A stretch of DNA of 64,000 nucleotides, taken from contig CAMUML010000003.1 of assembly GCA_947089855.1 (NCBI GenBank), positions 60,459 to 124,458 on the forward strand, written 5' to 3'. The position numbers and the translations under genes are program-made. Positions 1 to 64,000 of the stretch are shown in pieces. Position 1 is the stretch's first letter. Each line of letters opens with the position of its first letter. The notes beneath the pieces are model-generated. The model made no database searches and was not told the origin of the DNA. It saw nothing but the letters and a program-made list of their open reading frames with translations. Source of the stretch: an uncultured Eubacterium sp. (GTDB lineage: Bacteria; Bacillota; Clostridia; Lachnospirales; Lachnospiraceae).

Positions 1-1
1 T

Positions 2-313
2 GAGAAAATGGACCGCGAAAAAAAGGAATACCTGGTTTCTTTTATCGGCTATCTGCCGCAGGAAAACCCGCAGCTGGTGATCTATGCGGTCATTGACACG
101 CCAAACCGGCCTAGGGGCGAAGACCAGGCGCATAGTGTATTTGCGCAGAACCTGGCACGCGAAATCTTAGAAGAGATCCTGCCGTATATGAATATCTACA
201 AAGATGAAAAGGTCAAAAAAGGCGCATTGACAAAAAAACGGACGAATATGTATACCGGCGTAACCGGTTATGAGGCTGCCGCCGCACTTGGCGAGGCGGT
301 AACTTACGATTAA
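2..313 (+). CDS. Penicillin-binding protein, C-terminal fragment (runs off the window start)
   Basis: The reading frame is open to the left edge, so this is the tail of a longer protein; the first ATG at position 8 is internal. The visible 103 or so residues contain the strand typical of the end of a class B PBP transpeptidase domain (SFIGYLPQENPQLVIYAVID), followed by AREILEEILPYMNIY, and a short basic C-terminal tail. The next gene has the equivalent segment (IASFMCFAPANDPQVLCLVI), so two class B PBPs lie in tandem. Such pairs in the division cluster normally correspond to a septal PBP (PbpB/FtsI-like) and a SpoVD-like one. The active-site motifs are outside the window, so which one this is cannot be told. 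Confidence 0.8.
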   Translation, partial: EKMDREKKEYLVSFIGYLPQENPQLVIYAVIDTPNRPRGEDQAHSVFAQNLAREILEEILPYMNIYKDEKVKKGALTKKRTNMYTGVTGYEAAAALGEAVTYD

Positions 314-359
314 ACTTATGCAGCCTGTATGGCCACGCAGTTATTTAAAAGATACATAA

Positions 360-410
360 CCTCATAATTGCAGAATAAGTTATAATAACTGCTATTATGA
401 GGTTTGTTTT
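360..410 (+). promoter_or_regulatory. Hairpin that buries the ribosome-binding site of the second PBP gene
   Basis: Arms 360-373 (CCTCATAATTGCAG) and 389-402 (CTGCTATTATGAGG) pair over 14 bp with one mismatch around a 15 nt AT-rich loop. The 3' arm contains the only Shine-Dalgarno-like stretch (GAGG, 399-402) for the ATG at 411. TTTGTTTT follows immediately, so the same structure also resembles an intrinsic terminator. It could terminate the upstream PBP transcript, restrict translation of the downstream one, or both. Confidence 0.6.
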
Positions 411-2165
411 ATGAATGGCACGAAAACGCATAACCGCAAAAAAATTGTCATTGTCTTTTTTTGTATCTTTTTTGCGATGCTGTTCTTGGCAGGCAGGCTG
501 GTATACTTGATGGTTTTTAAATCTGTGTATTACAGCGGCAAGGCACAGCAGCTGCACGAAAGGGAGCGTGATATTAAGGCTGCGCGCGGCAAGATCCTAG
601 ACCGCAACGGGGAAGTACTGGCGGCCAACCGCAGCGTCTGTACGATTTCTGTTATCCACAGCCAGATCAAAGAGCCAAACCGGGTGATAGAGGTACTTTG
701 CAAAGAACTGGAAATGGATGAAGAAACGGTGCGTAAAAGGGTAGAAAAATTTAGTTCTATTGAGCGGATCAAATCGAACGTACCAAAAGAAACCGGCGAT
801 AAGATCCGGAATTACAAGCTTGCCGGTGTGAAGGTGGATGAAGATTACAAACGTTATTACTTATATGACAGCCTGGCATCCAAAGTGCTTGGGTTTACCG
901 GCGGCGACAACCAGGGGATTATTGGGCTGGAGGTAGTATACGACGATAAGCTGATGGGGACCAACGGGCAGATTTTAACGCTTACCGACGCAAGGGGCGT
1001 AGAAATCGCAGATGCCGGTGAAACAAGGCGCAACCCGGTTGACGGCAACAACCTGCGCACCAGCCTGGATTATAACATCCAGATGTATGCACAGCAGGCA
1101 GCGGAGAAGGCCATGCAGGCCAAAGAAGCCGACAGTGTAAGTATTGTAGTGATGAAGCCGGCAAACGGCGAAATTATGGCAATGGTCAACCTGCCGGAAT
1201 TTAACTTAAACGACCCATACCAGCTGCCCGAAGGCACCTCTTATTCCAGTCAGGAAGAAAAACAGGAGCTGTTAAACCAAATGTGGCGCAATGGCTGTAT
1301 CAACGACACCTATGAACCAGGCTCCACTTTTAAAGTGATCACAGCCAGCGCGGCGCTGGAGGCAGGCGTGGTTTCCTTAAATGACCATTTTTTCTGCCCC
1401 GGCTACAAAATCGTGGAAGACCGCAAGATCCGCTGTGCCAGGACTAGCGGCCACGGCGCGCAAAATTTCGTGCAGGGGCTTGGAAATTCCTGCAACCCCG
1501 TATTTATTGAGCTGGGGATGCGCCTTGGCGTCGACCAGTATTACAAATATTTCAAGCAATTTGGGCTGCTGTCCAAAACGGGCATCGACTTGCCGGGTGA
1601 AGCAAGGACGATTATGCATGAAAAAAAGAATATTGGCCAGGTGGAATTGGCTACGATTTCTTTTGGCCAGTCTTTCCAGATTACACCGGTCCAGCTGGCT
1701 GCTACGATTTCTTCCCTGATTAATGGCGGGATGCGTGTGACCCCCCATTTTGGCATACAGGTCGAAGACCAGGAAGGGAATGTAGTGGAAAAATTTGACT
1801 ACGGGCCGACAACGCGTATCCTAAGCGAAGAAACATCCGTTACCATGCGCGGCCTGCTGGAAAAAGTCGTTTCGGAAGGCGGCGGCCAAAAAGCATATAT
1901 CGAAGGTTACCAGATTGGCGGAAAAACAGCTACCTCACAGACGCTGCCCCGCAGCGCGCACCGCTACATTGCTTCTTTTATGTGCTTTGCCCCGGCCAAC
2001 GACCCGCAGGTACTATGCCTGGTCATTATCAACAACCCGTCCGGCGTCTATTATGGCGGCACGATTGCAGCGCCAGTGGCAAAAGAGCTGTTTCAAAATA
2101 TCCTGCCATATTTGGGGATACCAAAAACAGAAGCGGCTGGCCAAAAAAGCAGTACGGCAGAATAA
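411..2165 (+). CDS. Class B penicillin-binding protein, SpoVD/PBP2-like
   Basis: A 584-residue transpeptidase that cross-links peptidoglycan at the septum or in the spore cortex, on the outer face of the membrane. One N-terminal membrane anchor spans about residues 12-34, followed by a PBP dimerisation domain and the transpeptidase domain. Active-site motifs: SxxK as STFK (Ser305, Lys308), SxN as SCN (360-362), and the third motif as KTAT (505-508) rather than the usual KTGT. No PASTA domain is present. The start at 411 has an SD (GAGG) 8 nt upstream inside a hairpin. It lies between another PBP and mraY, the usual place of spoVD or pbpB. Family assignment is firm; SpoVD versus PbpB is not resolved. 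Confidence 0.9.
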   Translation: MNGTKTHNRKKIVIVFFCIFFAMLFLAGRLVYLMVFKSVYYSGKAQQLHERERDIKAARGKILDRNGEVLAANRSVCTISVIHSQIKEPNRVIEVLCKELEMDEETVRKRVEKFSSIERIKSNVPKETGDKIRNYKLAGVKVDEDYKRYYLYDSLASKVLGFTGGDNQGIIGLEVVYDDKLMGTNGQILTLTDARGVEIADAGETRRNPVDGNNLRTSLDYNIQMYAQQAAEKAMQAKEADSVSIVVMKPANGEIMAMVNLPEFNLNDPYQLPEGTSYSSQEEKQELLNQMWRNGCINDTYEPGSTFKVITASAALEAGVVSLNDHFFCPGYKIVEDRKIRCARTSGHGAQNFVQGLGNSCNPVFIELGMRLGVDQYYKYFKQFGLLSKTGIDLPGEARTIMHEKKNIGQVELATISFGQSFQITPVQLAATISSLINGGMRVTPHFGIQVEDQEGNVVEKFDYGPTTRILSEETSVTMRGLLEKVVSEGGGQKAYIEGYQIGGKTATSQTLPRSAHRYIASFMCFAPANDPQVLCLVIINNPSGVYYGGTIAAPVAKELFQNILPYLGIPKTEAAGQKSSTAE

Positions 2166-2277
2166 TTAAAACCGCCACTTGCAACTCATGGTAAAATCCG
2201 ATATACTAAACTTTTAACAGCACCTGCAACAAAAATGCATAAAAAGCCAGTACAACAAATGAAAGAGGGATAAAGTA

Positions 2278-3246
2278 ATGACACAGCAGTTAATGGATTT
2301 CCACTATATTTTTGCAGTAATACTCGCATTCGCCATCACGGCGCTGTTAGGCCCGCTGATGATCCCTATCCTGCGCAGGCTCAAAGTGGGGAATACCGAA
2401 CGTGAGGAATTAAAGTCCCATCAGAAGAAAACCGGTACGCCGACAATGGGCGGGCTGATCATATTGTTTGCAATTATTATTACATCTTTATTTTTTATAA
2501 GGAATTACCCGAAGATCGCCCCGATATTGTTTGTTACCGTAGGGTTTGGGGTGATCGGTTTTTTTGACGATTACCTAAAAGTTGTATTAAAGCGTTCGGA
2601 CGGGCTGCTGGCATGGCAGAAGATGATTTTAGAAGTTGTGGTGACTGTCATATTTGCCGTATACCTTGCCAAATTTTCCGATGTACCGCTGACAATGCTG
2701 GTGCCGTTTTCCGGCGGGAAGTATGCCGACTTTGGATGGCTGGCGCTGCCAATCCTGTTTTTGGCCGTAATCGGTACCGTCAACGGCGTTAATTTTACAG
2801 ACGGCCTGGACGGCCTTGCTTCTAGCGTAACCGTACTGACTGCAACTTTTTTTAGTGTCGTAGCAGTTGGGACCGGCAGCGGTATTGAGCCGGTTACCTG
2901 TGCTGTGGTAGGTGCGCTTCTGGGGTTTTTGCTGTTTAATGTCTATCCGGCAAGCGTTTTTATGGGGGATACTGGTTCGCTGGCGCTTGGGGGGTTTGTA
3001 GCGTCAACGGCTTATATGATGCAGATGCCGATATTTATCTTAATCGTCGGGCTGATCTACTGGGTGGAGATCCTCTCCGTTATCATACAGGTTAGCTATT
3101 TTAAGCTGACACATGGAAAACGTATTTTCCGTATGGCGCCGATCCACCACCACTTTGAACTTTGCGGATGGTCGGAGACGCGGGTAGTGGCAGTATTTTC
3201 GATTATTACCACGTTACTATGCCTAGTCGCATATATGGGGCTATAA
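2278..3246 (+). CDS. mraY: Phospho-N-acetylmuramoyl-pentapeptide transferase
   Basis: An integral membrane enzyme (322 aa, about ten hydrophobic helices) that moves phospho-MurNAc-pentapeptide from UDP to undecaprenyl phosphate, giving lipid I. Visible signatures are FFDDYLKV, VNFTDGLDGLAS with its catalytic-site aspartates, and the PIHHHFE histidine motif near residue 290. Length is normal for the family. An AGAGGG ribosome-binding site precedes the ATG. It follows a class B PBP and precedes murD, the standard order of the division/cell-wall cluster. Confidence 0.97.
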   Translation: MTQQLMDFHYIFAVILAFAITALLGPLMIPILRRLKVGNTEREELKSHQKKTGTPTMGGLIILFAIIITSLFFIRNYPKIAPILFVTVGFGVIGFFDDYLKVVLKRSDGLLAWQKMILEVVVTVIFAVYLAKFSDVPLTMLVPFSGGKYADFGWLALPILFLAVIGTVNGVNFTDGLDGLASSVTVLTATFFSVVAVGTGSGIEPVTCAVVGALLGFLLFNVYPASVFMGDTGSLALGGFVASTAYMMQMPIFILIVGLIYWVEILSVIIQVSYFKLTHGKRIFRMAPIHHHFELCGWSETRVVAVFSIITTLLCLVAYMGL

Positions 3247-3304
3247 AAGCAAATATGGGGCATACACAGGCAGGATACGAATATAGTGCAGGAGGAAAAG
3301 GAGC

Positions 3305-4687
3305 ATGATAGATACACAGGGTAAAAAAGTTCTAGTAGTCGGCACAGGCAAAAGCGGGATTGCAGCGGCTGGCCTGCTGGCAGGTGCTGGGGTTGATACC
3401 GTATTATATGACAGCAATGAAAAAGTGTGCAAGGAAGGTATCTGTGAAAAGGACGAAAAATTGAAAGGGATGCCGGTCTTGCTTGGGGAATTAAAAGAAG
3501 CGGATATGGATGCCTTTTCCATTGCGGTTTTAAGCCCTGGCGTGCCGTTAGACCAGCCGTTTGTACAACAGCTTTGTGCGCACGGCGTTAAGCTTTGGGG
3601 CGAAATAGAGCTGGCCTGGCAGTTTGCAAAAGGCAGGGCGGCGGCCATTACCGGTACAAACGGCAAGACGACGACTACAGCCCTGGCTGGGGAAATTATG
3701 AAAAGCCATTATGCAGATGTAAAGGTTGTTGGGAACATCGGCATCCCATATACCTCAATGGCCAGCCAGATGACAGCCCAGACCGTAACGGTGGCAGAGA
3801 TCAGCAGCTTCCAGCTGGAAACAGCATATACGTTTGCCCCTGAGGTGACAGCGATACTCAATATCACCCCAGACCATTTAAACCGGCACCATACAATGGA
3901 GCGCTATACTGCCATTAAAGAGTCGATTACGAAAAACCAAAAACCAGGGCAGGCGTGCGTGCTAAATTATGAAGACGAGGTGCTGCGTGCATTTGGCGCT
4001 ACGCTTCTAAAAAAGGGCATCCATGTTATTTATTTTAGCAGCAAACAAAAGCTGGAGCATGGCCTGTACCTGGAAGGCGGTACAATCTACTTCGCAGGCA
4101 GTGCAGCGGCGCCTGCAAAAGTAATCGATGTAAAACAGTTAAACCTGCTCGGCGTCCACAATTATGAAAATGTTATGGCGGCTACCGCTGTCGGCCTTGC
4201 ATTTGGCGTGCCGCTGGAAAAAATTACCGGCGTATTGAAAACATTTCAGGCTGTTGCGCATAGAATAGAATATACGGCGGAAATTGCAGGCGTGCGTTAT
4301 TATAACGATTCCAAGGCGACAAATCCGGACGCCGCAATCCAGGGTATCCGGGCAATGGACCGCCCGACGTATTTAATTGGCGGCGGCTATGACAAACAGT
4401 CGGAATATGGGGATTGGATCGAGGCATTTGACGGAAAAGTAGTAAAGCTGGTGCTGATCGGAGAAACAAAAGAAAAAATTGCGCAGGCTGCGGCACAAAA
4501 AGGGTTTTATGATATGGTTATGTGCGGTTCGCTGCAGGAAGCGGCCGCATACTGCCATGAACAAGCCAAGCCCGGGGAAGCAGTGCTTTTATCCCCTGCG
4601 TGCGCAAGCTGGGATATGTTCCAAAGCTATGAACAAAGGGGCGATCTGTTTAAGGAAACCGTAAAGGGGTTTTCCCATCCACATTGA
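3305..4687 (+). CDS. murD: UDP-N-acetylmuramoylalanine--D-glutamate ligase
   Basis: A cytoplasmic Mur ligase (460 aa) that adds D-glutamate to UDP-MurNAc-L-Ala using ATP. An N-terminal Rossmann-like UDP-binding domain (VLVVGTGKSGIAAA) is followed by the ATP-binding P-loop TGTNGKTTTT near residue 118, the central motif NITPDHLNRH, and the C-terminal domain motif YNDSKATNPDA. The ATG is preceded by AGGAGGAAAAGGAGC. It sits 58 bp after mraY, in one operon with it and ftsW. Confidence 0.97.
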   Translation: MIDTQGKKVLVVGTGKSGIAAAGLLAGAGVDTVLYDSNEKVCKEGICEKDEKLKGMPVLLGELKEADMDAFSIAVLSPGVPLDQPFVQQLCAHGVKLWGEIELAWQFAKGRAAAITGTNGKTTTTALAGEIMKSHYADVKVVGNIGIPYTSMASQMTAQTVTVAEISSFQLETAYTFAPEVTAILNITPDHLNRHHTMERYTAIKESITKNQKPGQACVLNYEDEVLRAFGATLLKKGIHVIYFSSKQKLEHGLYLEGGTIYFAGSAAAPAKVIDVKQLNLLGVHNYENVMAATAVGLAFGVPLEKITGVLKTFQAVAHRIEYTAEIAGVRYYNDSKATNPDAAIQGIRAMDRPTYLIGGGYDKQSEYGDWIEAFDGKVVKLVLIGETKEKIAQAAAQKGFYDMVMCGSLQEAAAYCHEQAKPGEAVLLSPACASWDMFQSYEQRGDLFKETVKGFSHPH

Positions 4688-4755
4688 CAAAAAAGCTGCA
4701 GGACAAAAGATTCCGGGGCAGGCAGCCGGGATAGTGCGAAAGTAAGGATTCGGGA

Positions 4756-5895
4756 GTGGAAAGCGTGGGCAGACGAAACAATACGAGACAAAAGAAAATC
4801 AAATATTGTGATTACAGTCTGTTATTTCTAGTGATATTTTTATTGGGCTTCGGGCTGGTTATGCTCTACAGCGTTAGTGCCTACAATGCACAAAATGACT
4901 ATGCGGATGCATTGTATTATGTAAAAAAGCAAGGGCTGGCCGTAGCGCTTGGCTTAATGGCGATGATGGTTATATCCAGGATTGACTATCATTACTGGAT
5001 CCATTTTGGGTGGCTGGCCTATGCCTTGGCATTTGGGCTTTGTATTTTAGTGTTATTTGTCGGGAACGAAAGCCACGGCTCTTCCAGATGGCTCCAGTTA
5101 GGCCCGTTAAATTTCCAGCCCTCGGAGCTGGCAAAGCTGGCGACCATCCTGTTTTTGGCTGGCATTGTCTGTAGGATACCCAGGAAGATCAGCAAATTTT
5201 CCAACCTATTGAAAGTGATGGCAATGGTGGCGCCGATTTTTGCAGTGGTAGCCTATAAAAACCTCAGTACGGCGATTATTATTATGGGGATAGCCATTGT
5301 TGTTGTATTTGTTGCCAGCCCAAAGACGATGCAGTTTATTATTATGGGTGCTGTCGGAATTGCAGGCGGCGGCGTCTTGTTTATCTTTGCGGCAAGCTAC
5401 CGTATGGACCGTATTATGATCTGGCTGCATCCGGAAAGCGACCCGATCGGGGACGGCTTCCAGATACTGCAAGGGCTATATGCTATTGGCTCTGGCGGCC
5501 TGTTTGGAAAAGGGCTTGGGCAGAGTATGCAAAAGCTTGGATTTTTGCCGGAAGCGCAAAATGATATGGTGTTTTCTATTGTCTGTGAGGAGCTGGGGCT
5601 ATTTGGCGCAGTTTGCGTAATCCTGTTGTTTTTGCTTGTGATCTGGAGGCTGATGGTCATTGCAAACAACGCGGCGGATTTATATGGGGCGCTGATTGTA
5701 ACGGGCATTATGGCCCATATCGCGATCCAGGTCATTTTGAATATTGCCGTTGTTACAAATACGATCCCAAATACGGGTGTTACGCTGCCTTTTATTAGCT
5801 ACGGCGGGACGGCGACCAGCTTCCTGCTTGCGGAAATGGGGCTGGCACTGAGCGTATCAAGGGGGATACGTCTGGAAGGTACAAGTCATGATTAG
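4756..5895 (+). CDS. ftsW: FtsW/SpoVE-type SEDS peptidoglycan polymerase
   Basis: A polytopic membrane glycosyltransferase (379 aa, about ten helices) of the SEDS family; it works with a class B PBP, here probably one of the two encoded upstream. Family motifs seen are SRWLQLGPLNFQPSELAK and, near the C terminus, NTGVTLPFISYGGTA. The start is uncertain: GTG at 4756, or GTG at 4765, which has GGGAG 8 nt upstream and may be better. The 3' end overlaps ftsQ by 8 bp. The murG and murB genes that usually follow spoVE/ftsW are absent here. FtsW versus SpoVE cannot be decided from sequence alone. Confidence 0.93.
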   Translation: MESVGRRNNTRQKKIKYCDYSLLFLVIFLLGFGLVMLYSVSAYNAQNDYADALYYVKKQGLAVALGLMAMMVISRIDYHYWIHFGWLAYALAFGLCILVLFVGNESHGSSRWLQLGPLNFQPSELAKLATILFLAGIVCRIPRKISKFSNLLKVMAMVAPIFAVVAYKNLSTAIIIMGIAIVVVFVASPKTMQFIIMGAVGIAGGGVLFIFAASYRMDRIMIWLHPESDPIGDGFQILQGLYAIGSGGLFGKGLGQSMQKLGFLPEAQNDMVFSIVCEELGLFGAVCVILLFLLVIWRLMVIANNAADLYGALIVTGIMAHIAIQVILNIAVVTNTIPNTGVTLPFISYGGTATSFLLAEMGLALSVSRGIRLEGTSHD

Positions 5896-6637
5896 AGAAA
5901 AACGTAGGAAAAAGGCAAAACGCAAACGGCTGCTTTTGGGCATTGTCTTATTTTTACTGTTCCTTGCAGCTGCAATACTGGTTGCTATCCGGGTATTTAC
6001 CTTAAAAAAAGTTGTGGTCAGCGGCAATGAGCTGTATTCGGACCAGCAGATCCGCGAAAGCGTATTAAACGATGAATATTCATGGAACACGCTGTATGTA
6101 GTGTTAAAATACCGCCTTTTCAAAATGAAGGAAATCCCGTTTATCGATGAAATGGAGATTGACCTGCGTTCGCCGCATACGATACGGATAAAAGTATATG
6201 AAAAAGCAATTATTGGATACATAGCTGTAAACAACCAAAATGTATATTTTGACAAGGATGGATTTGTAGTTGAGATTTCCAAGCGGCTGATCGAACATGT
6301 CCCGAAAGTAGAGGGGATTTCCTGCCGGGAAGTGGTTGTTTATGAAAAACTGGATTTAAATAACGAAGAGGCCCTTTCCCACCTGCTGACCTTTTCCCAG
6401 CAGCTGGAAAAATATGCGTGGTCGCCCGAAACGATTACTTTTCAGGAAAACGGCAATCTAACAGCCGATTTTGGCGGCATCTGCGTAAACTTGGGCGATT
6501 CGGATTACCTGGTGGAAAAGGCCATGCGCCTGGATGCAATCCTGCCGCAGCTCGACGGGAAGAAGGGTACGCTCCATTTGGAAAGCTGGACACCGCTGAC
6601 TACGGATGTGATTTTTGACCCGGCCAAAAATTCGTAA
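5888..6637 (+). CDS. ftsQ: Cell division protein FtsQ/DivIB
   Basis: A bitopic membrane protein of the divisome (249 aa). A strongly basic cytoplasmic start (REKRRKKAKRKR) leads into one membrane helix at about residues 14-37, then a POTRA domain beginning FTLKKVVVSGNELYSDQQIR and a beta domain. Length is normal for the family. It overlaps ftsW by 8 bp, indicating translational coupling, and precedes ftsZ. Confidence 0.92.
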   Translation: MIREKRRKKAKRKRLLLGIVLFLLFLAAAILVAIRVFTLKKVVVSGNELYSDQQIRESVLNDEYSWNTLYVVLKYRLFKMKEIPFIDEMEIDLRSPHTIRIKVYEKAIIGYIAVNNQNVYFDKDGFVVEISKRLIEHVPKVEGISCREVVVYEKLDLNNEEALSHLLTFSQQLEKYAWSPETITFQENGNLTADFGGICVNLGDSDYLVEKAMRLDAILPQLDGKKGTLHLESWTPLTTDVIFDPAKNS

Positions 6638-6654
6638 TTTTTTCAAAAAACATG

Positions 6655-6683
6655 TTGATTTCATCGGCGAAAAAAAGTATTAT
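6655..6683 (+). promoter_or_regulatory. Putative sigma-A promoter of ftsZ
   Basis: TTGATT (6655-6660) and TATTAT (6678-6683) are spaced by 17 bp just after the ftsQ stop codon. A second, weaker candidate starts with a consensus TTGACA at 6714-6719 but has only CATAAA 17 bp later and would start transcription almost on the SD. Confidence 0.5.
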
Positions 6684-6759
6684 AGAATTCAGAAGTTATG
6701 TTTTGTGTTATAGTTGACAGGCTGGCACAAGATAAGCATAAATTAAGGAGGGAATACCT

Positions 6760-7986
6760 TTGCTCGAGATTACAACAACGGAAACTGATTCCAGTGCAAA
6801 GATAATTGTTATCGGTGTCGGCGGTGCAGGTAACAATGCAGTAAATAGAATGATTGATGAAAATATCGGCGGTGTGGAGTTCGTCGGTGTAAATACAGAT
6901 AAACAGGCGTTAATGCTGTGCAAGGCACCTACTTTGATCCAGATCGGTGAAAAGCTGACAAAGGGGCTCGGCGCTGGGGCGAATCCGGATGTCGGTATGA
7001 AAGCAGCGGAAGAAAGTGCAGAAGAGCTGTCAGCTGCAGTCGAAGGGGCGGATATGATATTTGTCACCTGCGGCATGGGCGGCGGGACGGGGACAGGAGC
7101 CGCGCCAGTTGTAGCTAAAATTGCCAAGGAAAAGGGCATATTGACTGTAGGCGTTGTTACCAAACCTTTTACGTTTGAAGCAAAAGCGCGCATGGTCAAT
7201 GCGATTTCCGGCATCGAGAATTTAAAACAGGGCGTAGATACATTGATCGTAATTCCAAATGACAAGCTGTTAGAGATCGTAGACCGTAGGACTACCATGC
7301 CAGATGCATTAAAAAAAGCAGACGAGGTACTCCAGCAAGGTGTACAAGGCATTACGGACTTGATCAACTTGCCGGCGCTCATCAATCTGGATTTTGCCGA
7401 CGTCCAGACCGTCATGAAAGACAAGGGCCTTGCGCATATCGGCATCGGTATGGCAAAAGGGGATGAAAAAGCGATCGAGGCGGTAAAGTCCGCAGTTTCT
7501 TCCCCGTTGCTGGAAACGGATATTGCCGGGGCGACGCATGTAATCATCAATATTTCCGGCGCGATCTCCCTTTTGGACGCAAACGATGCGGTCGGATATG
7601 TACGCGATTTAGTAGGGGATAATGCCAATATTATTTTTGGCGCCAAGTATGATGAATCAAGGGCAGATGAGGCAACTATTACAGTAATTGCAACTGGTAT
7701 CGAGGATGCTGCCAGCCAGCCGAAGCCATCCCTGATGCCAGGCATGACAGGTATCAAGCCTCCTGTTGGCGGTGGAATTGGCGCAGGGCGTTCTAATATC
7801 AGCGGATTTACCCCACGCCCAGGCGGGGCAGCTCCAGGGGCAGGATTTGGGGCCGGTATGGCGGGGACAGGCACTAATGCAGCGCCGCAGTCCGGCTACG
7901 GGATCGGCCGTCCGAAGAAGCCGGAGAGTTCGGTAGCGGTTAAGGATATTAAGATACCAGGGTTTTTACAAAACCCGAAGAAGTAG
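6760..7986 (+). CDS. ftsZ: Cell division protein FtsZ
   Basis: Tubulin-like GTPase (408 aa) that polymerises into the cytokinetic ring. The GTP-binding tubulin signature GGGTGTG is at residues 107-113, the N-terminal nucleotide loop is [13 protein letters not shown], and the T7 loop is [12 protein letters not shown] Gly/Pro/Ala-rich linker precedes the conserved C-terminal peptide ([10 protein letters not shown]), the docking site for FtsA/SepF-type membrane tethers. The start is TTG at 6760 with an excellent AAGGAGGG SD 7 nt upstream; no in-frame ATG fits the conserved N terminus. ftsA is not upstream, unlike in Bacillus. Confidence 0.98.
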
Positions 7987-8063
7987 CTTGTGGGTACGTG
8001 CTAGGCAAGGTGGAGAATTGCAGGGCACGGGATTTTATGTACATAATTTTATAGGATTGTTAG

Positions 8064-8109
8064 AGCGTGCCTTGGAAATTATTTTTATCATTTTAAGGCA
8101 CGCTTTTTT
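8064..8109 (+). terminator. Intrinsic terminator of ftsZ
   Basis: Arms AGCGTGCCTT (8064-8073) and AAGGCACGCT (8095-8104) form a perfect 10 bp stem followed by a run of T. Confidence 0.9.
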
Positions 8110-8687
8110 GTGCTTGAGCGTGGATAGGTGGACAAGGGTGGCTTCCCGGACGCCGCAACCAGAAGCGGGGGCTTTCCGGCTGCGGCTGGCCTTTGGATAC
8201 GGGTATGCATGATGTATGGCCAACGTTTTGCAATTTAAGCAGATGAAAAGGTGTAGTTCACCACTTTTCATTGTTAGGATGCAAGCCGCTTCATAGATAA
8301 CATACAGCTGCATCCAGGCTCTGTGGGTTTCTGGCTATGCTTGCGGAGATTTATAAAATCTACAATTAGAAGGCCATGCAAACAACCGTCCGTTTACCCT
8401 GCACAGCCGCATCCACAAGCTGGGGGTTTCCGGATATGCTTGCGGAGAAATGCTGGAACCTCTTAGCATTCTGTCGATGTCAGAATTTCCGGGCAGGGAT
8501 GCCCGGAAAAGGGGATTGCCGCCACGGACGGCGGGTCAATCCCCGGTTCGTCCGGCTACGTTAAACTTGGCACAGAATGCTTAGAGGTTCCTGCATTTCG
8601 CAGCGGCATAGCCGGAAACCCCCAGCTTGTGGATGCAGCGTCCGGGAGGCCATTCCCCTCAGTTTTTTATGCCGCAGCATAGGTTCT
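8110..8687. other. Gene-free intergenic stretch between ftsZ and spoIIGA
   Basis: No plausible gene lies between the ftsZ terminator and the spoIIGA promoter; the short frames here have no SD and no recognisable product. The stretch holds several inverted repeats. The motif GGGGCTTTCCGGC occurs here (about 8167) and again at about 8732, each time inside a small palindrome. The large palindromic element at 8409-8636 fills the right half. Confidence 0.7.
8409..8636. repeat. Large palindromic element, type C
   Basis: Arms 8409-8433 and 8612-8636 are perfectly complementary over 25 bp, and pairing continues imperfectly inward to about 8473 and 8573. The centre carries two further hairpins: TTTCCGGGCA/TGCCCGGAAA at 8486-8509, and GGGGATTG...CAATCCCC at 8511-8544, followed by GGTTCGT. 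The inner edge (AGCATTCTG ... CAGAATGCT) resembles the inner edge of the elements at 28365 and 60256. A truncated relative lies at about 39030-39120. Confidence 0.8.
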
Positions 8688-8720
8688 TTGACATTTTTCT
8701 TCCTCCAAATCCGATAAAAT
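8688..8720 (+). promoter_or_regulatory. Putative spoIIG promoter with long spacer
   Basis: A consensus -35 (TTGACA, 8688-8693) is followed by TAAAAT (8715-8720) after 21 bp instead of 17. The Bacillus spoIIG promoter is known for an over-long (22 bp) spacer and dependence on Spo0A~P. The reverse strand over the -35 reads TGTCAAA, one base from the core Spo0A box TGTCGAA. Spo0A control is therefore plausible but inferred. Confidence 0.45.
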
Positions 8721-8771
8721 AATAAAAAACAGGGGCTTTCCGGCAGCCAGCCGGAAGCACACGCTCTGGAG

Positions 8772-9668
8772 GTGGGCAATATATATGCGGTATACCTAGA
8801 CGTACTGGCAGCGAACAATTTCTTTATGGATTTAGCAGCATTAACGGCAGTAAAAATATTCCGGAAAAAGCAGGCTGGCATTTTTCGGATATTGGCAGGT
8901 GCAACAGTGGGCACTTGTGCGAGCTGTATAGTATTTGCCGTCTGTCCGGATATGGCAGCCTACCTGCTGGTTGTGCATTTTTTGCTCAATCCGTCGATCC
9001 TGTTTTTCTGCTTCCGGGAAAAAAGCCGGAATGATTTTTTTCTGGATTTATGCACGGGCTATTTTGCATTTCTGCTGGCAGGTGGAATGATGGAATGGCT
9101 GTATGCGGGAGGGAGGGGGTTTTTTTCGTACAAAATGGCAGCTGCCCTAGTGCCGCTACTGCTTCTTGGCGCAGGCTTTTGGTGCAGGCGCCTGATAAAG
9201 AACCGCAGCCGCCTGCAGGTAACGATCCGGCAAAATGGCAGGAGCCTTTGTTTGCAGGCGCTTTCTGACAGCGGGAACCTGCTGCATGACCCATATACGG
9301 GCAGGCAGGTGAGCATGGTGGACCGGGATGCTTACCAGGCGGCATTTGGCCTGCCGCAGAAAGTACGGCTGATTCCATACGAATCGCTTGGCTGCCGGCA
9401 TGGGCTATTGGAAGCAGTAACGGCCGAAGAAATAAGCTATGTATATGGGGGATGCCAGGTTGACTGCCCGCAGGCTGTGCTGGGCCTGGCAGACCATGCA
9501 TTGTTTGATAAAAAAACATACCAGATGATCGTAAACCCACAGGAACTGCCAGGCCAGGGCACTGGAGGCAGGCAGAAAAAAGGCCCCCTGGCAAAAGGCA
9601 GGGTGGCCATAACCAGCAAAAAAGCTACAGGAGGCAGACATGAACAAAGCGGATCAAATGATACGTAA
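8772..9668 (+). CDS. spoIIGA: Sporulation sigma-E factor-processing peptidase SpoIIGA
   Basis: A membrane-embedded aspartic protease (about 298 aa) that cleaves pro-sigma-E in the mother cell after SpoIIR signalling from the forespore. The N-terminal half has about five hydrophobic segments starting at [18 protein letters not shown]; the C-terminal half carries the catalytic DSGN motif (Asp166) in [14 protein letters not shown]. The start is awkward: GTG 8772 overlaps the GGAGG (8768-8772), whereas an in-frame ATA at 8781 sits at ideal spacing. The 3' end overlaps sigE by 29 bp, so protease and substrate are translationally coupled. Confidence 0.93.
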
Positions 9669-10386
9669 GATGATAGGGGCTTTTACTTACCGGTTCCAGT
9701 TGGCGCAAATAGAGCAAGAGCGGGAGATATGGTATATCGGCGGGACTGACATACTTCCTTCCCCTTTGGAGCCGGAGCAGGAAAATGCATGTATTGAAAA
9801 ACTTTCCGGCAGTGGCAAACAGGCCGAGGAGGCAAAAAGCCTACTGATCGAACATAACTTGCGCCTGGTCGTATACATAGCAAAAAAATTTGACAATACG
9901 GGCGTTGGGGTGGAAGACTTGATTTCCATTGGCACGATAGGGCTGATCAAGGCGATCAATACATTTAACCCAACCAAAAATATTAAACTGGCAACTTACG
10001 CATCGCGCTGTATTGAAAACGAAATTTTAATGCATTTGCGCCGGACCAATAAAACAAAGCTGGAAGTGTCCATAGACGAACCATTAAATGTAGACTGGGA
10101 CGGCAATGAGCTGCTGTTATCGGATATTTTGGGTACGGAAGATGACATTATTTCAAAAGACATGGAATCCGAAGTGGAAAAAAAGCTGCTGCGCAACGCC
10201 GTAGACCGCCTGTCTGGAAGGGAACGTATGATCGTAGAACTGCGGTTTGGCTACAATACGCCGGAAGGAAATGAAATGACCCAAAAAGAAGTGGCGGACC
10301 TGCTTGGAATCTCGCAGTCTTATATTTCCAGGCTGGAAAAAAAGATTATGAAACGGCTAAGGAAAGAAATCGTGCGTTTTGAATAG
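9640..10386 (+). CDS. sigE: RNA polymerase sporulation sigma factor sigma-E (pro-form)
   Basis: The early mother-cell sigma factor (248 aa). It begins with a pro-sequence of about 30 residues, then the conserved YIGG...LPSPL segment where maturation occurs. Region 2 follows ([52 protein letters not shown]), and region 4 has a helix-turn-helix ([20 protein letters not shown]). AGGAGGCAGAC precedes the ATG. It overlaps spoIIGA. In most clostridia and bacilli sigG follows directly; here sigG is 3.4 kb away and inverted. Confidence 0.98.
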
Positions 10387-10397
10387 CCGGTACCAAA

Positions 10398-10433
10398 GCA
10401 CCCAATGCCATTGCCAAGCAGGGCATTGGGTGC
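10398..10433. terminator. Hairpin between convergent sigE and deoB
   Basis: GCACCCAATGCC (10398-10409) pairs perfectly with GGCATTGGGTGC (10422-10433). No strong T-tract follows on the plus strand; the minus strand has only TTTGGT. It probably ends both transcripts, but is not a textbook terminator. Confidence 0.6.
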
Positions 10434-10458
10434 GGATAAAAACAGGCAGCCGGGCTGG

Positions 10459-11649
10459 TTACTTTAAGTCTGAAAGTATGGATGCCCCGATGGTGCCTTC
10501 CGGCATGGCGATACCAAAATTTTGTGCAATCGTAGCGCCGGTTACGGCAAAGGTATCCGCTTCTTTTAGCGGGCCTGCGCCTTGCATGGACGGTGAATAG
10601 GCGAGGAACGGTACCTTTTCCCTTGTGTGGTCAGTCCCGGTATAAGTAGGGTCATTGCCGTGGTCGGCCGTTAGGATCAAAAGGTCGTCGGGCTGCAGGA
10701 TTTTTAGCAGTTCTCCAAGGTTTTTATCAAAGGCTTCCAGTTCCTTTGCATAGCCCTGCGGGTTTCTGCGGTGGCCCCAAAGGGCGTCAAAATCTACCAG
10801 GTTTACAAAACAAAGCCCTGTAAAGTCTGTTTTTGCGGTTTCTATTGCCTGCTGCATCCCGTGGACGGAACTTTTGGATTTGTATGCCTTGGTAATGCCT
10901 TCCCCGTCAAAAATATCATTAATCTTTCCAATCGATAGGACATCCAGCCCGGCAGCTTTTAGTGCGTCCAGGGCAGTTTTGCCAAAAGGCTTTAAGGCAT
11001 AGTCGTGCCGGTTGCTGGTGCGTTTAAATTCCCCTTTCTTTTTCCCGATGTAGGGGCGGGCAATGACGCGTCCAACCATCCATTCTTCTTTCATTGTCAG
11101 TTCGCGGGCGATCTTACAGCACCGGTAGAGTTCGTCTAATCCAAAAGTCTCTTCATTGCCGCAGATTTGCAGTACCGAATCGGCGGAAGTATAGACGATC
11201 ATATGTCCGGTGGCAATTTCTTCTTCGGCCAGCTCCTCAAGGATTTCGGTTCCGCTGGCGCTTTTATTTCCAATGACTTTGTGCCCGGTCCTTTGTTCCA
11301 GCTGTGTGATCAATTCCGGAGGGAACCCTGTTTGTGTAAAGGTTTGGAACGGTTTTGTGACTTCCAGCCCCATCATTTCCCAATGGCCGGCCATAGTGTC
11401 TTTCCCTTTGCTTTTTTCACGCAGGATGCCATAGTATCCACGCTTAACTTCATAAGGCGGTACCTGTTTTAAAGGCGTAAGGTTGGCAAGCCCTAATTTT
11501 TGCAGGTTTGGAATGGAAAATAACTGGACAGACTGGGAGATATGCCCAAGTGTATTGACGCCAATATCCCCAAAATCTGCGGAATCTTCCATTGCGCCGA
11601 CCCCCAGGGAATCGATTACAATTACAAATATGCGGTTATATTGCTTCAT
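10459..11649 (-). CDS. deoB: Phosphopentomutase
   Basis: Interconverts (deoxy)ribose 1-phosphate and 5-phosphate in nucleoside salvage and catabolism (396 aa, cytoplasmic, Mn-dependent alkaline phosphatase superfamily). Metal-binding motifs are [18 protein letters not shown] at the N terminus, and [22 protein letters not shown] near the C terminus. Length matches the family. The SD AGGAGG precedes the ATG on the minus strand. It lies convergent to sigE, where sigG would be expected. Confidence 0.96.
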
Positions 11650-12052
11650 ATCCGTTTACCTCCTTTGGATAATGGCTGGTATGTTAGGTACCCTGTATGG
11701 CCAGCTCAATTTACTGGTAGTATAAACGGAATTTACCAATATGCCAAGTGTTTCTGGAAATTACTAGGGATTTTCCAAATTCACGGATTGTAGAGGTGAT
11801 CCCGCCTTCGTATAGCACGGCGGTTGAGAAGGGTGGCTTTAGTTTTATGTACTTTTCCAATGGTACTGGCGTTACTATTCACGGGCCAGGAATGCGCATA
11901 AACTGCGCATTCCGTGAGGACATGATTCAGGAGTGAGGGGCGATTTTGCGGAGCAAACTTCCAATATCGACCCGAATGGTTACTATGAGCGGCCCCCAGG
12001 CCGTGAATAGTAACGTACTGGCTGTGCGTCTAGCATAAAAACAGGGTTGCGA
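11650..12052. other. Intergenic stretch upstream of the beta-CASP gene
   Basis: No gene is supported between the divergent starts of deoB and the beta-CASP gene. The main content is the MITE-like element at 11871-12014. The remaining 200 bp next to deoB show no recognisable gene or RNA and presumably hold the deoB promoter. Confidence 0.6.
11871..12014 (+). mobile_element. MITE-like element, copy 1 (144 bp)
   Basis: Terminal inverted repeats GTTACTATTCACGG / CCGTGAATAGTAAC bound a non-coding 144 bp unit. Exact 8 bp direct repeats GTACTGGC flank it at 11863-11870 and 12015-12022, a target-site duplication. An internal hairpin pairs GGAATGCGCA (11889-11898) with TGCGCATTCC (11904-11913). A second copy, about 90 percent identical by eye, lies in the same orientation at 29759-29903. 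It encodes nothing, so it would need a transposase in trans. Confidence 0.88.
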
Positions 12053-12081
12053 TTGACAAAATCCCCGAAATTTCATACAAT
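12053..12081 (+). promoter_or_regulatory. Sigma-A promoter of the beta-CASP gene
   Basis: TTGACA (12053-12058) and TACAAT (12076-12081) with a 17 bp spacer. An inverted repeat ATTGT-TAG-ACAAT (12082-12094) lies at the predicted start site and could be an operator. Confidence 0.75.
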
Positions 12082-12110
12082 ATTGTTAGACAATTCAAGG
12101 AGGTGGTACT

Positions 12111-13715
12111 ATGCTGTTAGAATTTTTGGGCGCAGCGCATGAAGTCACAGGCAGCTGCCATTTTATCCAGTCCGCAGGAAAAAATATGCTGGTTGACTGC
12201 GGCATGGAGCAGGGCCCGGATTTGTATGAAAACCAGGAAATACCGGTCAATGCGTCTTCAATCGATTATGTATTTGTAACGCACGCGCACATTGACCATT
12301 CCGGCCTGCTCCCATTACTGTACAGCCGCGGGTTCCGTGGCCATATTTATGCTACGAAGGCTACCTGCGAGCTTTGCAACATTATGTTAAAGGACAGTGC
12401 GCATATCCAGATGTTTGAAGCTGAGTGGCGCAACCGTAAGGCAAGGCGTGCGGGCCGGCCGGAAGTAACCCCGATTTATGATATGGATGATGCGGTTGGG
12501 GTATTGCAGCATTTTATTTCCTGTGAATATGACACAAAGATCGAAATCTGCGACGGCTTGGCAGTGCGTTTTGTAGATGCAGGGCACCTGTTAGGGTCTT
12601 CCAGCATTGAGCTATGGGCCACCGAGGAAGGGGAGACGAGGAAACTGGTTTTTTCCGGCGATATTGGGACCGGGGCGCGGCCGCTGATCAAAGACCCGGA
12701 GTATATCCATGACGCGGACTATGTGGTTATGGAATCCACATATGGCAACAAGCTCCATGCCACGCCGCCGGATTATGCGGTTACGCTTGCAGAAGTGATC
12801 AAAGAAACCTTTATCCGCGGGGGAAATGTTGTGATACCGGCTTTTTCGGTAGGGCGTACCCAAGAGCTGCTGTTTTTCCTGCGCAGGGTCAAATCGGAAC
12901 ACTTGCTGCCAGGGTTTGAAGATTTTGAAGTGTATGTAGACAGCCCGCTGTCCGTGGAAGCGACCAATGTATTCCACAAAAATAACGGCAGCTGCTTTAA
13001 CGAAGAAGCCGAAGCGCTGATTGCGTCCGGCGTCAATCCATTGCGGTTTGACGGGTTAAAGACCTCTGTTACCAGTGAGGAATCAAAGGCAATTAACTTT
13101 GTAAAAAAGCCGATTGTGATCATATCTGCGTCTGGTATGTGTGAAGCGGGCCGTATCCGGCACCATTTAAAACACAACCTTTGGAGGAAGGATTCTACGA
13201 TCGTATTTGTCGGCTACCAGGTCCCTGGGACACTTGGGAATTTCCTGTTAAATGGTGCAAAACAGGTAAAACTGTTTGGTGAAGCAGTAGAAGTAAATGC
13301 AAAGATATTAAACCTGCCAGGCATCAGCGGGCATGCAGACCAGGGCCAGCTGGCCAAATGGGCGGGGGCATTTGAAGCAAACCCGCCAAAGAAGTTTTTT
13401 ATTGTACACGGCGAGGATACGGTAACCGATGCATTTGCCGCACATTTAAAACGTACGTATGGATACGAAGCGCAGGCGCCATATAGCGGGGATACGTTTG
13501 ACCTGCTTACCGGCGTACAGGTGAAACAAGGGCAGCGGCAGCGTAGGGAAATCCGCGCGAAAGCAGTCAAAGCATCTACAAATGTATTTGCAAGGCTGCT
13601 GGCTGCCGGCGAACGGATCCTGGGCGTTATCCATAAATCGGAAGGCAGGCCGAATAAAGAGCTTGCAAAATTTGCCGACCAGATCAATGCGCTCTGTGAC
13701 AAATGGAGCAGATAA
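12111..13715 (+). CDS. Metallo-beta-lactamase/beta-CASP RNA-processing exonuclease-like protein
   Basis: A predicted cytoplasmic zinc nuclease (534 aa) of the YSH1/CPSF-73-like group (COG1236 type). Visible motifs: THAHIDHSG (HxHxDH zinc site), AGHLLGSSSIEL, FSGDIGTG, the beta-CASP segment IIVISASGMCEAGRIRHHL (about residue 340) and GISGHADQ. The C terminus beyond about residue 450 is not recognised. RNA 3'-end processing or decay is inferred from the fold. It has its own promoter and is cut off from neighbours by a MITE upstream and a terminator downstream. Confidence 0.9.
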   Translation: MLLEFLGAAHEVTGSCHFIQSAGKNMLVDCGMEQGPDLYENQEIPVNASSIDYVFVTHAHIDHSGLLPLLYSRGFRGHIYATKATCELCNIMLKDSAHIQMFEAEWRNRKARRAGRPEVTPIYDMDDAVGVLQHFISCEYDTKIEICDGLAVRFVDAGHLLGSSSIELWATEEGETRKLVFSGDIGTGARPLIKDPEYIHDADYVVMESTYGNKLHATPPDYAVTLAEVIKETFIRGGNVVIPAFSVGRTQELLFFLRRVKSEHLLPGFEDFEVYVDSPLSVEATNVFHKNNGSCFNEEAEALIASGVNPLRFDGLKTSVTSEESKAINFVKKPIVIISASGMCEAGRIRHHLKHNLWRKDSTIVFVGYQVPGTLGNFLLNGAKQVKLFGEAVEVNAKILNLPGISGHADQGQLAKWAGAFEANPPKKFFIVHGEDTVTDAFAAHLKRTYGYEAQAPYSGDTFDLLTGVQVKQGQRQRREIRAKAVKASTNVFARLLAAGERILGVIHKSEGRPNKELAKFADQINALCDKWSR

Positions 13716-13731
13716 CCGAACGCCAAAATCC

Positions 13732-13766
13732 GGCTATCACCTATTCCAACAGGTGGTAGCCGTTTT
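13732..13766 (+). terminator. Terminator of the beta-CASP gene
   Basis: GGCTATCACCT (13732-13742) pairs with AGGTGGTAGCC (13751-13761), one G-U pair, followed by GTTTT. It lies between convergent genes and may stop sigG transcripts poorly on the other strand. Confidence 0.8.
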
Positions 13767-13791
13767 GAATGCAGCCTTTGGCAAATCAGGA

Positions 13792-14574
13792 TTAGGTCAA
13801 CGACAAATAGTTCTGCATGCTTTTCAGTGCAGATTTTTCCAGGCGGGATACCTGTGCCTGCGAAATGTGGATTTCCTCGGCTACTTCCATTTGGGTCTTG
13901 CCTTCAAAAAAACGCAGCTTAATAATATAGTTTTCCCGGTCGTTCAGCCGTTTCATAGCATCGGACAAAGACAGCGACTCGATCCATTTGGATTCTTTAT
14001 TTTTCTTATCAGAAATCTGGTCCATTACATATAACGTATCGCCTCCGTCTGTATAGACCGGTTCGTAAAGGCTGACCGGCGTTTGAATGGCGTCCAGGGC
14101 AAATACGATCTCTGCTTTCGTAAGGCCGGCTTCCTTTGCGATTTCATCGAGTGTTGGCTCCTGGCTGGAGGTACGGGTTAATACTTCCTTGGCATGGATT
14201 GCTTTGTAGGCGTTGTCGCGCAGGGAACGGGATACCCGGATACTGTTGTTGTCACGCAGGTAACGGCGCACTTCCCCAATGATCATCGGTACCGCGTAGG
14301 TAGAAAATTTAACGCCCATTGTAGGGTCGAAATTGTCAATGGATTTGATTAGGCCGATACATCCAATTTGGAACAGGTCGTCCACATTTTCATGATGGTT
14401 GGAAAACCGTTTGATCACACTAAGGACAAGGCGCAGGTTGCCGTTGATATACTGTTCCCTGGCTTCCTGGTCGCCTTGCTGTATCCGTTCAAATAACGCT
14501 TCTTTTTCCGATTCTTTCAATACAGGCAGCTTTGCAGTATTTACGCCGCAGATTTCCACTTTATAGACAGCCAT
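13792..14574 (-). CDS. sigG: RNA polymerase sporulation sigma factor sigma-G
   Basis: The late forespore sigma factor (260 aa). The N terminus KVEICGVNTAKLPVLKESE is the sigma-G hallmark, followed by region 2 (NGNLRLVLSVIKRF, VKFSTYAVPMIIGEVRRYLR), region 3, and region 4 (GKTQMEVAEEIHISQAQVSR). The start at 14574 is chosen because GGAGG lies 6 nt upstream and it matches the family N terminus; a longer frame to 14607 lacks an SD. It is transcribed opposite to spoIIGA-sigE, with two unrelated genes between. Confidence 0.97.
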   Translation of the reverse strand: MAVYKVEICGVNTAKLPVLKESEKEALFERIQQGDQEAREQYINGNLRLVLSVIKRFSNHHENVDDLFQIGCIGLIKSIDNFDPTMGVKFSTYAVPMIIGEVRRYLRDNNSIRVSRSLRDNAYKAIHAKEVLTRTSSQEPTLDEIAKEAGLTKAEIVFALDAIQTPVSLYEPVYTDGGDTLYVMDQISDKKNKESKWIESLSLSDAMKRLNDRENYIIKLRFFEGKTQMEVAEEIHISQAQVSRLEKSALKSMQNYLSLT

Positions 14575-14741
14575 AGTTAACCTCCGGATAATTGATAGTA
14601 GAAGCATGTGCGAAAATGTGGAAAATATTCATAAGGCTAAGGATTTTTCGGTTTTATCCGATATAGTAGGTAAATAAAATGTGGTAAAAAGAAGAATGCT
14701 ATTACAGGATGTACGTAGACAGGCACAGGGAGGTCGGCTGC

Positions 14742-14993
14742 ATGGAAGATGTATCATTGACATATACAGGGATTATGAAAAAAGGGAATGAAAAAATAGT
14801 ACGGGTCCGTTTTACACGCAATGGGGAAAAAGATTTTGCTGAAGGCGTAATACCAGGCGGTAAAATCGAAACATCGCAAGGCTTTTCCGATAAGGAACTG
14901 GCGTCTTTAAGTTTTTATTTAAAAGCCAATACAAAAGAAATTTGCCAAAAGGCCAAAGAAATTTCCGGCCTGCGTGGATTTTTGCGTGGGTAG
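14742..14993 (+). CDS. Hypothetical protein, 83 aa
   Basis: Not recognised. A small, highly charged, soluble protein with no membrane segment; it starts MEDVSLTYTGIMKKG and continues with alternating short beta-like and helical stretches. ATG 14742 is preferred over the in-frame ATG at 14709 because GGGAGG lies about 8 nt before it. It is divergent from sigG. It might be sporulation-related by position only. Confidence 0.65.
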   Translation: MEDVSLTYTGIMKKGNEKIVRVRFTRNGEKDFAEGVIPGGKIETSQGFSDKELASLSFYLKANTKEICQKAKEISGLRGFLRG

Positions 14994-15052
14994 GCCGGCT
15001 GTGTTAAAAAAGGCCAAAGAAATTATTAAAAAAGTCTTAATTATTTACCCGG

Positions 15053-15081
15053 TTGGAACTTCATAAAATTTCCGTTACAAT
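15053..15081 (+). promoter_or_regulatory. Sigma-A promoter of the two-component operon
   Basis: TTGGAA (15053-15058) and TACAAT (15076-15081) with a 17 bp spacer. It would give a leader of about 200 nt before the response regulator ATG; no known riboswitch fold was recognised in that leader. Confidence 0.6.
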
Positions 15082-15291
15082 GTATATGTAGTTAATCATT
15101 ATACAGGTGGCGGAAATTTTTTTATTTGTACCGCCAGTACGTCCATGCAGTATATTGGCTCGTCATAACAGGGCAGGCAGTGCCATATGCCATCGGCAGT
15201 GGCAGGCAGCTGCTGCGTATTAGCCGGCAAGGGATGGCAGCTGTGCAAGCCGGCAAGCCTGCGGAGGGAAAAAGCATAAGGGAGAACAGCA

Positions 15292-15987
15292 ATGTATAAT
15301 ATATTGGTATGTGATGATGAAAAAGATATTGTATCGGCGATCCGGATTTATTTAAGCAGCGAAGGCTATACCGTATTCGAAGCGTATAATGGGAAGGAGG
15401 CACTGGAGATTGTTGGCCGGGAGGATATACACCTTGTGCTGATGGACATTATGATGCCTGAGATGGACGGGATTTCTGCAATGGTCAAAATACGCGAACG
15501 CAGCAATGTGCCGGTCATCCTTTTGACCGCAAAAGGGGAAGATACCGACAAAGTATTAGGGCTTACCGTCGGTGCCGACGACTATGTGACAAAGCCGTTT
15601 AACCCAGTGGAACTGCAGGCACGGGTAAAATCGCAGCTGCGCCGTTATATGCAGCTCGGCGGCGGCAGACAGCACGATACTGATAAACTGTGCATAGGAG
15701 GCATTGAGCTGGACGACAAGTCAAAAGAGGTAACCCTGGATGGGGAAGCCGTTGCACTCACACGTACCGAGTATGATATATTGAAATTGCTAATGGAACA
15801 TCCGGGGCAGGTATTTTCTCCAAATGAAATCTATACACAAGTCTGGAAAGACGTTTCCTTTGGTACAGAAAATACCGTTGCCGTCCATATCCGCCACCTG
15901 CGTGAAAAAATAGAGTATGACCCAGCACAGCCGCGTTTTTTAAAAGTTGTCTGGGGGCGTGGTTATAAAATGGAGGGGGATAAATAA
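15292..15987 (+). CDS. OmpR/PhoB-family response regulator
   Basis: A cytoplasmic DNA-binding regulator (231 aa). Receiver domain: acidic pair Asp8-Asp9, phospho-acceptor Asp52 in LVLMDIMMPEMDG, and the conserved Lys in TKPFNPVEL. The C-terminal winged helix includes RTEYDILKLLMEHPGQVFS and ENTVAVHIRHLREKIEYDP...VVWGRGYKM. Its partner is the kinase gene that begins 2 nt later. The signal and targets are unknown. Confidence 0.95.
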   Translation: MYNILVCDDEKDIVSAIRIYLSSEGYTVFEAYNGKEALEIVGREDIHLVLMDIMMPEMDGISAMVKIRERSNVPVILLTAKGEDTDKVLGLTVGADDYVTKPFNPVELQARVKSQLRRYMQLGGGRQHDTDKLCIGGIELDDKSKEVTLDGEAVALTRTEYDILKLLMEHPGQVFSPNEIYTQVWKDVSFGTENTVAVHIRHLREKIEYDPAQPRFLKVVWGRGYKMEGDK

Positions 15988-15988
15988 A

Positions 15989-18943
15989 ATGGGACAGTTT
16001 AAAGCAGGTACTTCTGCGAAAATATTGGCAATTATCCTGGCAGTCATTAGCGCGGGCCTGTCTGCCTTAGGGGTTGCAGGGATGGTTGCGCTGGACAGCG
16101 GCATGTTTTACCAGCTTTCCAAAGAAGAAATGATGGAAGCTGCATTTCAGGAAGTGAGCAGGAAATATTCCGTAGTGGCACTTTCCGGCTATCAGGACGA
16201 TTTTCATGCACAGGAATTGGCCCAGTCAAATTTCCACTATGGGGTTGTAAAAACGGATGATATTGATAAGGTAGACCTATACGATGCATCCAGCTATATC
16301 GGCGGGGATTTTGTAAGTATATCCCGTAAAGGAAAGGCAAATGGGCGGCTGCAGATTCCGGATAAAGAACAGCTGTATTTTTTTGACGCAGAAATTGGCG
16401 GGCAGACTGGCTTTATGTATGGCAGCAACATTTGGAACAGCTACTATATTATGGAAAACACACAGCCTTGGTATTCGACAGAGGAATATCCGTTGGAAGG
16501 CTATTACTATGACCGGTATACACAGGCTTTATATGTCCGTTCCGGGAAGCGGCTGTTTGAAGCGCATATTTATAGCGCTTATGCGTTTGGAGACGAAATT
16601 ACAGATATTGACACACAGATGCTCCAGGAATATATGGAGCAGGAAAGTGGCCAATACCGTTGGAACAACTATGCAGAAGCAGTTAAACTGGAACCGAGAA
16701 GCGGGCCAGGGGCGGTCGTGCGTTTTGAAGATATTCAGATTGTAGACAGTGCCAGCCTGGCGGAATTGGGCGAAGTCTCAGAAGAAGCGCTGGACCGCAT
16801 TGACGCATCCCATATTTATGCTTTAAAACAGCATAAACCCGATACGGAACATTACTATGTGGTATCCTATGTCGGAGATCCGGTTTCCGGGGGTTTGCCT
16901 ATCCAGGACGGCGATATGTATGTGCAGATGCGCTCCATTATAAACCTGGCTTACCAGATGCGTTACCCAGCCATTGTAGTTATGGTCCTTTCCGGCTTTG
17001 TGCTGTTGGCCTCATTTTGTTTTTTAATGAGCGCCGCAGGGCACCGGAAAGGACAGCAGGGCATCTATCCGTGCCTGTTTGACCGGATGCCGTTCGACTT
17101 ATATGCAGCAGGTTTTTTCTTTGTACAGACCATGCTGGTTGGAGGCATAGTGCTATGCGTAGATAACCTTATCCACCAGGCAAGGAATGGCATGTCAGGG
17201 TTTATTACGGTTTCCGTATTGGCAATAGGCGCGTCTATCTTAAGCATTTTGCTGGCTGTTTTATTTTGCATGGGCTTTGCAGTACGCGTGAAATTAGGGA
17301 AATGGTGGAGGAATACATTGGTTTACCGTTCTTGCAGGTTTTGCCTTCGGGTGGTACGCAAATGCATTGCATTTTGTTTTTCAGCAGCAGCAGCCTTTCT
17401 CCGCAGCCTGACGCTGCTTTGGAAAGCCTGGCTGACGCTTGGTATGCTTGCATTTTTTGAGTATGTTGTGATCATGTCCACCAGCTATGCATATGACGGA
17501 AACTTGCTGGTACTGTGGTTTCTTGAAAAAATCATCGTTTATCCTTTGGCCATTGTTGTACTGCTGCAAATGAACCGCCTGCAAAAAGGGGCACAAAAAA
17601 TTGCGGCTGGCCAGCTGGATTACCGGATAACGACCAGCCGTATGTTTTGGGAGATGAAAAAACATGGGGAATATTTAAATGACATCGGAACCGGAATTAA
17701 CCGTGCAGTCAATGAGCGGCTAAAAAGCGAACGCTTTAAAACCGAACTGATTACGAACGTATCCCACGATATAAAAACGCCGCTGACTTCGATTATCAAT
17801 TATATCGACCTTCTGCAAAAAGAGCTGTTAAAAGGCCAGCAAGGCAGCAGCGCTGTCCCAGAATACCTAGAAATACTGCGTCGGCAGTCTGCAAGGCTAA
17901 AAAAATTAATTGAGGATTTAATGGAAGCTTCCAAAGCCTCTACCGGAAGCCTAAGCGTCATAATGTAAAAATGCGATGCTGGTGTGATGCTGGTACAGAC
18001 CCTGGGCGAATTTGAAGAAAAACTGATGGAAAACCAAATAGAGCTTCAGATCAAAAAGCCAGAAGAACCCGTTTTTATTGAAGCAGACAACCGGCACCTG
18101 TGGCGCGTATTTGACAACCTGATGAACAATATATGCAAATATGCACAACCGTTAACAAGGGCCTATATCAATTTAGAGCAGGACAGCGGCCGCGCTGTGA
18201 TTCTATTCCGTAATATTTCCAAATACCAGCTAAATATCAGCAGCGAAGAACTTATGGAACGGTTTGTACGCGGGGACAGTTCCCGAAATACCGAAGGCAG
18301 CGGCCTTGGTATATCTATTGCCAAAAGCCTGACCGAATTAATGGACGGTACATTTGAATTAACCGTAGACGGGGACTTATTTAAAGTAGCCGTATCGTTT
18401 CCACTGTATGGGATGCCGCATTCCAGGCATATCCAGGATGGGATGTATGGAGGCTGGCCATATGGCAAAGGGCCGGAATGGAACCAGCAGCCAGCGCAAA
18501 ACACCAGCGGCACCTCCCAGATACACCCGCAAGGCGGAAATGCCGGCAGCATGCAAACACCATACCCAGGCCGAAAAGCCAGTGGTATAAAAGGGCAGTA
18601 TCCAGATAGCAATGCTGGCGGCATGGAAAGGCAGTTTGCCAATAGCAACCAAGCGTCAGGCATTTGGCTGGCTGTAGTTGGCCGCATAGGCCATATGCTG
18701 CATACTACAAGCCGTTTTGCTTACCATTTAAGGCAGGCAGCAATATTGGCAAGCAAGGAATCTGGAAAACCGGATCATATGGCCGGTATCCAATTGCCGG
18801 AAGAAGATACCGCAATCATCCAGGGGGCGGAAGATAGTCCTGCGGGTGTCCCGCTATCGGAAAATAATGCAGCAAATATCCAGCCGCAACAAAATGAAAC
18901 CGCAGGCATTCAACCGTCTGGGAACAATATTTTTAACCGCTAG
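15989..18943 (+). pseudogene. Sensor histidine kinase interrupted by an in-frame TAA
   Basis: A large membrane kinase cut by a single stop codon at 17966-17968. The first part (659 aa from ATG 15989, SD GGAGGGGG) has an N-terminal membrane helix, a large extracytoplasmic domain, several central membrane helices (about residues 310-540), a HAMP-like segment and the phospho-acceptor His593 in NVSHDIKTPLTS. The same frame continues after the stop with CDAGVMLVQTLGEFEEKL and a full HATPase domain (N-box FDNLMNNICKYA, G-box GSGLGISIAKSL). GAA to TAA would explain it. The 3' part could only be made by reinitiation (GTG 17984, no SD), read-through, or not at all. A 180-residue Gln/Asn/Gly-rich tail follows the ATPase domain. 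It ends 11 bp into the convergent MATE gene. Confidence 0.85.
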
Positions 18944-20282
18944 TACGTCTGCCGGCAGCTGGCCGCATACACTTTTTATAGTAAAGGATGCCAGCTGCAT
19001 CGGCAAGCCCCCATCCGATTGGGACGGACCACCAGATTCCAGTTACGCCAATAGCAGGGACAGCAGAAAGCAGGTAGGCCAAGGCCACCCGGGTGCCAAG
19101 TGAAATAATCGTAAGCACGAAAGAAAAAGACGGTTTCCCAAGCGCACGGTAAAGCCCATACAGCAAAAACAGGCATCCAATCCCACAGTAAAATGCGCCC
19201 TCGATACGGAGGTAGCGGACGCCCTCGTACAAAATCCCTGTTTCGCTTCCATCAATAAATAAAAGCATCAAAGGCTTTGCAAATACCCATACTACAGCCG
19301 ATACGCCAATCCCAAAAGCCATCACCGCAGCCCCGGCGCCTTTGATCCCTTCCTGGATGCGTTCCTGTTTGCCGGCTCCAAAGTTTTGAGCAATAAACGT
19401 AGAAAATGCATTCCCAAAATCCTGCACAGGCATATAGGCGAATGCATCAATTTTTACACCAGCCGCAAACGCTGCCATCACTGCTGGCCCAAAACGGTTG
19501 ACCAGCCCTTGTACCAGCAGGATACCAAGGTTCATCACAGACTGCTGCATACAGGTAAGCGCCGAAAAGCTGGCAATTTCTAATATACAAGATGCCCGCA
19601 GGCGCCAGCTGCCCTTACTGCTGCCAAACAACGGGTATGCCCTCCATGCATAAACCGCGATCCCAGCCGCAGATACATATTGTGCCGCCACTGTCGCCCA
19701 TGCCGCACCGCAGACACCCCAGTGGAACCCAACTACAAATAAAAGGTCCAACCCAATATTAAGCAAAGCGGAAATAGACAAAAAAACAAGCGGCACAACG
19801 GAATTGCCGACCGCACGCAGCAGGCAGGCAAAAAAATTATAAACAAAAGAAGCGGCAATCCCATAAAAAATAACCGCCAAATATTCCCGCATAAGCCCCC
19901 ATACCTGCCCCGGCACCTGCAAAAAGCCTTGTATTGCATCCAGGCAGGCAAAAACAGCTACATTTAACAGCAAAGCAACGCCGCCAATCAAAAGAAAAGC
20001 CGCAAAAGCCGCTTCTTTTAAAGCGTTCCTATCATTTTTCCCAAACAAAATCGAAAAATAAGTCCCGCTGCCCATACATAGCCCAAGCAGGATAGAAGTC
20101 AAAAAAGTCATTAAAGTGAAAGAAGAACCAACTGCCGCTAAAGCGTCCACACCGATGCAGCGCCCTACGATCAGGGTATCCGCAATATTATATCCTTGCT
20201 GAAGAAGGTTCCCTACAATCATTGGCAGGGCAAAACGAAGCATTGAGCGCATTACAGGTCCTTTGGTCAGGCTGGTATCCAT
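18933..20282 (-). CDS. MATE family efflux transporter
   Basis: A multidrug/toxic-compound exporter of the MATE family (449 aa, about twelve membrane helices), driven by H+ or Na+. It has the typical repeated halves beginning MRSMLRFALPMIVGNLLQQGYNIADTLIVGR and a VLLVQG-type second half. The ATG at 20282 is chosen because GGAGG lies 5 nt upstream; an ATG 12 nt earlier has no SD. Substrate unknown. It overlaps the kinase 3' end by 11 bp on the opposite strand. Confidence 0.93.
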   Translation of the reverse strand: MDTSLTKGPVMRSMLRFALPMIVGNLLQQGYNIADTLIVGRCIGVDALAAVGSSFTLMTFLTSILLGLCMGSGTYFSILFGKNDRNALKEAAFAAFLLIGGVALLLNVAVFACLDAIQGFLQVPGQVWGLMREYLAVIFYGIAASFVYNFFACLLRAVGNSVVPLVFLSISALLNIGLDLLFVVGFHWGVCGAAWATVAAQYVSAAGIAVYAWRAYPLFGSSKGSWRLRASCILEIASFSALTCMQQSVMNLGILLVQGLVNRFGPAVMAAFAAGVKIDAFAYMPVQDFGNAFSTFIAQNFGAGKQERIQEGIKGAGAAVMAFGIGVSAVVWVFAKPLMLLFIDGSETGILYEGVRYLRIEGAFYCGIGCLFLLYGLYRALGKPSFSFVLTIISLGTRVALAYLLSAVPAIGVTGIWWSVPIGWGLADAAGILYYKKCMRPAAGRRTSG

Positions 20283-20555
20283 AATATCCTCCATTCTTTG
20301 TTATCATAACGTGCTTTTATATATAGATGGCGATTTTGGCTAGTGGCATGGGATTTCCAATTATGGTGTGCCATAGCATGCTATTTATGGTATCATAATA
20401 TCACGTCCGGCCTTTATCAACAACTATGAAATGCAGCAGATACGATTGTACGTTAATAAGTTACTTTTCACACCCAGACCAAGCACCTGCTGCTTGGTCT
20501 GGGCCAAAGAATGCGACGTTAATAATTTTAAGATTTTTATATTTCCAAAAAATAC
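20283..20555. other. Divergent intergenic stretch between the MATE gene and rplU
   Basis: No gene is supported. A perfect 13 bp hairpin (CCCAGACCAAGCA at 20473-20485, TGCTTGGTCTGGG at 20491-20503, 5 nt loop) has no T-tract on either side. It is flanked by 10 bp direct repeats ACGTTAATAA at 20450-20459 and 20516-20525. Confidence 0.6.
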
Positions 20556-20585
20556 TTGACGCATCCCCACTACATATGGTATCCT
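20556..20585 (+). promoter_or_regulatory. Putative promoter of the rplU operon
   Basis: TTGACG (20556-20561) and TATCCT (20580-20585), 18 bp spacer. It gives a leader of about 80 nt before rplU. Confidence 0.5.
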
Positions 20586-20589
20586 CTAT

Positions 20590-20671
20590 GAGTATGCCGC
20601 ACAACGAGGTATCCAAGCATGTGCCTGGCACATCACCAAAGTTGGCGAGTAAAGATTATAGGAGGTGCCAT
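20590..20671 (+). ncRNA. Putative ribosomal protein L21 leader
   Basis: The leader has a compact hairpin (ATGTGCC-T-GGCACAT, about 20620-20634) and further short complementary segments before the SD AGGAGG. Firmicutes rplU genes commonly carry an autoregulatory L21 leader at this place. Assignment rests on position and hairpin content only. Confidence 0.4.
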
Positions 20672-20980
20672 ATGTACGCAATTATTGCAACCGGTGGCAA
20701 ACAGTATAAAGTATCCGAGGGCGATATTATTAAAGTGGAAAAGCTTGGCGTAGAAGCTGGCCAGACCATTACCTTTGACCAGGTATTAGCTGTCCGTGGG
20801 GACGAGCTGGCTATCGGCAGCCCAACTGTTGCAAATGCAACCGTTACTGCTTCTGTTATAAAAGAAGGCAGGGACCGGAAGGTTATCGTGTACAAATACA
20901 AGAGGAAAACTGGCTATCACAAGAAAAAAGGCCATAGGCAGCATTTTACCGAAGTAAAGATCGAAAAGATCAATGCCTAG
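20672..20980 (+). CDS. rplU: 50S ribosomal protein L21
   Basis: Large-subunit protein (102 aa). It begins [20 protein letters not shown] and ends with the [21 protein letters not shown] signature. ATG 20672 is set by the AGGAGGTGCCAT SD and family length; the frame is open further upstream but that is leader. First gene of the rplU-prp-rpmA operon. Confidence 0.98.
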
Positions 20981-20991
20981 CCAATGGTCCG

Positions 20992-21327
20992 ATGATAAAG
21001 GTTACGGTTTATCAAAACAGCCAGGGGCGCTACACCGGATTTTCCTGTATTGGCCATGCAGAGTATGCCCGGCCAGGGGAAGATATTGTATGTGCGGGTG
21101 TATCTGCGCTGGTTATTAATACGGTAAATGCAATTGGTGCGTTTACGGACGAACCATTTGATGCAAAGGCCGACCAAAAGTCGGGTTTCATTGATATTCA
21201 GTTCCATGATCCGGCAGGTGCTGGGCACGATGCGCAGCTTTTGCTGAAGGCGATGGCAATGGGCCTTTCGGATATTCAGCAAAAATATGGGACAAAATAT
21301 AGCATACTGACAGTTAAGGAGGTGTAA
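20992..21327 (+). CDS. prp: Ribosomal-processing cysteine protease Prp
   Basis: Removes the N-terminal extension of pre-L27 (111 aa, YsxB family). The catalytic pair is visible: His22 in GHAEYA and Cys34 in GEDIVCAGVSAL. It sits between rplU and rpmA, as in other Firmicutes, and rpmA carries the matching cleavable extension. No separate promoter is visible. Confidence 0.96.
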   Translation: MIKVTVYQNSQGRYTGFSCIGHAEYARPGEDIVCAGVSALVINTVNAIGAFTDEPFDAKADQKSGFIDIQFHDPAGAGHDAQLLLKAMAMGLSDIQQKYGTKYSILTVKEV

Positions 21328-21330
21328 GGA

Positions 21331-21630
21331 ATGTTTGATAAGGTTTTTGAACTGGACCTTCAATATTTTGCACATAAAAAGGGGGTTGGCTCCACAAAGA
21401 ACGGGCGTGACTCCGAATCAAAAAGGCTTGGCGCAAAGAGGGCAGACGGGCAGTTTGTAAAAGCGGGCAATATCCTTTATAGGCAGCGCGGCACAAAGAT
21501 CCATCCTGGCAAAAATGTCGGAAGGGGCGGCGATGATACGTTGTTTGCTTTAACAGACGGTATTTTACGGTTTGAGAGAAAAGGAAGAAGTAAAAAACAG
21601 GCTTCCGTTTATCCGGTAGTAAACGAATAA
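21331..21630 (+). CDS. rpmA: 50S ribosomal protein L27 (with Prp-cleaved N-terminal extension)
   Basis: Large-subunit protein (99 aa) near the peptidyl-transferase centre. The N terminus [13 protein letters not shown] precedes [15 protein letters not shown]; cleavage after the aromatic residue by Prp would expose Ala as the mature end. It lies 3 nt after prp with SD AAGGAGGTG. Confidence 0.98.
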
Positions 21631-21648
21631 TCAGCTCAAATGACACTG

Positions 21649-21757
21649 ATACCGCTGCATATTTTTTCATTGGCAGGACGCTGTATCATACGGTGCGTCA
21701 GCACCGTTTTGATGGCGGTGCAGTTCTAATGGAAAAATAGCAGCGGTATTTGTTTTT
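21649..21757 (+). terminator. Terminator of the rplU-prp-rpmA operon
   Basis: Outer arms ATACCGCTGC (21649-21658) and GCAGCGGTAT (21740-21749) are perfect and extend inward through TTTTTTCATT/AATGGAAAAA. The centre holds another hairpin, ACGGTGC-GTCA-GCACCGT. TTTGTTTTT follows the outer stem. Confidence 0.7.
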
Positions 21758-21893
21758 CTATATATCTGGCATTAAATAATTGCCAGATATATAGCCCCTC
21801 CGGGGGATGCGCACTCGCACGAAAATGTAGATGCCGCAAAGCGGCCGTGCTCGGCGCAGATGGCGATAATTAATCGCCATCTATATATTTTTT
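21758..21893 (+). ncRNA. Structured leader in front of obgE
   Basis: Three hairpins in a row: CTATATATCTGGCA/TGCCAGATATATAG (21758-21771, 21781-21794; 14 bp perfect), CCCC-TCCG-GGGG directly after, and GATGGCGAT/ATCGCCATC (about 21860-21882) followed by TATATATTTTTTATA. Between them GCGC...GCGC segments can also pair. The last hairpin plus T-tract looks like a terminator yet ends only about 20 nt before the obgE SD, leaving no room for a promoter after it, so it may be an attenuator or processing signal. No known riboswitch was recognised. Confidence 0.5.
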
Positions 21894-21911
21894 ATATAGG
21901 AGATGCTAGTT

Positions 21912-23198
21912 ATGTTTGCCGACCAAGCAAGAATTATTATTAAATCAGGAAAAGGCGGGGACGGGCATGTAAGCTTCCGGAGGGAAAAGTATGTGCCAAA
22001 CGGCGGGCCGGACGGCGGAGACGGCGGGAACGGCGGCGATATAGTTTTTGCCGTTGACGATGGGGTCAATACACTGGCAGATTTCCGGTATAAACGCAAA
22101 TTTGCAGCTCAGGCAGGCGGGGAAGGGCAAAAGAAAAACTGCCACGGAAAAAAGGGCAGCGACTTAATTATAAAAGTGCCTGCTGGGACCATTATCAAAG
22201 ATGCCGAAACCAACCAGATTATTGCAGATATGTCCGGCAGCAACCGCAGGCAGGTCGTCCTTCCAGGCGGAAAAGGCGGCCTTGGGAACCAGCATTTTGC
22301 AACTTCCAGGATGCAGGCGCCGAAATATGCCCAGCCAGGGCAGGAGGCAATGGAGCTGGAAGTTATCCTGGAATTAAAAGTCATTGCGGATGTAGGGCTG
22401 GTAGGCTTTCCAAATGTCGGAAAATCTACGTTGCTTTCACGTGTGACGAATGCACAGCCGAAAATAGCAAATTACCATTTTACAACACTGCACCCAAATT
22501 TGGGCGTTGTGGATTTTGACAATGGGGAAGGGTTTGTGATCGCAGATATACCCGGCCTGATTGAAGGGGCATCCCAAGGGGTTGGGCTTGGGCATGAATT
22601 TTTAAAGCATATTGAGCGGACAAGGGTAATTATCCATATCGTAGACGCAGCATCGGTGGAGGGCCGGGACCCAGTGGCGGACATCCATGCCATCAACAAT
22701 GAGCTGGAAGCTTACAACCCAAAACTATGCGAAAAGCCGCAGGTCATTGCTGCAAATAAAATCGACGTTTTATATGAAGGTGAAAATGAGGCCATAAGCC
22801 GCCTGAAAGATGAGTTTGAGGCAAAGGGCGTTACGGTTTACCCGATTTCAGCAGTAAGCGGGCAGGGGATAAAAGAGCTGTTATATGGCGTTAAAAAGCT
22901 GCTGGATGAAATCCAAGAAGAACCAGTCGTCTATGAAGCGGAGTTTGACCCTCTGTCCAGGCAGGCGAAAACGGAAGCGTTCCACATTGAAATCGACCCG
23001 CAGGACGGCGCCTATGTGGTCGGTGGGCCAAAGATAGAAAAGATGCTTGGCTATACGAACCTGGAAGCGGAGCGCGGCTTTTTATTTTTTCAAAAGTTTT
23101 TAAAAGAGCAGGGGATTTTAAAAGAACTGGAAAAAATGGGCATCCAGGATGGGGATACCGTGCGCATGTACAGCCTGGAATTTGAATATTATAAGTAA
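21912..23198 (+). CDS. obgE: GTPase Obg
   Basis: Essential ribosome-assembly and stress-response GTPase (428 aa). It has the glycine-rich Obg fold (GGPDGGDGGNGGDI), a G domain with P-loop GFPNVGKSTL and switch region ADIPGLIEGAS, NKID, and the C-terminal OCT domain found in Firmicutes. ATG 21912 is chosen over ATG 21903, which overlaps the AGGAGA SD. It heads obgE-yhbY-nadD-yqeK-rsfS. Confidence 0.97.
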   Translation: MFADQARIIIKSGKGGDGHVSFRREKYVPNGGPDGGDGGNGGDIVFAVDDGVNTLADFRYKRKFAAQAGGEGQKKNCHGKKGSDLIIKVPAGTIIKDAETNQIIADMSGSNRRQVVLPGGKGGLGNQHFATSRMQAPKYAQPGQEAMELEVILELKVIADVGLVGFPNVGKSTLLSRVTNAQPKIANYHFTTLHPNLGVVDFDNGEGFVIADIPGLIEGASQGVGLGHEFLKHIERTRVIIHIVDAASVEGRDPVADIHAINNELEAYNPKLCEKPQVIAANKIDVLYEGENEAISRLKDEFEAKGVTVYPISAVSGQGIKELLYGVKKLLDEIQEEPVVYEAEFDPLSRQAKTEAFHIEIDPQDGAYVVGGPKIEKMLGYTNLEAERGFLFFQKFLKEQGILKELEKMGIQDGDTVRMYSLEFEYYK

Positions 23199-23213
23199 GA
23201 AAGGGAAGCAAGG

Positions 23214-23510
23214 ATGGAGTTAACAAGCAGGCAAAGGGCGTATTTAAAGGGGCTGTCAGCGAAACTGGAACCAGTCGTCCAGATTGGGAAATCCAGCCTG
23301 ACGCCGGCAGTTACGCAGGCCGTAGACGATGTACTGGAAAAAAGGGAACTGGTCAAAGTATCCATTTTAAAAAACTGTACCGATGACCCAAAGGAACTGG
23401 CGGAAATAGTGGCGCAGCGGACACGTTCTACGGTCGTCCAAGTAATCGGAAAGAAAATTATATTGTTCCGCCCATCGAAGAAACATCCGAAGATTGAACT
23501 GCCGGATTAG
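23214..23510 (+). CDS. yhbY: YhbY-family RNA-binding protein
   Basis: A small CRM-domain protein (98 aa) that binds pre-50S particles. The signature VQIGKSSLTPAVTQAVDDVLEKRELVKV and the conserved C-terminal V.QVIGKKIILFRPS are present. It lies 15 nt after obgE; the pairing with Obg and NadD is common in Firmicutes. Confidence 0.94.
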   Translation: MELTSRQRAYLKGLSAKLEPVVQIGKSSLTPAVTQAVDDVLEKRELVKVSILKNCTDDPKELAEIVAQRTRSTVVQVIGKKIILFRPSKKHPKIELPD

Positions 23511-23559
23511 GGCAAATCAAGATAGCAACGAAAAAGAAATAAAGGCATATGGGATAAAT

Positions 23560-24168
23560 ATGGATCATGATCGAAAAATAGGGCTGATGGGCGGTACGTT
23601 TAACCCTGTCCATTACGGCCATCTGCTGATCGCAGAAAATGCATATGAACAGTTCCAGCTGGATGAAGTCATTTTTATGCCGACGGGGAATTCGCCGCAT
23701 AAAGACAGCAGGCAGATACTGGGTGCAAAAGAACGGATGGAAATGCTCCAGCTTGCGATTGCGGATAACCCGCACTTTTCCTGCTCGGATTATGAGGTTA
23801 CAAAAGAAGGCATCTGTTATACGTATTTGACGCTTCAGGATTTCCAGAAACGTTTTGCGCAGGACGAACTGTATTTTATTATGGGGGCGGATTCGCTTGC
23901 TTATTTTGATTCCTGGCGCAACCCGCAGGAGATCAGCCGCCTTTGTACGATTTTGGCGGCTGTGCGCGACGGCTTGAACATCAATGAACTGCTGCCGATA
24001 CGGAAGATGCTGGAACAAAAATATGGAACGCGCATAGGTTTTATCAATACGCCGAATTTTTCGGTATCTTCCCACAATATCCGCCAGCGCCTGGCTGGGC
24101 GGCATTCGATCCGTTACCTTGTGCCACAGGCAGTAGAAGCATATTTGAACAATATTTATGGCAGATAA
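23560..24168 (+). CDS. nadD: Nicotinate-nucleotide adenylyltransferase
   Basis: Makes deamido-NAD from nicotinate mononucleotide and ATP in NAD synthesis (202 aa). Nucleotidyltransferase motifs are GGTFNPVHYGHLL at the N terminus and VSSHNIRQRL near the C terminus. The start ATG 23560 fits the family length; the SD is weak (GGGA). An upstream in-frame extension overlaps yhbY and is less likely. Confidence 0.95.
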   Translation: MDHDRKIGLMGGTFNPVHYGHLLIAENAYEQFQLDEVIFMPTGNSPHKDSRQILGAKERMEMLQLAIADNPHFSCSDYEVTKEGICYTYLTLQDFQKRFAQDELYFIMGADSLAYFDSWRNPQEISRLCTILAAVRDGLNINELLPIRKMLEQKYGTRIGFINTPNFSVSSHNIRQRLAGRHSIRYLVPQAVEAYLNNIYGR

Positions 24169-24192
24169 AAATTTAGGGATGGTTGAAGGCAG

Positions 24193-24780
24193 ATGAACAT
24201 GAAAGATTTGGAAAAGTATGAGAAAAAGCTACAAAATTATATCAATAAAGACCGTTACCAGCATACACTTGGTGTGATGTATACAGCGGCTTCCCTAGCA
24301 ATGGCATACCGTTATGACGTAGATAAGGCAATGCTTGCCGGACTGCTCCATGACTGTGCCAAAAGTATCCCGAATGAAAAAAAGCTGGAGCTGTGTAAGA
24401 AACACCATATCGAAGTTACAGATATTGAGCGTGAAAACCCGTTCCTGCTGCACGCAAAAGTCGGCGCCTTGATTGCGAAGAAAAAATACGATGTAAAAGA
24501 CGAGGAAATCCTCCATGCAATCGCTGTACACACAACCGGCGAGCCGGCAATGGGGACGCTCGATATGATCCTTTTTGTGGCAGATTATATTGAACCAGGC
24601 CGCGACAAGGCGCAAAACCTGCCGCAGATACGTGAAATGGCTTTTTGCAGCCTAGAGCAAACCGTAGAAAAAATCCTATTCGATACCCTGCATTACCTAA
24701 ATGAAAAACCAGGCGCAGTTGACCCTATGACAGCCGTTACGTATGAATATTATAAAAATAGGAGGAATTTAGCCGTATGA
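24193..24780 (+). CDS. yqeK: HD-domain phosphohydrolase YqeK
   Basis: HD-superfamily metal phosphohydrolase (195 aa); family members hydrolyse diadenosine tetraphosphate. The HD motif is His53-Asp54 in AGLLHDCAKSIP, with H24 and later LLHAKVGA and ILHAIAVHTTG. It lies between nadD and rsfS, the standard Firmicutes order, and overlaps rsfS by 4 nt (ATGA). Confidence 0.95.
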   Translation: MNMKDLEKYEKKLQNYINKDRYQHTLGVMYTAASLAMAYRYDVDKAMLAGLLHDCAKSIPNEKKLELCKKHHIEVTDIERENPFLLHAKVGALIAKKKYDVKDEEILHAIAVHTTGEPAMGTLDMILFVADYIEPGRDKAQNLPQIREMAFCSLEQTVEKILFDTLHYLNEKPGAVDPMTAVTYEYYKNRRNLAV

Positions 24781-25139
24781 GTATTAGCAGCAAACAAATG
24801 GCAAAGCTTGCCTACGAAGCATTATCCGAAAAAAAAGCATCTGACATAAAGGCGATCGATATTAGCGGGATTTCTGTCCTGGCCGATTATTTTGTGATCG
24901 CGGACGGTGCGAACCAGCATCAGATCGAAGCTATGTGCGATGCGGTAGAAGAGGCATTGCTCAAAGCAGACGTACCATTGAAACAGGTGGAAGGCAACCG
25001 TAACTCAAGCTGGATGCTGCTGGATTTTGGCGATATTATCGTCCATGTATTTTCCAAAGAAGACCGGCTGTTCTATGACCTGGAACGGATATGGGGCGAT
25101 GGGAAATTTATGGACGTATCGGAACTGGAAGATGATTAA
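24777..25139 (+). CDS. rsfS: Ribosomal silencing factor RsfS
   Basis: Binds L14 and blocks subunit joining when nutrients fall (120 aa). Family motifs: DISGISVLADYFVIADG and the C-terminal WMLLDFGDIIVHVFSKEDRLFYDLERIWGDG block (given here in part). Coupled to yqeK by ATGA overlap; last gene of the operon. Confidence 0.96.
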   Translation: MSISSKQMAKLAYEALSEKKASDIKAIDISGISVLADYFVIADGANQHQIEAMCDAVEEALLKADVPLKQVEGNRNSSWMLLDFGDIIVHVFSKEDRLFYDLERIWGDGKFMDVSELEDD

Positions 25140-25188
25140 ACACCTTGCAGCTGCAAAAGGCAGCTTGCCCTGCATTGCCCGAAATCCC

Positions 25189-25224
25189 TGTCTGCACGCG
25201 TTTCCAATAGTTTGCGTGCAGACA
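25189..25224. terminator. Hairpin between convergent rsfS and lexA
   Basis: TGTCTGCACGC (25189-25199) pairs perfectly with GCGTGCAGACA (25214-25224). Neither strand shows a T-tract, so termination activity is uncertain. Confidence 0.5.
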
Positions 25225-25232
25225 TACCTACG

Positions 25233-25853
25233 TTATTGGGAAAACAGCCGGAATACGCCAAATACTTTGCCAAGGATCGTACATTTTTCCACGATGATCG
25301 GCTCCAATGCATCATTTTCCGGCTGTAAGCGGATATAGCCGGTTTCTTTATAAAAGGTCTTTACGGTGGCAGAATCTTCTACCAGTGCCACTACAATATC
25401 CCCGTTTTCTGCAGTAGGCTGCTGCTGTACCAGTACCTGGTCGCCATCCAAAATACCGGCGTTTACCATACTGTCCCCTTTTACTTTTAACATAAATGAT
25501 TTATGGTTTGGCATCATCTCAGCTGGAATTGGGAAATAGGCTTCGATATTTTCAACAGCAAGGATTGGCTGCCCGGCAGCGACGCTTCCGATCATCGGTA
25601 CATTGACAACCTCACGTTTTGCCATTGTAAAATTCTCATCAATGATTTCAATTGCCCTGGGTTTCGTCGGGTTTCTACGGATATATCCGTTTTTTTCCAG
25701 CGTTTCCAAATGGGCGTGGACAGAAGACGTAGACTTCAAGTTGACTGCCTCGCAGATTTCACGCACCGCAGGGGGATAGCCCTTATTTACAATTTCATTT
25801 TTGATATGTTCTAAGATTTCCCGTTGTTTCGCAGTAATTTTCCCATATGCCAT
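25233..25853 (-). CDS. lexA: LexA repressor
   Basis: SOS repressor with RecA-stimulated self-cleavage (206 aa). N-terminal winged helix ([18 protein letters not shown]); Ala-Gly cleavage site in [10 protein letters not shown]; catalytic Ser in [10 protein letters not shown] and Lys in [17 protein letters not shown] precedes the ATG. A near-consensus SOS box lies upstream at 25958-25969, in the region shared with the divergent acyltransferase gene. Confidence 0.97.
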
Positions 25854-25917
25854 AAATACACACCTCCTGTAAGATTTCGGTTACGGAATCAAACCGTGCG
25901 TCCGATTCACAGTTTTC

Positions 25918-25946
25918 ATTGTATCATACCTTTAGTTAAAATGCAA
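25918..25946 (-). promoter_or_regulatory. Sigma-A promoter of lexA
   Basis: On the minus strand TTGCAT (25946-25941) and TACAAT (25923-25918) are spaced by 17 bp. Confidence 0.7.
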
Positions 25947-25957
25947 ACGTGTATTCA

Positions 25958-25969
25958 GAATATTTGTTC
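25958..25969. promoter_or_regulatory. Candidate LexA (SOS) box
   Basis: GAATATTTGTTC matches the Gram-positive SOS core GAAC-N4-GTTC at 7 of 8 fixed positions. It lies just upstream of the lexA -35 and about 30 bp before the -35 of the divergent gene. Confidence 0.55.
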
Positions 25970-26000
25970 AAAAATTCTCTTGCCTGCCTGTATTCTTTGC

Positions 26001-26029
26001 TTGAATTTCGTACATAAGTCCGTTATAAT
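26001..26029 (+). promoter_or_regulatory. Sigma-A promoter of the acyltransferase gene
   Basis: TTGAAT (26001-26006) and TATAAT (26024-26029), 17 bp spacer. The predicted leader is only about 13 nt, and no strong SD is visible. Confidence 0.7.
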
Positions 26030-26048
26030 ACTGGATGGTGAAAAGATT

Positions 26049-26762
26049 ATGTTAAGGTTTTTTTATGTGATTATTATGAACCTGTTCCGTGCGCCGTATA
26101 TGATTACCAGGATGCGCTACGAAGCAGACCATTCACAAAAATTTTCAGAAAAGCAGCGTTACGAATTAGACCAGCACGCCATCCGCATTATGTGCAGCAC
26201 AGGCAGGATTACCACGGTCTGTTACGGGCAGGAAAACCTGCCGGACGAAGGCGGGTATATTATGTACCCCAACCATCAGGGCAAATACGACGCCCTGGCT
26301 ATTATCGCCAGCCATGAAAGGCCATGCTCCCTTGTTATGGACATCCAAAAATCAAAGTCGATCCTTGTGCGCGAATTTATAGACCTAATCCAAGGAAAGC
26401 GCCTGGACAAAGCAGACGTGCGGCAGGCTTTGACTGTGATTAAAGAAGTGGCAAACGAAGTAAAAGAGGGCAAACGCTATATTTTATTTCCGGAAGGCGG
26501 CTATGAACGCAATACGCAAAACCAGGTCACGGATTTTAAACCCGGCAGTTTTAAGAGCGCGACAATGGCAAAAGCGCCGGTTGTGCCGGTGGCGCTGATT
26601 GATTCCTATAAGGTCTTTCATGGAATGAGTATGAAGCCGGTAACTGTCCAGGTGCATTTTTTAAAGCCGATTTTATACGAAGAGTATCGGGGCATGAAGA
26701 CAATGGAGATTGCGAAGATGGTGAAAAGGCGGATTGAAGAAGCGATTGCACAGTATTCCTAA
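26049..26762 (+). CDS. plsC: 1-acyl-sn-glycerol-3-phosphate acyltransferase-like protein
   Basis: Membrane-associated lysophosphatidate acyltransferase family (237 aa), phospholipid synthesis. The catalytic HX4D motif is in YPNHQGKYDALAI, and the substrate-binding motif in LFPEGGYERNT; an N-terminal hydrophobic stretch (FFYVIIMNLFRAPYMI) fits membrane association. The start ATG 26049 agrees with the promoter. Whether it is the main PlsC or a relative acting on another acyl acceptor is not clear. Confidence 0.85.
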   Translation: MLRFFYVIIMNLFRAPYMITRMRYEADHSQKFSEKQRYELDQHAIRIMCSTGRITTVCYGQENLPDEGGYIMYPNHQGKYDALAIIASHERPCSLVMDIQKSKSILVREFIDLIQGKRLDKADVRQALTVIKEVANEVKEGKRYILFPEGGYERNTQNQVTDFKPGSFKSATMAKAPVVPVALIDSYKVFHGMSMKPVTVQVHFLKPILYEEYRGMKTMEIAKMVKRRIEEAIAQYS

Positions 26763-26800
26763 TCTGGTTAACTGCTGTTGTGTTTTTTTGCTATGGGGAC

Positions 26801-26876
26801 GCCGGAAGATGGGCCGGTGGGCTGGCTTTTGGCCCGTACTCCAGCCTACCGCCCACCCAACCGGCATCTTTCCAGC
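26801..26876. repeat. GC-rich imperfect palindrome between convergent plsC and aroA
   Basis: A segment starting GACGCCGGAAGATGGGCCGG pairs imperfectly with the complement near CCGGCATCTTTCC; the 3' arm carries an extra block of about 10 nt. It begins about 40 bp after the plsC stop. The start motif GGACGCCGGA is shared with elements at 28365, 48859 and 60256. Confidence 0.55.
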
Positions 26877-26887
26877 TGCCAGCCATC

Positions 26888-28168
26888 CTATCGGCATATC
26901 AAAGCATCCAAATCCTGGTAAAACCCCGGATAAGAAATATCTACACATTCAGCATCCTCAATTTCAGCCCCGCCTTCCGCACACAATGCAGCAACCGCAA
27001 ACGACATTGCGATCCTATGGTCAGCATAAGGATGGACCGTCGCGCAATGCAGCGGCTTGCCGCCATATATTACCATGCCGTCGTCCGTAGCTTCAATCTC
27101 AGCGCCCATCGCCTTTAAGTTACGCACAACCGCCTGGATACGGTCAGATTCTTTAACTTTTAATTCCGCAGCATCTTTAATTACAGTAGTGCCTTCGGCA
27201 AATGCAGCCATCACTGCCAGGATTGGAATTTCGTCAATCAAGGCCGGCACCAGGCTGCCCCCGATTTCAGTCCCGATCAAACTGCTAGATTTTACCAGCA
27301 GGTCGCAGACAGGTTCCCCTGATATAATATGTACATTTAATTTAGTTACCGATGCATTCATAGCTTCAGCAGCCCGCAGCATGCCATCACGGGTCGGGTT
27401 AATGCCGACATTGCGGATTAAGATTTCTGAATTTGGCACAAGCAGCCCCGCGGCAATAAAATAAGCAGCCGAAGAAATATCACCCGGCACTTCGATTTTT
27501 TGGCCAACAAGCTTTGGATTTGGCCAAATGGTAACCGATGTATCCTGGCTTAACAAACGGGCGCCAAACGAGGAAAGCATTAATTCCGTATGGTTCCTGG
27601 ACAACGAAGGCTCTGTGACACAAGTTGGCCCATCTGCATAAAGCCCGGCAAGCAGGATGCACGACTTGACCTGCGCCGAAGAAACCGGCGATTGATATTG
27701 GATGCCGCGCAGAGGCTTCCCTTCAATATGCAGCGGCGCACAATCGGTCCCGTTATTCCCGGCAATGTCTGCACCCATTTCCCGTAGCGGTGTAATAATA
27801 CGTTTCATCGGCCGCTTTTGAATCGAAGCATCCCCCGTTAAAATAGATGGAAACGGCTGTCCAGCCAGAATCCCGGAAACCAGCCGCACCGTCGTCCCGC
27901 TATTACCGGCATCCAGCACGCCAGCCGCCGGTTTTAAGCCATGCAGCCCATTTCCATGTATATAAATACGCCCCTGCCTTTGTTCAATATCAACCCCCAG
28001 CCTGCGGAAACAGGCAATCGTAGACAGGCAGTCAGCCCCCTCCAAAAAATGCGTTACTTCCGTTGCCCCATCCGCTATCGCGCCAAACATAACGCTGCGG
28101 TGGGAAATCGATTTATCCCCAGGGACGGTTACTTCCCCTTTAAGGGAATGTGCGGGATAGATAAACAT
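26888..28168 (-). CDS. aroA: 3-phosphoshikimate 1-carboxyvinyltransferase (EPSP synthase)
   Basis: Shikimate-pathway enzyme joining shikimate 3-phosphate and PEP (426 aa). Motifs: VPGDKSISHRSVMFGAIADG at the N terminus, LDAGNSGTTVRL, and the C-terminal KESDRIQAVVRNLKAMGAEIE and HPYADHRIAMSFAVAAL (each given in part). SD AAAGGAGA precedes the ATG. It follows tyrA on the same strand, separated by 450 bp of repeats. Confidence 0.97.
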   Translation of the reverse strand: MFIYPAHSLKGEVTVPGDKSISHRSVMFGAIADGATEVTHFLEGADCLSTIACFRRLGVDIEQRQGRIYIHGNGLHGLKPAAGVLDAGNSGTTVRLVSGILAGQPFPSILTGDASIQKRPMKRIITPLREMGADIAGNNGTDCAPLHIEGKPLRGIQYQSPVSSAQVKSCILLAGLYADGPTCVTEPSLSRNHTELMLSSFGARLLSQDTSVTIWPNPKLVGQKIEVPGDISSAAYFIAAGLLVPNSEILIRNVGINPTRDGMLRAAEAMNASVTKLNVHIISGEPVCDLLVKSSSLIGTEIGGSLVPALIDEIPILAVMAAFAEGTTVIKDAAELKVKESDRIQAVVRNLKAMGAEIEATDDGMVIYGGKPLHCATVHPYADHRIAMSFAVAALCAEGGAEIEDAECVDISYPGFYQDLDALICR

Positions 28169-28364
28169 AGCTGTATCTCCTTTCTGATTCGTATTGTTTT
28201 ATAATTTTTTTCAATGAATGAAATTTTAAATTTTGCTTTTTTAATGAATGCAATTCTAAATTTGCTTTTTTAATCAATGGTATTCTTATATTTCTGTTTA
28301 ACAATCCCTTACGGCGATAACAAGACAGTGTATCCTGCAATTTACGTAAAGCCTGAGAAAACCA
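28169..28364. repeat. AT-rich gap with about 29 bp direct repeats
   Basis: Three degenerate copies of about 29-30 bp (28213-28242, 28243-28271, 28272-28299) share the pattern AATGAATG-AATT-TAAATT-TGCTTTTTT. No gene is supported; frames through them have no SD or family match. The minus-strand promoter of aroA may lie next to them (TTGAAA and TATAAA near 28200-28215). Confidence 0.55.
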
Positions 28365-28603
28365 GCCGGAGGAGGGGGCGTTGGGCTGGCTTCCTGCGAC
28401 GTTGGAAGAATGTTTAGAATCCCTTAGTATTCTGCAAGGAAAACAGGCGGCGAAGCCGAAGCGGCAGCTGTAGCTGCTGGCGTAAGCCAGGGCGGACAAG
28501 GTGCCGCGTCCGTCCGGTATCACTGCCTAAATGCAGAATACTTAGGGCTTCTTAACATTCTGGAGTAGGAGCAGGAAGCCAGCCCAACGCCCCCTCCTCC
28601 GGC
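28365..28603 (-). repeat. Large palindromic element, copy A
   Basis: Arms 28365-28397 and 28571-28603 are perfectly complementary over 33 bp. Inside, AGTATTCTGC ... GCAGAATACT adds a second inverted repeat. The core carries smaller hairpins in GGCGGCGAAGCCGAAGCGGC. Read on the minus strand it is about 85 percent identical by eye to the element at 60256-60488, including a one-sided tail beyond the palindrome (GGCTTTACGT). It starts 16 bp after the tyrA stop codon. Confidence 0.88.
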
Positions 28604-28618
28604 GTCCTCCCCTACACA

Positions 28619-29722
28619 TTACCGCCGGTAAACACTATAATGGTATTTTTCCAGCAAAGCAACCGCAGTATCCAATGACCGCTGGTCATATAACTCCATA
28701 TGCAGCACGCCATCCTCAAATTCACGGTTATGCAAAATACCAATATTTTTAATATTGATCCCATTGCTTGCAAGCAACGTAGCAATCGTAGCAATCCCGC
28801 CTACCTCATCGATCAAATCACAATACAGCCCATACGCCGGCTGCATCGGCCCAGACTGGCGTACCGTCAGCGAATCCCGGTAATTTTTAGCCTTGGTAAA
28901 ATAATCCATAAGCCCTTCTTTATCTTCTTTTTCGATATAGCTGCGCAGTTTTGCAAGCTGCCCGCTGTATAAATCCATTAGTTTTAATAGCTGGCGTTTA
29001 TTAGACAGGCAGATTTCCTGCCACATTACCGGGGAAGAAGCTGCGATCCTAGTCATATCACGGAAACCGCCGGCTGCAATGGCCTTCATCGTTTCCTGGG
29101 CATCGTCCACTTCTTTGACCAGGTTGACCAGGCTGTATGCCATTACATGCGGCAGGTGGCTGATCGAAGCAGTTGCAAGGTCATGCGTTTCATAGTCCAA
29201 AACCAGCGGGATTGCCCCAAGCCCTGTGGCTAGGCTGCGGAACCGTTCTGTCTGCTGTGGGCTGGTTTTGGCAGTTGGGGTAATGACATAGTAGGCATTT
29301 TCCAGCAGGTAAGGGGTAGCGGCGGCAAACCCTGTTTTTTCAGAACCTGCCATTGGGTGCCCGCCGATAAAATTTTGCTCCATACCAAGCTGCACCACAG
29401 CACGGTGGATGTCGCCTTTTACGCTGCCGACATCGGTAACCACCGTATGTTCGGAAATGATGCCACGCAGTTTTTCCAAGTAGCCAATGTTTTGCTGTAC
29501 TGGCGTACAAAGGAAAATATAATCCATATCCGAAAACGCTTCCAGCTCCAGCGCCGTGCCGTTTTCAATGACGCCAGCTGTATAAGCCTGTGTAATGGTG
29601 GATAAGCTGCGGCAAATGGCATATTGCTTTATATGCGGGTAGATGCGCCGGATTGTTTTTGCAATTGACCCGCCGATTAGGCCAAGCCCGATATATCCGA
29701 TTTTGTTTATGTTTATGTCCAT
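28619..29722 (-). CDS. tyrA: Prephenate dehydrogenase with C-terminal ACT domain
   Basis: Oxidatively decarboxylates prephenate to 4-hydroxyphenylpyruvate for tyrosine (367 aa). N-terminal NAD-binding motif IGYIGLGLIGGSIAKTIRR; conserved GGHPMAGSEKTGF; C-terminal regulatory ACT domain (GGIATIATLLASNGINIKNI), suggesting feedback control. ATG 29722 is chosen for its GGAG at 8 nt and the family N terminus; the open frame upstream runs through a MITE. Probably transcribed together with aroA despite the palindrome between them. Confidence 0.95.
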   Translation of the reverse strand: MDININKIGYIGLGLIGGSIAKTIRRIYPHIKQYAICRSLSTITQAYTAGVIENGTALELEAFSDMDYIFLCTPVQQNIGYLEKLRGIISEHTVVTDVGSVKGDIHRAVVQLGMEQNFIGGHPMAGSEKTGFAAATPYLLENAYYVITPTAKTSPQQTERFRSLATGLGAIPLVLDYETHDLATASISHLPHVMAYSLVNLVKEVDDAQETMKAIAAGGFRDMTRIAASSPVMWQEICLSNKRQLLKLMDLYSGQLAKLRSYIEKEDKEGLMDYFTKAKNYRDSLTVRQSGPMQPAYGLYCDLIDEVGGIATIATLLASNGINIKNIGILHNREFEDGVLHMELYDQRSLDTAVALLEKYHYSVYRR

Positions 29723-29758
29723 ATAACATTCTCCATTCGTATCGGCAGTTGCGGTTCC

Positions 29759-29903
29759 GTTACTATTCACGTGCCAGGAATGCGCATAAGCTGCGCATTC
29801 CGTGAGAACATGATTCAGGAGTGGGGGGGGCGGTTTTGCGGAGCAAACTTTCAATATCGCCCCGAATTGTTACTGTGTGCGGCCCCAGGCCGTGAATAGT
29901 AAC
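29759..29903 (+). mobile_element. MITE-like element, copy 2 (145 bp)
   Basis: Same terminal inverted repeats (GTTACTATTCACG / CGTGAATAGTAAC) and internal hairpin (GGAATGCGCA/TGCGCATTCC) as the copy at 11871. Flanks are GCGGTTCC (29751-29758) and GCGTTTCC (29904-29911), an 8 bp target duplication with one mismatch. It lies between tyrA and the EF-G-like gene. Confidence 0.86.
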
Positions 29904-30014
29904 GCGTTTCCTGCCTGTTTGGACGGCTGTATTTTCTTACGGGTTCCGGTAACATTTTAATAATTTTTAGTAAGAAAGTCAATAAGTTCCCTTAATTGTA
30001 TATTGTGTCCATCT

Positions 30015-30034
30015 TTTCACAAATAGATGTGAAA
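30015..30034. promoter_or_regulatory. Palindromic operator candidate upstream of the EF-G-like gene
   Basis: TTTCACA-AATAGA-TGTGAAA, perfect 7 bp arms, ends 6 bp before the -35. Site and symmetry suit a dimeric regulator; which one is unknown. Confidence 0.4.
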
Positions 30035-30040
30035 TAATTG

Positions 30041-30069
30041 TTGTAATTGCCTATGAATTTTGGTAAAAT
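30041..30069 (+). promoter_or_regulatory. Sigma-A promoter of the EF-G-like gene
   Basis: TTGTAA (30041-30046) and TAAAAT (30064-30069), 17 bp spacer, about 45 nt leader. Confidence 0.6.
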
Positions 30070-30120
30070 TAATATAGTGTTTGCGAAAAACAAATAAAAC
30101 AGCAGGAGGTAAATTCATTT

Positions 30121-32211
30121 ATGGAGGTTTTCACAACAGACAGGATACGTAACGTAGCGCTTTTCGGGCATGGCGGCGCAGGGAAGACAAGCCTTGTGGA
30201 AGCGATGGCGTATCTGTCAGGCCAGACAAACCGCATGGGTAAGATCAGCGACGGCAATACTGTCAGCGATTTTGATAAAGAAGAGGTCAAACGCTCTTTT
30301 TCCATCCAGACGTCGATCGTCCCGATTATATGGGAGAATACAAAGGTTAATATTTTAGATACACCTGGTTATTTTGACTTTGTAGGGGAAGCAGAAGAAG
30401 CTGCCAGCGTAGCAGATGCAGCGATCATTGTAGTCAGCGGAAAAGCCGGTATTGAAGTTGGCACAAAAAAGGCATGGGAACTGTGCGAACGGTATAAGCT
30501 GCCGCGTATGTTCTTTGTAACGGATATGGATATAGACAATGCCAGCTTCCGCCAGGTCGTTGCCGACCTACAGGAGCTATACGGCAAAAAGATTGCGCCG
30601 TTCCATCTGCCGATCCGTGAAAATGAGAAATTTGTCGGCTATGTCAATGTCGTTGCACAGACGGCAAACCGCTGGAACGACAAAGGCCAGGTTGTCCCAA
30701 TGGATATGCCGGAATACTCGGTTGCAAACCTGGAGCTGTGCCGGGAAGCCCTAATCGAATCCGTTGCAGAAACCAGCGAGGAATTTATGGACCGATATTT
30801 TGGCGGCGAAGAATTTTCGGAAAATGAAATCCGCCAAGCGCTGCGCGTCAATGTTTTAGACGGCAGCATCGTACCAGTATCGATGGGTTCCTGCATACTT
30901 GCACAGGGGGTATATACGCTGCTGGATGATATTATTAAGTATTTTCCAAGCCCGGATAAACGGACATGTGCGGGCATTAATGCGACGACAAATGAAGTGT
31001 ATCAAGCCGACTATGATTTTTCCAAGCCAAAGTCTGCATACATATTTAAGACAATCCAAGATCCATTTATTGGCAAATATTCTTTGATTAAGGTAAATTC
31101 CGGCGTGTTGAAAACAGACGATGTGCTGTTAAATTATCACAGGGATACGGAAGAGAAAATTGGGAAACTCTATGTTATGAGGGGTGCAAAGGCAGAAGAA
31201 GTCAAAGAACTGCATGCCGGCGATATTGGCGCACTTGCAAAACTGACCAATGCGCGGACGACGGATTCGCTTTCTACCAAGGCAAACCCGATCTTATATA
31301 TCCGTACTACGCTGTCCACCCCATATACCTGCAAACGGTATAAGGTGAAAAATAAAGCGGACGTAGACAAAGCGTCCCAGGCATTGTCCAAACTGACCCA
31401 CGAAGATTTAACGTTGAAAGTCGTAAATGACAGTGTCAATTCCCAGACACTGCTGTATGGCATTGGCGAACAGCAGCTGGATATTGTGGTCAGCAAGCTG
31501 GCATCCAAATATAAAGTGGAAATTGAATTAGGGAAAGCAAAGGTTGCATTCCGTGAAACAATCCGCAAAAAAGCAGATGTTGAATATAAATATAAGAAAC
31601 AGTCCGGTGGCCACGGGCAGTATGGCCATGTAAAGATGACCTTTGAGCCGTCTGGGAACCTGGAAGAGGCCTATGAATTTTCACAGACAGTAGTAGGCGG
31701 TTCTGTGCCGAAAAACTATTTCCCTGCAGTTGAAAAAGGGATCCAGGATTCGGTAAAGAGCGGCCCGCTGGCAGCTTATCCGGTCGTAGGCATTAAGGCA
31801 AACCTGTATGACGGGTCTTACCATCCGGTGGATTCCTCCGAAATGGCATTTAAAGTAGCCGCGGCGCAGGCGTTTAAAAAAGGTTTCCTGCAGGCATCGC
31901 CAGTGCTGCTGGAGCCGATTGCATCGATCACCGTTACCGCATCGGATAAATTTACGGGTGATATTATGGGCGACCTGAATAAACGGCGCGCACGTGTGCT
32001 TGGCATGAACCCGGTAGAAGGCGGGAAACAGGAAATTACCGCAGATATTCCATATACGGAATTAGATGGGTACAATACAATCCTGCGTTCGATCACTGGC
32101 GGCGAGGGTACGTTCCGGTACGAATTCAACCGCTACGAACAGGCGCCGGATGATGTACAGAAAAATGAAATTGAAGCAAGGGCAAATAAGCTTGTGAATA
32201 TTGAAGAATAA
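30121..32211 (+). CDS. Elongation factor G-like translational GTPase (FusA2-type paralogue)
   Basis: A 696-residue protein with the full EF-G domain set: G domain, domain II, and domains III-V ending in the EF-G C-terminal fold (GHGQYGHVKMTFEPSG, LNKRRARVLGMNP). The P-loop is normal (GHGGAGKT, 16-23). Switch II reads DTPGYFDF with Tyr84 where canonical EF-G has the catalytic His, and the base-specificity motif is TDMD rather than NKMD. Those changes mark the FusA2/EF-G-like paralogue group, whose role differs from translocation and is poorly known. SD GCAGGAGG. No rpsL/rpsG/tuf neighbours, also against it being the main EF-G. Confidence 0.9.
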   Translation: MEVFTTDRIRNVALFGHGGAGKTSLVEAMAYLSGQTNRMGKISDGNTVSDFDKEEVKRSFSIQTSIVPIIWENTKVNILDTPGYFDFVGEAEEAASVADAAIIVVSGKAGIEVGTKKAWELCERYKLPRMFFVTDMDIDNASFRQVVADLQELYGKKIAPFHLPIRENEKFVGYVNVVAQTANRWNDKGQVVPMDMPEYSVANLELCREALIESVAETSEEFMDRYFGGEEFSENEIRQALRVNVLDGSIVPVSMGSCILAQGVYTLLDDIIKYFPSPDKRTCAGINATTNEVYQADYDFSKPKSAYIFKTIQDPFIGKYSLIKVNSGVLKTDDVLLNYHRDTEEKIGKLYVMRGAKAEEVKELHAGDIGALAKLTNARTTDSLSTKANPILYIRTTLSTPYTCKRYKVKNKADVDKASQALSKLTHEDLTLKVVNDSVNSQTLLYGIGEQQLDIVVSKLASKYKVEIELGKAKVAFRETIRKKADVEYKYKKQSGGHGQYGHVKMTFEPSGNLEEAYEFSQTVVGGSVPKNYFPAVEKGIQDSVKSGPLAAYPVVGIKANLYDGSYHPVDSSEMAFKVAAAQAFKKGFLQASPVLLEPIASITVTASDKFTGDIMGDLNKRRARVLGMNPVEGGKQEITADIPYTELDGYNTILRSITGGEGTFRYEFNRYEQAPDDVQKNEIEARANKLVNIEE

Positions 32212-32249
32212 ATAGCCTTATTTGGGGCAAGGGAAAGGAGAGGAACCGG

Positions 32250-33548
32250 ATGAAAATGGCGCGTGCAATGCTTTGCATCCTGCTGGTGGTCACCCTACTG
32301 CTCGAACAGCCGCAGCTGGCAAAACCGCAGGGCGCCATGGAACGTCCGTTTTCTCTTGCTTTTGATACCGCTTCGGTTTTAAACGAACGGCAAAATGTCA
32401 ACAGCAGCATACCCGTATATGATATTATCTATAATTTAAATCTAGGTGAAAACCATTACTTAAACCCGGATGTCTATTATGAGCAGCTCCTGCCGGTCAA
32501 ACTTATGCCAGCGCAGCGCGAAGGGTACAATTTTGCAGGCTGGTATCTGGACAGCCGCTATAAACATCCGGTATCAGAAATTACCGACTGTTCCGGCGGC
32601 AACCGGATCCTCTTTGCCAAATGGACAAAAAAAATATCCAATTCTACCAATATCCAACTGTATTCCTATGTATCCGGCAGCCTGACCAGGATGCCAGAAA
32701 AAAAGCTATCCAATATGAATTACCGGATTTTGGATAATTTAAACATACCAGGTATGCCAAACACCCGGTTTATGGACTATATTGCCCGCAAAATAGAAAG
32801 CATTGACCAATGCCCGCAAGGGCTTTGCATTTCCGAAGATTTCATTATGGTGACCGCCTACAGTACCGGGAGCTGGGATACGCAGGGGTCTTTATATGTG
32901 TTTGGACGCACAAGCGGGGAATACCTGGCTACCATTTCTATGAAAGCGGACAGCCACCTTGGCGGTATTGCCTACGACGGAGAGAACCTGTGGATTTGCC
33001 ATTCCAGGACCATTGAACGGCTGGACTATGCACTGGTCAAAGAAATCGCCAGGCAAAAACCACGCCAGATTGTAGAGCTGCCAAAAGGGCGGGAAGAATA
33101 CCGGGTATCCAATTCCCCATCCTGCATTACCTTTTTTGGTGGGAAATTATGGGTTGCGACACATACGAAATTTTTTAAATCCGTCATGCGCACATACCGC
33201 TATGACAACGGGACATTGGCCGAAGGGGAGGAGTTTGCGATTCCAGACAAGGTGCAGGGCGTTGCTTTCGATGACGACGGGCATGTATACCTAAGTACTT
33301 CCTTTGGACGCAGCAAATCGTCCTATATCAAGGTCTATGAATCCGCCTATGCCCTGAGCAAGCATCCGGAACGCCCTGCGGAATGCGTAGAAATGCCGCC
33401 ATGTTCCGAAGAATTGGCCATTGCAGGGAAGGAGCTGGTTGTTTTGTTTGAATCTGGAGCACAAAAATATATGGAAGGGATCGACGGAAAAGGGAGGGCG
33501 CTTGCGCCGTTGGACCATATGGTTGCGGTGCCGCTGGATTCTTTTTAG
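32250..33548 (+). CDS. Secreted protein with InlB B-like repeat and beta-propeller-like region
   Basis: Not assigned to a named family. A signal peptide is likely (MKMARAMLCILLVVTLLLE). Residues about 50-120 resemble a Listeria/Bacteroides InlB B-repeat (REGYNFAGWYLDSRYKHPVSE...ILFAKWTKK). Residues about 180-430 look like repeated beta-propeller blades (GGIAYDGENLWICHS, GVAFDDDGHVYLSTS). No sortase or choline-binding motif is seen. It lies 38 bp after the EF-G-like gene, probably cotranscribed. A surface or exported binding role is inferred. Confidence 0.7.
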   Translation: MKMARAMLCILLVVTLLLEQPQLAKPQGAMERPFSLAFDTASVLNERQNVNSSIPVYDIIYNLNLGENHYLNPDVYYEQLLPVKLMPAQREGYNFAGWYLDSRYKHPVSEITDCSGGNRILFAKWTKKISNSTNIQLYSYVSGSLTRMPEKKLSNMNYRILDNLNIPGMPNTRFMDYIARKIESIDQCPQGLCISEDFIMVTAYSTGSWDTQGSLYVFGRTSGEYLATISMKADSHLGGIAYDGENLWICHSRTIERLDYALVKEIARQKPRQIVELPKGREEYRVSNSPSCITFFGGKLWVATHTKFFKSVMRTYRYDNGTLAEGEEFAIPDKVQGVAFDDDGHVYLSTSFGRSKSSYIKVYESAYALSKHPERPAECVEMPPCSEELAIAGKELVVLFESGAQKYMEGIDGKGRALAPLDHMVAVPLDSF

Positions 33549-33554
33549 GTGGTA

Positions 33555-33612
33555 TGTGGGGAGGGGGCGGTGGGCTGGCGTCCTGCCCCCACCGCAAAGC
33601 TTTGCCCCCACA
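33555..33612. repeat. GC-rich palindrome after the secreted-protein gene
   Basis: Outer arms TGTGGGG/CCCCACA and inner arms GCGGTGGG (33567-33574) / CCCACCGC (33588-33595). It starts 7 bp after the stop codon and resembles the arms of the elements at 28365 and 60256 without their core. It could act as a terminator, but lacks a T-tract. Confidence 0.6.
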
Positions 33613-33621
33613 ATGATTTTA

Positions 33622-33649
33622 TTGACAAATACATCTGATATGGTAGAAT
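33622..33649 (+). promoter_or_regulatory. Promoter of leuS
   Basis: TTGACA (33622-33627) and TAGAAT (33644-33649), 16 bp spacer. The leader is about 60 nt with only a small hairpin CGGCAT-CC-ATGCCG, too short for a T-box. Confidence 0.65.
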
Positions 33650-33716
33650 TTAAGTAATTACGGCATCCATGCCGGAAATGCTTTGAACGAAATAGCACCA
33701 TTAGATGGAGGATAAC

Positions 33717-36134
33717 ATGGCACAGGTATATAACCACAAAGTGATTGAAAAAAAATGGCAGAAAGTATGGGATGACAACCAGGCATTTGCCGCATCCGAT
33801 GATTATTCCAAGCCAAAATATTATGCATTGGTAGAGTTCCCCTATCCGTCCGGGCAGGGGCTCCATGTAGGCCATCCAAGGCCCTATACGGCGCTGGACA
33901 TCGTCGCGCGCAAGCGGCGGATGCAAGGCTATAATGTCTTGTTCCCAATGGGGTGGGATGCATTTGGCCTGCCTACGGAAAACTTTGCCATCAAAAACAA
34001 AATACATCCAAAAACCGTAACCAAAGAAAATATCATCCGTTTTAAAGAACAGCTCCATGCACTGGGCTATTCCTTTGACTGGGAACGGGAAGTAAATACG
34101 ACCGACCCGGATTATTATAAATGGACCCAATGGATTTTCTTAAAACTGTTCCAGGCAGGGCTTGCATATAAAAAAGAAATGCCGATCAACTGGTGTACGA
34201 GCTGTAAAGTAGGGCTTGCCAATGAAGAAGTCGTAAACGGCGCCTGCGAACGCTGCGGCGCTCCGGTTGTGCGCAAAGTCAAAAGCGAATGGATGCTGAA
34301 AATTACCGATTATGCGGAAAAGCTGATTGAAGGATTGCAGGATGTCGATTATATCGAACGTGTAAAAGTACAGCAAAAAAACTGGATTGGCAAATCACAG
34401 GGCGCAGAAGTGGATTTTGTGATAAAAGGAAAAGAAGAGAAGCTACGCATTTATACGACCCGGTGCGATACGTTATTCGGCGTTACGTATATGGTTGTTT
34501 CACCGGAACACCCGATCATTGATAAATATAAAGCAGAATTAAAAAATTGGGACGACATCCAGGCATACCGCGATCAGGCAGCGCATAAGTCCGATTTTGA
34601 ACGGGCAGAGCTTGCCAAGGAAAAAACCGGTGTCTGCATCGACGGGCTTACAGCGGTCAATCCGGTTAACGGCAAGGAAATCCCTGTTTGGATTTCTGAC
34701 TATGTGTTAATGTCTTACGGGACAGGCGCTATTATGGCAGTACCGGCCCATGACCAAAGGGACTGGGAATTTGCCGAAAAATTTGGGCTGCCGAAGATCC
34801 AGGTCGTGTCCCAAAATGGAAAAGAAGCCGATATTTCCAAGTCTGCCTTTACGGACGTAGCGACGGGCGTTATTATTAATTCAGATTTTATCAATGGATT
34901 GGATGTCAAAGAGGCCCAGAAGGAAATGATCGCCTTTTTGGAAGAAAAAAAGATTGGGGAAGCCAAGACAAATTATAAATTGAGGGACTGGGTATTTTCA
35001 CGCCAGCGTTACTGGGGGGAACCGATTCCGGTCGTCTACTGCGATAAATGCGGTTTCGTAGCGGTAGACGAAAGCGAGCTGCCGTTAGAGCTGCCGGAGG
35101 TAGACAGCTATTTGCCGACCGATAATGGGGAATCCCCACTGGCAACAATGGAAGACTGGGTTAATACGGTTTGCCCATGCTGCGGCGGCCCGGCCAAACG
35201 CGAAACGGACACGATGCCGCAGTGGGCGGGGTCTTCCTGGTATTTCCTGCGTTATACAGACCCGAAAAACAAAGAGGCGCTTGCCGGGAAAGAAGCGCTG
35301 GATTATTGGATGCCGGTAGACTGGTATAACGGCGGTATGGAGCATACGACGCTGCACCTTTTGTATTCGCGTTTCTGGCACAGGTTTTTATACGACCAGA
35401 AACTGGTGCCATGCCCGGAGCCATACCAAAAACGGACGTCACATGGCATGATCCTTGGGGAAAACGGGGAAAAGATGTCAAAATCCAGGGGCAATGTGGT
35501 AAACCCAGACGATATTGTAAGGGATTACGGAGCGGATACGCTGCGTACCTATGAAATGTTTATCGGCGCATTTGAACTTGCCGCTTCCTGGTCAGAAGAC
35601 GGCGTAAAAGGGTGCCGCCGGTTTTTGGAAAGGGTGTGGAAACTCCAAGACCTGGTAACCCCAGATGAGGGCTATTCCAAAGGTCTGGAAACAAAAATGC
35701 ACCAGGCGGTTAAGAAAGTCAGCAACGATTTTGAACACTTAAAATACAATACGGCCATTGCCGCTTTGATGGCGCTTATTAATGAATTTTACCACCAAAA
35801 CAGCCTGACAAGGGATGAATACCGCACGCTTTTGCTGCTGTTAAACCCAGTAGCGCCTCATATCACAGAAGAATTATGGGAAACGATGGGGTACGGCGGA
35901 TATATCTACCAGCAAAAGTGGCCGTCTTATGACGAGGCAAAAACGGTAGAAGATACGGTGGAAATTGCCGTACAGGTCAATGGCAAGGTCAAGGCAACCG
36001 TCATGATCCAAAAAGACGCCAAAAAGGAAGATGCCATTGCCCAGGCAAAAGAAGCCGTAGCGGATAAGCTGACGGGCACAGTGGTAAAAGAAATCTATGT
36101 GCCGGGACGTATCGTAAACCTTGTGCAGAAATAA
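33717..36134 (+). CDS. leuS: Leucyl-tRNA synthetase
   Basis: Class I synthetase charging tRNA-Leu (805 aa, cytoplasmic). The HIGH motif appears as HVGHPRPYT in [14 protein letters not shown], the KMSKS loop as [11 protein letters not shown]; an editing (CP1) domain lies between with the threonine-rich [12 protein letters not shown] zinc-type motif [13 protein letters not shown]...CERCG is present. ATG 33717 follows GGAGG at 6 nt; the ATG 12 nt earlier overlaps the SD. Confidence 0.98.
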
Positions 36135-36193
36135 CCTGCCAAGCAACCAAAGCCCCTGCGGGCAGGTGCCTGAAATTGACGGGAGGGAAAACG

Positions 36194-37876
36194 ATGAATG
36201 ATAACGACGATAAGTATGGCCAAACCAACCACCGAAAGAAAGGCCCAGCCCAAACGCGGCTGGCTGTCCTGTCTGCAGCTGTCCTGTTTGCCGCATCAGC
36301 CGGGGCGTATACAGCACCATCCGGCACCATAGCGGCTGCAGCAAAAAAACAGGCGGACATCGTTTTAAATTACAACGCTTATACGCTGGTAAAAGGAAAG
36401 ACATTAAAGCTGCAGGCATCGGCTGGCGGGAAACTTTTAAAAGGGAAAAAAATAACCTGGAAAAGCAGCAAGCCTGCAACCGTATCCGTGAATGCTTATG
36501 GTACAGCCAAAGCCATCCGAAAGGGTACGGCCAAGGTTACCGTTTCTTTGCAGAAGGGCGGGAAGGCGTCCTGTACTATACGGGTAGTAAACCAGCTTGA
36601 AAATAACCAGGAAGACGAAGCCGCACTAGGACAGCTGATCCAGGCACAGATGGCTGCCGGGGCAAACGTCAGCGAAGATATGGACGACAAAAGCCAGTAT
36701 ATATGGACAGATGCCGGACAAGAACGCAGGCTGACGGGAATCTGCTGGCCTGGGGCAGCATTAAAAGGGGAGCTCTCGTTTGGCGGCTTTACGCAGCTGG
36801 ACACACTGGACGTTAGCCAAAACCAGTTAACCAGCCTGGATGTATCCGGCAACCAGGCGCTTGCAACGCTAAACTGCAGTGCCAACAAATTGTCCAGCCT
36901 GGATATATCCAGAAATGCCGCATTGCAGGAATTAGACTGCAGCGCGAACCAGCTGGAAAGCCTTTCGGTAAGCAAGAATAAGGCACTGCGTATATTACGC
37001 TGTGCTTCCAATGAACTTACCAAACTGACTGTAAAAGGCGCCAATGCCCTGGAAGGGCTGTATTGTTCCTACAACAGCTTAAAAAGCCTGAATGCGGGCA
37101 GCAGCCAGGCATTGGAAGAGCTGGACTGTTCCTATAATGTGCTGTCCAGCCTAAACGTCAGCGGTACAGCTGCTTTGGCACAGCTGTCCTGCCATAAAAA
37201 TAAGCTGTCCAGCCTGGATGTAAAAAAGAACCAGGCGTTGCAGTCATTAAGCTGTTTTGGCAACCGGATTTCCAGCCTAAACATCAAGAAAAATACCGCA
37301 TTGGAAAGCCTGGATTGCTCCGAGAACCAGCTGTCCAGCTTAAACGTCAGCGAAAATGGGCAGCTGCAGGTGCTATACTGCAATGCCAATGAGTTAAAAA
37401 CGCTGGACGTCAGCGCCAATCCTTTGCTTGTAGATTTTAAATGTGCAGGCAACCAGCTTTCTGAAATCGATATACAGTCTAATGAAAGCCTGGCCGAGTT
37501 CTCTTGCGAAGGGAACCGCTTACAGGAGCTTGATATAAGCGCCAACCTGGCGTTAAAGGTTTTCAACTGCTCATCGAATGAACTGGAAGCGCTGGATGTC
37601 AGCGCAAATACGGAACTGGAAGTGCTGGAGTGTTCTGCCAACCATATCCAAAGCCTGGACCTTAGCGTAAATACCGCACTGCAGGCATTGGACTGTTCCC
37701 AAAATATGCTGGAAAGCTTGGATGTCAGCGCAAACGGAGGGCTTACCATATTGCTGTGCAATACAAACAGCTTAACGACACTTGACGTTAGTATGAACCC
37801 AATGTTGGAAAACCTCTATTGCGATGGTGCAGTAGACGTGCAAGGACAAGAACTGGAACAGGAACAGGAAGAATAA
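36194..37876 (+). CDS. Secreted leucine-rich repeat protein with Ig-like (BIG2) domain
   Basis: A 560-residue exported protein of unknown partner. After a basic N terminus and a hydrophobic signal segment (LAVLSAAVLFAASAGAYTA), a BIG2-like domain (KGKTLKLQASAGGKLLKGKK, ITWKSSKPATVSVN) precedes about sixteen tandem repeats of about 21 residues of the form L-x-x-L-x-C-S-x-N-x-L-x-x-L-D-V-S-x-N. The C terminus is Gln/Glu-rich and has no LPXTG anchor. GGGAGGG SD supports ATG 36194. Such bacterial LRR proteins usually bind host or other surface ligands; that is inference. Confidence 0.85.
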   Translation: MNDNDDKYGQTNHRKKGPAQTRLAVLSAAVLFAASAGAYTAPSGTIAAAAKKQADIVLNYNAYTLVKGKTLKLQASAGGKLLKGKKITWKSSKPATVSVNAYGTAKAIRKGTAKVTVSLQKGGKASCTIRVVNQLENNQEDEAALGQLIQAQMAAGANVSEDMDDKSQYIWTDAGQERRLTGICWPGAALKGELSFGGFTQLDTLDVSQNQLTSLDVSGNQALATLNCSANKLSSLDISRNAALQELDCSANQLESLSVSKNKALRILRCASNELTKLTVKGANALEGLYCSYNSLKSLNAGSSQALEELDCSYNVLSSLNVSGTAALAQLSCHKNKLSSLDVKKNQALQSLSCFGNRISSLNIKKNTALESLDCSENQLSSLNVSENGQLQVLYCNANELKTLDVSANPLLVDFKCAGNQLSEIDIQSNESLAEFSCEGNRLQELDISANLALKVFNCSSNELEALDVSANTELEVLECSANHIQSLDLSVNTALQALDCSQNMLESLDVSANGGLTILLCNTNSLTTLDVSMNPMLENLYCDGAVDVQGQELEQEQEE

Positions 37877-37882
37877 AAAACG

Positions 37883-37926
37883 ATTGCCATAAATAGAATT
37901 TTCATTTTCTATTTATGGCAATTTTA
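37883..37926 (+). terminator. Terminator of the LRR gene
   Basis: ATTGCCATAAATAGAA (37883-37898) and TTCTATTTATGGCAAT (37907-37922) form a perfect 16 bp stem, followed by TTTTAT. Confidence 0.92.
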
Positions 37927-38000
37927 TAGTAATTTCATGGCAAATCCGCGGCATTTTACCGCAACGGTTGAGCTGGGCCTGTGGGATATGTTGGGCGATG

Positions 38001-38555
38001 CTATTTCTTATGGGCCGACTTATAATAGTTCCAAAACGGAACCGCAAATAATAGGAACGTCGCCAGATATAATACAAACATTATGCAAAAAACCGCCAGC
38101 AAGCCCTGGTTAAAGGCCGTATGGACTTGGCTTTGCATAACCATCTGCGGGATGACCACCAAAAAGAAAATTAGCACAAGCGGTATCATACGCCCCTTGA
38201 ATACCCGTTTCATCATATCGAGGCGGGAAGCATCGTCGCAGAAAATCCCTTCCTCTTTTCCGTCCATATCGCAGGCCGCTTTGCGAAAATAACTGTAGCC
38301 CGCATAATTTTGCATATATTCCCAGCCGCAGTCGCAAAACATCTGTACATATTCGTTTTTATGGGAAATGCTGTCTGGATTATAGTCTAATTGATAGACC
38401 ACATCTTTTGGTTCACATTTTCGAAAGTGGTACAGGCAAAATCCATTTACACAGACAAATTCCCAGCCGTTTTTATGTTGCCCCCTTAAATAGTTTTCTT
38501 CTTTTTTCCATTGAGGGACCGTAAAAAAACGGATTTCTGTTTTTGTATTGCCCAT
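38001..38555 (-). CDS. DUF2812-family membrane protein
   Basis: A 184-residue protein with a soluble N-terminal half (KEENYLRGQHKNGWEFVCVN, CGWEYMQNYAGYSYFRK) and two membrane helices in the C-terminal third. It matches the DUF2812 pattern; the function is unknown. It lies 1 nt after a PadR regulator on the same strand; PadR-DUF2812 pairs are common in Firmicutes, so the regulator probably controls it. Confidence 0.85.
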   Translation of the reverse strand: MGNTKTEIRFFTVPQWKKEENYLRGQHKNGWEFVCVNGFCLYHFRKCEPKDVVYQLDYNPDSISHKNEYVQMFCDCGWEYMQNYAGYSYFRKAACDMDGKEEGIFCDDASRLDMMKRVFKGRMIPLVLIFFLVVIPQMVMQSQVHTAFNQGLLAVFCIMFVLYLATFLLFAVPFWNYYKSAHKK

Positions 38556-38556
38556 A

Positions 38557-38871
38557 TTACCTTGCCTCCATCATACTTTTGTATAAACGCTCGATCCGCT
38601 TCATTTCTAACGCGAGTACTTGTGTTCCAAGCTCTGTAATGCAGTAGGTTTTGCGGTTTTCATCTTCCCGTACAAACCGGATCAAACCATCTTTTTCCAT
38701 TTTTGATAGGCTTCCATACAATGTTCCGGGGCTGATTTTAATTTCTCCATGCGTTAGCTGTTCTGTCTTTTTTACTATACTGTATCCGTGCGCTTCTTCC
38801 CTTAAACACAGCAAAATATAAAAACCGGTTTCGGTCATTGGCACATATACTTTTCTAATATGGCTATCCAT
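38557..38871 (-). CDS. PadR-family transcriptional regulator
   Basis: A small winged-helix repressor (104 aa). Core: TETGFYILLCLREEAHGYSI, then ISPGTLYGSLSKMEKDGLIR (recognition helix region) and a short C-terminal dimerisation helix. ATG 38871 is preferred (GGTGG 5 nt upstream); a GTG start at 38880 would add three residues. Tandem AT-rich repeats upstream are the likely operator, implying autoregulation. Confidence 0.92.
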   Translation of the reverse strand: MDSHIRKVYVPMTETGFYILLCLREEAHGYSIVKKTEQLTHGEIKISPGTLYGSLSKMEKDGLIRFVREDENRKTYCITELGTQVLALEMKRIERLYKSMMEAR

Positions 38872-38890
38872 GTCTACCACCCCACTTTAC

Positions 38891-38971
38891 ACTGCGATAT
38901 ACCGTACTTCAATCTAAAGTATAGCATTGCGATATATTGTACTTCGATATATAGTATAGCACTGCGATATA
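38891..38971. promoter_or_regulatory. Tandem 35 bp operator-like repeats upstream of padR
   Basis: Units at 38891-38925 and 38926-38960 agree at 29 of 35 positions, and a third partial unit follows to 38971. Each carries TACT-N9-AGTA (TACTTCGATATATAGTA in the second) and GCGATATA. This fits dimer binding by PadR at two helical phases. Confidence 0.55.
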
Positions 38972-39029
38972 GGCGCGTCAAGAAAAAAGTGAAATATCCA
39001 GTTCTTTCACAAGCCATTCTGGAATTTGG

Positions 39030-39120
39030 GTATATGGATGCTAAAAACCTGGGATTGGCCGCCCCAGATGGCGGCCCATCCCGGGTTCGTACAGTGCCAG
39101 CAACCGTTTAGCAGAATGCT
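39030..39120. repeat. Truncated type C palindromic element
   Basis: CTGGGATTGGCCGCC ... GGCGGCCCATCCCGGG forms a hairpin followed by GGTTCGT, and the segment ends CAGAATGCTT. This matches the core and right inner edge of the element at 8409-8636 (GGGGATTG...CAATCCCC, GGTTCGT, CAGAATGCTT). The left arm is missing. Confidence 0.55.
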
Positions 39121-39122
39121 TG

Positions 39123-39401
39123 CTATTTTTTAATCTGTTTAATCATCTGTATCATACTGCGTGCCTTTTTTTCTTCCTGGGGCGATAAATTTTTTAACAA
39201 AATTTCCAACATCATATCGCGTTCCGGTTCGCTAAACGAAATCCCTTGTTTTTGTGCAGAATTTGAAGCTGACATAAGTGCGGCCATCATATCGTTTGCA
39301 TTGCCGCCGGACTGGCGCGCGGCCATTGCCTTTAAAAATGCAAGTTTTTCCGGCGCAATCCCGTTGGTATTTTGTGCATTGAATATTTGATCAAAATTCA
39401 T
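39123..39401 (-). CDS. Hypothetical protein, 92 aa
   Basis: Not recognised. A soluble, helical, Met/Gln-rich protein (KLAFLKAMAARQSGG, ERDMMLEILLKNLSPQEEKK). It has an SD-like GGAGG and lies 95 bp downstream of another small helical protein on the same strand. The two may form a pair. Confidence 0.6.
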   Translation of the reverse strand: MNFDQIFNAQNTNGIAPEKLAFLKAMAARQSGGNANDMMAALMSASNSAQKQGISFSEPERDMMLEILLKNLSPQEEKKARSMIQMIKQIKK

Positions 39402-39495
39402 AAAGCCTCCCTGGATTTGATAATACTAATTTGGTGGATACTATTAGCATATGGCATTTTCACATAGATGTGCCAAAAACAAAAGAGGTGCATGG

Positions 39496-39825
39496 TCAAG
39501 AAAACATCGTTTCATAAGTGGTAAACATCGAAAATACATTCATTACCAGGTCAATCTGTTCCTGTTCCCGCTCGCTGCAAAATTTGCGGATGTCGTTTAA
39601 CATATTCATTGTATTTTCCATTGGGTTTTCGCCGGAACAGATGGATAGGGAGGCATCGTTGCTGTCAATCAATTCCATCGATTTACGCAGTTCCATTGAC
39701 TTTATCAGCATCAGGATTTCTTTTTGGCGCGCACCGTTCAGATAGGGGAGCGCTGTTTTTAAAATCTGGAGATCCTTGTTTTGTATTTTTTCATCAAATG
39801 CAGTTGGTATATAATTGTTGTCCAT
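39496..39825 (-). CDS. Hypothetical protein, 109 aa
   Basis: Not recognised. Predicted all-helical (LQILKTALPYLNGARQKEIL, CSEREQEQIDLVMNVFSMF). ATG 39825 has AGGAAA 5 nt upstream; a longer frame to 39858 lacks an SD. Resembles its downstream neighbour in size and composition. No function can be given. Confidence 0.6.
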   Translation of the reverse strand: MDNNYIPTAFDEKIQNKDLQILKTALPYLNGARQKEILMLIKSMELRKSMELIDSNDASLSICSGENPMENTMNMLNDIRKFCSEREQEQIDLVMNVFSMFTTYETMFS

Positions 39826-39925
39826 AAAATTTCCTTTTTTATTTAGTGTATGTGCCAACAGCCGCAGTTATGACACGATTTAGAACGGCATCCATATAAT
39901 AATAAGGAAGGAGGCAGCTGTTATT

Positions 39926-40129
39926 ATGGGAAAATTAGTGATAGATGGAAATAAAGTATATATGGTAGACGAAGCTTGTATGAAAAGGAAGCATCTGACG
40001 CTGGATGATATCCGCAAACAGGAGGCAGGCAGCGGCGGCAAGGCAAATGCAAACAGCCAGGCACAAAATGGCAGCCAGTGCCGTTGCGGCAGGCAGGCTG
40101 GCAATGGACGCAGAAATTTTCGGCTATAG
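39926..40129 (+). CDS. Hypothetical small protein, 67 aa
   Basis: Not recognised. The N-terminal half (KLVIDGNKVYMVDEACMKRK) looks folded; the C-terminal half is Gly/Asn/Gln-rich with a CRCG motif. GGAGG precedes the ATG at good spacing and a strong terminator follows, which supports a real gene. Confidence 0.6.
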   Translation: MGKLVIDGNKVYMVDEACMKRKHLTLDDIRKQEAGSGGKANANSQAQNGSQCRCGRQAGNGRRNFRL

Positions 40130-40182
40130 ATGATAGATTATAGATGATAGGCTATTGATAATATGCTATCGATTTAGAAATA

Positions 40183-40212
40183 AAAGCTGCCGGTTGAACC
40201 GGCAGCTTTATT
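40183..40212. terminator. Bidirectional terminator
   Basis: AAAGCTGCCGG-TTGAA-CCGGCAGCTTT, perfect stem. Downstream plus strand reads TTTATT; minus strand reads TTTTATTT. It serves the 67 aa gene and the convergent high-cysteine gene. A second perfect hairpin (CTGCGGAAGGCA / TGCCTTCCGCAG, 40243-40267) lies between it and the latter. Confidence 0.85.
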
Positions 40213-40283
40213 ACTGTAGAGAAAAGATTGTTTTTTCTGGTCCTGCGGAAGGCAATGCCTTCCGCAGATACAGAGCGTGGGAT

Positions 40284-40505
40284 TTAGAAAAAGCCATTTC
40301 CATTGCCACAGCCGCAAAGGAGCAGTAAAATCAGCCAGATACATCCACAGTCGTTTCCGCCGCAGCTATTGCCGCCGCCGAAGAAAGAACCGTTGCCGTT
40401 ATTTCCACAGCAGCAGAAAAGCAGCAGGATAATCCAGATAAAAGAATTATTGCAGCACCCATTGTTGTCTCCACATCCACAGTTTGTAGCAGCTAAATCA
40501 CTCAT
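40284..40505 (-). CDS. High-cysteine, Gly/Asn-rich small protein (HCB protein 13-like)
   Basis: A 73-residue protein rich in Cys, Gly and Asn with two hydrophobic cores (IWIILLLFCCC, IWLILLLLCGC). It resembles proteins annotated in clostridia as chorion class high-cysteine HCB protein 13; the true function is unknown, with a spore-coat or envelope role possible. ATG 40505 is set by GGAGG 7 nt upstream; the longer frame has no SD. Convergent with the 67 aa gene, divergent from icd. Confidence 0.75.
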   Translation of the reverse strand: MSDLAATNCGCGDNNGCCNNSFIWIILLLFCCCGNNGNGSFFGGGNSCGGNDCGCIWLILLLLCGCGNGNGFF

Positions 40506-40619
40506 TTGATTGCCTCCATTTTTATTTGTTTTATGGTTTATACTATGTGCGCAGCTTGTATAGGTTTCCAAAAAAAACAGATTCCGAAAAAAAATAAAGC
40601 GCGATTCCCAAGACGTGCA

Positions 40620-40649
40620 TTGACAAATATACAAAACATTGTATACAAT
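40620..40649 (+). promoter_or_regulatory. Promoter of icd with overlapping palindrome
   Basis: TTGACA (40620-40625) with TATACA (40642-40647) at 16 bp or TACAAT (40644-40649) at 18 bp. The perfect palindrome TTGTATACAA (40639-40648) covers the -10, as expected for a repressor site, for example GntR-type. Confidence 0.6.
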
Positions 40650-40683
40650 AAGGGCAATGCAGATGGACTAGGAGGAAAAGTAA

Positions 40684-41895
40684 ATGGATAAAATAAAAAT
40701 GACGACACCACTTGTAGAAATGGACGGCGATGAAATGACCAGGATCCTTTGGAAAATGATTAAAGATGAATTATTGCTGCCATTTATTGATTTAAAGACC
40801 AAATATTATGACCTTGGGCTTGCGTGCAGGAATGAAACAGACGACCAGGTTACCGTAGATTCTGCAAATGCTACCAAAAAATATGGAGTTGCGGTGAAAT
40901 GTGCGACGATTACCCCAAATGCAGCGCGTATGGAGGAATACCACTTAAAAGAAATGTGGAAAAGCCCAAATGGTACGATCCGTGCTATTTTGGATGGCAC
41001 GGTATTCCGTACCCCGATCCAGGTAAAAGGCATCGAGCCATGTGTAAAAAACTGGAAGCACCCGATTACCATTGCAAGGCATGCATATGGCGATGTGTAT
41101 AAAAATGTAGAGATGAAGGTACCAGGCGCCGGCAAGGCGGAACTGGTGTTTACTGCTGCGGACGGATCCCAGGAAAGGGAAACGGTGTTTGAGTTCCAAG
41201 GGCCTGGCGTTATCCAGGGCCAGCATAATGTAGAAGCATCGATCCAAAGCTTTGCAAGGAGCTGTTTTACGTATGCGCTGGATCAAAAGCAGGAATTGTG
41301 GTTTGCGACCAAAGATACGATTTCCAAAAAATATGACCATACATTTAAAGATATTTTCCAGGAAATCTATGATACGGAATTTAAAGAAAAATTTGAAGCG
41401 GCAGGCATTACGTATTTTTATACCCTGATTGACGATGCGGTAGCACGTGTAATGAAATCAGAAGGCGGTTTTATCTGGGCGTGCAAAAATTACGACGGCG
41501 ACGTTATGAGCGATATGATCTCGTCGGCATTTGGTTCGCTTGCCATGATGACTTCTGTGCTTGTATCACCGGAGGGCTATTACGAATATGAAGCGGCACA
41601 TGGGACCGTACAGCGCCATTACTATAAGCATTTGAATGGGGAAGAAACTTCTACAAATTCCGTTGCTACTATTTTTGCATGGACAGGCGCTTTAAGGAAG
41701 CGCGGGGAACTGGACGGGCTTAAGGGGCTTGTGGAATTTGCGGATAAGCTGGAACAAGCATGTATCAATACGATTGAATCTGGCAGGATGACAAAAGACT
41801 TGGCATTGATTACGCAGCTTGCACAACCAACCGTATTAAACAGCGGGGATTTTATTAAAGCAGTCCGTAAAGAACTGGAAAGTCAATATGCGTAA
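40684..41895 (+). CDS. icd: NADP-dependent isocitrate dehydrogenase
   Basis: Oxidative decarboxylation of isocitrate to 2-oxoglutarate, supplying NADPH and glutamate carbon (403 aa). It is of the eukaryote-like type II subfamily: [52 protein letters not shown], and the late [23 protein letters not shown]. Has its own promoter and terminator. Confidence 0.96.
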
Positions 41896-41916
41896 CCTGT
41901 TTTGAAAACAGAAGCC

Positions 41917-41953
41917 ATGCCTGTGCCCATATAAATAGGGTACAGGCATTTTG
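41917..41953 (+). terminator. Terminator of icd
   Basis: ATGCCTGTGCCC (41917-41928) and GGGTACAGGCAT (41938-41949), one G-U pair, followed by TTTTG. Confidence 0.85.
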
Positions 41954-42013
41954 TGCAGCAACGCATCAGTGCTCCATCCAGGCTTTGGAAAACAGGAGGA
42001 AAAGGAGGTCCCT

Positions 42014-43960
42014 ATGATACTTTCCTGTCAAAATATAACAAAATCGTTTGGGGCAGACGAAATTATAAAAGACGCGTCGTTCCATATGGAAGAACATGAA
42101 AAAGCTGCGGTTGTCGGAATTAACGGTGCAGGGAAATCGACCCTGTTAAAGATCATTATGCGGGAAATTGACCCCGATGCAGGTACTGTTTCGATCGCAA
42201 AAGATAAGACGGTTGGCTATTTGGCACAAAACCAGGATTATGGAAGCGGCAATACGGTTTATGAAGAAGTCCTGTCCGCAAAGCAGCCCGTAATTAAATT
42301 AGAGCAAGAGATCCGCCAAATGGAAGCACAGATGGATACCGTTGCGCCTGATGATCTGGGTGCATTTATGGAAAAGTACGAACGCCTAATGCGCAAGTTT
42401 GAGCTCGAAGACGGCTATTCCTATCAAAGCGAAGTTAGCGGTGTGCTGTACGGGCTGGGCTTTACAGCACAGGAATTCCAAAAAAAACTAAAGGAGCTGT
42501 CTGGCGGGCAAAGGACACGTGTGGCATTGGGGCGCCTGCTGGCTGCAAAACCGGATATTTTGCTTTTGGACGAGCCGACCAACCACCTGGATATGGAATC
42601 GATCCAATGGCTGGAAAATTACCTGTTAAATTATAAGGGGGCCGTGCTGATCGTTTCCCATGACCGCTATTTCTTAGACAAAATTGTTTCAAAAGTAGTG
42701 GAGATCTTCCAGCATAAGGCCAATAGCTTTCAGGGCAATTACACGGCCTATGCGCAAAAGAAAGCGCAGATACGTGCAGCGCAGCTGCATGCCTATTACA
42801 ACCAGCAGCAGGAAATCCGCCACCAGGAAGAAGTGATCGCAAAATTAAAATCTTTTAACCGGGAAAAATCGGTCCGGCGTGCGGAAAGCCGTGAAAAGAT
42901 GCTGGAAAAAAAGGAACGCTTAGAAAAGCCGGTGGATGATTTTACCGACATCCACATTTCGCTTAAGCCATGTATTACAAGCGGCAACGACGTGATGTCG
43001 GTAGAGGGGCTTGCAAAAGCGTTTGAAGGGCAGGCGTTGTTTCACGATGCCAGTTTTTCCATATTCCGCGGGGAACGCGTGGCGCTGATCGGCAACAACG
43101 GTACCGGAAAGACGACCATTTTAAAAATAATCAACAATATGCTGCCTGCAGATGCCGGGGCCATTACGCTTGGCACCAATGTGCATATCGGATATTACGA
43201 CCAGGAGCACCAGGTGCTGCATATGGAAAAAACATTATTTGACGAAATATCCGATGCTTATCCAAACCTTACAAACACGCAGATACGCAACGTATTGGCA
43301 GCATTTTTATTTACAAACGACGATGTATTTAAACGCATCGGGGATTTAAGCGGCGGGGAGCGTGGGCGCGTTTCGCTTGCAAAACTGATGCTTTCCGAAG
43401 CCAATTTCCTGATCTTGGACGAGCCGACCAACCATTTGGACATTACCTCCAAAGAAATTTTGGAAAACGCACTTGTCCACTATGAAGGCACGGTGCTGTT
43501 TGTTTCCCATGACCGGTATTTTATTAACCAGGTTGCAACCAGGATATTGGACCTGCATGAAAGGCAGTTATACAATTATATTGGAAATTACGACTATTAT
43601 TTAGAAAAAAAGGAGGTACAGCGGGCAGCGGCAAAACAGGACGCACTACCGGCGCAGGTACTGCCAAAGGCGGGCGCAAGTACGCAGCCAGATACAGAAG
43701 CATCCGCTGGAGGGACGGAAAGCTGGAAGCAGCGCAAGGCTATGCAGGCAAAAGCCCGCAAGCTGGAAAATGAACGGATAAAAACAGAAAGCCGCATAGA
43801 AGGGCTGGAAGCAGAGATTAAGGAACTGGAAGCCAAGATGGCTAGGCCAGACGTCGCGGTTATTTCTGCAAAAGTATTGGAATTGCATACACAAGTACAG
43901 GAAAAAGAAGCGGAATTGGAAATGTTATATGAACGCTGGGAAGAATTGACAAACGAATAA
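42014..43960 (+). CDS. ABC-F family ATPase, YdiF-like
   Basis: A soluble protein with two ABC ATPase domains (648 aa) that acts on ribosomes rather than transport. Walker A: GINGAGKSTLLKII and GNNGTGKTTILKII; signatures LSGGQRTRVALGRL and LSGGERGRVSLAKL; a P-site tRNA interaction-type linker lies between. A C-terminal coiled coil (about residues 575-648) fits the YdiF group. ATG 42014 has AAAGGAGG upstream. It is followed by rex, the order also seen for ydiF-rex in Bacillus. Confidence 0.93.
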   Translation: MILSCQNITKSFGADEIIKDASFHMEEHEKAAVVGINGAGKSTLLKIIMREIDPDAGTVSIAKDKTVGYLAQNQDYGSGNTVYEEVLSAKQPVIKLEQEIRQMEAQMDTVAPDDLGAFMEKYERLMRKFELEDGYSYQSEVSGVLYGLGFTAQEFQKKLKELSGGQRTRVALGRLLAAKPDILLLDEPTNHLDMESIQWLENYLLNYKGAVLIVSHDRYFLDKIVSKVVEIFQHKANSFQGNYTAYAQKKAQIRAAQLHAYYNQQQEIRHQEEVIAKLKSFNREKSVRRAESREKMLEKKERLEKPVDDFTDIHISLKPCITSGNDVMSVEGLAKAFEGQALFHDASFSIFRGERVALIGNNGTGKTTILKIINNMLPADAGAITLGTNVHIGYYDQEHQVLHMEKTLFDEISDAYPNLTNTQIRNVLAAFLFTNDDVFKRIGDLSGGERGRVSLAKLMLSEANFLILDEPTNHLDITSKEILENALVHYEGTVLFVSHDRYFINQVATRILDLHERQLYNYIGNYDYYLEKKEVQRAAAKQDALPAQVLPKAGASTQPDTEASAGGTESWKQRKAMQAKARKLENERIKTESRIEGLEAEIKELEAKMARPDVAVISAKVLELHTQVQEKEAELEMLYERWEELTNE

Positions 43961-44039
43961 GATATTACTATAATTTATGGTGGCAGAACAGTCCACATCC
44001 GCCTATGGGATACAGCACAAAACGAGAGAGGGTATAAGA

Positions 44040-44672
44040 TTGGGTAAAGAAATTTCGCAGGCGGTGATTCGCAGAATGCCGCGTTATTATCGCTATTTGG
44101 GGGATCTACTGGACGAGGGGGTAGAACGTATATCCTCCAATGAACTCAGTGAAAAAATGAAAGTCACAGCTTCCCAGATCCGGCAGGATTTAAATAATTT
44201 CGGCGGTTTTGGACAGCAGGGGTATGGGTATAATGTACAATACTTGTATGATGAGATTGGGAAAATACTGGGGCTTGAAGAACAGCACAATATCATTGTG
44301 ATTGGGGCCGGCAATCTGGGCCAGGCACTTGCAAATTACAGTAAATTCCAAAAACTTGGGTTTATGATCATTGGCCTGTTTGATATAAACCCGGCTTTAA
44401 AAGGCGAATCGCAAAGCGGCGTGCCGATTATGATGCTGGATGAACTGGAGGATTTTGCATCAAAACATAAAATTGACATTGCAGCATTTACCATGCCCAA
44501 ATATACGGCCGATACGATCGCAAACCGCCTAGTCGGGCTTGGTATCCGCGCAATCTGGAACTTTGCGCACCTGGATTTGGACCTCGTGGATAAGAATGTA
44601 GTGGTGGAAAATGTACATCTATCCGACAGCTTGATGCAGCTATCGTATAATATGCTCCAAAGCCAGGATTAA
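44040..44672 (+). CDS. rex: Redox-sensing transcriptional repressor Rex
   Basis: NADH/NAD ratio sensor (210 aa) repressing fermentation and respiration genes. N-terminal winged helix (RRMPRYYRYLGDLLDEG, VTASQIRQDLNNFGGFG) and a Rossmann domain (IIVIGAGNLGQALANY). TTG 44040 is chosen (GAGAGG SD; family length); a frame from 43977 would add 21 residues without family support. Follows the ABC-F gene by about 80 nt. Confidence 0.96.
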   Translation: MGKEISQAVIRRMPRYYRYLGDLLDEGVERISSNELSEKMKVTASQIRQDLNNFGGFGQQGYGYNVQYLYDEIGKILGLEEQHNIIVIGAGNLGQALANYSKFQKLGFMIIGLFDINPALKGESQSGVPIMMLDELEDFASKHKIDIAAFTMPKYTADTIANRLVGLGIRAIWNFAHLDLDLVDKNVVVENVHLSDSLMQLSYNMLQSQD

Positions 44673-44715
44673 GGGCAGGTTTTCTAATAAAAGCTAAAGG
44701 GGTAAAAGCAGCCAT

Positions 44716-46218
44716 ATGAAACGTATCGTAAACAGCGAAGAAATGAAATTTTGCGACAGCAATACTATCAGGCATTTTGGCATCCCGTCATTGGTGCTGA
44801 TGGAGCGGGCTGCCTTGTGTACCGTTTGGCACATCCAGGCGGAAATCGTACCAGGCGGGCACATACTGGTGGTATGCGGCAATGGCAATAACGGGGCGGA
44901 CGGCCTTGCCATTGCCAGGATACTGCACCAGCGCGGCTATCAAATTACCGCAGTCCAGATGCCGGGCGGGAAACGTTCCGAAGAAAACCTGGTCCAGCGG
45001 GGCATCCTGGGGCAGTATGGGATCCCAGTTTTCGAACAGCTGCCAGAGGAACCAGGCGGGGGCTATGCATGTGTCGTTGACGCATTGTTTGGGGTCGGCC
45101 TTTCCCGGCCGCCAAAGGGGGCGTATGCGCAATGGATCCATACAATGAACCGCCTGGACGGCTATAAGGTTGCTGTCGATATGCCAAGCGGCGTATCCAG
45201 CGATACCGGGGAAGCATACGAAGCGGCTTTTTGCGCTGATATAACCGTAACGTTTGCTTACCAAAAAGCGGGCCAGGTATTGTATCCAGGCCGTGAAAAA
45301 TGCGGGGAGGTCCGGACCGCAGATATTGGCATTACCGCAGAAAGCTGGCTGGGCCGCAGCCCTTCCTGCTATGCATACGGGCCAGAAGACCTGTACCGCA
45401 TTCCAAAGCGGCCAAAGCGGTCAAACAAAGGGACATTTGGCAAAGTGCTGGCAATCGCCGGTAGCATAAATATGGCAGGCGCCGCATGTTTTTGTGCGCA
45501 GGCCGCCTACCGTGCAGGCTGCGGCCTGGTAAACATCTATACGCCGCAGGAAAACCGGACGGTACTCCAAAGCATGGTCCCGGAAGCAATCTTGACCACC
45601 TATATGGGTGAAGATGCCGCAGGGCAGCAGCTTTTGGACGCACTATCCTGGGCAGACGCCATTATACTTGGCCCTGGCATTGGTACGGGCAGCCAGGCAG
45701 CCAGCATTACAAAAACCGTAGTCTTGCATGCCACATGCCCGGTTGTGGTCGACGCCGACGGATTAAATATCTTATCCGGCAGCCTGGAACTGCTGCACCA
45801 GGCCAAAGCAGAACTCGCCATTACGCCGCATGTAGGCGAAATGGCGAGGCTATGCCAAAAACAGGTTGCAGACATACAGCCGGCCCTGCTAGAAACCGCA
45901 CGGGCATTTTCGGACCGTTTCCAGCTTACCTGCGTATTAAAAGATGCCGCGACCGTTACTGCAATACCAGGCCAGGCTGCCTATATCAATACTTCCGGAT
46001 GCAGTGCAATGGCAAAAGGCGGCAGCGGCGATATACTGGCAGGTATCGTGGCCGCATTTGCCGCCCAGGGCATGAAGCTGGAAGCGGCGGCTCCGTTGGC
46101 CGTTTATGTCCACGGGCTGGCCGGGGAAGCGGCAGCAGCGCAAAAAGGGTGCTACAGCGTACTGGCAAGGGACATACTTGCTGCCATCGGGCCAGTGCTA
46201 CAGGAAGGGATTAGGTAA
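44716..46218 (+). CDS. nnr: Bifunctional NAD(P)H-hydrate epimerase / ADP-dependent dehydratase
   Basis: Repairs hydrated NAD(P)H (500 aa). The N-terminal YjeF-N epimerase domain (VVCGNGNNGADGLAIARIL, VVDALFGVGLSRPP) is fused to a YjeF-C kinase-like dehydratase domain (GKVLAIAGSINMAGAA, AILGPGIGTG, AMAKGGSGDILAGIVAA). Stop TAA and the alr start share one base (TAATG), so translation is coupled. Confidence 0.96.
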   Translation: MKRIVNSEEMKFCDSNTIRHFGIPSLVLMERAALCTVWHIQAEIVPGGHILVVCGNGNNGADGLAIARILHQRGYQITAVQMPGGKRSEENLVQRGILGQYGIPVFEQLPEEPGGGYACVVDALFGVGLSRPPKGAYAQWIHTMNRLDGYKVAVDMPSGVSSDTGEAYEAAFCADITVTFAYQKAGQVLYPGREKCGEVRTADIGITAESWLGRSPSCYAYGPEDLYRIPKRPKRSNKGTFGKVLAIAGSINMAGAACFCAQAAYRAGCGLVNIYTPQENRTVLQSMVPEAILTTYMGEDAAGQQLLDALSWADAIILGPGIGTGSQAASITKTVVLHATCPVVVDADGLNILSGSLELLHQAKAELAITPHVGEMARLCQKQVADIQPALLETARAFSDRFQLTCVLKDAATVTAIPGQAAYINTSGCSAMAKGGSGDILAGIVAAFAAQGMKLEAAAPLAVYVHGLAGEAAAAQKGCYSVLARDILAAIGPVLQEGIR

Positions 46219-47384
46219 TGGTACAAAAACACAGCCGTGTATACGCAAAAATAGATTTAAGTGCCGTGGTCCACAATATCGAAGAGATCCATAAGCTTGT
46301 ACAGCCATCTGCCCAGATCATTGCGGTTGTCAAAACAGATGGCTATGGCCACGGTGCGCCAGAGGTCGCCGGGGCAATCGAACACTTTGGCTATTTGTTT
46401 GGATTTGCTGTTGCTACTGCGCAGGAAGCCTATGAACTGCGCAGGCATGGCATCCAAAAGCCGGTCCTGGTACTGGGCCATGTATTTGAGGAACATTACC
46501 CTATGCTGGTGCAGTATGGGATCCGGCCTGCTATTTTTACGCTGGAGGCAGCAAAACAATTGTCTAAAGCAGCACAGGAAGCAGATAAGGATATTGCGGT
46601 ACATATTAAAATTGATACTGGCATGGGCCGCATCGGTATGCCGCCGGGCCGTGAAAGCGTAAAATTAATAGCTCAGATTTCGGCCCTGCCGCATATAGTA
46701 ATAGAGGGTATTTTTACTCATTTTGCCAGGGCAGATGAGACAGACAAGACAGCGGCCAAAAAGCAGCTGGAACAATTTGAAGGGATGTTAACGCTGGTAG
46801 CGGAAGCAGGCATATCTATCCCATACCGCCACTGTTCCAACAGCGCGGCCATTTTAGACCTCCCGTTTGCAGGCATGGACCTAGTAAGGGCAGGCATTAT
46901 CCTATATGGCCTGTGGCCTTCCAACGAAGTACAAAAAAGCCGTATTAACCTGCGGCCAGTACTGGAGCTAAAAAGCCATATCGCATATATCAAAGAGGCA
47001 GCGCCTGGACAATGCATTTCCTATGGCGGGACATATACCGTTATGGAACCAAAAAAAATCGCAACCATACCGGTAGGCTACGGCGACGGCTATCCAAGAA
47101 GCCTGTCAAACAAAGGCTGGGTACTGGTACATGGCCAAAAGGCATCTATTGTAGGGCGGGTCTGTATGGACCAGTTTATGGTGGATGTCACCGGTATTCC
47201 AAATGCAGCCATCGGCGATACGGCCACCCTGGTCGGCACAGACGGCGCACAATGCATTACGATGGAAGAACTTGGCGCATTGTCCGGCCGGTTCCATTAC
47301 GAATTTGCCTGCTGCCTTGGCAGCCGCATTCCAAGGGTATTTTATAAAGACGGCATCCCGGTATCGGAACGGGAATGTTTTTAA
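46218..47384 (+). CDS. alr: Alanine racemase
   Basis: PLP enzyme making D-alanine for peptidoglycan (388 aa). The PLP lysine is Lys39 in VVKTDGYGHGA and the catalytic Tyr is Tyr269 in CISYGGTY. Length normal. Coupled to nnr, followed by mazF as in many Firmicutes. Confidence 0.97.
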   Translation: MVQKHSRVYAKIDLSAVVHNIEEIHKLVQPSAQIIAVVKTDGYGHGAPEVAGAIEHFGYLFGFAVATAQEAYELRRHGIQKPVLVLGHVFEEHYPMLVQYGIRPAIFTLEAAKQLSKAAQEADKDIAVHIKIDTGMGRIGMPPGRESVKLIAQISALPHIVIEGIFTHFARADETDKTAAKKQLEQFEGMLTLVAEAGISIPYRHCSNSAAILDLPFAGMDLVRAGIILYGLWPSNEVQKSRINLRPVLELKSHIAYIKEAAPGQCISYGGTYTVMEPKKIATIPVGYGDGYPRSLSNKGWVLVHGQKASIVGRVCMDQFMVDVTGIPNAAIGDTATLVGTDGAQCITMEELGALSGRFHYEFACCLGSRIPRVFYKDGIPVSERECF

Positions 47385-47468
47385 AATAAAAAATTGCCCG
47401 CCCAAAATGCATACACTCGATAAAACTGGTAATACTCACCGTATAACCTATTTTGTGGAGTGAGAAAG

Positions 47469-47819
47469 ATGTTGATAAGACGTGGTGATATTTATTATGC
47501 AGATTTAAGGCCGGTCGTCGGCTCTGAACAGGGCGGGGTACGCCCGGTATTAATCATTCAAAATGACGTAGGGAACCTGCACAGCCCGACGGTAATCTGT
47601 GCAGCGATAACCTCACAAATGAACAAAGCGAAGCTGCCAACGCATGTGGAACTGTCAAGCAGCCGCTATGCGCTGGTAAAAGATTCTGTTATTTTACTGG
47701 AGCAGCTTCGTACGATCGATAAAAAACGCCTGAAAGACAAAGTGTGCCATCTGGACGGCGAAATTATAAACAAAATCGACAAAGCGCTGTGTATCAGCCT
47801 GCAATTAGTTGTTACATAG
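47469..47819 (+). CDS. mazF: MazF/NdoA-type endoribonuclease toxin
   Basis: A sequence-specific mRNA interferase (116 aa). Typical PemK/MazF fold motifs: [47 protein letters not shown] 47469 has GGAG at 8 nt. The expected antitoxin gene (mazE/ndoAI) between alr and mazF is missing: only 84 nt separate them. The antitoxin may be elsewhere, or the nuclease may be controlled differently. Confidence 0.95.
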
Positions 47820-47934
47820 CTTGACGTAATCCCACAGAAATGATATGTTATTACCATATTAGTACAGCAGCCGTGCTGTTTTTTTGCCCGGCTGCAAATA
47901 TACACAGAAATACAAAAAGGAGAGGATTTTATTT

Positions 47935-48813
47935 ATGGACGATGGCGCGAGTCCCAAGTTAAGTGAAAAAAATAATTGGTTCAGTGATTTATTAAGGAAA
48001 TTGAACCGGAGGAATGCAGAAAAAGTAACCGAAGAAGAAATCATTTCTATGGTCAATGAAGGGCATGAGACAGGTATCCTGGAAGCAGACGAAGTAGAGA
48101 TGATCCAGAATATTTTTGAATTTACGGACAAAGAAGCAAAAGATATTATGACGCACCGCAAGCATATCTGCGCACTGGATGGTACCATGCAGCTATGCGA
48201 AGCAGTCGATGTAGTGCTGTCGGAGACCTTTTCCAGATTCCCGGTATACCTAGAAGACATCGATAATATCATAGGTATCCTACATATCAAGGAAGTCATG
48301 GCTTTTAGCCGCCGGGAAGAGCTGATGCACAGGCCGATAAAAGACATTGAGGGGCTTTTTACCGAAGCGTCCTTTATCCCGCAGACACGTAAGATCAGCG
48401 ACCTGTTCCGTAAAATGCAGGCGAAAAAGGCCCATATGGTTATTGTAGTGGACGAGTATGGACAGACATCCGGCCTTGTTGCAATGGAGGATATTCTAGA
48501 AGAGATCGTCGGGAATATTTTTGATGAACACGACAAAGAAAACCTTTTGATCGAAAAAATTTCTGAGGGGTGTTTCCTTATGCATGGTATGACATCACTG
48601 GACGATGCACAGGATGCATTGGGTATTGCGTTTGGGGAGGCGGAATATGGTACGCTGAATGGGTTTTTAGTTTCGCAGATTGATAAGATCCCGTCGGATG
48701 GGGAAACGTTTTCCATTGTGTATGAAGGGTGGCAGTTTGACGTCACGAAGGTGGAAGGGCGGATGATACAGACGGTGCGGGTGCGCAGGATGTTGCGGGC
48801 CATGGAGAGGTAG
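47935..48813 (+). CDS. CBS-pair/CorC-domain protein (hemolysin-like)
   Basis: A 292-residue protein with a central CBS pair (DIMTHRKHICALDGT, IIGILHIKEVM, HMVIVVDEYGQTSGLVAMEDILEEIVG in part) and a C-terminal CorC/HlyC transporter-associated domain. It lacks the DUF21 membrane domain of full-length CNNM/HlyC-type Mg/Co transporters, so it is the short soluble form. SD AGGAGAGG before ATG 47935. Proposed role in metal homeostasis follows from the family only. Confidence 0.88.
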   Translation: MDDGASPKLSEKNNWFSDLLRKLNRRNAEKVTEEEIISMVNEGHETGILEADEVEMIQNIFEFTDKEAKDIMTHRKHICALDGTMQLCEAVDVVLSETFSRFPVYLEDIDNIIGILHIKEVMAFSRREELMHRPIKDIEGLFTEASFIPQTRKISDLFRKMQAKKAHMVIVVDEYGQTSGLVAMEDILEEIVGNIFDEHDKENLLIEKISEGCFLMHGMTSLDDAQDALGIAFGEAEYGTLNGFLVSQIDKIPSDGETFSIVYEGWQFDVTKVEGRMIQTVRVRRMLRAMER

Positions 48814-48836
48814 GAGTTGGCTATTTTTTGGAAAGT

Positions 48837-48985
48837 GGGGGGGGGTGGCTACGCGGACGCAGGAGGGAGGCAAGAAACATGCCTCCCTCCTGCTGGTTTG
48901 TGTGGTGGGTTTGTGTGTGGCTGTGGGGACGCCGGAGGAGTGGGCGGCGGGCGGGCACTCCCCATCTCGCCGTCTGGTTTCAGAA
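48837..48985. repeat. GC-rich palindromic segment after the CBS gene
   Basis: A perfect 14 bp hairpin GCAGGAGGGAGGCA (48859-48872) / TGCCTCCCTCCTGC (48880-48893), then a purine-rich stretch with GGGGACGCCGGAGGAGTGGG, the start motif shared with the other elements. It begins about 25 bp after the stop codon. No gene is supported here. Confidence 0.6.
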
Positions 48986-49011
48986 ATCCCCATTTTCATC
49001 CCCAATAATCC

Positions 49012-49040
49012 TTGTCATACGCGAAATTAAATGCTAAAAT
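49012..49040 (+). promoter_or_regulatory. Promoter of yebC
   Basis: TTGTCA (49012-49017) and TAAAAT (49035-49040), 17 bp spacer. Confidence 0.65.
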
Positions 49041-49085
49041 AGGATACATATGGAATGAGTACTTTTATAGAAGAGAGGATTTTAT

Positions 49086-49814
49086 ATGTCAGGACACTCC
49101 AAATTTGCAAATATCAAACATAAAAAAGAAAGGAACGATGCTGCAAAAGGGAAAACATTTACAATGATCGGGCGGGAGCTTGCAATCGCGGTAAAGGAAG
49201 GCGGCCCGGATCCGGCGAATAATAGTAAATTAAGGGATGTGATTGCAAAAGCCAAAGCAAACAACATGCCAAACGATACGATTGAACGCGGCATTAAGAA
49301 AGCTGCAGGGGATGCTTCGAGCGTGAATTACGAGGCAGTTACTTACGAAGGGTATGGGCCCGGCGGGACTGCAATCATTGTGGATGCGCTTACCGATAAT
49401 AAAAACCGGACGGCTGCAAATGTGCGCAATTGTTTTACAAAAGGCTATGGCAGCATTGGTACGCAGGGATGCGTTTCTTATATGTTTGACAAAAAAGGCC
49501 AGATCATCATTGACAAAGAAGAATGCAGTATGGATGCTGACGACCTGATGATGGCAGCGTTAGATGCCGGTGCGGAGGATTTCGCGGAAGAAGAAGACAG
49601 TTATGAGGTGGCCACAGACCCGGCGGATTTTGAAGCGGTGCGCGATGCGCTGGATGCACAGGGCATTGTTATGACACAGGCGGAAGTAACGATGATTCCG
49701 CAGACCTATGTGACACTGGAAGCAGAAGCAGACCTTATGAATATCCAAAAGATTTTAGATCTGCTTGAAGAAGACGACGATGTACAGGCCGTTTACCATA
49801 ATTGGGATGAATAA
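49086..49814 (+). CDS. yebC: YebC/PmpR-family regulatory protein
   Basis: A 242-residue protein of the YebC family (TACO1 homologues), described as transcriptional regulators and, more recently, as factors helping ribosomes at difficult sequences. N terminus MSGHSKFANIKHKKERNDAAKGK (in part), then NNMPNDTIERGIKKAAG and YEGYGPGGTAIIVDALTDN. SD GAGAGG. Confidence 0.95.
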   Translation: MSGHSKFANIKHKKERNDAAKGKTFTMIGRELAIAVKEGGPDPANNSKLRDVIAKAKANNMPNDTIERGIKKAAGDASSVNYEAVTYEGYGPGGTAIIVDALTDNKNRTAANVRNCFTKGYGSIGTQGCVSYMFDKKGQIIIDKEECSMDADDLMMAALDAGAEDFAEEEDSYEVATDPADFEAVRDALDAQGIVMTQAEVTMIPQTYVTLEAEADLMNIQKILDLLEEDDDVQAVYHNWDE

Positions 49815-49888
49815 GCCGCCGTGTTTTGCAATAGGACAAAAGGCCCGCGTTGGCGGGAGATATGAAAAATAAATGGAGGAGCTATTTT

Positions 49889-51343
49889 ATGAAAAAGATA
49901 CTTTTTGCATCATCAGAATGCGTGCCGTTCATTAAGACTGGGGGGCTTGCGGATGTATGTGGGGCACTGCCAAAGGAGTTTGACAAGGAATATTGGGATG
50001 TACGTGTCGTTATCCCAAACTATACATGCATTCCGGAAAAATACCGGAATGAATTCCAGTATGTTACCCATTTTTATATGGGTACCGGGCCAATGCTTCC
50101 GGATAAATATGTCGGTATCCTGACCTACCAGCTGGATGGCGTTACATACTATTTTATCGACAACCAGGAATATTTTAACTGTGCCGTACCGTACGGCGAC
50201 ATCCGCTACGATATTGAAAAATTTATTTTCTTTGACAAAGCTGTGCTTTCCATGTTAAAAGCGGTTGATTTCAAGCCGGATTTAATCCATTGCCATGACT
50301 GGCAGACGGGCCTGGTGCCAGTATATTTGAAAAACGAATTCCAGGGCGATATGTTCTATTGGGGCATTAAGTCCATGATGACAATCCATAACCTGCGTTT
50401 CCAAGGGATTTGGGATAAAAAAGTATTCCAGGGCTTAAGCGGCCTCCAGAATTTCTTGTTTGTGCCGGATAAATTGGAATTTAACCGGGATGCCAGCATG
50501 TTAAAAGGCGGGCTGGTCTACGCGGATTATATTACGACAGTGAGTGAGACGTATGCCCAGGAAATCCAGACGTCTTATTATGGGGAAGGTTTAGACGGGC
50601 TGCTGTCTGCAAGGCATTTGGATATGCAGGGGATTGTAAACGGTATTGACTATGATATTTACAACCCGGCTACGGATCCAAAGATCTACTGCAATTACGA
50701 TGCAAGCAACTGGCGCAAGAAAAAATCGGTCAACAAAGTAAAATTGCAGGAAGAATTAGGGCTTGCCGTAGATAAAAAGAAATTTATGATCGGGTTAATC
50801 TCACGTTTGACCGACCAGAAGGGGCTGGACTTGATCAATTATGTCATTGACCGTATTGTGGACGATTATACACAGCTGGTTGTAATCGGCACGGGGGATC
50901 CGGCTTATGAAAATATGTTCCGCCATTATGCATGGAAATACGGCGACCGCGTTTCTGCAAATATCTGTTATTCCGATGATCTGGCACACAAGCTGTATGC
51001 AGGCGCAGATGCATTTTTAATGCCATCGCAGTTTGAGCCATGCGGGTTGACGCAGTTGATCTCGTTCCGTTACGGTACAGCGCCGATTGTGCGTGAGACC
51101 GGCGGCTTAAAGGATACCGTAGAGCCGTTTAACGAGTATGAAAATACCGGCGACGGCTTCTCCTTCTCCAACTATAATGGGGAAGAGATGCTGAAAGTTA
51201 TCAATTATGCAAAGAAAGTATTCTACGATATGAAAAAAGACTGGAACCGCATGATAGACCGCGGCCTTGCCAAAGACTTTTCATGGAATGCGTCCAAGTT
51301 TAAATACGAAGGGCTGTATAATTACTTAATCGGAGATAAGTAA
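49889..51343 (+). CDS. glgA: Glycogen synthase (ADP-glucose, GT5)
   Basis: Elongates alpha-1,4-glucan from ADP-glucose (484 aa). KTGG loop at Lys16 (FIKTGGLADVCGALPKE), HDWQTGLVP, and the C-terminal PSQFEPCGLTQLISFRYGT with its catalytic Glu region. ATG 49889 follows GGAGG. No other glg genes are adjacent. Confidence 0.95.
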   Translation: MKKILFASSECVPFIKTGGLADVCGALPKEFDKEYWDVRVVIPNYTCIPEKYRNEFQYVTHFYMGTGPMLPDKYVGILTYQLDGVTYYFIDNQEYFNCAVPYGDIRYDIEKFIFFDKAVLSMLKAVDFKPDLIHCHDWQTGLVPVYLKNEFQGDMFYWGIKSMMTIHNLRFQGIWDKKVFQGLSGLQNFLFVPDKLEFNRDASMLKGGLVYADYITTVSETYAQEIQTSYYGEGLDGLLSARHLDMQGIVNGIDYDIYNPATDPKIYCNYDASNWRKKKSVNKVKLQEELGLAVDKKKFMIGLISRLTDQKGLDLINYVIDRIVDDYTQLVVIGTGDPAYENMFRHYAWKYGDRVSANICYSDDLAHKLYAGADAFLMPSQFEPCGLTQLISFRYGTAPIVRETGGLKDTVEPFNEYENTGDGFSFSNYNGEEMLKVINYAKKVFYDMKKDWNRMIDRGLAKDFSWNASKFKYEGLYNYLIGDK

Positions 51344-51352
51344 GGACCATAG

Positions 51353-51392
51353 GCCACACAGGACATCCGCCAGGAGAAACTGTGTGGCTTTT
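51353..51392 (+). terminator. Terminator of glgA
   Basis: GCCACACAG (51353-51361) and CTGTGTGGC (51380-51388), followed by TTTT. Confidence 0.75.
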
Positions 51393-51464
51393 AAAAGCTG
51401 CTGGCTGAATAAAGTCGCTTGTTGCCGCACATACTTCCTATAAAAATAGAAGCGAGGTATGTAT

Positions 51465-52169
51465 ATGAGTAACGAGCAGAAAAAAAAAGAAGCCATCGAT
51501 GCAGCTGTTTCCGATAATGAAAATATTAAAAATAACGGGGAAGCAACGCTTGATGAAAATAACCACAACCACAGGATCTACCTGCTTTCGGTAATTGGTG
51601 AAATTGAAGGTCACGAGTGCCTTTCTTCCAATACGAAAACGACAAAATACGAGCATGTCCTGCCCAAATTGGCCGAAATTGAAGACGCCGATAATATAGA
51701 CGGCGTGATGCTATTGTTAAATACGGTTGGAGGGGATGTGGAATCGGGCCTTGCAATCGCGGAGATGGTGGCCTCCTTAAGCAAGCCTACGGTATCCTTG
51801 GTATTGGGCGGCAGCCATTCAATCGGGGTGCCGTTGGCAGTTTCCACGGACTATTCGTTTATTGTACCGACCGGGACGATGGTCGTGCATCCGGTGCGGA
51901 TGAACGGGATGGTGATCGGGGCGCCGCCAACCTATGATTATTTTAAACAGATGCAGGATAGGATCATTGGTTTTATCGCATCGCACTGCAGGGCCAAGGA
52001 GGACAGGCTGGAAAAATTAATGATGAATACGACGATGCTGACCAAAGATCTGGGGACGATACTAGTAGGCGCAGAAGCGGTCAAAGAAGGGATCATCAGT
52101 GAAGTAGGCGGCATGAAAGAAGCGTTGCGTAAACTGCACTCGTTCATTTCAGAAGGAAAAGAAAAATAA
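51465..52169 (+). CDS. ClpP-family serine protease, TepA/YmfB-like
   Basis: A cytosolic ClpP-like protease (234 aa). The fold markers are NTVGGDVESGLAIAEM and GGSHSIGVPLAV (probable nucleophile Ser119), with a possible catalytic His in MVVHPVRMNG. The first 35 residues are charged and low in complexity. ATG 51465 suits the AGGT spacing; an ATG two codons earlier overlaps the SD. In Bacillus tepA is also next to the spoIIIE DNA translocase gene, as here. Confidence 0.88.
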   Translation: MSNEQKKKEAIDAAVSDNENIKNNGEATLDENNHNHRIYLLSVIGEIEGHECLSSNTKTTKYEHVLPKLAEIEDADNIDGVMLLLNTVGGDVESGLAIAEMVASLSKPTVSLVLGGSHSIGVPLAVSTDYSFIVPTGTMVVHPVRMNGMVIGAPPTYDYFKQMQDRIIGFIASHCRAKEDRLEKLMMNTTMLTKDLGTILVGAEAVKEGIISEVGGMKEALRKLHSFISEGKEK

Positions 52170-52178
52170 AGAAAGAGA

Positions 52179-52207
52179 ATGACATTTGCCCCATATTATG
52201 ATAATAT
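52179..52207 (+). promoter_or_regulatory. Putative promoter of uppP
   Basis: ATGACA (52179-52184) and TAATAT (52202-52207), 17 bp spacer. Transcripts starting here would carry the hairpin at 52228-52272 in their leader. Confidence 0.45.
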
Positions 52208-52227
52208 ACTTTCATATGATTATTTAT

Positions 52228-52272
52228 AGCAAAAAACGAAAACACAGGAAACCCCCGTTTTCGTTTTTTGCT
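52228..52272 (+). promoter_or_regulatory. Long hairpin in front of uppP
   Basis: AGCAAAAAACGAAAAC (52228-52243) pairs perfectly over 16 bp with the arm 52257-52272, which itself contains TTTTTT. It ends 8 nt before the uppP SD. It can end tepA transcripts or act as a leader hairpin of uppP. Confidence 0.65.
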
Positions 52273-52291
52273 GTGAGTTGGGAGGCATACT

Positions 52292-53167
52292 ATGTCATTA
52301 TTGCAAGCAATTTTAATGGGGCTTATTCAGGGCATTACGGAATTTTTGCCCGTCAGCAGCTCCGGGCATTTGTCTTTGTTCCAGATCGCATTTGGGCTGG
52401 AAGAATCCGGGCTGCTGTTTGACTGCCTGCTGCACCTTGGCACGCTGATCGCTGTATTTGCAGTGTATTACCGGGACATCTGGAAAATGGTCTGTGAAGG
52501 GTTTGCCATTATCGGGGATTTTTTTGTAAACGTTGGGACTGCATTCTCGCATATGGCAGGCAATAAGGAGAAAAGGTACCGCAGGATCATCAGCAACGGA
52601 TACCGCAAATTTGTAATGCTAGTAATCGTATCGACGATACCGACTGGTATTATCGGCGTTGCGGCATCCGATTTGATTGAGGCGGCATCTACCATCCTGC
52701 TAGTGCCTGGCATCTGCCTGATCATTACCTCCATCCTGCTTTTTATTGCAGACCGTTGTAAGGAGGGGCATAAAACCCCAAAGCATGTCAGCTATACGAA
52801 TGCTTTTATTATCGGCATCTGCCAGGGGTTTGCTACGCTGCCTGGCATTTCACGTTCTGGTACTACGATTACCGCATGCCTGTTAAGCGGGTTTGACCGG
52901 AAATTCGCAGTGAAGTATTCTTTTATTATGTCAATTCCTGCGATATTGGGTTCCCTTGTCTTACAGCTTTTTAAAATCCCTGACTTGAATATCGATGCTA
53001 CACAGTGGATGTATTATTTGATCGGTACATTGACCGCAGCTGTTATTGGGTACATATGCATTAAGGTTATGCTATTTGTCGTCAGGGAAAAGAAATATGT
53101 AATATTTTCCATTTATTGCCTGGTAGTAGGGGCAATTTCAATCGGCGCTTATTTTATTTTAGAGTAA
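52292..53167 (+). CDS. uppP: Undecaprenyl-diphosphatase
   Basis: Membrane phosphatase recycling the lipid carrier for peptidoglycan (291 aa, about eight helices; BacA family, linked to bacitracin resistance). Motifs: TEFLPVSSSGHLSL (near residue 20) and LPGISRSGTTITACL with catalytic Glu/Ser/Arg region. SD GGGAGG. Confidence 0.96.
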   Translation: MSLLQAILMGLIQGITEFLPVSSSGHLSLFQIAFGLEESGLLFDCLLHLGTLIAVFAVYYRDIWKMVCEGFAIIGDFFVNVGTAFSHMAGNKEKRYRRIISNGYRKFVMLVIVSTIPTGIIGVAASDLIEAASTILLVPGICLIITSILLFIADRCKEGHKTPKHVSYTNAFIIGICQGFATLPGISRSGTTITACLLSGFDRKFAVKYSFIMSIPAILGSLVLQLFKIPDLNIDATQWMYYLIGTLTAAVIGYICIKVMLFVVREKKYVIFSIYCLVVGAISIGAYFILE

Positions 53168-53203
53168 ACTAGGGGGTAAAGACATCCTGACAGGAGGAAT
53201 CAC

Positions 53204-56200
53204 ATGGCAAAGAAAAAAGGCGGTCCAACAGCTTCTTTTAAAAATGAAGTGATCTTATGGGGCGTACTTGCTATATCCATTGTATTGTTTATTAGTAATT
53301 TTGGTATTGCCGGGAAAGCCGGCAATGCGGTCAGCGGCATATTTTTCGGCCTGTTTGGTTTTACTGCCTACCTGTTCCCGCTCCTGTTGTTTGCGGGGAC
53401 AGCATTTATCATTTCCAATAAGAATAATACAGCTGCTATGGTAAAAGCCGCTGCATTTGCCGTATTTGTTATATTTTTATGCATGTTTATGGAATTGGTC
53501 AGCGGCAGTTCGGCATCGGATACCCCTCTGGCGGCCTGTTTTTGGTCTGTTGACCACAAGTTCGGTGGCGGGTTGGCCGGCGGGCTGCTTACCTGGCTGA
53601 TCCGTTCCACCCTGGGGACCATCAGCGCTTATGTGATCGACATTGCCGTAATGATCATCTGCCTAGTGCTGATCACCGAGCGGTCGTTTTTTAAGCCTCT
53701 GCGTGCAGGCAGCCGGAAAGTATATATGTCTGCAAAAAAAGAAACCATCCGCCAGCATCAGGAACACGTCGAGCGCAGGCAGCGGCGCATGGATAATAAA
53801 GTGGCCGGCGTATCAACCGATACCAGCATAAAAAACACTTCCAAGCCGAAATTGTCAGATGCAGTCAATGAAATCCAGCCAGATATGGTAGCCGTACCGG
53901 ATTTTCCAATACATATTATGGGGCAGCCATTAGCCGCAGATGCGCAGGCATCCATAAAGAGGGCTGCAGCCGGGATGGGGCTGCAGCCGGAAATACTGCC
54001 TTACCTGCCGGAAAACCACCCGATCAAACAGGGGACTGTAAGCCAAACGGACCTTCCGGAATATTTGGACAATATTATACCGATCACCAATAAAAAAATT
54101 GTCCTACAGCCAAATCCAGCCATTCAGGGGGCACAAGCGGTTCCGCAGGCCGATGCCGCACAGGGGGCACAAGCTGCTGCACAGCCCAATGCCACACAAA
54201 AGCCAGATCTGCCTGTACAAGAATTGGAAATGGAAGCCGCTGTGCAGCCAAATCCAGATACACGGGGGCTGCAGGAAACAGAAGCAGAACGGGTGGCTGC
54301 CCAAAGGAGTGCTGCACGGCCACAGGTATCCGCGGTCAACCGGGCGGAAGATATTTTGACGAAGACAAGTGGTTTATTTTCCGAACCGTTGCCAGGCATA
54401 GAGCCAGGTTTTGGGCCGGAGCCTGCTTTTACCCAAGTACAGGCTCCGGATGGGCTTAACCGTAAAGGTGCGGCCGACGGCCCGCCAGAAGCATTGGATA
54501 CGGCACAGATATTTGACCCGGAAAACATATTTTCGCAGGTGCTGGATGAGATGGCTGCTACCAAAGAAAGCCCGGACGATTCATCGCAGGTGCTGGAAGG
54601 GCTGCATGCCTCTCCTGCATTTTTGCAGGAATTGGCAAGGGCCGGTGCCACAACGGTTTCCAGGCAAACGACAACGGTTAAGCCTCAGACGGAAACGGCG
54701 GGGCAAACACAGCCAGACAGGGATCCAATGGAGCAAATGCCTCAAATGGAGCAGGGGATTTACAATGATGCTGCACCAGCTTACAGCCAAGGGGATCCTG
54801 GTATGGATACAGAACCGGATTCGGCAAATCAGTACCCTGACGGGGATTTAGCCGCAGCATTTGTGCAAGGCCAGCCAGATGGGGATACAAGGGCTGGACT
54901 TGCACTGGAACAGCCGGATGAGGACTTGGCGGATATAGACGCCGCACTGGTATTTGCAGAGGATTTCGAAGGTAAGGGCACTGCAGCGTCAACAGAGGAT
55001 ATTGCAAATGTGAGTACTGCATTTGCAAAGGATTTTGCAGATATGGACACTGCACCTGTACAGGATCCGGCAAATGTAGATACTGCGCCTGCATTAAAAA
55101 AAGGTTTAAACACAAAGCAATCCCAGGCTGAAATCGCATCCAGTGTCGCCAGTGTCGAAATGCAGCTTTTACAGGCGCCGCCGGTGAAGCAGGAATATAT
55201 CCTGCCGCCTCCCGGCCTGTTAAAAGGCGGGGATCTGAAGATAACCGGGGACTCAAAGCAGCATCTGCAGGAAACTGCTTTAAAGCTCCAGCAGACACTG
55301 AAAAATTTTGGCGTTAACGTAACGATATTGAATGTAAGCTGCGGGCCATCGGTTACGCGGTATGAGATCCAGCCGGAAATGGGCGTTAAAGTCAGCAAGA
55401 TCGTAAACCTGGCAGACGATATAAAATTAAACCTGGCAGCTGCGGACATCCGTATTGAAGCCCCGATCCCAGGGAAAGCCGCCATTGGGATAGAAGTCCC
55501 AAATAAAGAAACGGTGCCGGTGATGTTCCGCAACCTGATCGAATCGGAGGAGTTTTGCGGGGAAAAATCCCCGTGTGCATTTGCGGTAGGCAAGGATATT
55601 GCAGGGCAGGCAGTTGTAACGGATATTTGCAAAATGCCGCACCTTTTAATTGCGGGCGCCACCGGTTCCGGAAAATCGGTATGCATTAATACGATTATTA
55701 TGAGCATCCTTTATAAAGCAGACCCGGAAGACGTCAAGTTGATCATGATAGACCCGAAGGTGGTAGAACTAAGTGTTTATAACGGAATCCCGCACTTGCT
55801 GCTGCCGGTTGTCACCGATCCGAAAAAAGCGGCTGGCGCATTGCATTGGGCAGTTTCTGAAATGATGGACCGCTATCAGAAATTTACGGATTTTGGCGTG
55901 CGCAGCATAAAGGGGTATAATGCGAAAGTTAAAAAGCTGGAACCGGTTCAAGACGGGGCAAAGCCGCAGAAAATGCCATATATCGTTATTATTGTGGATG
56001 AGCTTGCCGACTTAATGATGGCGGCATCCAGTGACGTGGAAGATGCGATCTGCCGCCTTGCCCAGCTTGCAAGGGCGGCCGGGCTTCATTTAATTATTGC
56101 TACGCAAAGGCCGTCCGTCAATGTTATTACCGGCCTGATTAAAGCAAATATGCCTTCCAGGATTGCTTTTTCTGTGACGTCAGGCATTGATTCCCGTACG

Positions 56201-56668
56201 ATCCTTGATATGAACGGGGCAGAAAAACTGCTTGGTAAAGGCGATATGCTGTTTTACCCGCAAGGCTACCAGAAACCGGTACGTGTGCAGGGCGCCTTTG
56301 TATCGGATTCGGAAGTGTCCGATGTAGTAGAATTTCTGACCGAACAAAACGGACATTCGGAATATAGCCGTGCCATTGAAGAAGAAGTTGCAAATGCCGC
56401 CGCTTCCGGCGGAGGGGATGCAGGGGGCGCTTCTTCCGGCGACGAGCGGGATGTCTATTTTGCAGATGCGGCAAAGCTTTTCATGGATAAGGAGAAAGCC
56501 TCTGTCAGCATGTTGCAACGGTATTTTAAAATAGGATTTAACCGGGCGGCCCGTATTATGGACCAGCTGGAAGAAGCCGGTGTCGTAGGGCCGGAAGAAG
56601 GGACAAAGCCGCGCAAAATACTGATGGGCCCGGAAGAGTTTGCGCAGTTTGAAGAGGAAGTACTGTAG
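53204..56668 (+). CDS. ftsK: DNA translocase FtsK/SpoIIIE
   Basis: Septum-anchored motor that pumps chromosome DNA at division or into the forespore (1154 aa). Four to five N-terminal membrane helices (residues 15-165), a very long, acidic, Ala/Gln/Asp-rich linker (about 170-660) with degenerate repeats such as [17 protein letters not shown], then the RecA-like motor (Walker [10 protein letters not shown], Walker [13 protein letters not shown]) and the C-terminal gamma winged helix ([20 protein letters not shown]). The linker makes it longer than the roughly 790-residue Bacillus SpoIIIE. SD CAGGAGG. Confidence 0.96.
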
Positions 56669-56704
56669 TTGTTATTGTAACCAATACGAAAAGGAGATGC
56701 AACA

Positions 56705-57562
56705 TTGGCAGAATTCATTGATGGAAAACGTATATCGCAGGAAATAAAAGATGAATTAAAGGAAAGGGTTGCACAGTTAGGTACACAGGGCATAACAGGA
56801 TGCCTTGCGGTCATCCAGGTCGGCAGTGACCCAGCGTCCAGCGTTTATGTCAGGAACAAAAAGCGTGCCTGTGCATATATTGGCATCCAGTCGCAGTCCT
56901 ATGAACTGGATGAACACACTTCAGAATCAGAATTACTGGAATTGATCGATAAGTTAAATAAAGATGAAAAAATCAACGGCATTTTGGTACAGCTCCCTTT
57001 GCCAAAAGGGATGGATGAAAATAAGGTTATACAGGCTATTTCGCCGAAAAAAGATGTGGACGGTTTCCATCCGCAAAATGTAGGCGCGCTTGTCAGCGGG
57101 CTGCCAGGTTTTGTATCGTGTACGCCGGCCGGGATTATCCAGTTGCTAAAACGTTCCAAGATAGAGGCTGCCGGGAAAAACTGCGTTGTTATCGGGCGGA
57201 GCAATATTGTGGGCAAACCAATGTCCTTGCTGATGCTGCGTGAAAATGCGACGGTTACCATTGCACATTCGAAAACGGCCAACCTGCGGGAAGTATGCAA
57301 ACGTGCAGATATTTTAATTGTCGCCATTGGCAAGCCACGGTTTATTGACGCTTCCTATGTGAAAGAAGGGGCAGTGGTAATTGATGTAGGGATCCACCGG
57401 AATGCGGAAAACAAATTATGCGGGGATGTGGATTTTGACCAGGTATGCCCGCATGTAAAAGCCATAACGCCAGTACCGGGCGGCGTTGGGCCAATGACAA
57501 TTGCAATGCTGATGCACAACTGCGTAGAAGCAATGGCTGCAAGGATACCATCTGCAAATTAA
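56705..57562 (+). CDS. folD: Methylenetetrahydrofolate dehydrogenase/cyclohydrolase
   Basis: Bifunctional enzyme of one-carbon metabolism (285 aa). Catalytic Tyr48/Lys52 in SVYVRNKKRAC; KDVDGFHPQNVGAL; NADP-binding GRSNIVGKPMSLLML; C-terminal PVPGGVGPMTIAMLMHN. It starts with TTG at 56705, AAGGAG at 8 nt. Confidence 0.97.
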   Translation: MAEFIDGKRISQEIKDELKERVAQLGTQGITGCLAVIQVGSDPASSVYVRNKKRACAYIGIQSQSYELDEHTSESELLELIDKLNKDEKINGILVQLPLPKGMDENKVIQAISPKKDVDGFHPQNVGALVSGLPGFVSCTPAGIIQLLKRSKIEAAGKNCVVIGRSNIVGKPMSLLMLRENATVTIAHSKTANLREVCKRADILIVAIGKPRFIDASYVKEGAVVIDVGIHRNAENKLCGDVDFDQVCPHVKAITPVPGGVGPMTIAMLMHNCVEAMAARIPSAN

Positions 57563-57574
57563 GGAGGAATTGTC

Positions 57575-58729
57575 ATGAAATCCACATCCAGTGATTTCAA
57601 TTATAATACTATGGAAAAAGAATTGTTGAATACAGTAATAGAAGAAGAGACATTAAACGGCATTTCACACCACGGCCGCCAGAGTATATTTTATGAAAAC
57701 CCAGGTACTGATGAGGAGGAAGACGACGACGAGGATGAGGAAGGGGAGGTACGTAAAAGGCCGGGCAGCCTAGCTGTTGCCTTGCTGCTTTGTGCTGCTA
57801 TTTTTGCCGGTGGGGTGTATTTTCTACAGACTTTTTCTGTGGACTATGTCTATGGAAAAACCGAAGCAGAATATCAAAACTGCCTGTCTAGTATTGTAAA
57901 GGAAGATTATACTGCAGCGATGCAGTCTGTAGAAGCGCTTTTAAAGGAAGATAAAGCAAACCTGGAGTATCTGGCGTTAAAAAATACGATCTGTGCGCGC
58001 AGCGGGGATACGAAAACCCAGCAGAAGGTACTAAAAAAGATTATTGACGCCGATGTAGATAATTACCAGGCATATGAACAGCTGCTGCAATTATATTTAA
58101 AACAGGAAAAAAATCAGGAAAAGATCAAAAAATTGGAAGCCGAAGCGCCAAATTCCGTGATTTCGTCCATGTTAAACGAATATATTGTCGGCCCTCCTTA
58201 CCTGGAACTGACGCCAGGCGTCTACGATACCGTACAAGAGCTTGTAATTTCCAGCGAAGGCGGCTATGATATTTATTATACGCTGGACGGCTCTTCGCCA
58301 ATCGAAAAAGGCATCAAATACTTGGGCCCTATCCTGCTCGAACAAGACCACTATTATACCGTGCGTGCAATCTGCTGCAACGGCAAAGAGGTATATGGGG
58401 AAGAGTCGACGGGGAATTACCAGATCGGGATCAATGTGGATATGTCCAAAGTACTTCCTCCGCAAGTGGAGGAGCCTTCGGTTTACCCGGAAGGCGGCGA
58501 GTACACAGCGCCACAGCGGATTACCATCGATGTGCCGATCGGATACCAGGCATATTACAGCTGGCTGCTTGGCACCATGCTGACACCGGACAACGGCACC
58601 CAGTATACGGGCGGTATCACAATGCCGGAAGGGGAGTCTATCCTGTCTGTTATCCTCGTGGATGAAAATGGAAACCAAAGTGCTGTAAAGCAGGTAAGTT
58701 ATACGTACCAGCCACAACAGGCACAGTAG
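57575..58729 (+). CDS. Membrane-anchored protein with chitobiase-like C-terminal domains
   Basis: A 384-residue protein of unknown function. The N terminus is cytoplasmic with an acidic run (DEEEDDDEDEEGE), one membrane helix follows (SLAVALLLCAAIFAGGVYFL, about residues 66-86), then a TPR-like helical region (about 95-200) and two Ig-like domains of the chitobiase C-terminal/Fn3-associated type (GGYDIYYTLDGSSP, YPEGGEYTAPQRITIDVP). It lies 12 nt after folD. A cell-surface binding role is inferred. Confidence 0.75.
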   Translation: MKSTSSDFNYNTMEKELLNTVIEEETLNGISHHGRQSIFYENPGTDEEEDDDEDEEGEVRKRPGSLAVALLLCAAIFAGGVYFLQTFSVDYVYGKTEAEYQNCLSSIVKEDYTAAMQSVEALLKEDKANLEYLALKNTICARSGDTKTQQKVLKKIIDADVDNYQAYEQLLQLYLKQEKNQEKIKKLEAEAPNSVISSMLNEYIVGPPYLELTPGVYDTVQELVISSEGGYDIYYTLDGSSPIEKGIKYLGPILLEQDHYYTVRAICCNGKEVYGEESTGNYQIGINVDMSKVLPPQVEEPSVYPEGGEYTAPQRITIDVPIGYQAYYSWLLGTMLTPDNGTQYTGGITMPEGESILSVILVDENGNQSAVKQVSYTYQPQQAQ

Positions 58730-58735
58730 CGCGGG

Positions 58736-58758
58736 GCACTTGCCTGGGGGCAGGTGCA
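58736..58758 (+). other. Short hairpin before trpB
   Basis: GCACTTGCC / GGCAGGTGC with one G-U pair and a short loop; no T-tract. It may mark the end of the upstream message or stabilise it. Confidence 0.35.
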
Positions 58759-58814
58759 GTAGCTTGCGGTAACGAAGAATCATTAAGCATATAAAAATTA
58801 AGGAGAATAAGAAG

Positions 58815-60200
58815 ATGAGCAAACAGGAAATCCCATACAAAATCTATCTGGAAGAGCATGAGATGCCAACGCAATGGTATAACGTCCGTGCCGATATGAA
58901 AAAAAAGCCGGCGCCGCTGCTGAATCCGGGGACTTTAAAGCCGATGACATTTGAAGATCTGCGCCCGGTTTTTTGCGATGAACTAGTAAAGCAGGAACTA
59001 GATGATACGACACCGTATATTGACATTCCGCAGGAAATCCGCGATTTTTATAAAATGTACCGTCCATCCCCGCTGGTACGGGCCTACTGCCTGGAAAAGA
59101 AGCTGGATACCCCGGCCAAGATATATTATAAGTTTGAAGGCAATAATACAAGCGGGAGCCATAAACTGAATTCTGCAATTGCACAGGCTTATTATGCAAA
59201 AGAGCAAGGGTTAAAAGGCGTAACGACAGAAACAGGCGCCGGGCAGTGGGGTACCGCCCTTTCGATGGCATGTTCGTATTTGGGGCTGGACTGCAACGTA
59301 TATATGGTGAAAGTTTCTTATGAGCAAAAGCCGTTCCGCAGGGAAGTGATGCGTACTTACGGCGCATCGGTAACGCCTTCCCCATCGGAAACCACGCAGG
59401 TTGGAAAGAAGATCTTGGCGGAACACCCAGGTACGACAGGAAGCCTTGGCTGTGCGATTTCAGAAGCCGTAGAAGCAGCCACCCATAAGGAAGGCTACCG
59501 GTATGTACTTGGCAGCGTTTTAAGCCAGGTACTGCTGCACCAGTCCATTATCGGCCTGGAATCCAAGGCTGCAATGGATAAATACGGCATCCATCCAGAC
59601 CTGATTATCGGCTGTGCTGGCGGCGGCTCCAACCTGGGCGGCTTAATCTCGCCATTTATGGGCGAACAGCTGCGCGGGGAAGCCAATTACCAGTTTATTG
59701 CAGTAGAACCGGCTTCCTGCCCGAGCCTTACCCGCGGCAAGTATGCCTATGATTTCTGCGATACCGGGATGGTCTGCCCGTTGGCGAAAATGTACACGCT
59801 TGGCAGCGGCTTTATCCCATCCGCAAACCATGCGGGCGGCCTGCGCTACCACGGCATGAGTTCCGTGCTTTCCGAATTGTATGACCAGGGGCTGATGCAG
59901 GCGGTCAGCGTAGAGCAGACACAGGTATTTCAGGCTGCAGAGCAGTTTGCCCGGGTCGAAGGCATCCTGCCTGCGCCGGAAAGCAGCCATGCGATCCGTG
60001 TAGCGATTGACGAAGCTTTAAAGTGCCGGGAGACTGGGGAAGAAAAGACTATTTTGTTCGGGTTGACTGGAACTGGGTATTTTGATATGGTTGCATATGA
60101 AAAATTCCACAATGGGGATATGGTGGACTATATTCCTACGGATGAAGACTTAAAAGCTGGGTTTGACGGGATTCCGAGGTTTCCTGGAAATATGGAGTAG
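58815..60200 (+). CDS. trpB: Tryptophan synthase beta-like PLP enzyme (TrpB2 type)
   Basis: Condenses indole and serine to tryptophan, or acts as a stand-alone indole-salvaging form (461 aa). PLP lysine Lys117 in NNTSGSHKLNSA; GAGQWGTALSMAC; glycine-rich phosphate loop GCAGGGSNLGG. The long N terminus and the DDTTPYIDIPQEIRDFYK segment mark the TrpB2 (TrpEb_2) subgroup. No trpA or other trp genes adjoin it, consistent with the stand-alone type. SD AAGGAG. Confidence 0.93.
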   Translation: MSKQEIPYKIYLEEHEMPTQWYNVRADMKKKPAPLLNPGTLKPMTFEDLRPVFCDELVKQELDDTTPYIDIPQEIRDFYKMYRPSPLVRAYCLEKKLDTPAKIYYKFEGNNTSGSHKLNSAIAQAYYAKEQGLKGVTTETGAGQWGTALSMACSYLGLDCNVYMVKVSYEQKPFRREVMRTYGASVTPSPSETTQVGKKILAEHPGTTGSLGCAISEAVEAATHKEGYRYVLGSVLSQVLLHQSIIGLESKAAMDKYGIHPDLIIGCAGGGSNLGGLISPFMGEQLRGEANYQFIAVEPASCPSLTRGKYAYDFCDTGMVCPLAKMYTLGSGFIPSANHAGGLRYHGMSSVLSELYDQGLMQAVSVEQTQVFQAAEQFARVEGILPAPESSHAIRVAIDEALKCRETGEEKTILFGLTGTGYFDMVAYEKFHNGDMVDYIPTDEDLKAGFDGIPRFPGNME

Positions 60201-60255
60201 GCTGGTTTTTGGCTTCCTGCTTCTGCTGTAGAGGGTGGTGGGTAGGCAGGACGCT

Positions 60256-60488
60256 GGATGGAGGGGCGGTGGGCAGGCTTCCTGCTCCTGCTACAGAATG
60301 TTAAGTAGCCCTAAGTATTCTGCATATATGTAGTGGCACCGGACGGGCGCGGCACCTTGTCCGCCCTGGCTAACGCCAGCAGCTACAGGTGCCGCTTCGG
60401 CTTCGCCGCCTGGTTTCCTAGCAGAATACTAAGGGCTACTAAACATTCTTCCAACGTCGCTGGAAGCCTGCCCACCGCCCCTCCATCC
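60256..60488 (+). repeat. Large palindromic element, copy B
   Basis: Arms 60256-60282 and 60462-60488 are perfectly complementary over 27 bp; inner repeats AGTATTCTGC / GCAGAATACT also pair. The core contains GTGCCGCTTCGGCTTCGCCG-type hairpins. It is homologous to 28365-28603 read in reverse, with the same one-sided tail, and starts 56 bp after the trpB stop. Differences between the copies in the arms are matched on both sides of each palindrome. Confidence 0.88.
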
Positions 60489-60502
60489 GGCTGGTTATCG
60501 CA

Positions 60503-60956
60503 GGCTTTACGTTAAAGTACAACCAGCCTGCGCTGTAGCTCCATTCGGTTAATTTCTAAAGGCTTAAAGTAAAAGCACAAACCAGCCCGCCGAAGCTTCA
60601 TCGGGTTAATTTCAAAAGGCTTAAAGTAAAAGCGCAAACCAGTCTGCTGTAGCGTCACTCGGTGGTTTCAAAAGGCTTAAAGTAAAAGCACAAACCAGCC
60701 CGCCGAAGCTTCATCGGGTTAATTTCAAAAGGCTTAAAGTAAAAGCATAAACCAGCCTGCCGAGGCTTCATCGGGTTAATTTCAAGAGGCTTAAAGTAAA
60801 AGCATAAACCAGCCCACCGAAGCTCCATTCGTTAATTTCTATAGGTTTTAAGTATAAGCACAAACCAGCCCACCGAAGCTTCATTCGTTAATTTCTATAG
60901 GTTTTAAGTAAAAGCCCAAACTAGCCCGCCGAAGCTCCGTCGGGTTGATTTCTACA
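60503..60956 (+). repeat. Tandem array, eight units of about 57 bp
   Basis: Units start at 60503, 60561, 60618, 60674, 60731, 60788, 60844 and 60900 (spacing 56-58). Each has GGCTTAAAGTAAAAGC, AAACCAGCCCGCCGAAGC and a palindromic core around GAAGCTTC. The last three diverge most (GGTTTTAAGT). Spacings that are not all multiples of three exclude a coding repeat; there are no unique spacers, so it is not CRISPR. The first unit coincides with the tail of the adjoining palindromic element. Confidence 0.9.
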
Positions 60957-61303
60957 GTTTTTATGTAAAGTAAAAATCCGTAGCAAACAACTTGGCAAAG
61001 TGGGCTGTCAATTACCTAAGATCCCTTAATGGCTTGGTTTAATGGTGTAAGTATTTGTTGTAACGTTTCATGTTTGTAAACGGTGAAACATGAGTACCGT
61101 GCATGATAAAAGATATTCCGATATAATGGTCTTGAGAATGAGTTATTATTTTCAAGACCATTTGCAGTTGCAATGATAGTTGCGTAAACAAATGCTAGTT
61201 TTTGCAGCTGGTGTATATGACGAAGAAAATTAACGCCAGTTTTCACAGTTCATACGCATGGCTTTGAAAACTTTTACCAGTTTTGAAAGCGAGGTGCATA
61301 CTG
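60957..61303. other. Gene-free stretch before the IS66 remnant
   Basis: No gene is supported. Two inverted repeats are visible: CATGTTT ... AAACATG near 61068-61092, and AATGGTCTTGA ... TCAAGACCATT near 61127-61164. The left end of the IS66 element should lie in here but its terminal repeat could not be identified. Confidence 0.5.
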
Positions 61304-61659
61304 GTGTCAGATTTGAAGCATGAAGTAACTGCACAACGATGGGCTGCCCTGATCAAAGAACGCATGGACAGCGACATGACCATTAAGGAATAGTGTCAGG
61401 AAAGAAATATCAAAGAGTCTCAGTATTACTACTTGCTGAGAACTCTCCGCCGGGATGAAGCTGACGCGGCGGAACAGGACTCAGAAGCTGTGCCTTTCGT
61501 GGGGCTTCTGGTTATCTGCCGGGAACAGGAATTCCAGCCGGGCAGGTCTCCAGGCTTTATCCGCAAAGGGATGTCTGCATAGGAATAACGGAATCCGCTT
61601 CTGCAGGCTTTATCGCAAAAATCATGGAGGCTGCAGCCAGCCCGTGCCTGGTGAAGTGA
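61304..61659 (+). pseudogene. IS66 family tnpA (decayed)
   Basis: GTG 61304 begins MSDLKHEVTAQRWAALIKER, typical of the small IS66 accessory protein. TAG at 61391 replaces the Trp expected before CQERNIKESQYYY, and a later frameshift is needed to reach the usual ending (GFIAKIMEAAA). It overlaps tnpB by 4 nt (GTGA). Confidence 0.75.
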
Positions 61660-61996
61660 ATTTATACAGCTACATTTACCTGGCATACGGCTATACGGAT
61701 CTCCGCTTTGGGATAGACGGCCTGGCGCAGGCCATACAGGATCACTTTGAGCTTGATCCATTCCAGAAAGGAACCCTTTTACTGTTCTGCGGAAGGCGCA
61801 CTGACCGGATCAAGGGGCTTTTGTGGGAAGGCGACGGATTCCTCCTTGTTTAGACTGGAAGCGAGACGGTTCAAGTGGCCCCGGACAGCGTCCAAGGCCC
61901 GTGGGATTACGCCGGAGCAGTTCACATGGCTGACAGGGGCTTGCTGTAGAGCAGAAGAGCAGGATACAGGAAGTTTCGCCTAAAAGGAGATGCTGA
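61656..61996 (+). pseudogene. IS66 family tnpB (decayed)
   Basis: The IS66 Orf2 signature is clear: YGYTDLRFGIDGLAQ, DPFQKGTLLLFCGRRTDRIK and LLWEGDGFLL. A stop at about 61851 and two frameshifts split the rest (RRFKWPRTASKARGITPEQF, then GLAVEQKSRIQEVSPKR in another frame). Not functional. Confidence 0.85.
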
Positions 61997-62253
61997 CTGC
62001 TTTTTGTGCAAAACGCAGAAATTTTCAGCCTTTATCTACGGCCTGTGCCATTATCCGGCTGGAAAAAAATATTGCGTACAAATGTGTGCCGGCGGTTTTT
62101 GCGCTTAGTTTTCCTGTTTTCCCTCAAAAACTGGCCTATATAATTCCATTCCTTTATATATCGGCATTTCCAGCGATACATGCCATTGCCATTTTGACGA
62201 GAGTGCCGGTAAAAAATGCAGCACGGGCCGCTTCTTTTTGCTATAACTATGGT

Positions 62254-63880
62254 ATGGAAAAGAAGATTTATACAGCAGATGAATTGAATCATGTTGAAAA
62301 AGACGAGCTGGTCAGGATCATACTCTCACTGCAGGAAAACACTGCCCGGATGATGGAGAACCAGGATCTGGTCATGGAACAGATCGCCATCCTGCGCCGG
62401 CAGCGCTTCGGGCGGCGCTCTGAAAAAATGGACGTCATCGACGGCCAGATGAGCCTGTTTTTCAATGAGCCGGAAGCTGCAGCGGGTGAACCAGGCACGC
62501 AGGCGGAAGAACCGGAATTTGAGGAAGTTGTCATACGCAGGAAAAAGAAGAAAAAAGGAAAACGTGAAGGTGGCTTAAAAGATATACCGGTTACAGCCAT
62601 TCAGCATGAAATGTCAGAAGACGAACTGAAAGCAGCGTTCCCGGATGGACAATACAAGCGGCTTCCTGATGAAGTATATCAAAGGCTGGATTTCCACCCG
62701 GCTTCTTTTGAGGTCAAGGGACACCATGTGGCTGTTTATGCAGGCATGGATAATGAAGCCATTGTGAAAGCGGAACACTCGAAAGACCTGCTGCGGGGCA
62801 GCATTGTCACTCCTTCACTGGAAGCGGCGGTCATCAATGGAAAATATGTCAACTTCCTTCCGCTTTACCGCATGGAGCAGGAGTTTAAGTGTAACGGTGT
62901 GGACCTGAACTGCCAGAATATGGCAAACTGGATGATTCAGTGCGCGGACCGCTATCTTGCCGTTATTGTATGATTACCTGCATAAGCTGCTGTACGGATA
63001 CCATGTCCTTCAGGCTGACGAAACGTCGGTCGAAGTTTCGAAGGATGGGCGGCCTGTAGGTGCAAAGATCTATATGTGGATTTACCGCACCGGAAAATCC
63101 TATCTGGAAGCCATCGTACTGTATGAATACCAAAAAGACAGGAAAGCGGACCGCCCGGAGGAGTTCCTGAGAGTATTCCGCGGCGTGTGTGTCCCGGACG
63201 GCTACCAGACATACCATTCCCTGGAAGAAAAAACAGAGGGGCTGGTCATTGCAGGGTGCTGGGCACATGAGAGGCGCAAATACGCGGAGGCCCTGAAAGC
63301 CATAAAAGACAGGGAGGAGCGTAAGGGCACATTGGCTTGCTTATGCTTATGATGCCTTAAAGCACAGATCGGGGCAATTTATAAGCTGATAATGGGCTGG
63401 TGGGGCTGGAACCCGTTGAACGGCAGCATAGGAGGCAGTTGGAGGTCAAACCTCTGGTTGACGCTTATTTTGCATGGGTAAAAAGCATCAGGATGAAGCC
63501 CTGCCGAAAGCCCATACTTGGAACCGCATTCAATTACTCCCTGAACCAGGAGGGGTTTCTGCGGGTGTTTCTGGAAGACGGTGAAGTCCCCCCTGGACAA
63601 CAACGCAACCGAATGCACGCTGCGGGGCTTTTGTATCGGCAAGCACAACTGGAGGCTGATCGATACCGTCCGCGGGGCGAAATCCAGCGCCATAATCTAC
63701 AGCATCACTGAAACTGCGAAGGCAAATGGTTTGAAAGTCTATGACTATGTGGAGCATTTCCTGACAGAGATACCGAAACACGAAGGCGACACAGACTTTT
63801 CTTTTCTGGATGACCTGCTTCCATGGCCTCCGAATCTGCCAGAGCACTGCCGGAAATCCAATAAATATGAAGTAAAATAG
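62254..63880 (+). pseudogene. IS66 family transposase tnpC (decayed)
   Basis: The DDE transposase is spread over several frames. 62254-62973 holds the N-terminal helical and zinc-finger-side part (ILRRQRFGRRSEKMD, SLFFNEPE). 62957-63352 holds the first catalytic Asp (LQADETSVEVS) and VPDGYQTY. Later frames carry RQLEVKPLVDAYFAWVKSI and LDNNATECTLRGFCIGKHNW with the catalytic Glu, then KSSAIIYSITETAKANGL. At least three frameshifts make it inactive. Confidence 0.88.
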
Positions 63881-63884
63881 GTAG

Positions 63885-64000
63885 TGTAAAATAGTTTGTG
63901 TCTTTGGTAAAAAATGGCTCCTTTTTGGTAAGAATCAAGATATGAAAATTCTTATCGAAAAGGAGTATTTATATGCCAGTAGCAAAGGAACAGATTCGAC
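63885..64000 (+). mobile_element. Left end of a second insertion sequence (IS256-like?), cut by the window edge
   Basis: Right after the IS66 remnant comes a TA-rich end-like sequence (GTGTAAAATAGTTTGTGTC), an SD AAAAGGAG, and an ATG at 63973 opening MPVAKEQIR. That start resembles IS256-family (mutator type) transposases, but only nine codons are visible, so the family is a guess. Confidence 0.4.

What the first reader, a model, noticed from the sequence alone, without database searches (positions are those of the whole stretch)
28365..28603. Large palindromic elements with perfectly compensated arms, placed just 3' of tyrA and of trpB
Copy A has 33 bp perfect arms, copy B (60256-60488) 27 bp perfect arms. 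The copies differ at several arm positions, yet each remains exactly self-complementary, so changes are paired. That implies selection on a folded DNA/RNA or repair-driven correction of the palindrome. Both lie in the same orientation relative to the upstream gene, 16 and 56 bp after the stop codon, and share a one-sided tail (GGCTTTACGT) and a structured core. Both host genes are in aromatic amino acid synthesis, which may be coincidence.
Basis: seen in the sequence. Interest (0 to 1): 0.8.

Follow-up and report, generated by a model that had tools for sequence, protein, structure and literature searches.

The report
Mobile repeats built on giant palindromes
The two big palindromes are copies of a family of small, gene-free mobile DNA elements built around one or two folding modules of about 240 letters, and a catalogued RNA of unknown function turns out to be the core of the same modules.

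Summary
The palindromes are real and their arms co-vary: 51 of 72 consensus pairs show two-sided changes among 56 copies. They are not 3'-end elements: over 134 copies the gene beside the outer end points toward the palindrome 56 times, away 71, absent 7. They are dispersed repeats; 43 of 45 close neighbours are divergent. A third window copy (8406-8639) holds Rfam's TwoAYGGAY "RNA" exactly between its arms; 25 of 28 TwoAYGGAY loci outside the genus also extend into arms. Sister species carry one or two modules between inverted repeats GTAACnGTTCAGATA; 6 of 20 such units, two of them with palindromes, have perfect 8-bp target duplications: MITE architecture with IS66/ISBst12-like ends. In seven of 12 relatives tyrA and aroA lie 9-65 nt apart; one relative has a two-palindrome unit there. 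Arm exceptions show no G-T excess over A-C; stem and core do. Against: 0 of 34 full copies in the window's own genome keep the terminal repeat, and no transposase is linked. Verdict: new MITE variant; observation mostly right, placement reading wrong.

The parts
28365..28603 (+). Copy A: 239-bp palindromic module (33-nt perfect arms, second stem, structured core), tail left, outer end right
28340..28364 (+). Inner tail of A (ATTTACGTAAAGCCTGAGAAAACCA), similar in other copies
28604..28618 (+). Outer tail of A (GTCC...), runs to the end of the tyrA frame; no GTAAC terminal repeat here
28207..28286 (.). 29-bp tandem repeat, 2.7 copies, on A's tail side, between tyrA and aroA
60253..60491 (-). 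Copy B: same module in opposite orientation, tail right
60492..60516 (-). Inner tail of B
60502..60952 (.). 57-bp tandem array, about 8 copies, abutting B's tail; by eye the unit resembles tail plus arm start
60237..60252 (-). Outer tail of B
8406..8639 (+). Third, divergent member: 34-nt arms (94%) around RF01731; outer tail GTCCGGGAGGCCA follows at 8640-8652
8440..8606 (+). Rfam RF01731 TwoAYGGAY, 108.3 bits (gathering 43), filling the space between the arms
26801..26876 (-). Probable remnant of another copy (arm sequences, core missing) between two convergent genes
   Evidence: partial match G000:C3:87255-87302; sequence; extent by eye

Best explanation
A and B are copies of a family of non-coding, MITE-like mobile elements. 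The building block is a palindromic module of about 228-280 bp (long arms, second stem, structured core). Repeat-bounded units in sister species hold one module (about 320 bp) or two in divergent orientation around a non-coding interior (about 540-790 bp). These units end in inverted repeats GTAACnGTTCAGATA and some are flanked by 8-bp target duplications, so they move, or moved, by a transposase acting in trans, most likely of the IS66 family, ISBst12 group. A and B themselves have lost, or never had, these ends. SHOWN: dispersal, divergent pairing, an occupied and near-empty tyrA-aroA site in different species, terminal repeats and target duplications in sister species, paired arm changes, G-T-biased exceptions in stem and core. 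INFERRED: the transposase; that the arms are kept matched by repair or template switching within the palindrome; that the core works as a folded single strand (DNA during movement or replication, or RNA).
For: Own genome: 18 matches covering about 200 nt or more of the query (A and B included), the others at 82-92% identity, plus fragments. Neighbouring copies within 3 kb: 43 of 45 divergent with tails inside, 2 same-strand, none convergent. tyrA-aroA gap: 9-65 nt in 7 of 12 relatives; 876 nt in G003, filled by a two-palindrome unit (L181 950-1186 - and 1524-1760 +); 450 nt with copy A in the window. Six copies in G008 align from one outer end to the other as one unit, three in each orientation, with differing sequence beyond. 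Repeat GTAACnGTTCAGATA 15-18 nt outside the palindrome and pointing inward in 22 of 22 listed matches; several loci overlap, and I count 16 distinct sites. The motif occurs 6 to 115 times in each of six genomes, reversed control 0 or 1. Of 20 units bounded by it, 6 have perfect 8-bp and 2 have 7-of-8 duplications; partners shuffled give 0.46 per round. The 676-bp two-palindrome unit L277 has AATCATTG on both sides. ISDge4, ISBst12 group of IS66, has ends GTGACTACTCAGCA / GTAACTGCTCAGCA and an 8-letter direct repeat (PMC12898284, passages); 8-bp repeats of IS66 elements: PMC3281130 and PMC11946415, passages. In the window's genome, fragments of the module lie with the repeat (L025 and L026; L280 and L281).
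Against: 0 of 34 full copies in the window's own genome carry the GTAAC end within 110 nt; likewise 0 of 7 in G003, 0 of 6 in G005, 0 of 15 in G010, 1 of 6 in G002; it is found for 4 of 13 type I/II copies in G008 and 4 of 8 in G009. So the ends and the way of moving are not shown for A and B. A search for duplications near the outer tails of 39 pairs found 4 with six or more letters against about 1.45 expected, no clear signal. 12 of 20 repeat-bounded units match in 5 or fewer of 8 flanking letters. The GTTAC-ended TwoAYGGAY units of G008 show no 8-bp duplication in three distinct units. IS66 transposase matches do not track the elements: none in G007, G008, G009, G010, 91 in G004, though drafts lose multi-copy IS. 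Of 30 IS66 loci plus the window's own, none has the repeat at both ends; one (L302) has a weak GTAAC pair; many loci may be too short to hold both ends. No copy encoding a transposase was found. Partner modules are not more alike than strangers in the core (0.860 v 0.865), and partner arm identity (0.581) does not differ from shuffles (0.591, 1712 of 5000 as low; the set holds some duplicate loci). Pairing as one inherited unit therefore rests on G008, G003 and the repeat-bounded units.
Confidence: 0.8

Rival explanations
1. A structured RNA (sRNA or UTR element, for example a CsrA-sequestering RNA as proposed for TwoAYGGAY), copied around the genome only incidentally.
For: RF01731 is filed in Rfam as an RNA; stem and core exceptions are G-T 82 v A-C 4 cells on the + strand; a CsrA-binding hypothesis is published (PMC4333381, passages).
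Against: No orientation rule to genes; arms show no wobble bias; some modules sit between terminal repeats with target duplications. Folding of single-stranded DNA would give a similar G-T bias.
Confidence: 0.25
2. A large transcription terminator or 3' stabiliser selected at gene ends.
For: A and B both have the outer end just 3' of a reading frame; where the outer gene points toward the module the distance is short (median 59 nt, against 205 where it points away).
Against: 71 of the 127 copies with an outer gene have it pointing away; no module found at tyrA in 11 of 12 relatives; A sits between tyrA and aroA, which run in the same direction.
Confidence: 0.07
3. REP/REPIN-type or PATE-type palindromes mobilised by a Y1 (HUH) transposase acting on single-stranded DNA.
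For: Head-to-head pairs, near-terminal palindromes, variable interiors and no duplication in many copies resemble REP dimers (PMC3733652) and PATEs (PMC3119063).
Against: Inverted terminal repeats and 8-bp duplications in some units; Y1_Tnp does not track the elements: G002 has no match but 22 element matches, G011 has three and no element match.
Confidence: 0.1
4. The palindromic module is an independent element or passenger; the GTAAC ends belong to a different host MITE that some modules ride in.
For: The GTAAC end also bounds small elements without palindromes (L269 53 bp, L270 188 bp, L240 and L249 136 bp); 0 of 34 full modules in the window's genome have it.
Against: The end lies at a fixed 15-18 nt from the palindrome in all 16 distinct sites, unlike random nesting.
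Confidence: 0.25

Closest known systems
Rfam RF01731 TwoAYGGAY RNA
   Same: Its model covers the inside of the third window copy; two A-type copies of the window's genome also exceed its cut-off (C38:10857-11021 and C11:70928-71093).
   Different: Rfam models only the core, as an RNA; in 25 of 28 loci outside the genus complementarity goes on beyond the model (arms of 10-38 nt). A and B themselves are not matched (A also at a loose threshold).
MITEs with IS66-family (ISBst12 group) ends
   Same: Non-coding, multi-copy, inverted ends beginning GTAAC, 8-bp target duplications in some units.
   Different: Carry one or two palindromes of about 240 bp just inside the ends; no parent IS found.
PATEs of Haloquadratum (PMC3119063, passages)
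   Same: Transposase-free, near-terminal palindromes, variable interiors.
   Different: PATEs are described without terminal inverted repeats or target duplications and related to IS605-type transposons.
REP / CGTC-tagged REP dimers (PMC3733652, outline and passages); REPINs (PMC3116915, search listing only)
   Same: Extragenic palindromes, often head-to-head pairs; by eye a CGTC-like edge outside and CCA inside.
   Different: CGTC REPs have 8-9 bp stems and 4-5 nt loops; here arms of about 30 nt enclose a structured inside of about 170 nt.

Membership tests
MITE | Multi-copy, dispersed, non-coding | tested here: met
   in 40 pair interiors 3 ORFs were called; Pfam on two of them gave none and a transglutaminase-like domain, no transposase
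MITE | Terminal inverted repeats | tested here: inconclusive
   met in sister-species units (16 distinct sites); 0 of 34 full copies in the window's genome
MITE | Target-site duplication | tested here: inconclusive
   6 of 20 repeat-bounded units perfect 8 bp, 2 more 7 of 8; none shown for A or B
IS66 family, ISBst12 group, derived | End sequence GTAA... and 8-bp duplication | tested here: met
   against the ends quoted in PMC12898284; sister-species units only, not A or B
IS66 family, ISBst12 group, derived | A parent IS with the same ends | tested here: not met
   none among 30 IS66 loci plus the window's (many loci short); PF03050 without a match in 7 of 13 draft genomes
Rfam RF01731 | Score above the gathering cut-off | tested here: inconclusive
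   third copy 108.3 bits v 43; A and B no match
REP / REPIN | Small (20-40 bp) palindrome, linked to a RAYT / Y1 transposase | tested here: not met
   modules of about 240 bp; Y1_Tnp does not track copies
PATE | No terminal inverted repeats, no target duplication | tested here: inconclusive
   both present in some sister-species units, neither found for A-type copies of the window's genome
Terminator / 3' UTR element | Consistent position 3' of genes | tested here: not met
   56 toward, 71 away, 7 absent of 134

The most novel reading that the evidence does not exclude
The modules are not passengers but the working ends of a structure-guided mobile element: the conserved core must fold in one strand (as recalled for integron attC sites) to be recognised, while the arms are free to change as long as both change together through copying within the palindrome. 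TwoAYGGAY would then be a DNA end-structure mistaken for an RNA across much of a bacterial phylum.
Probability: 0.2. Interest if true: 0.8.

Novelty: new variant of a known kind. Interest (0 to 1): 0.5.

Why it matters
It gives a setting to an Rfam family of unknown function found in 45 of 299 sampled genomes of this family and 51 of 398 of this phylum, and offers a test bed for how long perfect palindromes stay perfect: many sites, paired arm changes, few one-sided intermediates. It also warns that paired substitutions alone do not prove an RNA: the arms co-vary strongly without an excess of G-T over A-C exceptions.

Tried and rejected
3'-end rule: rejected with 134 copies. Target duplications at the outer tails of pairs: no clear signal; they appeared only once the terminal repeats were recognised. 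Conserved interior as cargo: most interiors show no match to one another, except the G008 copies and nested repeats shared by some. Y1 transposase as mover: no correlation. IS66 transposase: no correlation in drafts, no IS66 locus with the same ends. 'Each pair joins two arm types' looked true by eye in several genomes but is not significant by permutation. 'Partners share a core variant' holds for 4 of 19 only. Two more sites searched for empty orthologues (listings cut off) showed no flank conserved on both sides, so tyrA-aroA is the only site comparison. Rfam at a loose threshold on 7 loci gave one hit, just under the cut-off. Literature searches: nothing in the listings or passages seen describes this family as mobile; 7 papers hold the word TwoAYGGAY, 5 were listed, and I saw passages of three.

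Selections: regions were chosen by me from hit lists, so copy counts are not genome-wide censuses. One search kept 180 of 209 pieces (60% of length or more); one search reduced them to 134 unique; one search used 126 of 131 elements for mismatches (5 with fewer than 22 of 30 matches dropped); one search aligned 56 copies out of the unique set (93 references listed, not all 56 from that list). Genome scans score only part of the candidates in each genome.

Full report
What is there. Copy A (28365-28603) has 33-nt arms with no mismatch and copy B (60253-60491, opposite strand) 33-nt arms at 94%, each with 173 nt between. A third palindrome of the same plan lies at 8406-8639, and the 167 nt between its arms are Rfam RF01731, TwoAYGGAY, at 108.3 bits against a cut-off of 43. 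All three have GTCC just outside one arm; A and B share the tail on the other side. Copy A as single-stranded DNA folds far better than shuffles (z -12.6).

How many, and where. In the window's genome 18 matches cover about 200 nt or more of the A query, A and B included, and many more are fragments or reverse self-matches; RF01731 has 20 matches there. In a sample of 61 genomes, 10 have A-like matches: nine of this genus, the window's included, and one weak match elsewhere in the family. Named records with an exact core pattern are uncultured Eubacterium MAGs (16 stretches; the window's own record may be left out). No call names the family or habitat. RF01731 matches 45 of 299 family genomes (43 over the cut-off) and 51 of 398 phylum genomes (34 over the cut-off). 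For all 28 RF01731 loci held from outside the genus I asked whether complementarity continues beyond the Rfam ends: 25 exceed the 99th percentile of positions drawn at random from the same loci, with arms of 10-38 nt that look unrelated from locus to locus.

Placement. With a simple codon-usage gene caller, 134 unique copies have the outer-side gene pointing toward the palindrome 56 times, away 71 times, absent 7 times. A and B being 3' of tyrA and trpB is therefore best read as coincidence. Distances are shorter when the gene points toward the module (median 59 v 205 nt), as expected of insertions tolerated between genes.

Pairs. Neighbouring copies within 3 kb are divergent, tails inside, in 43 of 45 cases; two are same-strand, none convergent; gaps of the divergent ones run from 51 to 2370 nt. 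In the part's list that is shown, outside the genus, I count by eye four divergent, two same-strand and no convergent neighbours within 3 kb. Tandem arrays lie within 400 nt on the tail side for 34 of 129 copies and on the outer side for 15 of 129; B's 57-bp array is one case.

Insertion at tyrA-aroA. tyrA is found in all 12 other genus genomes. The gap to the next gene (aroA by recognition) is 9, 9, 12, 24, 48, 52 and 65 nt in seven of them, 150 in G005, 232 in G009, 516 in G006, and not cleanly called in G004; no module was detected there in these eleven. In G003 it is 876 nt and holds a two-palindrome unit. In the window it is 450 nt and holds one palindrome, A, with a 29-bp tandem repeat. 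So A is an insertion between co-directional genes; whether the window's species and G003 share one event or were hit twice is open.

Units and ends. In G008 six copies align as one unit, palindrome - interior - palindrome, three in each orientation, with conserved outer ends and differing sequence beyond. In G007, G008 and G009 a repeat GTAACnGTTCAGATA lies 15-18 nt outside the palindrome, pointing inward in 22 of 22 listed matches, which are 16 distinct sites by my count. The motif occurs 115 times in G009, 33 in G000, 29 in G002, 16 in G010, 10 in G007, 6 in G008, 2 in G004, once each in G005 and G001, and not in G003, G006, G011 or G012; the reversed control gives 0 or 1. Of 20 units bounded by it, six have identical 8-bp flanks and two 7 of 8; shuffled partners give 0.46 such units per round, part of it self-pairing. 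Of the six, L277 (676 bp) has two palindromes, L266 (320 bp) one, four have none; of the two near-misses, L263 (747 bp) has two palindromes. ISDge4 of the ISBst12 group has ends GTGACTACTCAGCA and GTAACTGCTCAGCA and an 8-letter direct repeat (PMC12898284, passages); IS66 elements are listed with 8-bp repeats (PMC3281130; PMC11946415; passages). I therefore read these units as MITEs with IS66/ISBst12-like ends. Against: 0 of 34 full copies in the window's genome have the end, nor any of those examined in G003 (7), G005 (6) or G010 (15); 1 of 6 in G002, 4 of 13 type I/II in G008 and 4 of 8 in G009 do. In the window's genome only fragments lie with it (L025, L026). The IS66 transposase has no match in several element-rich drafts, and no IS66 locus examined has these ends.

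Arms and core. In 56 aligned copies, 51 of 72 consensus pairs show double changes. In the arms 1539 of 1622 cells (95%) are Watson-Crick, the rest A-C 26, G-T 19, other 38; second stem G-T 22, A-C 1, other 19; core G-T 60 (44 from a single pair), A-C 3, other 10. By number of pairs concerned: arms G-T 14, A-C 13; stem 10 v 1; core 8 v 3. Over 126 copies and 3780 arm positions the exceptions include G-T 55 and A-C 64; 57 of 131 copies have 30 of 30 matched arm positions. An RNA helix would favour G-U over A-C on its own strand, so the arms look corrected at the DNA level, while the inside looks folded on the + strand, as RNA or single-stranded DNA. Cells share ancestry, so these are counts, not probabilities.

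What it works like (inferred). A trans-acting transposase moves the repeat-bounded unit; the palindromes can fold in single-stranded DNA; copying between arms keeps them matched and can spill into tandem arrays and longer palindromes (one copy, L011, has outer-tail sequence on both sides). Whether the core helps movement, is a transcribed RNA (the published CsrA idea, PMC4333381, passages) or protects the palindrome is open.

Novelty. MITEs, REP dimers (PMC3733652, outline and passages) and PATEs (PMC3119063, passages) are known; REPINs (PMC3116915) I saw only in a listing. A MITE class with giant structured palindromes, and the placing of TwoAYGGAY in it, I did not meet in the searches named in Tried and rejected; the library holds open-licence papers only.

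Noticed in passing
window 61455-63880: Broken IS66-family genes (TnpB_IS66, LZ_Tnp_IS66 and DDE_Tnp_IS66 matches in two of the frames; further DDE matches) close to copy B's tandem array, near the contig end.
   Followed up: partly
L085 3353-3517: Another repeat of about 165 bp between two palindromes, with matches in G001, G004, G005, G006, G008 and G009.
   Followed up: no
L269, L270, L240, L249: Small elements (53-188 bp) with the same GTAAC ends and perfect 8-bp duplications but no palindrome.
   Followed up: partly
L087, L088, L126, L135, L083 interiors: A shared repeat of about 122 bp inside several interiors, in both orientations.
   Followed up: no
L011 2427-2665: A copy with outer-tail sequence on both sides, as if one end had been copied onto the other.
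   Followed up: no
L256 near 1018: GTAAC motif followed by a sequence that, from memory, resembles part of a group II intron.
   Followed up: no
G004: One genus member with 54 Y1_Tnp and 91 IS66 matches but only two A-like matches.
   Followed up: no
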